From Myxococcota bacterium (GTDB taxonomy: Bacteria > Myxococcota_A > UBA9160 > UBA6930): a stretch of 35,147 bases of DNA. The notes under the pieces are model-generated. The model saw only the letters and a list, made by a program, of their open reading frames with translations. It did no database searches and had not been told where the DNA came from. Location of the stretch: NCBI GenBank assembly GCA_030065975.1, contig JASJCN010000040.1, positions 1 through 35,147 of the forward strand, given 5' to 3'. Positions 1 through 35,147 of this stretch are shown here, piece after piece (the stretch's first letter is position 1; each line of letters starts with the position of its first letter). Both the position numbers and the translations under genes were made by a program.

Positions 1-2
1 CG

Positions 3-3000
3 CAGATCGAGGAGGGCCCCTTCGAGTTCGACGGCGAGGACGACGACGGGAGCGAGGCGCTCTTCTTCACCTCCCTGTGGAGCGAGTTCTCGAACGATCC
101 CGACGAGTGCGAGGCGGACATCCACTACCTGGGCGCCGTCCATCCCGACCTGCCGGGATGCGTCGACGGCGACCCCGACACGAGCTGCTTCAACGGCGTC
201 GCCTACCGGCCCTCCGACGACCTGCTCGTGCGCATGGAGCCCACCAACGACGGGCTCGCGTCCTTCAACGGGCCGCGCGGTGGCCGCACCCTGGCCCACG
301 AGCTGGGCCACAACTACGGCCGCAAGCACATCGACTGCGGCGGACCCGACGGGCCCCACGACGACCCGCCCTTCGACGACTGCGACTTCGGCGTGAACGT
401 TCCCGACTTCGAGGTCACCCACTTCGGCTTCGACCCCGTCACCCAGACGGTGATCAAGCCGGGCGATGCCGGCGAGCTGATGAGCTACTCCGGCGATCGC
501 TGGATCTCGAAGCACAACTGGGACCGGATCTGGAACGAGACGTCCACCGAGGGCGGGCTCTTCGCCTTCGGCGCCGGCGGCAACGCCGTGGGCCCCCACG
601 TCTACGTCTACGGCCGCGCCGACGCCATCAACGGCGAGGGAGAGCTGCTCCCCGCCTACGTGCTCCCCGACGGCAGCTACGACCGGGAGAAGGTGATGCG
701 CTCGATCGATGCGGCCGCCCTGATCCCGGCCACGAGCCCGTGGACCCTCGAGGTCCGCGACGGCTCGGGCGGCGTGCTGTTCGACACCATGGCGCTCGTC
801 TTCGAGTCCTCGGACGCCCCGGACAAGCCGGCTGGCTTTGCCCAGTACCTGCCCTTCCCGGCCGGCGCGCAGAGCGTGCACCTGCTCTTCCAGGGCACCT
901 CGGTCGCGAGCCAGACGGCGTCGAACTCGCCGCCCCAGCTGGCCCTCGACCCCCTCTCCCTCGACGTGCTGGCCCAGCAGCTGCAGGTCTCGTGGACCGC
1001 ATCGGACGCCGACGGCGACACCCTGCGCTTCACGATCCACTACAGCGACGACGACGGGGTGAGCTGGAAGCTCCTGCGCCTCAACTACGGCGCGCTCTCG
1101 GCCACCCTCGACACCTCGCTGCTGGCCGGGAGCACGAGCGCCCGGGTGCGCGTGCTGGCGAGCGACGGGCTCAACACCACCGAGGCGATCAGCCCGCCCT
1201 TCATCCTGCCCACCCACGTGCCGACGGTCATGATCGGCGGCGTGATGGACGGCCAGGAGCTGCCCTTCGGCTCCGACGTGCAGCTGCTCGGCATCGGAGT
1301 GGATGCCGAGGACGGAAGCCTGCCGGGCTCCTCGCTCGACTGGAACGTCCTCGGACCGCCGGACTTCAGCGGAACCGGGAGCGACCTCACGCTTCCGGAC
1401 CTGATCCCCGGCCCCTACTCCGTGGACCTGATCGGCACGGACTCCGACGGCGATACGGGCAGCGCCATGCTCGACTTCTCGGTGGCTCCGGTCCTGATCC
1501 CCGATACGGGGGCTCCGAACCTCGACGGGTTCTGCGGGGACGGGGCCTACCGGCAGGCCTCTGCGATCCGCATGCCCTTCGGCGCCGGCGGGAACGCCAC
1601 CGCGCGGCTGGTCCACGCGGGCACCGACCTCTACGTGTGCGTCACCGATCTCGCCCTGCCCTTCCTGCCCTTCTTCCCCGCCTCCTTCAGCCTGCGGGTG
1701 GAGGTGGACGGACAGGGAGACACCAACCCGGAGACGGGCGACCGCGGCTTCCGCGTCGACAGCGACGGCGACCCCTTCCAGGAGCTCGTCGGCCGCAGCG
1801 GCGGCTTCGCCGTGACCCAGTCGCCGTCCTCCGGCTACGCGGCTCGCATCAAGAGCGGCGCCGAGTCCTGGTCGGCCGAGATGCGGATCGACGAGGGACT
1901 CCTCGGTGGCTGGGACGGGCTCGTGCGCATGAGCTTCCGCCACGGGAACGCGCTGTGGCCGCCGGCCCACGACGCGGACTCGCCGGCAACCTATGGCATG
2001 GTGCAGCTCGGTGACACGGCTCCGCCGCTTCCGAACCTGGCTCCGGTGGCCGTGACCGGCCCGGACTTCGCCGTCGACCTGGTGGACGCCGGCGAGGTGC
2101 ACCTGGACGGAACGAACAGCTTCGACGCCGACGGTGACCCGCTGGGCTTCAGCTGGAGCCAGACGGGAGGCCCGCCCGTCACCCTGGTCGATGCGGACAC
2201 GGCGACGCCGGAGTTCGCCCTGCTCCCGAGCAGCCCGGCCGGCGTGTACCGCTTCGAGCTGATCGTGGACGACGGGTCGCTCCCGAGCCTCCCGGCCATC
2301 CAGCAGGTGACGGTCAACCGGGCCGACCCGGCGCCCCAGAGCTCGCCCGACCTGCCCCAGCTCCCGGACTTCGTGACCGTGGGAGACCCGGGCAACGACG
2401 AGCATCCGGACTTCCGCTTCGGTGCGGTCGCCGAGGCCTTCCAGGCGCGCACCACGGAGGTGACCAACGCCGAGTACATGATGTTCCTCCAGGCAGTCGC
2501 GCGCAGCGACCCGGCGGGACTCTGGGACCCGGCGATGGGAAGCGACCCGCGCGGCGGCATCACCCGCAGCGGCGTGGACGGATCCTTCGTCTACGCGATC
2601 CGGCCGCTGATGATGTTCAAGCCGGTCAACTTCGTGGACTGGTCCGACGCGGCCCGCTACGTGAACTGGCTCGAGAACGGCTCGCCGACGGCGCCCCAGG
2701 GTCCGACCACGACCGAGGACGGCGTCTACGACATGAGCCAGTCGACTCCCTCGCGTGCGCCGGGCAGCAACTACCGGCTGCCGACCGAGGACGAGTGGTT
2801 CAAGGCGGCCTTCCAGGATCCGGGAGCGCCCGGCGGCTGGCGCCAGTTCGCCGTCGACGCCTCCTCGGTCCCGACCCCGGCGAGCGTGGACGGCTCGGGC
2901 AACGTCTCCAACTCGAACCCCGACGTCGCCAACTACGGCAACTTCGCGGATTGGAACGCCCTCGACGGCCACTTCACCACGGTGGGGACGACGCTCGCAC

Positions 3001-3554
3001 CGAGCTTCTGGGGCACCTACGACCAGTCGGGCAACGTGTCCGAGTGGACCGAGAGCGAGAGCCGACGCCGCGGGCGCCGGGTCGTCCGGGGAGGCAGCTT
3101 CTCCTCGAGCGACTTCCTGATCTCGATCGAAGGACGCAGCGAGCGTCCGGACTCCGACTCGCGTGCGGACCTCGGCTTCCGGGTCTTCCGGAGCGACACG
3201 ACGCCGCCCCCGGACTCGGACGGCGACGGCATCCCCGACACCGCCGACAACTGCACCGACGTCCCCAACCCGGGTCAGGCCGACGCCAACGCCGGCCAGG
3301 ACGACGACTCGAGCCTCCCGGGAATCCAGCACTACGGGAACGCCTGCGATCCCGACTTCGACGACGATGGATTGGTCACGCCCAGCGACTTCTTCGCCGG
3401 GTTCCGCCCCTGCATCGGAGTCGACCCGGCCAGCGATCCGGTGTGCGCCGGCGCCGACTTCGACGGCGACGGCGTGGTGGGAGCCGCCGACTTCTTCGGC
3501 ACCTTCCGCCCGCGCATCGGCGGAGCGCCCGGGCCCGGCGTGGGCTCGCCCTGA
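3..3554 (+). CDS. Secreted metzincin metalloprotease with PKD-like, FGE-sulfatase-like and Ca-binding C-terminal repeats (5' partial)
   Basis: The reading frame is open to the left edge, so the N-terminus and any signal peptide are missing. The metzincin zinc site HELGHNYGRKH (HExxHxxGxxH) lies at about 297-329, and a Met-turn candidate ELMSYSGDRW at about 475-504, so this is very likely an active zinc endopeptidase. Two fibronectin/PKD-like beta domains follow (about 930-1490), then a CBM9/DOMON-like region (about 1500-2020), a PKD-like domain (about 2030-2325) and an FGE-sulfatase (SUMF1-like) domain (about 2370-3200; motifs TEVTNAEYMMFLQ, YRLPTEDEWFKAAF, GNVSEWTES, RRVVRGGSF). The chain ends with a thrombospondin type-3 repeat (DSDGDGIPDTADNC) and two dockerin-like Ca loops (DFDDDGLVTPSDF, DFDGDGVVGAADFF). 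The FGE-like domain ends GFRVFR without the Cys of true formylglycine-generating enzymes, so it is more likely a binding or structural module. Extracellular or surface location is inferred from the domains. No sorting tail is visible at the C-terminus. Confidence 0.85.
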   Translation, partial: QIEEGPFEFDGEDDDGSEALFFTSLWSEFSNDPDECEADIHYLGAVHPDLPGCVDGDPDTSCFNGVAYRPSDDLLVRMEPTNDGLASFNGPRGGRTLAHELGHNYGRKHIDCGGPDGPHDDPPFDDCDFGVNVPDFEVTHFGFDPVTQTVIKPGDAGELMSYSGDRWISKHNWDRIWNETSTEGGLFAFGAGGNAVGPHVYVYGRADAINGEGELLPAYVLPDGSYDREKVMRSIDAAALIPATSPWTLEVRDGSGGVLFDTMALVFESSDAPDKPAGFAQYLPFPAGAQSVHLLFQGTSVASQTASNSPPQLALDPLSLDVLAQQLQVSWTASDADGDTLRFTIHYSDDDGVSWKLLRLNYGALSATLDTSLLAGSTSARVRVLASDGLNTTEAISPPFILPTHVPTVMIGGVMDGQELPFGSDVQLLGIGVDAEDGSLPGSSLDWNVLGPPDFSGTGSDLTLPDLIPGPYSVDLIGTDSDGDTGSAMLDFSVAPVLIPDTGAPNLDGFCGDGAYRQASAIRMPFGAGGNATARLVHAGTDLYVCVTDLALPFLPFFPASFSLRVEVDGQGDTNPETGDRGFRVDSDGDPFQELVGRSGGFAVTQSPSSGYAARIKSGAESWSAEMRIDEGLLGGWDGLVRMSFRHGNALWPPAHDADSPATYGMVQLGDTAPPLPNLAPVAVTGPDFAVDLVDAGEVHLDGTNSFDADGDPLGFSWSQTGGPPVTLVDADTATPEFALLPSSPAGVYRFELIVDDGSLPSLPAIQQVTVNRADPAPQSSPDLPQLPDFVTVGDPGNDEHPDFRFGAVAEAFQARTTEVTNAEYMMFLQAVARSDPAGLWDPAMGSDPRGGITRSGVDGSFVYAIRPLMMFKPVNFVDWSDAARYVNWLENGSPTAPQGPTTTEDGVYDMSQSTPSRAPGSNYRLPTEDEWFKAAFQDPGAPGGWRQFAVDASSVPTPASVDGSGNVSNSNPDVANYGNFADWNALDGHFTTVGTTLAPSFWGTYDQSGNVSEWTESESRRRGRRVVRGGSFSSSDFLISIEGRSERPDSDSRADLGFRVFRSDTTPPPDSDGDGIPDTADNCTDVPNPGQADANAGQDDDSSLPGIQHYGNACDPDFDDDGLVTPSDFFAGFRPCIGVDPASDPVCAGADFDGDGVVGAADFFGTFRPRIGGAPGPGVGSP

Positions 3555-3574
3555 GCCTCCCCCCGCCAGGGAAG

Positions 3575-3610
3575 GGCCGGCCTCTCGCTATGCGGGGGGC
3601 CGGCCTCTTT
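3575..3610 (+). terminator. Hairpin with short T-rich tail after the metalloprotease gene
   Basis: Two copies of the self-complementary octamer GGCCGGCC (3575-3582 and 3598-3605) can pair across a 15-base loop and are followed by TCTTT. The hairpin begins 21 bases after the stop codon and overlaps the 3' end of the convergent ATPase gene. It is a plausible intrinsic terminator for the plus-strand gene, but the T tract is short. Confidence 0.45.
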
Positions 3611-4370
3611 GCGTCTCGGCGTCGAGGCTCCGCCCACCGGCCATCGCTCGCTGCAGCCCTTCGCGCGTGGCCTCGGAGGCCACGACGGAAAGGACGCTCC
3701 TTCCTCGCTCGAGCACGGTGAAGCGGTCCCCCACCGCGAGCGCGTGCTCGACGTTGTGCGTGATGAGCACGACCCCGACGCCCTGGTCGCGCGCCGTCCG
3801 GACGTTGCGCAGCACTCCGGCCGACTGGGCCACGCCGAGCGCGGAGGTCGGCTCGTCGAGGATGAGCACGCGCGCCCCGTGATGCAGCGCCCGCGCGATG
3901 GCGACGCACTGTCGCTGCCCGCCGGAGAGCGTCGAGACCGCCCGATCCACGTCGGACACCTCGATGGACATCCGGTCCAGCGCCTCGCGCGCGAGCCGGC
4001 CCGCGGCGGCCGCGTCGAAGACCGCGAAGGGTCCGAACCGCCGGACGGGCTCGCGGCCGAGCACGAAGTTCCGCGCCACGCTCATCAGCGGCACCAGGGC
4101 CAGGTCCTGATAGACCGTCGCGATGCCGTGATCCCGGGCCTCGCGCGGCGAGGCGAGCTGCAGCGGCTCCCCGTCCATGAAGAGGTCACCGCCGGTCGGC
4201 TCGAGGGCGCCGGAGAGGATCTGGATCAGCGTCGACTTGCCCGCCCCGTTGTCGCCGAGCAGGCAGTGGACCTCGCCGGCGTGCACCGCGAAGGAGACGT
4301 GGTCGAGCGCCATTCCCGAGTCGAAGCGTCGGGACACGCCCTTCGCGGAGAGACACGGCGGGGCGCTCAT
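3588..4370 (-). CDS. Sugar-type ABC importer ATP-binding protein (FrcA-like, single nucleotide-binding domain)
   Basis: This 260-residue ATPase should drive uptake through the permease encoded just upstream. It has Walker A GDNGAGKST, a Q-loop in ATVYQDLAL, signature LSGGQRQ, Walker B VLILDEPTSALG and a switch His in VLITHNVEHAL. It has one nucleotide-binding domain, like FrcA of fructose/ribose-type importers, whereas RbsA/XylG proteins have two fused domains and about 500 residues. The start ATG overlaps the permease stop as ATGA, a sign of translational coupling. The longer open frame reaching to 6341 is out-of-frame shadow of the permease and binding-protein genes. Substrate cannot be told from the sequence. 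Cytoplasmic face of the inner membrane. Confidence 0.9.
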   Translation of the reverse strand: MSAPPCLSAKGVSRRFDSGMALDHVSFAVHAGEVHCLLGDNGAGKSTLIQILSGALEPTGGDLFMDGEPLQLASPREARDHGIATVYQDLALVPLMSVARNFVLGREPVRRFGPFAVFDAAAAGRLAREALDRMSIEVSDVDRAVSTLSGGQRQCVAIARALHHGARVLILDEPTSALGVAQSAGVLRNVRTARDQGVGVVLITHNVEHALAVGDRFTVLERGRSVLSVVASEATREGLQRAMAGGRSLDAETQRGRPPA

Positions 4371-5416
4371 GCCAGGGCTCGTCCGCGTACGAAGCGGTTG
4401 AACCCGACGGCACCGAGCAGCATGGCGCCCAGGAAGACCTGGAACCAGTCCGAGTCGACGCCCGTGTAGAAGAGCCCCATCTGCACGGTGCCGAAGAGCA
4501 GGGCACCGAGCCCGGCTCCGAGGATCGAGCCGTGCCCGCCGCTCAACAGGCAGCCGCCGATCACCGCCGCGGTGATGGCCTCGAACTCCTTCTGCAGCCC
4601 GCGATTGGTGTCGGCCGAGCCGGCGTCGAGCACCTGGAGCGTCGCCACGAGCGCGGCCGACGCCGCGGTCGCGACGAAGAGCGCGATCTTGACCCGGTCC
4701 ACCGGGACCCCGCAGCGGAGCGCGGCGCGCGCGTCCCCGCCCGCCGCCAGCACCCAGTTGCCGAAGCGGGTCCGGAAGAGCACGAAGGCGCCGAGCGCGA
4801 CCGCGGCCACCCACCACAGGATCGAGACCGGAAGGCCCGTCACCGCCGGCGCCCCGTCCACCCGGGTGGCCATCCAGCCCGCATCCGCCAGCGCCGAGAA
4901 GAGCGGCTCGGCCACCTCTCCCGAGAAGAGCGGCGCGACGCTGGCAGTTGCGAGGGGCTCCTTCAGCCCGCCGATCTGGGTGCGCCCCGTCGCCCATCGC
5001 GTCACGCCGAGCGCGAGCCCACGTAGCACGAAGAGGGAGGCGAGGGTCACGATGAAGGAAGGGAGCCCGCTGCGGACGACCACGATGCCGTTGAGACCCC
5101 CCCAGGCCGCGGCGAAGGCGAAGCCCAGGGCGATGGAGGGGCCGAGCGGCCAGCCCCACTCCATCGCGGGGATGGCGATCGCGATGGAGACGGCCCCGAC
5201 CATCGAGCCGACCGAGAGATCGAACTCGCCGCCGATCATCAAGAGCGCCACGGGCGCCGCCAGGATCCCGAGCAGGGCCGAGACCTCGAGGAAGTTCACG
5301 ATGCCCCGCGCGCTCCACATCCCCGAGTCGGCGGCGAAGATCGCGAAGAAGGCGAAGACCAGCGCGCACCCGGCGGCGGCTCCGAAGGCCGGCGTCGCCA
5401 CCCAGCGCCGCCCCAT
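4367..5416 (-). CDS. Sugar-type ABC importer permease (RbsC/FrcC-like)
   Basis: A 349-residue, very hydrophobic inner-membrane protein with about eight to ten predicted membrane segments, of the BPD_transp_2 family (ribose, xylose and fructose importers). Family landmarks are the MIGGEFDLSVGSMVG segment, where the usual pattern is GGIDLSVGS, the GLPSFIVTLASLFVLRGLAL region that carries the GxxPFIVTLG-type motif, and the AAVIGGCLLSGGHGSILGAG region near the end. It sits between the binding protein (3-base gap upstream) and the ATPase (4-base overlap downstream), which completes an importer. A long loop at about residues 145-185 (ATGRTQIGGL onwards) lies before a membrane segment and is likely periplasmic. 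Start ATG at 5416. Confidence 0.9.
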   Translation of the reverse strand: MGRRWVATPAFGAAAGCALVFAFFAIFAADSGMWSARGIVNFLEVSALLGILAAPVALLMIGGEFDLSVGSMVGAVSIAIAIPAMEWGWPLGPSIALGFAFAAAWGGLNGIVVVRSGLPSFIVTLASLFVLRGLALGVTRWATGRTQIGGLKEPLATASVAPLFSGEVAEPLFSALADAGWMATRVDGAPAVTGLPVSILWWVAAVALGAFVLFRTRFGNWVLAAGGDARAALRCGVPVDRVKIALFVATAASAALVATLQVLDAGSADTNRGLQKEFEAITAAVIGGCLLSGGHGSILGAGLGALLFGTVQMGLFYTGVDSDWFQVFLGAMLLGAVGFNRFVRGRALA

Positions 5417-5419
5417 GGG

Positions 5420-6364
5420 CTAGCGCACGCCTTGCCGGGTCAGCTCGATCACGCGCGCCGCGTCGGCAGGGGTGACGAAGCCCGGTCCGGTCAGTACGTC
5501 CGAGGCGGGCACCACGCCGTAGCGATGGCGAAGCACCAGGGTGGAGACGGCCAGGTACCCCTGCAGGAAGGGCTGCTGGTCGATGGCGAATGCGAGCTTG
5601 CCGGCCACGAGGGCTTCGAGGATCGCCGGGGAGAGATCGAAGGTGGCGAGGCGCACGCTTCCCACGCGCCCCTCCTCCTCGAGCGCGGCGAGCACGGCCT
5701 CGGCAGGCGCTGGCGACAGGGTGAGCACCGCCTGGGTCTCCGGACTGCGCGAGAGGTGCGCCGAGACGGCGCGTCCGATCTCCGTGGGGTCGAAGCTCGT
5801 GGCCAACAGCGTGACGTCTCCGCCCAGTCCCTCGGCGAATCCTTCGCAGCGACGATCGAGCGCGACGTTTCCGACTTCGTGGTTCAGGCAGACGGCCTTC
5901 ACGACTCCGGCTCGTGCCAGCTTGCGGCCGGCGCGGAGTCCGGCTTCGTGCTCCGTCTGCCCGACGTGCAGCAGGGCACCCAGCTCGCCGCTCACGTCGG
6001 CGCCGGAGTTGAGGGAGACCACGGGGATGCCGGCGCCCACGGCCTGGTCGAGCGCCTCGCGCAGGGCGTCGGCGTCGGGGATCGAGACGGCCAGGCCGGC
6101 GGGCTTGGATGCCGCGGCGGCTTCGATGAGTCGCGCCATCCGGATCACGTCGAAGCTCGGGGGGGCCGCGTACTCGACCTCCACGCCGAGATCGTCTCGC
6201 GCCTGGTCGATCCCCCGTTTCACGACCGACCAGAACGGGTCGTTGGCCTGCCCGTGGGTCACCACCACGATCCGGGTCGTCCCGCTCTCCGCGGCCGACC
6301 CGAACGCCGGCGCGCCGAGGAGCGCCGCGAGCAGGAGCCACGGCGCCAGCCGGCGCGCTCCCAT
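5420..6364 (-). CDS. Periplasmic sugar-binding protein of ABC importer (Peripla_BP_4 type)
   Basis: A 314-residue protein starting with a clear signal peptide (MGARRLAPWLLLAALLGAPAF, cleavage probably near GSAAES) and followed by a ribose-binding-protein-like fold: VVVTHGQANDPFWSVVKRGI at the N-terminal lobe, then PAGLAVSIPDADAL, GIPVVSLNSGAD and GYLAVSTLVLRHRYG. It captures the ligand in the periplasm and hands it to the permease. The start ATG overlaps the aldehyde dehydrogenase stop as TGATG (1-base overlap), so translation of the two is probably coupled. The ligand is unknown; the binding-protein class usually takes simple sugars, and coupling to an aldehyde dehydrogenase suggests a substrate whose breakdown gives an aldehyde (inference). 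Confidence 0.88.
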   Translation of the reverse strand: MGARRLAPWLLLAALLGAPAFGSAAESGTTRIVVVTHGQANDPFWSVVKRGIDQARDDLGVEVEYAAPPSFDVIRMARLIEAAAASKPAGLAVSIPDADALREALDQAVGAGIPVVSLNSGADVSGELGALLHVGQTEHEAGLRAGRKLARAGVVKAVCLNHEVGNVALDRRCEGFAEGLGGDVTLLATSFDPTEIGRAVSAHLSRSPETQAVLTLSPAPAEAVLAALEEEGRVGSVRLATFDLSPAILEALVAGKLAFAIDQQPFLQGYLAVSTLVLRHRYGVVPASDVLTGPGFVTPADAARVIELTRQGVR

Positions 6365-7776
6365 CAGAGGAAGCGCCGCAGCAGCCCGAGCATCCGCTCG
6401 CTGTAGGGCGGGTACATCAGCTTCGGATCGAATCGCACGCCCCGGGTCAGCACCGACTTGCGGTGGCTGAAGGCCTCGAAGGTGTGCTTCCCGTGATAGG
6501 CGCCCATGCCGCTCGGGCCGACCCCGCCGAAGGGCATCCGCGGGTCGCCGATGTGCAGGATGGTGCCGTTCACGCAGACGCCGCCGGAGCTGGTGCGCTC
6601 GAGGACCTCCTGCTCGGCCTCCTCGTTGCCCGTGAACAGATAGAGCGCGAGCGGCTTCTCGCGCTGGTTCACGAACTCGATGGCCTCCTCCACGCCGTCG
6701 ACCGGAAGCACCGGGAGGATCGGACCGAAGATCTCGTCCTTCATGAGGTCGGAGTCGGGGGAGACGTCCCGGAGCACGGTGGGCGCGATGTAGCAGTCCT
6801 CGGGGTCGCTCTCGCCGCCGAAGGCCGGCGTGCCGTCCTTCAGCAAGGCCGCGAGCCGCGCGTGGTGACGCGAGTTCACCACCCGGGCATAGTCGGGCGT
6901 CGCCTTCGGATCCTTGCCGTAGAACTCCTCGACGGTGCGACGCAGGGCGTCGACGAGCTCGGACTCCTTCGAACGCTCGACGAGGACGTAGTCGGGCGCG
7001 ATGCAGGTCTGGCCCGCGTTGATGAACTTGCCCCAGGCGATGCGACGGGCGGCGACGTCGATGTCGGCGTCGGCGTCGACGATGCACGGGCTCTTGCCCC
7101 CGAGCTCGAGGGTCACGGGCGTCAGGTTCCGTGCGGCCGCCTCCATCACGATGCGGCCCACGTGCCCGTTGCCGGTGTAGAAGATGTGGTCGAAGCGCTC
7201 GTCGAGGAGCGCCGTCGTCTCTTCGACACCGCCTTCCACCAGGGTGATGGCCTCGGGGTCCAGGTAGCGCGGCACGAGCTCGGCCAGCAGGGCCGAGGTG
7301 TGCGGCGTGACCTCGGAGGGCTTGAGCACGACGGCGTTGCCCGCGGCGATCGCTCCGACGGCCGGAGAGAGCAGCAGGCCCACCGGGTAGTTCCAGGGCG
7401 CGATGATCAGCACCACGCCGAGGGGCTCGCGCAGCACCCGGGCCTTGCCGGCGCCGGGCATGGGGCCCATGCCGCGCAGCTTCTCGGGGCTCGTCCACTT
7501 CTTCAGGTTCTTGAGGGCGAGGGCGGCCTCGGACTTGCCCTGCCCGACGTCGGCGGTGTGCGCCTCGAGCGGCGGCTTCTTGAAGTCGGCGTGGAGCGCG
7601 CGGGCGAAGTCCTCGGCGTGCTCGGAAGACATGCGCTGGATGGCCTCGAGCTGGCTCCGCCGCCAGTCGAGCGAGCGCGTGCGCCCGGAGTCGAAGGTCG
7701 CGCGCAGCTGGGCCACGCGCCCGGGGATCGCCTCCACGTCACAGGTGGGGTGCGGGATGCTCTCGGCAGCGGCCAT
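6364..7776 (-). CDS. NAD(P)-dependent aldehyde dehydrogenase, class 3 type (fatty/coniferyl aldehyde dehydrogenase-like)
   Basis: The 470-residue protein oxidises an aldehyde to a carboxylate. It has the catalytic Cys in NAGQTCIAPDYV, the general-base Glu in TLELGGKSP, the cofactor segment IIAPWNYPVGLLLSP, the EIFGPILPVLPV motif and the C-terminal PFGGVGPSGMGAYHGKHTF typical of class 3 enzymes (ALDH3, CalB/FALDH). The start at 7776 is preferred over an in-frame ATG 18 codons upstream because AGGAG sits at the right distance before it and homologous enzymes begin near here. Its stop overlaps the start of the sugar-binding protein. The hybrid histidine kinase gene lies 65 bases upstream on the same strand. 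Substrate unknown; probably a medium or long aliphatic, or aromatic, aldehyde. Confidence 0.92.
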   Translation of the reverse strand: MAAAESIPHPTCDVEAIPGRVAQLRATFDSGRTRSLDWRRSQLEAIQRMSSEHAEDFARALHADFKKPPLEAHTADVGQGKSEAALALKNLKKWTSPEKLRGMGPMPGAGKARVLREPLGVVLIIAPWNYPVGLLLSPAVGAIAAGNAVVLKPSEVTPHTSALLAELVPRYLDPEAITLVEGGVEETTALLDERFDHIFYTGNGHVGRIVMEAAARNLTPVTLELGGKSPCIVDADADIDVAARRIAWGKFINAGQTCIAPDYVLVERSKESELVDALRRTVEEFYGKDPKATPDYARVVNSRHHARLAALLKDGTPAFGGESDPEDCYIAPTVLRDVSPDSDLMKDEIFGPILPVLPVDGVEEAIEFVNQREKPLALYLFTGNEEAEQEVLERTSSGGVCVNGTILHIGDPRMPFGGVGPSGMGAYHGKHTFEAFSHRKSVLTRGVRFDPKLMYPPYSERMLGLLRRFL

Positions 7777-7841
7777 GGCTCTCTCCTGGTGGATCGGCGA
7801 AGGATAGCGCCGCCGGAGCCGCGCCTTCACGGCCGGCGGGG

Positions 7842-9578
<1,737 letters not shown>

Positions 9579-9581
9579 AGC

Positions 9582-10754
9582 CTAGGTGAGCCCGTAGGCG
9601 GCCAGCGCGTTGCCTCCGAGGAAGCCTTTGCGGGACTCTTCGGGAAGGGCCTCGGTCAGCCGCTCGAGCTCGGGCACGTAGTCCGGCGGGTGGTCGGGAT
9701 GCGGGAAGTCCGAGGCCCAGACGAAGCGGTCGGCGCCGACGATGGGGATGACGCCGGCCAGCGACTTCTCGTCCGGGTCCGCCGAGATCCAGCACTGCCT
9801 TGCGAAGTAGGTGCTGGGCAGCTCGGGCGCGATCTCGCGGACGGGGCGGCCCTGGATGGTTGCGACCATCGTGTCCATGCGATCGAGCCAGTAGCCGATC
9901 CAGCCGGCGCCCGACTCGAGCACCACCACCCGCAGGCGCGGGAAGCGCTCGAAGACGCCGTACTGGAACAGCGACGTGAATGCGTGGCGGACGGCGTCGC
10001 CGGCCGTCGTGTTGTGGAAGAAGCCGTACTTCGCGCTGGTGTAGTCGCCGAAGCGTCCCGGCGCGCACCACTTGGGCTCGAAGACCGGGTGGATGCCGAG
10101 CGGCAGGCCCAGATCCTGGCAGGCGGCAAAGATCCGGTCGTGGGCCGGGTCGCCGAGCGGGAGGCGCGTGGTCGTGAAGGGAGGCACCCAGACGCCGACC
10201 GCTCCCGCTTCCGCCACGCGCCGCAGCTCGCGTTCGGCCCGCTCGACGCAGCCCAGCGAGAGCTGACACACCGGCAGCAGCCTGCCGCCGGAGTCGGCGC
10301 AGAAGTCGACGATGAAGCGGTTGTAGGCCTTCAGGTTGGGCTGGATCCGATCCTCGTCCTCGACCTCGGAGACCCAGAGCACGCTGAGCGACGGGTACAG
10401 GATCGCGCGCTCGATGTTCTCCTGATCGAGTCGCTGGATCCGCTCCTTCGGATCCATGGCTCCGAGCGGGGCCTCGTCGACGTAGGGCGAGCCCGTCTTC
10501 GGCTCGCGCTCGTAGACGATGCCTGCGAGCCGGTCCATCAGGCCGAGCCCGGCCGGGAAGCCCTTGCGGATGATCCTGGACGACACGCCCCCGCCGAGAT
10601 CGAGGAACTCGAGCCCTTCCTCGTCGGGATGGATCGAGAGCGCCTTGTCGCGATCTTCCGGGTCGATGTAGCGCTGGTACATGTCCGGCGGCTCGAGGAT
10701 GTGGCCGTCGGCATCCACGGCGCCGGAGTACTTGAGCCGGGGGAGGGCCTTCAC
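9582..10754 (-). CDS. Amidohydrolase-2 family metal-dependent hydrolase (DADGH type)
   Basis: A 390-residue TIM-barrel protein of the amidohydrolase-2 (PF04909) family. The N-terminal strand carries VDADGHILEP in place of the HxH of classical members, as in a large environmental subgroup. Other family segments are LGLPLGIHPVF (a His after strand 5), VVVLESGAGWIGYWLDRMD and FVWASDFPHPDHPPDY near the end, which supplies the conserved Asp. The family includes decarboxylases of aromatic acids and hydrolases, so the exact reaction cannot be given. The GTG start directly follows the TAG stop of the PPOX-family gene with no gap, a strong sign of a shared transcript. The next gene is the histidine kinase. 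Confidence 0.85.
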   Translation of the reverse strand: MKALPRLKYSGAVDADGHILEPPDMYQRYIDPEDRDKALSIHPDEEGLEFLDLGGGVSSRIIRKGFPAGLGLMDRLAGIVYEREPKTGSPYVDEAPLGAMDPKERIQRLDQENIERAILYPSLSVLWVSEVEDEDRIQPNLKAYNRFIVDFCADSGGRLLPVCQLSLGCVERAERELRRVAEAGAVGVWVPPFTTTRLPLGDPAHDRIFAACQDLGLPLGIHPVFEPKWCAPGRFGDYTSAKYGFFHNTTAGDAVRHAFTSLFQYGVFERFPRLRVVVLESGAGWIGYWLDRMDTMVATIQGRPVREIAPELPSTYFARQCWISADPDEKSLAGVIPIVGADRFVWASDFPHPDHPPDYVPELERLTEALPEESRKGFLGGNALAAYGLT

Positions 10755-11225
10755 CTAGTACACGCCCCCGAGCTTCGCGTGGTCCCAGCTCACGATCCTC
10801 TCGGGCCGCACGCGGATCGCGACCCGCTTCTCCGCGGTCTTCCGCATGCCGGCGCGCACGGCCTCGTTGGTGGGATCCATGTCGCCGGTGTTGCGCGACG
10901 CCACCTTCATCAGGGTGTCGATCACCTTCTCGGTGTCGGGCACGAGCTCGGCCTCACCGTAGATCACCACACCGCGCAGCTTCGCGTACTCGGTGCCGTC
11001 CTCGGCCAGCAGACTCACGCGGGGATCGCGCTCGAGGTTCTTGATCTTCTGGCTCCTGGCGAAGGTCGTCATCAGCACCGCACCGTCGTCGTCCACGGCG
11101 AACCACATGGGCATCGGGTGGGGCACGCCGTCCTTCCCGATCGAGTTGATGATGATGGTCTGCGAGCCGTCGAGGAAGGCCTTCACCTCGTCGTCGCTCA
11201 TGCGGATCTGGTCGCGTCTGGACAT
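10755..11225 (-). CDS. PPOX-class flavin/deazaflavin-dependent oxidoreductase
   Basis: A 156-residue protein with a split-barrel fold of the pyridoxamine-5'-phosphate-oxidase-like group. Visible family features are IIINSIGKDGVPHPMPMWF, the strand AVLMTTFARSQKIKNLERDPRVSLL and the terminal VSWDHAKLGG. Related proteins bind FMN, F420 or haem and reduce small substrates. The cofactor cannot be decided from sequence alone, although the length and SQKIKNLERDPRV segment resemble the F420-binding FDOR families. The stop codon touches the GTG of the amidohydrolase, so the two probably act in the same pathway. ATG at 11225 chosen as the first start; a second ATG at 11201 (MSDDEV) is possible because neither has a strong Shine-Dalgarno. 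Confidence 0.82.
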   Translation of the reverse strand: MSRRDQIRMSDDEVKAFLDGSQTIIINSIGKDGVPHPMPMWFAVDDDGAVLMTTFARSQKIKNLERDPRVSLLAEDGTEYAKLRGVVIYGEAELVPDTEKVIDTLMKVASRNTGDMDPTNEAVRAGMRKTAEKRVAIRVRPERIVSWDHAKLGGVY

Positions 11226-11261
11226 CTGGACGTGGGGCTCCGGGTTCGGGCGTCGGAAAGG

Positions 11262-11897
11262 TCAGGAGGAGCGGGGCTCGCGGGCACGGACGTCGCGCTC
11301 GAAGCTGGCGTTGCGCTCGCGCAGCGCCTGCTCGGCGTCGAGCCCGGCGCGTCGCGCGGCGTCGGCGAGGGCGAAGAGCCGCTCGGCGAGGGCCGCATCG
11401 TCTTCGATTCCGGCCGCCGCCGCGTCGCCAGCGACGTCGGCAGGCAGGAGGCCGGCCCGTTCGGCGCGGCGCTGGAGCTTCTGGGCGCGCAGGAGCGCCG
11501 GCAGGCCGAGCGGCACGTCGTCCACCGCGGACGCGGCTTCGCCGCGCTCGGCCTCCTTGATGGCCTCCCAGCTCACGCTCCCGGGCTCGGCATCGCCGAA
11601 CACGTGGGGATGGCGGCGCACCAGCTTGTCGGAGATCGCCCGCGCCACGTCCGAGAGGTCGAAGGCGCCCTCCTCCTCGGCCATGCGCGCGTGGTAGACG
11701 ACCTGCAGCAGGAGGTCGCCCAGCTCGTCGCAGAGCGCTTCGCGGTCGCCCCGCCGGATCGCGTCGTCGACCTCGTAGGCCTCCTCGATCGTGTACGGCG
11801 CGATGGTCTCGAAGCGCTGCTCGAGATCCCAGGCGCAGCCCCGCTCGGGATCCCGCAGCCGGGCCATGATGCCGACGAGGCGCTCCATCTCCTTCAC
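11262..11897 (-). CDS. mazG: MazG-family nucleoside triphosphate pyrophosphohydrolase
   Basis: About 211 residues. MazG hydrolyses (d)NTPs to monophosphates and pyrophosphate, sanitising the nucleotide pool and, in E. coli, lowering ppGpp. The signature parts are GIMARLRDPERGCAWDLEQ, the EExxE metal site in IEEAYEVDDAI, the second metal-binding ELGDLLLQVVYHARMAEEEG, and RRHPHVFGD. The N-terminal MazG domain is complete; the C-terminal one is reduced compared with the usual 260-residue enzyme, ending in an Ala/Arg-rich helical region. Starts at GTG 11897 (VKEMERLVG) or ATG 11888 (MERLVG) are both plausible; the GTG gives the longer conserved N-terminus. The gene lies 20 bases after an SGNH hydrolase and 36 bases before the PPOX gene. 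Confidence 0.88.
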   Translation of the reverse strand: MKEMERLVGIMARLRDPERGCAWDLEQRFETIAPYTIEEAYEVDDAIRRGDREALCDELGDLLLQVVYHARMAEEEGAFDLSDVARAISDKLVRRHPHVFGDAEPGSVSWEAIKEAERGEAASAVDDVPLGLPALLRAQKLQRRAERAGLLPADVAGDAAAAGIEDDAALAERLFALADAARRAGLDAEQALRERNASFERDVRAREPRSS

Positions 11898-11917
11898 GCC
11901 GGGGAGTATAGGGGCAC

Positions 11918-12631
11918 TCAGCGCGCGTCGTACGCGCGGACGAGCAGCGGCCGCAGCACCTCCGTCCAGGCGGCGTAGCCCGTCCCGTTCAGGTGCAGCC
12001 CGTCGAAGAGGAAGACGTCGTCGCGGGGCTCGCCGCCCGCGAGTAGCGGAGTGGCGAGGTCCACGTAGTGCAAGCGCTCGTCTCCTGCGGAGAAGGCCTC
12101 GACGGCCGCGTTCGCCTCGCTCATCGCGGGCCAGCGTTCCCAGCGCAGCTTCGAGGGCTTGATCGAGAGGAAGTAGAGATGCGTCTCCGGGAGCTTCGCG
12201 TGGACACGCGCCACGAGTTCCTGGTACTCGCGCAGAACGCGTGCGGGCTCCTTGCCGCTCCCGGCGGCCAGGTCGTTGTCGCCGGCGTAGACGACGACGA
12301 TGCGGGGGGCGTAGGGGAGCACCACGCGATCCAGGTTGTGGAGCACGTGCTCGAGGTGCGCGCCCCCGAAGCCGCGGTTGATCACCGGGAGGGGAGCCAT
12401 GTCGGAGGCCAGGCTCCGCCAGAGACGGATGCTCGAGCTGCCCACGAAGAGGATCCCGTCCGGCGCGGGCGGGGCCTCGCGGTCGGCCTCCTCGAAGGCC
12501 ACGATCGCGTCCTCGAAGAAGGCCGGGTCCCCGCTCGCCTTGCCCATCTGGGAGGCCAGCCAGTAGAGGGCGCCGAGCCCGAGGACGATCGTGACCGTCA
12601 GGCTGACGAGCACCCACTTCCACCAGGCCAT
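11918..12631 (-). CDS. SGNH/GDSL-family hydrolase with N-terminal membrane anchor
   Basis: A 237-residue protein with one hydrophobic N-terminal helix (WVLVSLTVTIVLGLGALYWL, preceded by MAWWK), so probably membrane-anchored or exported with the catalytic domain in the periplasm. SGNH blocks are visible: block I GILFVGSSSIRLW with the nucleophile Ser, block II INRGFGGAHLEHVLHN, block III VVYAGDNDLAAGSG with the Asn, and block V LFDGLHLNGTGYAAW with the Asp-x-x-His pair. Members hydrolyse esters, often on acyl or acetylated sugars; the substrate here is not known. The start ATG is 5 bases after the uvrA stop, so it is likely co-transcribed with uvrA, though the functions are unrelated. Confidence 0.85.
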   Translation of the reverse strand: MAWWKWVLVSLTVTIVLGLGALYWLASQMGKASGDPAFFEDAIVAFEEADREAPPAPDGILFVGSSSIRLWRSLASDMAPLPVINRGFGGAHLEHVLHNLDRVVLPYAPRIVVVYAGDNDLAAGSGKEPARVLREYQELVARVHAKLPETHLYFLSIKPSKLRWERWPAMSEANAAVEAFSAGDERLHYVDLATPLLAGGEPRDDVFLFDGLHLNGTGYAAWTEVLRPLLVRAYDAR

Positions 12632-12636
12632 GGGGG

Positions 12637-15477
12637 CTACAGCACCTGGCGCAGGTAGCGCCCGGTGAAGCTGGCCTTGCACTTGGCCACCTCCTCCGGG
12701 GTGCCGGCTGCAACGATCTCGCCGCCTGCGTCTCCGCCCTCGGGCCCGAGATCGACGATCCAGTCGGCGCAGCGGATCACGTCGAGGTTGTGCTCGATCA
12801 CGACGACGGTGTTGCCGGCATCGACGAGGCGGTTCAGCACCATCAGGAGCTTCTTCAGGTCGTCGAAGTGCAGGCCGGTGGTGGGCTCGTCGAGGATGTA
12901 GAGGGTGCGGCCGGTGGCCGTCTTCGAGAGCTCGCGGGCGAGCTTGATGCGCTGGGCCTCCCCGCCCGAGAGCGTGGGCGAGGGCTGGCCGAGCTTCACG
13001 TAGCCGAGGCCCACCTCGGAGAGGGTCTTCAAGCCCGCCAGCACCTTCGACTGGTTCGCGAACACGTCGAGCGCCTCGTCGACCGAGAGGTCGAGCACCT
13101 CGGCCACGTTCAGGCCCTTGAAGCGCACCCGGAGCGTCGCCTCGTTGAAGCGCTGGCCCTTGCACACCTCGCAGGGCACGAAGACGTCGGGCAGGAAGTG
13201 CATCTCGATGCGCTTCACGCCGTCGCCCTCGCAGGCCTCGCAGCGCCCGCCCTTCACGTTGAAGGAGAAGCGCCCGGGCTGGAAGCCGTAGGTGCGGGCT
13301 TCCTGGGTCTGGGCGAACACCTTGCGGATCTCGTCGAAGATCTTCGTGTACGTCGCGGGGTTGCTGCGCGGCGTGCGGCCGATGGGCCGCTGATCGATGT
13401 CGATCACCTTGTCGATCAGCCCGAGTCCGCGGATGCGCTTGTGGGCGCCGGGGACCTCCGGACTCTTGTAGAGCACGCGCTTGCAGCCGGGGTAGAGGAT
13501 CTTGTTGACGAGGGTGCTCTTGCCCGCGCCCGAGACGCCGGTCACCGCCACGAGGGCCTCGAGGGGGATCTCGAGATCCACGTCCTTCAGGTTGTGCTCC
13601 GAGGCGCCCTCGACGATCACCTTGTCGCCGCTCCCCCGGCGGCGCTTGCGCGGCGTCTCGATCTCGAGCCGGCCCGACAGGTACTTCCCGGTCACCGACT
13701 TGCTCGAGCGCTTGAGCTGGGCGGGCGTTCCGGAGAAGACGATCTCGCCGCCCGTGACCCCGGCGCCGGGGCCGAAGTCGAGCACGTGGTCGGCCTCCTC
13801 GATGGTCTCCTGGTCGTGCTCGACCACCACCACGGTGTTGCCGATGTCGCGCAGGCGCTTGAGCGTCGCGAGCAGGCGCGCGTTGTCGCGCTGATGCAGG
13901 CCGATCGACGGCTCGTCGAGGATGTAGAGCACGCCGGTGAGCTCGCTTCCGATCTGGCTCGCGAGACGGATGCGCTGGCTCTCGCCGCCCGAGAGCGAGG
14001 GGCCGGGACGATCGAGCATGAGATACCCGAGCCCCACGTCGATCAGGAAGCCCAGGCGGTTGCCGATCTCCTTCAGGACCTCGCTCGCGATCTGCTTGCG
14101 GGTGCGGTCGAGCTTGAGCCCGGCGATGAAGTCGCGCGCCTCGAGGATGGTGGCCGAGGCCAGCTCGGGCAGGCTCTTGCCGCCGACCAGCACCGCACAG
14201 GACTCGCCGCGCAGACGCCGCCCCTGACAGCTCGAGCACTGGGAGTCGGAGAGGTAACGCACGTAGTACTTGCGCATGCCCTCGGACTTGGTCTGGCGGA
14301 AGCGACGGTAGAGCTCGTTGAGCACGCCCTCGAAGCGGCGCTCGAACTCGATCTTCCCGCTCGCGAACTTCATGCTCATCGCGATGCGCTTGCCGCCCGA
14401 GCCGTGGAGGAGCAGCTCGCGGTGCTTCTTCGGCAGCTTGTTCCACGGCCGGTCGAAGTCGATCTTGTACATCTTCGCCAGGTTCTGCAGCAGCGAGCCG
14501 GTCCAGCTCTCGGATCGCTCCATCACCTTGGCCCAGGGCTCGATGGCGCCCTCGCGCACGCTCTTGGTGGGATCGGGAACCACGAGCTCCGGATCCATTT
14601 CGGGCTTCGTGCCGAGTCCATTGCAATCCGGGCACATGCCGAGCGGCGAGTTGAACGAGAAGCTCTGGGGCGAGAGCTCGGGAAAGCCGATCTCGCAGTG
14701 GTGGCAGTAGAGGTGCTCGGAGTAGAGGTGCTCCTCACCGTCCACGACCTGCACGCGCAGCCCGCCCTCGCCCTTGCGCAGCGCCGTCTCCACCGAGTCG
14801 GTCACGCGCTTGGTGAAGGCCGCGTCGCGGTCGCCCGGTGCGGCGAGCCGATCGATCACGACGTCGATGGTGTGCTTGCGCTTCTTGTCGAGCGTCGGGA
14901 GCTCGTCGTCGCGGTAGATCTCGCCGTCGATCCGGAAGCGGCCGTAGCCCTCCTGGACGGCCTCCTTCAGGACGTCGCGATGCTCGCCCTTCCGCGCCTC
15001 GATCAGGCGCGCGAGGAGCAGGAAGCGGGTCTTCTTCGGGAGCGCCACCAGCCGGTCGACGATCTCGGCCGAGGAGAGCGACTCGACCGGGCGGCCACAC
15101 TGATGGCAGTGCTGCTCGCCGATGCGCGCGAAGAGAACCCGCAGGTAGTCCTGGATCTCGGTGATCGTCCCGACGGTGGAGCGCGGGTTGTTGCTGGCGG
15201 CCTTCTGCTCGATGCTGATCGTCGGCGAGAGCCCGCGGATGTGGTCGTAGCGGGGCTTCTCCATCTGGCCGAGGAACTGCCGGGCGTAGGCGGAGAGCGA
15301 CTCGACGTAGCGACGCTGGCCCTCGGCGTAGACCGTGTCGAACGCCAGCGAGCTCTTGCCCGAGCCCGACGGCCCGGTGAACACCACCAGCTTGTGCTTG
15401 GGGATGTCGGCGTCCACGCGCTTGAGGTTGTGCTCTGCCGCGCCGCGGACTTCGATGAACTCTTGCTTGGGGGGCAT
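12637..15477 (-). CDS. uvrA: UvrABC excinuclease subunit A
   Basis: A 946-residue protein, full length for UvrA (about 940). It finds bulky DNA lesions and loads UvrB in nucleotide excision repair. Both ABC modules are present: Walker A FTGPSGSGKSSLAFDT near residue 35, and VTGVSGAGKSTLVNKILYP in the second half; signatures LSGGESQRIRLASQIG and LSGGEAQRIKLARELS; Walker B LYILDEPSIGLHQRD and LYILDEPTTGLHFDD. Zinc-binding Cys sets include CHHCEIGF...CPDCNGLG in the first module and CEACEGDG...CEVCKGQ in the second. The start at ATG 15477 gives the typical QEFIEVRGAAEHNLK N-terminus. No LexA-like operator is visible in the 62-base gap upstream. It is divergent from the TSUP gene and leads the minus-strand run of ten genes. 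Confidence 0.98.
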   Translation of the reverse strand: MPPKQEFIEVRGAAEHNLKRVDADIPKHKLVVFTGPSGSGKSSLAFDTVYAEGQRRYVESLSAYARQFLGQMEKPRYDHIRGLSPTISIEQKAASNNPRSTVGTITEIQDYLRVLFARIGEQHCHQCGRPVESLSSAEIVDRLVALPKKTRFLLLARLIEARKGEHRDVLKEAVQEGYGRFRIDGEIYRDDELPTLDKKRKHTIDVVIDRLAAPGDRDAAFTKRVTDSVETALRKGEGGLRVQVVDGEEHLYSEHLYCHHCEIGFPELSPQSFSFNSPLGMCPDCNGLGTKPEMDPELVVPDPTKSVREGAIEPWAKVMERSESWTGSLLQNLAKMYKIDFDRPWNKLPKKHRELLLHGSGGKRIAMSMKFASGKIEFERRFEGVLNELYRRFRQTKSEGMRKYYVRYLSDSQCSSCQGRRLRGESCAVLVGGKSLPELASATILEARDFIAGLKLDRTRKQIASEVLKEIGNRLGFLIDVGLGYLMLDRPGPSLSGGESQRIRLASQIGSELTGVLYILDEPSIGLHQRDNARLLATLKRLRDIGNTVVVVEHDQETIEEADHVLDFGPGAGVTGGEIVFSGTPAQLKRSSKSVTGKYLSGRLEIETPRKRRRGSGDKVIVEGASEHNLKDVDLEIPLEALVAVTGVSGAGKSTLVNKILYPGCKRVLYKSPEVPGAHKRIRGLGLIDKVIDIDQRPIGRTPRSNPATYTKIFDEIRKVFAQTQEARTYGFQPGRFSFNVKGGRCEACEGDGVKRIEMHFLPDVFVPCEVCKGQRFNEATLRVRFKGLNVAEVLDLSVDEALDVFANQSKVLAGLKTLSEVGLGYVKLGQPSPTLSGGEAQRIKLARELSKTATGRTLYILDEPTTGLHFDDLKKLLMVLNRLVDAGNTVVVIEHNLDVIRCADWIVDLGPEGGDAGGEIVAAGTPEEVAKCKASFTGRYLRQVL

Positions 15478-15539
15478 GGACCCGACGAGTTTCCTTGCTT
15501 TGCCGTCGCGGCGCCAGCGGCGACGCCTACACTGCTGCC

Positions 15540-16334
15540 ATGTTCGAGCCGCTGGGTCCGGAATCGCTCGGCGCCCTGCTGGCGCAGGCCGACGTAGGCG
15601 CCCTCGGAGCGAGCGCCCTCGCCCTCTTCTTCGTGCTGGGGGTCGTGTTCGTCGCCTCGGGAACCCAGGGCTTCCTGGGCTTCGGCTTCGGGATGATGGC
15701 CATGACGGGCCTCACCCTGTCCTTCGACCTCGTCCACGCCGCCGGGGTGGTGAACGTGACGGGGCTGCTCGTGAACCTGGGCGTGTTCTTTGCCCTGCGC
15801 GGCGCGATCCTGTGGGGGCACCTGCGGTGGATCGCTCCCGCCATCGCCGTCGGCGTGGTCGGCGGGGTCTTCGCCCTGGGGAGCTTCCCGGCGGCGGGCA
15901 TGGTTCGCCTCCTCGGCGTCACCATCGTGGCGATCGCGGCCTGGAATCTCGTGGCTCCTCGGCTGCCGCGGCCGCGTTCGCGGTCGGTCGACGTGTCGGT
16001 GGGCGTGGTCTCGGGCGTCCTCGGCGGGGCCTTCAACACCGGCGGCCCGCCACTGGTCGCCCACCTGTACTCGACGGACCACGCGACCGACCGCATCAAG
16101 GCCACGATCCAGGCCCTGTTCATGGTGATCGGCCTGGCCCGGATCCCCATCGCAGCCGCTCAGGGGCTGATGCCGCCCGCGGTGTTCGTCGATTCGGCAC
16201 TGCTCATGCCCGTCGTCCTGCTCGGCGTCGCGACCGGCGTGCGCCTCGGACGCCGGGTCCCGGCGGAACGCTTCCGCAGGGTGGCCTGGTTCGCCCTCGG
16301 CGCCCTCGGCCTGATGCTGGCGGCCGGCGCGTGA
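15540..16334 (+). CDS. TSUP-family (TauE/SafE) membrane transporter
   Basis: A 264-residue inner-membrane protein with about eight hydrophobic helices arranged as two repeats. The paired motifs of the TSUP family are seen: ASGTQGFLGFGFGMMAMTG in the first half and SGVLGGAFNTGGPPLVAHLY in the second. Family members export or import sulfite, sulfoacetate, taurine-derived or other small organosulfur anions; the substrate here is unknown. The ATG at 15540 lies in the same frame as an upstream start at 15495 but fits the family N-terminus better. The last codons run into a 24-bp tandem repeat that continues beyond the stop. The gene is divergent from uvrA and followed 125 bases later by an enoyl-CoA hydratase-family gene. 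Confidence 0.85.
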   Translation: MFEPLGPESLGALLAQADVGALGASALALFFVLGVVFVASGTQGFLGFGFGMMAMTGLTLSFDLVHAAGVVNVTGLLVNLGVFFALRGAILWGHLRWIAPAIAVGVVGGVFALGSFPAAGMVRLLGVTIVAIAAWNLVAPRLPRPRSRSVDVSVGVVSGVLGGAFNTGGPPLVAHLYSTDHATDRIKATIQALFMVIGLARIPIAAAQGLMPPAVFVDSALLMPVVLLGVATGVRLGRRVPAERFRRVAWFALGALGLMLAAGA

Positions 16335-16342
16335 CGCAGCGG

Positions 16343-16414
16343 GCTGGCCGGCGCGTAGCGCGACCAGCTGGCCGGCGCGTAGCGCGACTCGCTGGCCGGC
16401 GCGTAGCGCCGACG
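16343..16414. repeat. 24-bp tandem repeat, three copies, with a degenerate copy in the TSUP gene end
   Basis: Three head-to-tail units begin at 16343, 16367 and 16391, each opening GCTGGCCGGCGCGTAGCGC and differing mainly in the last few bases. A diverged 27-base unit (16316-16342, GCTGGCGGCCGGCGCGTGAC...) covers the last codons and stop of the TSUP gene, so the array seems to have grown from coding sequence. Each unit contains GCGCGTAGCGC, a small inverted repeat. There are no spacers, so this is not CRISPR. Confidence 0.9.
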
Positions 16415-16459
16415 AGACGCACGAGCCGTGCGCTACCGTCGGCCGCCGGAGGTACTTCC

Positions 16460-17293
16460 GTGTACGAGCAGCTCCTCTACGACGTCGAGGACCCGATCGC
16501 CACCATCACCCTGAACCGGCCCGAGCGCCTCAACGCCTTCACCAACCGGATGGGGGACGAGCTCAAGCACGCCATCGCCACGGCGGAAGAGGACCCGAGC
16601 GTGGTGGCCATCCTCCTGACCGGCGCCGGCCGGGGCTTCTGCGCGGGCGCCGACCTGAAGGGCCTCGAGGCCATCGGCGAGGGGCGCGGAATGGACACGG
16701 GCGACGGCGCACCGAGCCAGTCCCTCGACGCGAGCCCCGGTGACCCCTCCATGGGCGACTCGTTCCAGGGTCCCTACTCGTACATGCTGTCGGTCCGCAA
16801 GCCGATCATCGCGGCGATCAACGGCCCCATCGCCGGCCTCGGCTTCGCCATCGCCTTGTTCGCCGACATGCGCTTCGCCTCGGACCGCGCCAAGTTCACC
16901 ACCGCCTTCTCCCAGCGCGGGCTGATCGCGGAGTGGGGCATCGGCTGGACCCTGCCGCGCCTGGTGGGCACCGCACACGCCCTCGACCTCCTGATGTCGG
17001 GTCGCAAGTTCGACGCCGCCGAGGCCGAGCGCATCGGCCTGGTGAACCGCACCCTGCCCCACGACGAGCTGCTGCCCTTCGTACGGCAGTACGCGCGGGA
17101 TCTGGCCGCGAACGCCTCGCCGGCGTCGATGGCCATCATGAAGCGACAGGTCTACTCACGCCTCACGTCGGAGCTCGGGCCGGCCATGGACGAGTCGATC
17201 CGCCTGATGCAGGAGAGCTTCGACCGCCCGGACTTCAAGGAAGGCGTACGCAGCTTCCTCGACGGCCGCAAGCCGAAGTTCGAGCGCGTCTAG
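16460..17293 (+). CDS. Enoyl-CoA hydratase/isomerase (crotonase) family protein
   Basis: A 277-residue crotonase-fold enzyme acting on an acyl-CoA thioester. The oxyanion-hole segments are GRGFCAGADLKG and KPIIAAINGPIAGLGFAIAL. The position of the first catalytic Glu of hydratases (GGCELA in rat crotonase) is Ala here (GLGFAIAL). An acidic residue is present in the second site region (RGLIAEWGIGWTLPRLVG). This fits a hydratase/isomerase relative more than a standard hydratase, and the true reaction is open. A 20-residue acidic insert (about residues 75-95) precedes the second oxyanion strand. The GTG start at 16460 is preceded by GGAGG seven bases upstream. Its TAG stop is followed in the same frame by the hemN region. 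Confidence 0.88.
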   Translation: MYEQLLYDVEDPIATITLNRPERLNAFTNRMGDELKHAIATAEEDPSVVAILLTGAGRGFCAGADLKGLEAIGEGRGMDTGDGAPSQSLDASPGDPSMGDSFQGPYSYMLSVRKPIIAAINGPIAGLGFAIALFADMRFASDRAKFTTAFSQRGLIAEWGIGWTLPRLVGTAHALDLLMSGRKFDAAEAERIGLVNRTLPHDELLPFVRQYARDLAANASPASMAIMKRQVYSRLTSELGPAMDESIRLMQESFDRPDFKEGVRSFLDGRKPKFERV

Positions 17294-17300
17294 AGGCCGC

Positions 17301-17314
17301 GGGAGATCGCCATC
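17301..17314 (+). promoter_or_regulatory. Shine-Dalgarno-like GGGAG with ATC at the conserved hemN N-terminus
   Basis: GGGAG (17301-17305) lies six bases before an ATC codon (17312-17314) in the hemN frame. The codons from there read IDLDHLERILPRYQRAV and align with the usual HemN N-terminus, but no ATG, GTG or TTG occurs between the preceding TAG (17291) and the GTG at 17360. A rare AUC start is a possible reading; it is inference. Confidence 0.4.
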
Positions 17315-17359
17315 GACCTCGATCATCTCGAGCGCATCCTGCCCCGCTACCAGCGGGCC

Positions 17360-18700
17360 GTGCCGCGGTACACGAGCTACCCCCCGGCGCCGGCCTGGGG
17401 CGAGACCTACGACGCGAACGACTTCCGGAGGGATCTCGCCGAGCTCGGCGAGCGCCCCGATCAGCCGCTCTCCCTCTACGTCCACGTCCCCTTCTGCGCG
17501 AGCCTCTGCCACTTCTGCGCCTGCAACCGGATCATCACGCGCGACACCGCTCTCCCGGCGCGCTACCTGGAGACGATGCGCCGCGAGATCGCGGCGATCC
17601 GTGAGGCCACCGCGGACACCGGCCGCCTGGCGAGTCAGCAGCACTGGGGCGGAGGCACGCCCACCCACCTCGACCCCGATCAGATCCGGAGCCTCTACGG
17701 GGCCCTCGTCGACGCGTTCCCCATGGCCCCGGATGCCGAGATCTCGATCGAGGTCGACCCTCGGGTGACGACCGAGGCGCACGTCGATGCGCTGCGTGAC
17801 TGCGGCTTCCGGCGCATGTCGATGGGCGTGCAGGACTTCGATCCGCGGGTGCAGGAGGCCGTCCATCGCATCCAGCCCGAGGCGCAGACGGGCGCGCTCG
17901 TCGAGCGTGCGCGCGCAGCGGGCTTCGAGAGCGTGAACTTCGACCTGATCTACGGGCTTCCCTACCAGACCGAAGAGAGCTTCTCGCGCACGCTCGACTC
18001 CGTGATCGCCCTCGCGCCGGATCGGCTCGCGCTGTACGCGTACGCCCACGTGACCTGGGTCGCCAAGCAGCAGCGGGGATTCGAGCGCAAGGACCTCCCC
18101 GCCCCCACGACTCGCCTGCGGATCATGCTGGGCGCGATCCGCCGCCTGCTCGACGCCGGCTACGAGTTCATCGGGCTCGACCACTTCGCACGGCCCGACG
18201 ACGAGCTCGCAAGCGCCCTGCGCGACGGGTCGCTGCGCCGGAACTTCATGGGGCACACGACGCAGGAGGGAGTCGAGCTCGTCGGCTTCGGCCCGAGTGC
18301 GATCAGCGAGCTCTCGGACAGCTACGCGCAGTCGAAGCGGGATCTCGGCGCGTGGGAGACCGCCGTCGAGTCGGGCGGGGTCGCGACGCTGCGAGGCTTC
18401 CGGCTCTCGGCCGACGACCAGGAGCAGCGTTGGCTCATCTCCCGGCTGATCAGCCTGGGCTCCATCGACGCGGCCGACTTCGCGCAGCGATTCGGGAAGA
18501 CCCTCGCCTCGAGCCACGCCACCGAGCTCTCACGCCTCGGCCCGGCCGCCGAGGACGGTCTGGTGGACGTCGCCGTCGACGGGTCCGTCCGGGTCACCCC
18601 GGCCGGTCGCCTGCTCGTCCGGAACCTCGCGACCGTCTTCGACCGCTACCTCCCCGACCCGAAGGACGACGGGAAGAAGGTCTTCAGTCAGTCCGTGTGA
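17360..18700 (+). CDS. hemN: Oxygen-independent coproporphyrinogen III oxidase
   Basis: A radical SAM enzyme that decarboxylates two propionate side chains of coproporphyrinogen III to give protoporphyrinogen IX without oxygen. The 4Fe-4S ligands are CASLCHFC (Cys46, 50 and 53 from the GTG start), followed by another Cys as usual. Other HemN features are the PRYTSYP N-terminus, HWGGGTPTHL, EIDP-like IEVDPR, MGVQDFDPRVQEAVHRIQ, NFDLIYGLPYQT and GLDHFARPDDELA. From the GTG it is 446 residues, about 16 short of the family; the conserved N-terminal residues lie just upstream in frame without a standard start codon, so the true start may be earlier. The 3' end overlaps the convergent metallophosphoesterase gene by 17 bases. 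Confidence 0.93.
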   Translation: MPRYTSYPPAPAWGETYDANDFRRDLAELGERPDQPLSLYVHVPFCASLCHFCACNRIITRDTALPARYLETMRREIAAIREATADTGRLASQQHWGGGTPTHLDPDQIRSLYGALVDAFPMAPDAEISIEVDPRVTTEAHVDALRDCGFRRMSMGVQDFDPRVQEAVHRIQPEAQTGALVERARAAGFESVNFDLIYGLPYQTEESFSRTLDSVIALAPDRLALYAYAHVTWVAKQQRGFERKDLPAPTTRLRIMLGAIRRLLDAGYEFIGLDHFARPDDELASALRDGSLRRNFMGHTTQEGVELVGFGPSAISELSDSYAQSKRDLGAWETAVESGGVATLRGFRLSADDQEQRWLISRLISLGSIDAADFAQRFGKTLASSHATELSRLGPAAEDGLVDVAVDGSVRVTPAGRLLVRNLATVFDRYLPDPKDDGKKVFSQSV

Positions 18701-19910
18701 GCGTCGCGTTCCTCGAACGCAGGGTGATCTCGGTCAGCTCCGCCGGGGCGAAGAGGCGCAGCGGCGGCCCCCAGAAGCCGGTTCCGCGGCTCACGTAGAT
18801 CGTGCTGTCGCCTTCGCGGTACACGCCGGACACCCAACGCACGGAGAGCCGCACGAGGTAGCGGAAGGGCCAGATCTGCCCGCCGTGGGTGTGGCCCGAG
18901 AGCTGGAGATCCACGCCCGCGTGGCGCGCCTTCTTGAAGGTGCCCGGGTCGTGAGCGAGCAGGACCACCGGCACGTCGGGATCGCGGCCCGCCAGCGCCG
19001 CGGGCAGGTCCTCGCTGGTCCCGGTGACCCAGTCGCCGCGGTGATCGTCGACGCCGGCGAGATCGAAGCGTGCGCCGTCGACGTCGAATGCACGGTGGAC
19101 GTTGCGAAGCGGCGTGATGCCGAGCTCGCGCACCCGCGCCACCCAGGCCTCGTCACCCGAGTAGACGTCGTGGTTGCCCGTCACGAAGAAGACGCCGTGG
19201 CGCCCCGCGAGGTCGCGGAAGGGTCCGACGCCGGCGCCGACCTGATCGACGGGACCGTCCACCAGATCGCCGGTGATCACCACCAGGTCGGCGTCCAGGG
19301 CGTTCACCCGCTCGGTCAGCCGCCGGGCAAAGCCCGCGCCGAGGATCGGGCCGATGTGGATGTCGCTGATCTGCGCGATGCGGAACCCGTCGAGGGCCGC
19401 AGGCCAACGCTCGAGCTCGATGCTCACGCGCTTGAGCGCCGGATCGCCCAGGCCGGATCGGGCGGCGAAGGCGGCGATGCCGAAGGTGGCGGCCACGACG
19501 CCCGCGGCCTGGGTGCCGGGGCCGATGGGGAGGAGCCCCGTGGCCACGGCGAGGTCGCTGAGCGCGAGCACCCAGGTGCCGACGAAGAGCACGCCGACGC
19601 CGATCCAGGCGGCCACGCACACGACGCGCCGCCACGGGTAGGGAGGCATGCGCTCGAAGACGGGCCCGGCGACCAGGCAGCCGAACATGCCGCCGATCGC
19701 CCAGAGGGCGGCGCCGGCCCAGGGCTCGGGCAGGCCGGGGTCGTGGACGAGGCGGGCCGCGAAGTAGCGGAAGAGCAGCACCAGCAGCGCGATCAGGGTC
19801 GCGAGCACGCCCGCCACGGCGGCCAGTCGCGCCTTGGGGAGTCTCGCTTTTCGGAGGGGCCTGCGCGCACCGGCGGTGGCCGGCGGGGAGTCCTGGGCTG
19901 CGCTGTTCAT
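18684..19910 (-). CDS. Membrane-anchored calcineurin-like metallophosphoesterase (YkuE/YaeI type)
   Basis: A 408-residue protein with about four hydrophobic segments in the first 160 residues and a catalytic domain after that. The dimetal phosphoesterase motifs are all present: ISDIHIG, TGDLVDG, FVTGNHDVYSGD, LLAHDPG and LQLSGHTHGGQIWPF. Related proteins (YkuE, YaeI) hydrolyse UDP-activated sugar lipids such as UDP-diacylglucosamine or similar phosphoesters at the membrane; the substrate here cannot be assigned. It starts at ATG 19910. The last 17 bases overlap the end of hemN on the opposite strand. A 202-base gap separates it from the small exported protein gene. Confidence 0.9.
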   Translation of the reverse strand: MNSAAQDSPPATAGARRPLRKARLPKARLAAVAGVLATLIALLVLLFRYFAARLVHDPGLPEPWAGAALWAIGGMFGCLVAGPVFERMPPYPWRRVVCVAAWIGVGVLFVGTWVLALSDLAVATGLLPIGPGTQAAGVVAATFGIAAFAARSGLGDPALKRVSIELERWPAALDGFRIAQISDIHIGPILGAGFARRLTERVNALDADLVVITGDLVDGPVDQVGAGVGPFRDLAGRHGVFFVTGNHDVYSGDEAWVARVRELGITPLRNVHRAFDVDGARFDLAGVDDHRGDWVTGTSEDLPAALAGRDPDVPVVLLAHDPGTFKKARHAGVDLQLSGHTHGGQIWPFRYLVRLSVRWVSGVYREGDSTIYVSRGTGFWGPPLRLFAPAELTEITLRSRNATLTRTD

Positions 19911-20112
19911 GCGGGTTCTTTCGGGCGGGCGCGAGATCGGGCGATCCTACCTGCTCCTGCTCCTTCGCTGCCTCGAGCCTGCCGGTCTCCTGCGCACTCG
20001 TTGCGCCCCGGCTGCGGGTCCGAGGAGGAAGGCTGCCGACGGCAGAACCCCTTCAGAGACGCAGAGTTTGGCCGATACGAACGAACAGACAACCGCCTTG
20101 GAGGGTCCCCCG

Positions 20113-20409
20113 ATGCCCCGTCTCTCGAAGCGCCTCGCTGCGGCACTCGTGCTGCTCGCGTTGCTCCTTCCCTCGCAGTCCTTCGCGCGAGGGCTCTCGA
20201 ACATCGAAGAGTCCAATGCGCCGCCGGTCTTCGACCTGCTGATCATCCGCCCGCTCGGCTTCGCCGGTCTGGTGGCGAGCGCAGCGCTGTGGATCCCGGC
20301 TCAGGCCATCACGATGGCCGTCGCTCCCGACGAGTGGGAGAAGCCGATCGACCTGATGCTCCGCAAGCCCGCCGAGTTCGTGTTCAAGGATCCGATCGGA
20401 TCCCACTGA
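20113..20409 (+). CDS. Small exported/membrane protein, unknown function
   Basis: A 98-residue protein with a signal peptide (RLAAALVLLALLLPSQSFARG, positively charged before it) and a second hydrophobic stretch (about residues 48-66, FAGLVASAALWIPAQAITMA). The pattern VFDLLIIRPLGFAG ... KPAEFVFKDPIG, where a Arg-Pro-Leu-Gly turn precedes a membrane helix and a second aromatic-Lys-Asp-Pro-Ile-Gly ends the chain, resembles small proteins common in Proteobacteria and sometimes mislabelled multidrug transporter. The start at 20113 has GGAGG eight bases upstream. I do not know the function; location is probably inner membrane or periplasm. Confidence 0.75.
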   Translation: MPRLSKRLAAALVLLALLLPSQSFARGLSNIEESNAPPVFDLLIIRPLGFAGLVASAALWIPAQAITMAVAPDEWEKPIDLMLRKPAEFVFKDPIGSH

Positions 20410-20419
20410 GCCACGCGGC

Positions 20420-20460
20420 CCGCTCCGCCAGTCGGAGCGGCCCCGCCCGAGCCTGGGCGG
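20420..20460. terminator. Two tandem hairpins between convergent genes
   Basis: A perfect 8-bp stem (CCGCTCCG at 20420-20427, CGGAGCGG at 20433-20440, 5-base loop) is followed by a perfect 6-bp stem (CCGCCC 20443-20448, GGGCGG 20455-20460). They fill the 51-base gap between the small exported protein gene and the convergent PLP-enzyme gene. Neither has a T tract, so a terminator role is inferred from position. Confidence 0.45.
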
Positions 20461-21444
20461 CTACCAGCCGCGCAGATCGATCTCGAGCGTCTCCACGACG
20501 TCGTCCCCACGGACGAGGTGGAGACGTTCGTGCTTTGCGACCGTCGGGTCCACGTGTCGCGCCCAGACGCGCACGCGATCGCCCACGCGCACGGGGGACT
20601 CGGGAGCGAAGGTCACGTGTTCGTCCGAGGCGAACCAGACCTTCGCTCCGTCGATCTCGGGGTTGCCGTGGTCGAGGGCCAGGGACTTGAGCCCCGCGTC
20701 GACCACGGCGTACTTCTCGGCCACCGAGATGACGCTGCTCTCGATCCAGATCGCAGCCTGGAAGGGCAGCTCCTCGAAGGCGTAGCTGCGGTCCATCAGC
20801 ACGTAGCTCCCCGCCTGGATCTCGGTGGCCACGTGGTTCAGCGCGTAGTTGGTGGTGCCGCCGGCGGAGACGACGTCGCCGCCCACCTGCTCGTGGGCCT
20901 GCTTCAGCAGCTCCATGGCGGTGGCCGTGGCCGCTTCACGCTCGCCGGCATCCTCGATGGGCATCACGTGCCCCTCGTACCCCATCACGCCGCGCACCTC
21001 GAGCTCGGCCTTGCGGGCGCGGTCGGCGAGCGCTCCGGCCTGCCCCGGCGGGCAGCCGCAGCGAGGCAGGCCCACGTTCACGTCGATCAGCACCTCGCGC
21101 ACGCCGCCGTCGGCGGCCGCGCGGATCGTCTCCTCGGAGTCGACGGCGACGGTCACCCGCGCGTCGAGAGCGCCGAGCCGGCGGGCGTCCAGCACCTCGT
21201 TCGCGAGCAGCAGATCCTCGCCGAGGCCTGCCGCCGCGAGCCCCTCCATCTCGCGGATCGTGGCGCAGGTGAAGCCGGTGTGGCCCCGCGCGGCCTGCTT
21301 GCGGGCGAGCCCGGTGCACTTGTGGGCCTTGATGTGGGGGCGCAGGCGGTGCCCCGGGAGGGCCTTGGCCATGGCGTCGAGGTTGCGGTCGATGGCGTCG
21401 GCGTCTCCGACCAGGGCAGGCGTCGTGAGCTCGCTTCGGTGCAT
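20461..21444 (-). CDS. Fold-type III PLP enzyme, D-threonine aldolase-like (DSD1/alanine racemase N-terminal family)
   Basis: A 327-residue PLP enzyme with an alanine-racemase-like barrel and a C-terminal beta domain. The PLP-binding lysine is Lys39 in RPHIKAHKC. The C-terminal metal site reads RHVDPTVAKHERL, that is His297-x-Asp299. The eukaryotic D-serine dehydratase has His-x-Cys (Zn) here and D-threonine aldolase has His-x-Asp (Mn), so D-threonine aldolase (D-threonine to glycine and acetaldehyde) is the better guess. The reaction is inferred, not proven. GGAGG lies five bases before ATG 21444. The gene is divergent from an iron alcohol dehydrogenase with a 69-base gap, and an aldehyde product would suit that neighbour. 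Confidence 0.85.
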   Translation of the reverse strand: MHRSELTTPALVGDADAIDRNLDAMAKALPGHRLRPHIKAHKCTGLARKQAARGHTGFTCATIREMEGLAAAGLGEDLLLANEVLDARRLGALDARVTVAVDSEETIRAAADGGVREVLIDVNVGLPRCGCPPGQAGALADRARKAELEVRGVMGYEGHVMPIEDAGEREAATATAMELLKQAHEQVGGDVVSAGGTTNYALNHVATEIQAGSYVLMDRSYAFEELPFQAAIWIESSVISVAEKYAVVDAGLKSLALDHGNPEIDGAKVWFASDEHVTFAPESPVRVGDRVRVWARHVDPTVAKHERLHLVRGDDVVETLEIDLRGW

Positions 21445-21513
21445 GGGTCCTCCTCGATCCGGCGCAAAGGACGCTAGCGTTGAGGGCCTCCCACCCACCA
21501 CTCGGAGCCCCCC

Positions 21514-22719
21514 ATGTCCGCAGCCAAGCGCTTCCTCCACGACCGCTTCGTCGGCATCGCCAAGGTCGTCTCCAAGCTGCTCCCGGATCGCACGCCGGTC
21601 ACCTTCGTCGGCAGCGAGGCGACCCGTGAGCTGTGCGAGGCCATCGCCCAGAGCCGGCCCGCCTGCGTCGGCATCGTCACGGACGAGGGGCTCGTCTCCC
21701 TGGGCGTGGTCGAGCGGGTGACCGCGGCGCTCGACGCCGCCGGCGTTCGCCACGCGACCTACTCGGGCGTGCTGCCCGACCCGACCTTCACGCAGGTCGA
21801 GGAGGGGCGAGACCAGCTGCTGGCCGCGGGCTGCGACGCCATCCTCGCCGTCGGTGGAGGCTCGCCGATGGACGCGGCCAAGGTGATCGCCGCGGCCGCG
21901 ACCAACCCGGGCCCGGTGCGCAAGCTCGAGGGGCGCATGAAGATCAAGCAGGCGCCGCTCCCCCTCTACGCCCTGCCCACGACGGCGGGTACGGGCTCCG
22001 AGGCCACCCTGGCCGCCGTCGTCTCCGACGCCGAGACGCACACCAAGTACTTCGTGCTGGATCCCAAGCTGCTCCCGCTGATGGCGGGCCTGGATCCGAC
22101 GCTGATGCTGGGGCTCCCGCCCCACGTGACGGCGGCGACGGGCATGGACGCCCTCACCCACGCCATCGAGTCGGTGCTGGCCAAGACGTCGACGCGGGAG
22201 ACCGAGTCCTTCGCCGAGGCCGCGATCCGGCGCATCTTCCCGGACCTCCCGCGCGCCCACGCGCAGGGTGACGACCTCGAGGCGCGCAAGTCGATGTCGC
22301 TGGCGGCCTACTACGCGGGCCTGGCCTTCACGCGCACGAGCGTCGGCTACGTGCACGCGATCGCCCACAACTTCGGCGCCTACTACGGGACGCCCCACGG
22401 CCTGGCCAACGCCATCGCCCTCCCCCACGTGCTCGACTACTCGCTCGTCGAGGCGGCTCCGCGCATGGCGCTGATGGCCGAGTGGGCCGGCGTGGGCGAC
22501 CCGGCCGCGTCGGAGACCGAGCGCGCGCAGGCCTTCATCGCGGCCGTGCGAGAGCTCTCGGGCAAGATCCAGATCCCGACGACGCTGGATGCCCTGCAGC
22601 GCGCGGACATCCCGTCCATCGCCACCAAGGCCTTGGCCGAGGCGCACATGAACTACCCGGTCCCCCGCTACATGGAGCAGGCGGACTGCGAGGCCCTGCT
22701 CGAGAACGTCCTCGCCTGA
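21514..22719 (+). CDS. Iron-containing (group III) alcohol dehydrogenase
   Basis: A 401-residue NAD(P)-dependent dehydrogenase interconverting an alcohol and an aldehyde or ketone. The nucleotide-binding loop is VGGGSPMDAAK (about 113-123) and the family motif TTAGTGSEAT follows. The metal ligands match the Fe-ADH set: Asp212 and His216 in MDALTHAIE, His281 in YVHAIAH and His295 in TPHGLANAI, with His285 as the extra catalytic residue. The start ATG has GGAG six bases upstream. It is divergent from the D-threonine-aldolase-like gene, so acetaldehyde or a related aldehyde is a possible substrate (inference). The stop is followed by a perfect 15-bp inverted repeat. Confidence 0.93.
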   Translation: MSAAKRFLHDRFVGIAKVVSKLLPDRTPVTFVGSEATRELCEAIAQSRPACVGIVTDEGLVSLGVVERVTAALDAAGVRHATYSGVLPDPTFTQVEEGRDQLLAAGCDAILAVGGGSPMDAAKVIAAAATNPGPVRKLEGRMKIKQAPLPLYALPTTAGTGSEATLAAVVSDAETHTKYFVLDPKLLPLMAGLDPTLMLGLPPHVTAATGMDALTHAIESVLAKTSTRETESFAEAAIRRIFPDLPRAHAQGDDLEARKSMSLAAYYAGLAFTRTSVGYVHAIAHNFGAYYGTPHGLANAIALPHVLDYSLVEAAPRMALMAEWAGVGDPAASETERAQAFIAAVRELSGKIQIPTTLDALQRADIPSIATKALAEAHMNYPVPRYMEQADCEALLENVLA

Positions 22720-22730
22720 CGACCCACGGG

Positions 22731-22772
22731 GTGGGGACGGTCCTTGTCCCGAGGGGTAAGGACCGTCCCCAC
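22731..22772. repeat. Perfect 15-bp inverted repeat (REP-like hairpin) between convergent genes
   Basis: GTGGGGACGGTCCTT (22731-22745) and AAGGACCGTCCCCAC (22758-22772) are exact reverse complements with a 12-base loop GTCCCGAGGGGT. It lies 11 bases after the alcohol dehydrogenase stop and 10 bases before the stop of the RHH gene. GGGGACGGTCC palindromes resemble dispersed repetitive extragenic elements of several proteobacterial genomes (from memory). It can act as a bidirectional terminator. Confidence 0.85.
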
Positions 22773-22782
22773 CCTTCGGGGG

Positions 22783-23514
22783 TTAGCGGGAGTGGAGCTC
22801 GTCGAGGCCTTCGCGCGAGAGGTAGACGCCGCCGAAGCCCTGGGCGGTGATGCCCATGAAGCCCTCTTCGCCGGGTCGGATCGACTGGCCGGTGCGGGCG
22901 CAGCGCTGGGGAGCGTTCAGGATCACGGGCTGCCAGGCGACCACGTCGGCAAAGGCGCCGGTCACGGGCGCCGGTGCATCCTCGCCGGTGTCGGCGTCGG
23001 TGTCGTCCGTGTCCGTGACGTCTCCGGCCGTCGGGATCTCGCCGGCGGACTCCGCCTCGGCCTCGGCGGCCTCGCGCAGGGCATCGTCGCGCGCATCGGT
23101 CTCGGCACCCTCGCCGCGCCGCTCGGTCGCGCGCAGCTCCTCGTCGGCGCGGTACCGGGCACGGCGGTTGGCCTGGAAGCGCCGGAAGCGCTCGGTCGCG
23201 CCCTCGGCCTCGTTGATCACGTCGTCGAGGATCTCGCCGACGTCGTCGCTCATCTCCTCGACCACGCTGAAGGCCTCTTCGAGGACGTTGCGCACCAGGT
23301 TCGAGACGGGCACGCGGAGATCGTCGGCGAGGTTGCGGATGTCGTCCGAGAGCTTCTGCGAGATGCGGGTGTGCAGCACCCGCTCCTTGCGCTCGCGGCG
23401 TCGGTGGCGGCGGCCTTCGCGGCGGCTGTAGCGGTCGCCACGGGACTCCCGGGATTCGCGATCACGGTCGCTTTGTCGGCGGGAGCGGTAGGGGTCGTAG
23501 CATCGATGGGTCAT
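22783..23514 (-). CDS. Ribbon-helix-helix domain protein with Arg-rich N-terminus and unknown C-terminal domain
   Basis: A 243-residue protein. Residues 10-45 are almost all Arg, Ser, Asp and Glu. Residues about 46-82 (VLHTRISQKLSDDIRNLADDL, then RVPVSNLVRNVLEEAF) have the strand-helix-turn-helix pattern of ribbon-helix-helix (Arc/MetJ/CopG) DNA-binding proteins. A helical acidic region follows, then a linker rich in Asp, Thr and Ala. A C-terminal segment (about 195-243: NAPQRCARTGQSIRPGEEGF, then MGITAQGFGGVYL) with a single Cys looks like a small conserved domain I cannot name. Start ATG 23514 has GGGGAG about six bases upstream. It has its own AT-rich promoter region with palindromes, so autoregulation is likely (inference). 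Confidence 0.75.
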   Translation of the reverse strand: MTHRCYDPYRSRRQSDRDRESRESRGDRYSRREGRRHRRRERKERVLHTRISQKLSDDIRNLADDLRVPVSNLVRNVLEEAFSVVEEMSDDVGEILDDVINEAEGATERFRRFQANRRARYRADEELRATERRGEGAETDARDDALREAAEAEAESAGEIPTAGDVTDTDDTDADTGEDAPAPVTGAFADVVAWQPVILNAPQRCARTGQSIRPGEEGFMGITAQGFGGVYLSREGLDELHSR

Positions 23515-23538
23515 GGGAACTCCCCGATTCGAATGGTT

Positions 23539-23557
23539 GTGACACGAAATGTATCAC
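23539..23557. promoter_or_regulatory. Palindromic operator candidate 1 (GTGACAC...GTATCAC)
   Basis: The 19-base element GTGACACGAAATGTATCAC has half-sites matching at six of seven positions (GTGACAC and the complement GTGATAC). It lies 25 bases upstream of the RHH start, in a strikingly AT-rich stretch of a GC-rich window. TGTATCAC recurs in the second element. Confidence 0.5.
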
Positions 23558-23575
23558 GCTGTCTGTCGATGGCTA

Positions 23576-23593
23576 CGATTTGTATCACAATCG
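23576..23593. promoter_or_regulatory. Palindromic operator candidate 2 (CGATTTGTATCACAATCG)
   Basis: CGATT and AATCG flank the same TGTATCAC octamer seen in the first element. The two octamers begin at 23550 and 23581, 31 bases apart, about three helical turns. The element lies right downstream of the putative -10 (23595-23600), where a repressor would block initiation of the RHH gene. Confidence 0.5.
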
Positions 23594-23594
23594 A

Positions 23595-23623
23595 ATACCA
23601 GCATTTTTCCCCAATGAAATCAA
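23595..23623 (-). promoter_or_regulatory. Putative sigma-70-like promoter for the RHH gene
   Basis: On the minus strand, TTGATT (23618-23623) and TGGTAT (23595-23600) are separated by 17 bases. The match to consensus is moderate (4/6 and 3/6). The -35 overlaps the stop codon of the upstream radical SAM gene, which implies separate transcription of the RHH gene. Confidence 0.35.
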
Positions 23624-24549
23624 ACAGATGAAGCCCAGCCGAGATCGTTGAAGCCGGCCTCGGACTCGAGGACGCGCTCGGACCCGAGGTGCCGGCGCAG
23701 CTCCCGGGCCACCTCGGCGGCCATGCCGGGCTCGGCGAAGCGCTCGTACCCGGCTGCCCGCAGGCGCTCGAGGGCCCCTCGGCTACGGCGCCCCCCGGCC
23801 CCGTCGCCGCGGAAGAAGTCGTCGACCACCACCCGGTCGACACAGCCGTCGAGGGCGCGGGCCAGCGCCGCCGGGTCTCCCGGGAGCACCGGCGCCACGG
23901 CGGCCTGGGTGCGCAGCCCGGCGCGTCGGAGGCGCGCGAGGGCGTCGAGCCGGCGGGCGACCGAGGGCGAGTCCGGCTCCATCAGCCGGCGCACCCCTTC
24001 GTCCACAGTCGGGAGGCTCACGCTCACGAGCACATGGGGAATGCGCGCCAGCACGGCCCGGTCCCGCAGCACGAGCGGGCTGCGCGTCTGCACGACCAGG
24101 GCGGCGGGAGGATGCCGCGCCATCACCTCGAGACAGCCGCGGGTGAGGCCGAGCTTCCGCTCGGCGGGCGTGTAGGGATCCGTCGCCGACGAGCAGAAGA
24201 TGCGGGCGGCCTCGAGCCCTCCCCGTCGCGCCGTCCTCCACAGGAGCTCGGGCGCGTTGGTCTTCGGCGCGAGCCAGCGAGACCAGGGCAGGCCGAAGGG
24301 GTTCGCACGCTGCACCGTCATCTCGCGCACGTAGCAGTAGCGGCACGAGAACTGGCAGCCCGAGTACGGCTGCAGCGAGTGGGTGAAGCCCGAGAGGAAG
24401 CCGCCGGTGCGGGTGAGGATCGAGTGCGCCGGGCGCGGGAAGAGCTGCCGGCGCCTCGTCGCTTCGCCGGCGTCGCGCACGCTGGCGTCGTGCGCGCTGG
24501 CGTCGTGCGCGCTGGCGTCGTCCAGGTCGGATTCGGTCGAGTGGGCCAT
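23620..24549 (-). CDS. Radical SAM protein, spore-photoproduct-lyase-like (SPL/Rv2578c-type)
   Basis: A 309-residue radical SAM protein. The 4Fe-4S motif CQFSCRYCYV (CxxxCxxC) sits near residue 66-75, preceded by FTHSLQPYSG, and followed by FCSSATDPYTPAERKLGLTRG and VVQTRSPLVLRD, as in the SplB-like radical SAM group that includes Rv2578c-type proteins. True spore photoproduct lyase has a conserved Cys late in the chain that I cannot identify here, so DNA lesion repair is not assured. The N-terminal 30 residues contain an imperfect HDASA pentapeptide repeat. Start ATG 24549 is used; internal starts are possible because the repeat is not conserved. It is divergent from an ABC ATPase gene 57 bases away. 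Confidence 0.82.
   Translation of the reverse strand: MAHSTESDLDDASAHDASAHDASVRDAGEATRRRQLFPRPAHSILTRTGGFLSGFTHSLQPYSGCQFSCRYCYVREMTVQRANPFGLPWSRWLAPKTNAPELLWRTARRGGLEAARIFCSSATDPYTPAERKLGLTRGCLEVMARHPPAALVVQTRSPLVLRDRAVLARIPHVLVSVSLPTVDEGVRRLMEPDSPSVARRLDALARLRRAGLRTQAAVAPVLPGDPAALARALDGCVDRVVVDDFFRGDGAGGRRSRGALERLRAAGYERFAEPGMAAEVARELRRHLGSERVLESEAGFNDLGWASSV
24466..24520. repeat. 15-bp tandem repeat within the radical SAM gene 5' end
   Basis: Units of GTGCGCGCTGGCGTC repeat about three to four times in plus-strand reading and encode DASAH/DASV-type pentapeptides on the minus strand. The array lies before the conserved domain, so the length of the N-terminus is likely variable between strains. 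Confidence 0.8.
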
Positions 24550-24606
24550 CGGCGGTGCCCCGGTGTGCCGTCCGGCGTCTCTCGAGCCAGATGATACGCT
24601 GCCGCC

Positions 24607-25332
24607 ATGGACGCGCTCGAGCTCGCCTGTGTGTCGAAGCGCTACGGGGGCCGAAGCGCGCTCAGCGAGGTCAGCCTCCAGCTCGAAGAGGGAGCGGCTC
24701 TCGGTCTGCTCGGGCCCAACGGCGCCGGCAAGACGACGGCCCTGCGCCTGCTGCTCGGGTTCGCGCGGCCGAGCAGCGGAGGCGTGAGCCTCCGGGGCCA
24801 GGACCCGCGGGACGCGCGCGCACGGGTCGGCGTGGGATACCTGCCGGAACGGCTGGTGCTGCCGGAGCGCACCCGGGTCGATGACTTCCTGCGCTTCCAC
24901 GGGTCCCTCGCAGGCATCGGCGGCGCCGATCGCGAGCAGGCCGTCCACGATGCCCTGAAGCTCACCGACCTCGCGTCGCGCGCACGCGACCGGCTGGGCA
25001 CCCTCTCGAAGGGACTGCGACAACGCGTGGGCTTCGCCCAGGCGCTGATGGGTCGCCCGGCCCTCTTGCTGCTCGACGAGCCGACCTCGGGCCTCGATCC
25101 CCTGGGCGTACGCGACGCGCGCGAGTGGATCCTGCGGGCACGCGAGCAGGGCACGACGATCCTGGTCTCGTCCCACGTGCTGTCCGAGGTCGAGCGCACC
25201 TGCGACCGGGTGGCCATCCTCCACGAGGGCAGCCTCCTCGCCGACGGTCGCCTCGACGAGGTGCTCCGCGACGGTGAGAGCCTGGAGGACGCCTTCGTGC
25301 GCCTGGTGCGCGGGGAGGCCGCCGCGTCTTGA
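24607..25332 (+). CDS. ABC transporter ATP-binding protein (ABC-2/CcmA-type)
   Basis: A 241-residue ATPase with Walker A GLLGPNGAGKTTALRLLLG, Q-loop region VGYLPERLVLPE, signature TLSKGLRQRVGFAQAL, Walker B LLLLDEPTSGLDPLG, D-loop and switch His VSSHVLSEVE. This matches the CcmA/NatA class of ABC-2 exporters, which includes gliding and drug-export ATPases. The permease gene starts inside its stop (TTGA overlap), so the two form one transporter. Start ATG at 24607. The substrate is not indicated by the sequence. Confidence 0.92.
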   Translation: MDALELACVSKRYGGRSALSEVSLQLEEGAALGLLGPNGAGKTTALRLLLGFARPSSGGVSLRGQDPRDARARVGVGYLPERLVLPERTRVDDFLRFHGSLAGIGGADREQAVHDALKLTDLASRARDRLGTLSKGLRQRVGFAQALMGRPALLLLDEPTSGLDPLGVRDAREWILRAREQGTTILVSSHVLSEVERTCDRVAILHEGSLLADGRLDEVLRDGESLEDAFVRLVRGEAAAS

Positions 25333-26117
25333 GCGGGTTCCTGGTGCTCTCGATCGAGGCCGTCCGCGATGCCGCGCGCCGGCGCATCGTCGCGGTGGTG
25401 ATCGTGCTCTCGTTCCTCTCCCTGCTCGGGATCGACGGCTGCACGTCGTGCGCGGGCCAGGTGACGGTCAACGGCCAGACCCAGGAGATGGGCGAGCTGG
25501 CCGGCATCACCGGCACGCTCACCTTCGGCATCCTCGGCTTCTGGTGCATCCTGCTGGCGGGCGTGCTGGCCGCCGAGCACCTCGCCCAGACCCTGATCGA
25601 CGGCTCGGCCAACCTCACCCTGGCCCGTCCGGTGGGACGCAGCGCGTTCGCTCTCGCTCGGCTGGCGGGAGCGCTCTCGATCGCGTTGATCATGACGGCC
25701 GTGCTGCTCGGCGCGACCGCCGGGCTTCTCTTCGTGCGCGGGAGCCTCTCGCTCGGGCCCCCCGCCGTCGCAGCGGGCGTCGTCGTGCTCGGCTCCGTCA
25801 CGATCGGGGCGCTGTCCATGGCGGCCTCGCTCTACCTGCCCCGGGTCGCCTGCATGCTGCTCAGCGTCTTCGCGCTCGCGAGCACGGGGCTCGCCAACCT
25901 GGTCGGGCTCTTCGGCGAGACCAAGGGCGTGCTCGGCGGGATCGATGCCGCGGGACCGCCCATCCTCGGTGCGCTGGCGCTCGCCCTCGACCCCTGGATC
26001 CCCCAGGTCGAGGTGCCGGGCGACCCGGTGATGGCCTGGATCCGCCTCGGCGTCTGGGCCGTGGGCTCGGTGGCCCTGCTCGCCCTGGCCTTCCGCCGCC
26101 TCGAGCTCGGGCGCTGA
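25329..26117 (+). CDS. ABC-2-type transporter permease
   Basis: A 262-residue membrane protein with about six hydrophobic helices: near residues 20-36, 60-82, 106-131, 138-160, 170-190 and 240-256. The extracytoplasmic loop after helix 1 has two Cys (DGCTSCAGQVTVNG) that may form a disulphide. The LAAEHLAQTLIDGSANLTLARP segment resembles the coupling region where ABC-2 permeases meet the ATPase (subunit exchange of the NatB kind). The TTG start at 25329 overlaps the TGA of the ATPase gene. It is convergent with ilvE, 48 bases away. Confidence 0.83.
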   Translation: MSGFLVLSIEAVRDAARRRIVAVVIVLSFLSLLGIDGCTSCAGQVTVNGQTQEMGELAGITGTLTFGILGFWCILLAGVLAAEHLAQTLIDGSANLTLARPVGRSAFALARLAGALSIALIMTAVLLGATAGLLFVRGSLSLGPPAVAAGVVVLGSVTIGALSMAASLYLPRVACMLLSVFALASTGLANLVGLFGETKGVLGGIDAAGPPILGALALALDPWIPQVEVPGDPVMAWIRLGVWAVGSVALLALAFRRLELGR

Positions 26118-26120
26118 GCG

Positions 26121-26153
26121 GCGCGCGCGGGCACGTAGCCCCGGGTCGCGCGC
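26121..26153. other. Weak GC-rich inverted repeat between convergent permease and ilvE genes
   Basis: GCGCGCG (26121-26127) can pair with CGCGCGC (26147-26153) across a 19-base loop. Sequence is low-complexity GC, so chance pairing is likely; noted because it fills the short gap between converging genes. Confidence 0.25.
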
Positions 26154-26165
26154 GGTCGGCCAGCG

Positions 26166-27086
26166 TCAGACGATCGTGAGCCAGCGCGCGTACTTCTCGC
26201 TTCGCCCCTTCACGGCGTCGAAGAACGCGGTCTGGAGGGTCTTGGCAATCGGCCCGCGGCGCCCCTCGCCGATCTTCCGGTGATCGATCTCGCGGATGGG
26301 CGTGACCTCGGCGGCGGTTCCGGTGAGGAAGACCTCGTCGGAGGTGTACAGCTCGTCCCTGGTGATCGCGGCCTCCTGGAAGGGAATGCCCTGGTCCCGG
26401 GCGAGCTCGATCACGGAGGCGCGGGTGATGCCGTCGAGGACGGTCTGCAGCGGCGGCGTTCGCAGCACGCCGTCGCGGACCATGAACAGGTTCTCACCGC
26501 TGGCCTCGGAGACGAGCCCCTGGGTGTCCAGCAGGATCGCCTCGTCGTAGCCGTCGAGCAGCGCCTCGCGCTTGGCGAGGATCGAGTTGACGTAGTCGCC
26601 GCACGTCTTGCCCTTGGTCATCTTGGCGTTGACGTAGTGGCGCTGGAAGGTCGAGACCTTGGCGCGGATCCCCTGCTCGAGACCCTCGTCCCCGAGGTAG
26701 GCGCCCCAGGGCCAGACGACGATCGCGAGACGGATGGGGTTGTCGGCCGGGTTCAGGCCCATCGCCCCTTCGCCCACGAAGGCCAGGGGGCGGATGTAGC
26801 CCTCGGCGAGCTGGTTGGCGCGCAAGGTCTCGAGGATCGCGTCCGAGACGGCGCTCGCCTCGAAGGGGATCTCCATCAGGTTGATGTGCGCCGACTCGTA
26901 GAGGCGTCGCACGTGCTCGGCCAGACGGAACACCGCGGAGCGGCCGTCGTCGGTCTGGTAGCAGCGGATGCCCTCGAAGACCCCGAGCCCGTAGTGCAGG
27001 GTGTGGGTCAGGATGTGGACGTGAGCGTCGTCCCAATCCACGAGCTGACCGTCGAGCCAGATCTTCTCGCCGGTGATTGCGGCCAT
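26166..27086 (-). CDS. ilvE: Branched-chain amino acid aminotransferase
   Basis: A 306-residue fold-type IV PLP transaminase that makes or breaks valine, leucine and isoleucine with glutamate and 2-oxoglutarate. Characteristic parts are LHYGLGVFEGIRCYQT, IRPLAFVGEGAMGLNP, the PLP lysine in TKGKTCGDYVNS, DEAILLDTQGLVSEASGENLF, LDGITRASVIELA and EVFLTGTAAEVTPIREID. Length and motifs match group I bacterial IlvE. It starts at ATG 27086. The gene lies 34 bases after the stop of the pseudo-receiver/J-domain protein on the same strand and may be read from the same transcript. No leader peptide or attenuator is visible in the gap. Confidence 0.95.
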   Translation of the reverse strand: MAAITGEKIWLDGQLVDWDDAHVHILTHTLHYGLGVFEGIRCYQTDDGRSAVFRLAEHVRRLYESAHINLMEIPFEASAVSDAILETLRANQLAEGYIRPLAFVGEGAMGLNPADNPIRLAIVVWPWGAYLGDEGLEQGIRAKVSTFQRHYVNAKMTKGKTCGDYVNSILAKREALLDGYDEAILLDTQGLVSEASGENLFMVRDGVLRTPPLQTVLDGITRASVIELARDQGIPFQEAAITRDELYTSDEVFLTGTAAEVTPIREIDHRKIGEGRRGPIAKTLQTAFFDAVKGRSEKYARWLTIV

Positions 27087-27120
27087 GTTCGGGTCCTGTC
27101 ATTCCATCGCTGGCGGTGGC

Positions 27121-29040
27121 CTAGCGACGCAGGATCCGTCGCACCAGCCCCCGGGATTTCTCTCGCCGCATGTGGATCAGCCGCAGCTCGCGCAGCGCCT
27201 CGACGCAGTCGGGGTCGAGCTGGACCGCGCGGGTGAACATCTTCTCCGCCTGCTTCATGCGGTCGGCCGCCTTGTACAGGCGGCCCAGGAAGAGGTAGGG
27301 CTTCTCCCGATCCGGTGCCAGCTTGCGCGCCGCGTGGACGACCTTGATGGCCTCCTCCAGCTGCCCGGGTGCCTCGGGCGCACACAGCCAGTGCGTGAAG
27401 CCGAACCAGGCGCGGTACTCGCCCTCTTCGGGGTAGGCCTTCACGGCCTCCTCGAAGTGACCGTAAGCCTCGTCGTAGCGCCGCGCTCGAAGCGCCCCCT
27501 CGCCCTTCTGGAAGGCGACCTCCGCCTGGAGCGCCCGGTGCCCCTCCTCGAGCTCGGCGGCGTCGAGCTCGGCACTGCGCGCCTGGCTCGCCAGCCGGCG
27601 GCGGGAGTCCTCGTCGCGGATCGCGTCGTAGGCCTCGGCGATGCGTCCGAACACCTCCTCGGCCAGGCGTGCCACGGCGTCGCCCGCGCCGGCCAGCCGG
27701 TCGGGGTGGGTCCGCACGGCAAGCGCCGCGTAGGCCTTGCGGATGGTGTCGTCGTCGTCGCTCGTCTCGACGCACAGGATCTCGTAGGGCGTGGCGCCCT
27801 CGATGCGGCCGGCGTGGGCGGCCAGCTCGGCGCGCAGCTCCTCGATGTCGATGGGGCCCTCGGGCGTGGCCATCGTCTCGGGGGGCGTCTCGACCGGCGG
27901 CTTCGTCGTCTCGCGCTTGACCCGCCGCGCCTCGGTGGTGCGGAGCTCGACGAGCTGCAGCACGAGCAGGCCGTAGAGCAGACGACGCTCGGGCTCGGTC
28001 AGGGGGAGGATGTCCCCGAGACGATTCACGCCTTCGACCCGGTGCATCATCTCGCGCGTCTCGTCGTCGAGCTCGAGCTCCTGGAAGCGGTAGAAGGCGG
28101 TCTCGGCGGGCTGCGGATGGGCGTCCGCCTCGGCGGTCAGGAACTCGTCGACCACCTCGATGGGCGTTCGCAGCCGGACGCCGTCGAGTACGATCTCCGC
28201 GGTGCCGCGCTTGAGCGAGAGCGCGTTGCCGCTCTTGACCTTGGCACCGCGATGGAAGCGGAAGCGACCCTTCCGCCACGAGAAGGTCTCGAAGAGCTTC
28301 TCCTCGGCCTGGTTGTGCAGGGCGCGAGCGAGATCCTGCTCGTCGAGCATCTGCATCGCCATCAGGATGTTGCCCTGCAGCCCTTCGCCCTTGCGGACGC
28401 GGGTGAGCGACTCGTGCATCACGTCCCAGGTGATGGTCCCCGAGGCCGCGAGCAGGTGGCCGAGGGTCTCGTTCACGAGGTTGGAACGGATCACCGCGAC
28501 GCGGCCCTCCCGCAGCTGGATCTGCTTGCGCTTCTTGCCGCGCTTCAGGTCCAGGACGCCGGTGGCGCGCAGGCCGTGCAGGTGGTGCAGCAGGGCCGGA
28601 AAGGGAACCTCCTGCAGGTCGCCCTCGAGCATGGGCGTGCCCGACCGTCGCGGGCCCGGGGAGACCGGCACGGTTCCGACCTGCTTGCGCACCATGTCGA
28701 GCAGGCGGTCGAGCGGCACCGGCTTGCGCAGGATCGTCTCGGCGCCGAGCTCGCGAGCGCGCTCCTCGTAGGCCGGCGTGAGCGAGCAGCTCGAGAGCAG
28801 CACCACGGGAATGCGACCGCATTCGGGATCCTTGCGGATGTCGCCGAGCAGCGAGAAGCCGTCGAGGCCCGGAAGCAGGACCGAGAGCACCGCCAGATCC
28901 GGCTCGTGCTCCCGATGCAGCGCAAGGGCCGAGGGGCCGTCGTGGGCCATGACCACGTCGAATCCCTCCTCACCGAGCGTGCGAGCGAGGCTTCGGCAGA
29001 AGCGGGGATCGTCGTCCGCGCACAGGATCTTCGCGTTCAA
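27121..29040 (-). CDS. Pseudo-receiver + DUF4388 (PatA-like) + J-domain + TPR protein
   Basis: About 639 residues. Residues 1-125 form a CheY-like receiver with the acidic triplet DDD at 9-11 and a Lys in ILRKPVP, but the phosphoacceptor position is Ser53 (AVLSVLLPG; Asp normal), so it cannot be phosphorylated in the usual way. Then comes a DUF4388/PatA-like domain (MLEGDLQEVPFPALLHHLHG to about residue 270). A DnaJ J-domain (TPYEILCVETSDDDDTIRKA and RTHPDRLAG, with the HPD tripeptide) is at about 420-485. A TPR region follows (RRYDEAYGHFEEAVKAYPEE, REKPYLFLGRLYKAADRMKQ). The J-domain implies Hsp70 partnering. TTG 29040 with TTGGAGGG seven bases upstream is preferred over GTG 29058. Upstream 29041-29177 is 137 bases with no clear promoter. 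Confidence 0.88.
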   Translation of the reverse strand: MNAKILCADDDPRFCRSLARTLGEEGFDVVMAHDGPSALALHREHEPDLAVLSVLLPGLDGFSLLGDIRKDPECGRIPVVLLSSCSLTPAYEERARELGAETILRKPVPLDRLLDMVRKQVGTVPVSPGPRRSGTPMLEGDLQEVPFPALLHHLHGLRATGVLDLKRGKKRKQIQLREGRVAVIRSNLVNETLGHLLAASGTITWDVMHESLTRVRKGEGLQGNILMAMQMLDEQDLARALHNQAEEKLFETFSWRKGRFRFHRGAKVKSGNALSLKRGTAEIVLDGVRLRTPIEVVDEFLTAEADAHPQPAETAFYRFQELELDDETREMMHRVEGVNRLGDILPLTEPERRLLYGLLVLQLVELRTTEARRVKRETTKPPVETPPETMATPEGPIDIEELRAELAAHAGRIEGATPYEILCVETSDDDDTIRKAYAALAVRTHPDRLAGAGDAVARLAEEVFGRIAEAYDAIRDEDSRRRLASQARSAELDAAELEEGHRALQAEVAFQKGEGALRARRYDEAYGHFEEAVKAYPEEGEYRAWFGFTHWLCAPEAPGQLEEAIKVVHAARKLAPDREKPYLFLGRLYKAADRMKQAEKMFTRAVQLDPDCVEALRELRLIHMRREKSRGLVRRILRR

Positions 29041-29177
29041 CTGGGGCCCTCCAACCACGCCTTATCGACACGACGGGGCCCCGAGCTTGACGCCCGGTTG
29101 CGTCGACTCGCGCGCAACCGCACCCGACCGGCAAGCCCTGTGCAGCGGGCTGGCAGCGGGGCAGCAGCCTGCGGGAG

Positions 29178-31701
<2,524 letters not shown>

Positions 31702-31705
<4 letters not shown>

Positions 31706-33189
31706 GCGCCCGCTCCGGCGAGCGGCGGCCGCGCCTCGTGGTGGCTCGTGCGCTGCTGATAGGCGTCGGCCACGCGCAGGATCGTCTCGTCGCCGCGCGC
31801 CGGCCCGATCAGCTGCAGCCCGACCGGGAGGCCTTCGGAGAGCCCGCACGGGACGGAGACGGCCGGCGTGCCCGTCAGGTTGGCCGACACCGTGTAGACG
31901 TCGGAGAGGTAGAGTGCGAGGGGATCCGCCTTCTCCCCGAAGCGGAAGGCGGTCTCCGGCGACGTCGGCGCGGCGATCACGTCGCACTCCTCGAAGGCAC
32001 GCCCGAAGTCGTCGCGCAGCAGCGTGCGGACCTGCTGCGCCTTCTTGTAGTAGGCGTCGTAGTAGCCGGCGGAGAGCACGAAGGTGCCGAGCAGGATGCG
32101 GCGCTTGACCTCGGCGCCGAACCCCTCCGAGCGCGAGCGCTCGATCATCTCGCCGACGTCGGCGGCGCCGGCCGCGCGGCGGCCGTAGCGGGCGCCGTCG
32201 AAGCGGGCGAGGTTGCTCGACGCCTCGGCGGTGGCGACGAGGTAGTAGCAGGCCACGGCGAAGCGGCTGTTGGGGAGCGAGACGGGCACCGTCCTGGCGC
32301 CGGCCGCCTCGAGCTCGGCGACGGCCTCGCGAACCCGCTCGATCACGCCCGGCGCGGCGCCCTCGAGCTCGAAGTACTCGCTCGGCAGCCCGATGCGCAG
32401 GCCGTCGAGGTCGCCCATCTCGAGGGCGTCCGTCAGCGCGTCCGTGGAGCGCGTCGGCGGGTCGGGCAGGCTCGTGCTGTCGCCGGGGTCGTTGCCGCTC
32501 ATGGCGTCGAGCACCCACGCACAGTCGCGGGCGGTGCGCGCGAAGGGTCCGATCTGGTCCAGGGACGAAGCGAACGCCACGAGGCCGAGCCGCGAGACAC
32601 GCCCGTAGGTGGGCTTCATGCCGACGATCCCGGTGAACGAAGCGGGCTGCCGGATCGATCCCCCGGTGTCGCTTCCGAGTGCCACGGGCACCACGCCCGC
32701 CGCCACCGCGACCGCCGAGCCTCCGGAGGATCCACCCGGCGCGCGCTCGGGATCCCACGGATTGCGCGAGGGACCGTAGGCCGAGTTCTCGGTGGAGGAG
32801 CCCATCGCGAACTCGTCCATGTTCGTCCGGCCGACCACGATGCAGCCGGCGGCCTCGAGGCGCGCGAGGGCCGTCGCATCGAAGGGCGAGCGATAGCCCT
32901 CGAGGATGCGCGAGGCACACCCGGCCGTCTCGCCGCGCTTCGTGATGTTGTCCTTGATCGCGATCGGGATCCCGTCGAGCGGCGAGCGGCGCTCTCCCGC
33001 GGCGCGGCGCCGATCGGCGGCGCGCGCCTCCTCACGGGCACCGTCCTCGCGCAGCGACAGGAACGCGGCGAGCGACTCGCACTCGCGCGCGCGAGTGAGA
33101 CTCTGCTCGACGAGCTCGAGCGAGCTGCGCTCGCCCGCTTCGAGACTCGCGGCGAGCTCGCGGAGGGTCGGCATCGGATCGGCCACCAT
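31702..33189 (-). CDS. gatA: Asp-tRNA(Asn)/Glu-tRNA(Gln) amidotransferase subunit A
   Basis: A 495-residue amidase-signature protein that frees ammonia from glutamine for GatB. The Ser-cisSer-Lys triad is at Lys79 (AIKDN), Ser154 ([10 protein letters not shown]) and Ser178 ([11 protein letters not shown]), the same numbers as Staphylococcus aureus GatA. Also [40 protein letters not shown] and [22 protein letters not shown] at 33189 overlaps the gatC stop as TGATG; a long in-frame extension upstream (to 33507) is not used. The subunit order gatC-gatA-gatB is the usual one. Confidence 0.97.
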
Positions 33190-33485
33190 CAGCCCTCGTC
33201 GATGACCTTGGGAACGGCGAAGGCGGTGCCCGATCGCTCGGGCGCGTTGGCGACGGCCTCCTCGGCCGGAAGCGGCTCCGCCGGCTCGTCGTCGCGCAGC
33301 GGGGTCGGGAACGGAATCGGCAGCGAGGTCGGCTCCACACCCTCGGTGGGGGCCTGCTCGAGCAGCTCGACGTAGCCGAGCACCGCCTCGAGGTCGGCGC
33401 CGAACGCGCGTAGCTCGGCCTCGGAGAACCGCAGCGCCGAGAGCTTGGAGAGGTGCAGGAGCTCGTCCGGGGAGAGCTTGGACAT
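33189..33485 (-). CDS. gatC: Asp-tRNA(Asn)/Glu-tRNA(Gln) amidotransferase subunit C
   Basis: A 98-residue small subunit that clamps GatA and GatB together. It begins KLSPDELLHLSKLSALRFSE, then LGYVELLEQAPTEGVEPTSL, and LRDDEPAEPLP, all typical of GatC. It is the first gene of the chain gatC-gatA-gatB-mtnA. The promoter should lie in the 120-base gap to the helicase gene on the opposite strand, which is GC-rich without a clear consensus element. Confidence 0.95.
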   Translation of the reverse strand: MSKLSPDELLHLSKLSALRFSEAELRAFGADLEAVLGYVELLEQAPTEGVEPTSLPIPFPTPLRDDEPAEPLPAEEAVANAPERSGTAFAVPKVIDEG

Positions 33486-33605
33486 GGGGCCGGGAGGGTA
33501 GCGGCAAGGCCGCCCGGGGCGCCTGCGCGCCTCCGGCACGCGACGGTGTCGCCAGAGCGGGGCTCGGGGGACAAGCGGCGAGCCGGTTGGTAGGGTTGCG
33601 GCGCC

Positions 33606-35102
33606 GTGGAGCCCGAAACCAGCGATCCGAACGTCTTCGTCGACCTCCCCGAGGACATCCGCCAGGGCATCGCCGATCTCGGCTGGACCGACCCGATGCC
33701 GGTGCAGGCCCAGTCGATCGCGCCGATGCGCAAGGGGGGCGACCTGATCGTCCAGGCGCGCACCGGTAGCGGCAAGACCGGCGCCTTCGGCATCCCCATC
33801 GTCGCCGAGATCGACACCGACCTGGCCGCGCCCCAGGCGCTGGTGCTCGCGCCCACCCGGGAGCTCGCCAACCAGATCTGCACCGAGGTCACCGCCATCG
33901 GCAAGCACCGCGGCGTGCGCACCCTGCCGATCTACGGCGGCACCGCCTACGGGCCCCAGCTCGAGGGCCTGGCCGAGGGCCCCCACGTGATCGTGGGAAC
34001 GCCGGGCCGCATCCTCGACCACCTGGGCTCCGGCCGCATGAGCTTCGACGACGTGAAGATGGTCGTCTTCGACGAGGCCGACGAGCTGCTCTCCCTGGGC
34101 TTCTGGCCCGACATGAAGGAGATCCGCTCCTACCTGCCCGAGGAGCGCCAGTCCTGCCTCTTCTCGGCGACGATGCCCGAGAAGGTGTTGGCCCTGGCGC
34201 GCGCCTTCCTGGTGGAGCCCGAGTTCATCTCCCTGGTCGAGGGGCACTCCTCGCCCCAGGAGATCGAGCACTTCTACTGCGTGACCACGGCCCAGGAGAA
34301 GGACCACACCCTGCGCCGTCTGCTCGAGGTCGAGGACCCCGAGAGCGCGATCATCTTCTGCAACACCAAGGACGACGTCCGCTTCGTGACGGCCTTCCTG
34401 CAGCGCCACGGCTTCGACGCGGACGCCATCTCGGGCGACCTCACCCAGGCCGCGCGCGAGGCCGCGATGAAGCGCATCAAGGCGGGCGAGCTGCGCTTCC
34501 TGGTCGCCACCGACGTCGCCGCACGCGGCATCGACATCAGCGACCTGTCCCACGTGATCGGCTACTCGGCACCGGACTCGGCCGAGGTGTACGTCCACCG
34601 GACGGGCCGCACGGGCCGGGCCGGCAAGGCCGGCATCGCCATCTCGCTGGTGTCGGGCCTCGACATCGGGAACTTCCGCAACCTGCAGAAGATCAACAAG
34701 ATCGAGATCTCCGAGCGGCCCGTGCCGACGGAGCAGGACATCCTGGATCGGGTGCAGGAGCGCCTCTCGGTGAAGATCGAGCAGGAGATCCGCCAGATCC
34801 CCGATCGCGAGCAGGCCTTCAAGGTCGATCGCTTCGTCCCGATCGTGGAGAAGATGGCGGCGACGCCGGACGGCCGGCGCGATCTCGCCGCGATCTGCGC
34901 CTCCTACCTGCAGGAGCACCGCCCGGAGACCAGCGTCCGCGAGGAGCCGCCGGCGAAGGCGCCGAGCCAGTCCGGCGGACGCGAGGGCCGATCCGGCAGA
35001 GATGAGGGCCGGTCCGGCGGAGGCGAGGGCGAGGGACGCCGTGGCGGACGCCGCCCGAGACGCCGCCGAGGTGGGGGTGGCGGCGGCGGACGCCGCCGGT
35101 AG
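33606..35102 (+). CDS. DEAD-box ATP-dependent RNA helicase with Arg/Gly-rich tail
   Basis: A 498-residue helicase. Q motif region LGWTDPMPVQAQSI, motif I ARTGSGKT, Ia PTRELANQ, Ib TPGRILDH, II VFDEADELL, III FSATMPEK, IV SAIIFCNTK, V VATDVAARGIDI and VI HRTGRTGRAG are all visible. A linker domain of about 90 residues follows, and the last 45 residues are Gly, Arg and Ser in an RGG-like tail that probably binds RNA. This matches bacterial RhlE/DeaD relatives acting in ribosome assembly or RNA turnover. GTG start at 33606 has only a weak Shine-Dalgarno (AGGG about eleven bases upstream). The stop is followed by a 7-bp hairpin near the window edge. Confidence 0.93.
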   Translation: MEPETSDPNVFVDLPEDIRQGIADLGWTDPMPVQAQSIAPMRKGGDLIVQARTGSGKTGAFGIPIVAEIDTDLAAPQALVLAPTRELANQICTEVTAIGKHRGVRTLPIYGGTAYGPQLEGLAEGPHVIVGTPGRILDHLGSGRMSFDDVKMVVFDEADELLSLGFWPDMKEIRSYLPEERQSCLFSATMPEKVLALARAFLVEPEFISLVEGHSSPQEIEHFYCVTTAQEKDHTLRRLLEVEDPESAIIFCNTKDDVRFVTAFLQRHGFDADAISGDLTQAAREAAMKRIKAGELRFLVATDVAARGIDISDLSHVIGYSAPDSAEVYVHRTGRTGRAGKAGIAISLVSGLDIGNFRNLQKINKIEISERPVPTEQDILDRVQERLSVKIEQEIRQIPDREQAFKVDRFVPIVEKMAATPDGRRDLAAICASYLQEHRPETSVREEPPAKAPSQSGGREGRSGRDEGRSGGGEGEGRRGGRRPRRRRGGGGGGGRRR

Positions 35103-35120
35103 TCCCACCAGCGGCGAGCG

Positions 35121-35137
35121 CGGGCGCTAGGCGCCCG
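35121..35137. terminator. 7-bp hairpin after the helicase gene
   Basis: CGGGCGC (35121-35127) pairs perfectly with GCGCCCG (35131-35137) across a 3-base loop, starting 18 bases after the stop. There is no T tract in the remaining bases of the window, so a terminator is possible but unproven. Confidence 0.35.
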
Positions 35138-35147
35138 AGAGCCCGTG

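Follow-up and report, generated by a model that had tools for sequence, protein, structure and literature searches.

Receivers that lack the phosphoacceptor aspartate make up about 4% of receivers, and Ser is the third commonest replacement at that position (PMC4395418, PMC12632262). A Gly or Ala at the T+1 position is less common in such pseudo-receivers, and it is still an open question what switches them in the absence of phosphate (PMC12632262). In Myxococcus xanthus, the pseudo-receiver of FrzS binds the TPR protein SgmX (PMC11580455). Among the cyanobacterial PATAN response regulators, the PATAN domain binds the pilus motor PilB in Synechocystis (PMC10519157, PMC7690835). In Nostoc punctiforme, a J-protein and an Hsp70, DnaJ3 and DnaK1, are tied to type IV pilus activity, and DnaK1 interacts with PilB (PMC9239167).

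Here, we analyzed a gene in a 35,147-nucleotide stretch of DNA from a Myxococcota bacterium (contig JASJCN010000040.1; this whole stretch is called the window), which codes for a receiver, a DUF4388 domain, a J-domain, and TPRs. Like the aspartate-less receivers, the receiver of this protein matches PF00072 without having the phosphoacceptor, carries Ser in its place, and has neither Gly nor Ala at T+1 (PMC4395418, PMC12632262). It differs from them in that the other four residues of the pocket quintet are kept, the loss is limited to one lineage of an Asp-bearing family, and the output consists of DUF4388, a J-domain, and TPRs. The pairing of a pseudo-receiver with TPRs is shared with FrzS–SgmX; however, these are two proteins, FrzS having a coiled coil, whereas the window protein holds the receiver and the TPRs on one chain, and no DUF4388 or J-domain is described in that system (PMC11580455). 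Likewise, no receiver is described on DnaJ3 in the part of the Nostoc report that was available (PMC9239167).

The window protein also resembles the class C J-proteins with TPRs, as it combines an HPD-bearing J-domain with TPRs, and no zinc-finger or C-terminal DnaJ domain was matched in it by Pfam up to an E of 0.1. Unlike those proteins, it carries an N-terminal receiver and a DUF4388 domain. We take DUF4388 to be the same domain as PATAN (PatA-N); DUF4388 also matches in Synechococcus elongatus. The window protein would then join a receiver to a PatA-N-type domain, as do PatA, PixG, PixE, and LsiR. In PatA and PixG, the PATAN domain is N-terminal to the receiver, whereas the window receiver (residues 5-118) precedes DUF4388 (residues 139-290). 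Unlike the PATAN regulators, the window protein adds a J-domain and TPRs. In the open-licence papers searched, we found no description of the combination of receiver, DUF4388, J-domain, and TPRs.

Results

The gene lies on the minus strand at 27121..29040 (639 aa, stop included in the coordinates) and begins with a TTG codon at 29040, from which all residues are numbered. The open frame around it (27121..29058) runs for 645 codons without interruption, and a Shine-Dalgarno-like GGAGG, read from the sequence, lies ahead of the TTG (29048..29052, minus strand). All four module types scored above their Pfam cut-offs. The receiver (28687..29028; PF00072, 3e-19), which was also modeled with AlphaFold2, reached 69.7 bits against a cut-off of 30.2. 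It is followed by DUF4388 (28171..28626; Pfam, 4.6e-20), by the J-domain (residues 418-481, 27598..27789; Pfam DnaJ, 6.7e-12) with an HPD motif that is intact in the alignment (residues 445-447, 27700..27708), and by the Pfam-matched TPR repeats (residues 506-619, 27184..27525), all on the minus strand. None of the 25 best NCBIfam matches of the protein rose above its family cut-off, and the 60 best rows of a profile search against solved structures held receiver and TPR matches only, with no DUF4388 structure.

The pocket quintet of the window receiver consists of Asp9, Asp10, Ser53, Ser83, and Lys106. The alignment shows the metal-binding acidic pair Asp9-Asp10 (29011..29016) and the conserved lysine (28723..28725) to be intact, and the receiver also keeps its DGF and KPV motifs. 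Ser53 (codon TCG, 28882..28884) occupies the phosphoacceptor column. Ser83, at the conserved T/S position, adjoins Ser84 at T+1 (28789..28794; all features on the minus strand), where the 15 canonical relatives compared have Gly84. This change from Gly to Ser had gone unmentioned in a preliminary description of the locus, which had otherwise read Asp9/10/11, Ser53, the pocket lysine, and the HPD motif just as we do.

AlphaFold2 was run on the receiver alone, together with 38 receivers of related loci. The model of the window receiver has a mean pLDDT of 92.7; its strands and helices alternate as in receivers, and the third strand ends at Ser53. The domain is predicted to be folded. A PF00072 match, a missing Asp, and a receiver-like predicted fold place it among the aspartate-less receivers.

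Is the four-module protein peculiar to this genome? A protein search gave strong matches in 73 of 192 related genomes. The taxonomic order comprises 80 of the genomes, and a profile search of these gave matches in 60, with E values no worse than 1e-60. We aligned 69 homologues with the window protein and dropped six paralogous, distant, or broken rows, which left 64 rows including the window. Beside 58 of the 69 homologues lies at least one of ilvE, mtnA, and gatB, with ilvE on one side and mtnA or gatB on the other. Neighbour tests gave the same picture for the window, in which an ilvE-like gene for a class IV aminotransferase is the conserved downstream neighbour (26166..27086) and an mtnA-like gene the conserved upstream one (29178..30242), the name mtnA being our own reading of the sequence. 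The gatB gene, found farther upstream in many relatives, spans 30239..31705 with an approximate 5' end; all three genes are on the minus strand. The mtnA-X-ilvE block recurs in a second family (f12), which is related only at the class level. This shared block indicates that the gene is old and mostly vertically inherited. The module order given in the preliminary description recurs across the taxonomic order; it is not due to chance and is no peculiarity of the window genome.

A J-domain with HPD is present in 59 of the 64 orthologue rows. Pfam found no J-domain in two proteins with a canonical receiver pocket (L062, L059). Two syntenic proteins of genus g38 (L063, L065) keep DUF4388 and the TPRs but have lost the HPD, and Pfam no longer recognises their receiver. 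These four cases suggest that Hsp70 recruitment is not essential everywhere. Among the proteins checked, the constant part is DUF4388 with the TPRs. Two genomes carry second, non-syntenic copies (L061, L064), in which the phosphoacceptor column holds Glu and the HPD is missing.

Column 53 holds Asp in 61 of the 64 orthologue rows and Ser in the other three (the window, L063, and L065). The window's genus is represented by one other genome, which has Asp53, encoded by GAC; the two genomes are sisters (SH-aLRT 98) in a tree from which the receiver columns were left out. Ser53, seen in the single genome that represents the species, therefore originated on the branch leading to the window and is private to that lineage. 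A conserved Ser53-bearing clade was sought among the 64 rows and not found, and a canonical receiver is the most likely ancestral state. The preliminary description had singled out the four-module order with a dead receiver for comparison and had proposed a search for this order, with a check for Asp or Ser, in related genomes. The architecture does recur, but with Asp nearly throughout, the other genome of the genus included, and a complete canonical quintet is frequent. Ser is, by that very check, a lineage-specific change and not a conserved feature of the family.

Keeping the tree fixed, we then refitted its branch lengths separately for each domain. The receiver end branch was about three times longer in the window than in the sister (0.652 vs. 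0.201). The corresponding values were 0.167 and 0.119 for DUF4388 and 0.099 and 0.179 for the TPRs; these two parts of the window protein are not clearly faster than the sister's. The J-domain end branch was fast in both (window 0.681, sister 0.532). When compared with the consensus of nine same-family genomes, 15 receiver changes were window-only and 4 were sister-only (p = 0.019), relative-rate counts for the receiver against DUF4388 plus TPRs gave a Fisher p of 0.034, and counts with a single outgroup (18 changes in the window, 9 in the sister) were not significant (p = 0.12); a single sister genome underlies all of these tests, and their domain boundaries and conservation thresholds were of our choosing. 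Seven positions that are conserved in canonical relatives are altered in the window receiver, compared with 1-4 in the relatives, and two of the seven, D53S and G84S, lie in or adjoin the active site. The loss of Asp53, therefore, looks like a real relaxation of the receiver and not an error, the effect being consistent and its strength modest.

The window receiver is not alone in this respect. Some clades have a canonical five-residue pocket, and others a broken one: several lineages are affected in the acidic pair, some carry Cys in place of the Ser/Thr, and genus g35 (L046, L047, L049-L055) has lost the pocket Lys and, where readable, has its first acidic residue replaced, with Asp53 retained throughout. 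On the tree, the canonical/pseudo state changes at least six times, a count in which losses and regains are not distinguished. Asp53 is retained in most of the broken receivers, and the window is unusual in that Asp53 is lost while the other quintet residues are intact. The alignment and tree indicate that this loss is one of several independent receiver decays in the family. The preliminary description had allowed for a chance loss, and Ser53 is indeed lineage-specific; mere noise, however, does not fit a receiver that evolves faster in the window and pockets that are broken elsewhere.

Discussion

Could a receiver without its phosphoacceptor still serve the protein? We propose, with a probability of roughly 65%, that the window protein is an orphan response regulator acting through DUF4388 and Hsp70 recruitment, in which phosphorylation has become dispensable and the folded receiver is kept as a docking module. 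The family would consist of old orphan response regulators with DUF4388 (PatA-N-like), a class C J-domain, and TPRs as outputs. In the window species, the receiver has lost its phosphoacceptor (Asp53 to Ser) and undergone other changes, but its predicted fold is retained and the other modules are kept. It would work without Asp phosphorylation, either offering a docking surface or staying fixed in one state. Through the J-domain, DnaK would be recruited to the partners that DUF4388 and the TPRs bind. More tentatively, the client might be a type IV pilus or a related secretion motor, as for the cyanobacterial PATAN regulators.

No histidine kinase gene was found beside the window gene; the nearest one found in the window, a hybrid with a histidine kinase ATPase domain and a receiver (7842-9578, minus strand, from domain matches), is about 18 kb away. 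The preliminary description had concluded that a signalling scaffold recruits Hsp70. The intact HPD on the same chain fits this view, and the recruitment itself is what we infer from it. DnaK genes are present in the window's genome, which also has a second J-TPR protein directly upstream of DnaK, 31-33% identical over the matched stretches. At locus L236 (G000:C250, about 1900-4645), where the J-TPR protein is directly upstream of the DnaK/Hsp70 gene, we read the flanking translations as an ornithine carbamoyltransferase-like protein before them and an argininosuccinate synthase-like protein after them.

As for the pilus, PilT occurs in every genome carrying the gene and in 17 genomes without it among the 80 genomes of the order. 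The three PilT-less genomes are the three same-family genomes that have no copy of the gene, and they are small genomes from one family. PilM was matched in 80 of 80 genomes and is, therefore, uninformative. The association of the gene with the pilus is weak.

Alternatively, the window receiver might simply be decaying, with no remaining role and on its way to loss as in genus g38. The accelerated receiver branch and the seven changes at conserved positions support such a decay, and the two g38 receivers are already invisible to Pfam. On the other hand, the frame is open, the receiver retains the acidic pair, Ser83, Lys106, and both motifs (DGF and KPV), and its fold is predicted with confidence. 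We consider it unlikely that the domain has no role left.

Might Ser53 instead be a new input, through which a Ser/Thr kinase switches the receiver in place of Asp phosphorylation? The frequency of Ser among the substitutions in aspartate-less receivers is in keeping with this, and the authors who report it raise the Ser/Thr kinase idea (PMC4395418); furthermore, the atypical response regulator GlnR undergoes Ser/Thr phosphorylation at several of its residues (PMC12632262). However, Ser53 is private to one lineage, no clade with a well-kept receiver conserves Ser, the two other Ser cases (L063, L065) sit in a fully decayed receiver, and the rate tests point to relaxation of the window receiver, not preservation. 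We regard the sensing of a new input through such a Ser/Thr switch as highly improbable. A sequencing or assembly error is scarcely credible even in a draft assembly (369 contigs, 85.5% complete) because TCG differs at all three bases from the GAC or GAT of the homologues, the 645-codon frame is intact, and other changes are scattered along the receiver, in line with the earlier judgment that a sequencing slip is unlikely.

If the protein is indeed an orphan response regulator that keeps its folded receiver for docking, a two-component domain would be linked to Hsp70 recruitment on one chain, an arrangement for which we found no description in the open-licence papers searched. It is possible, though doubtful, that the gene represents an undescribed response-regulator family with Hsp70 recruitment as its output and, at the same time, a natural series: a syntenic gene whose receivers repeatedly, and through changes at different residues, became independent of phosphorylation, with DUF4388, the J-domain, and the TPRs mostly kept. 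Intact, partly broken, and almost erased receivers are found in related genomes in one orthologous gene anchored by synteny; therefore, the loss of the receiver can be followed step by step in this family.
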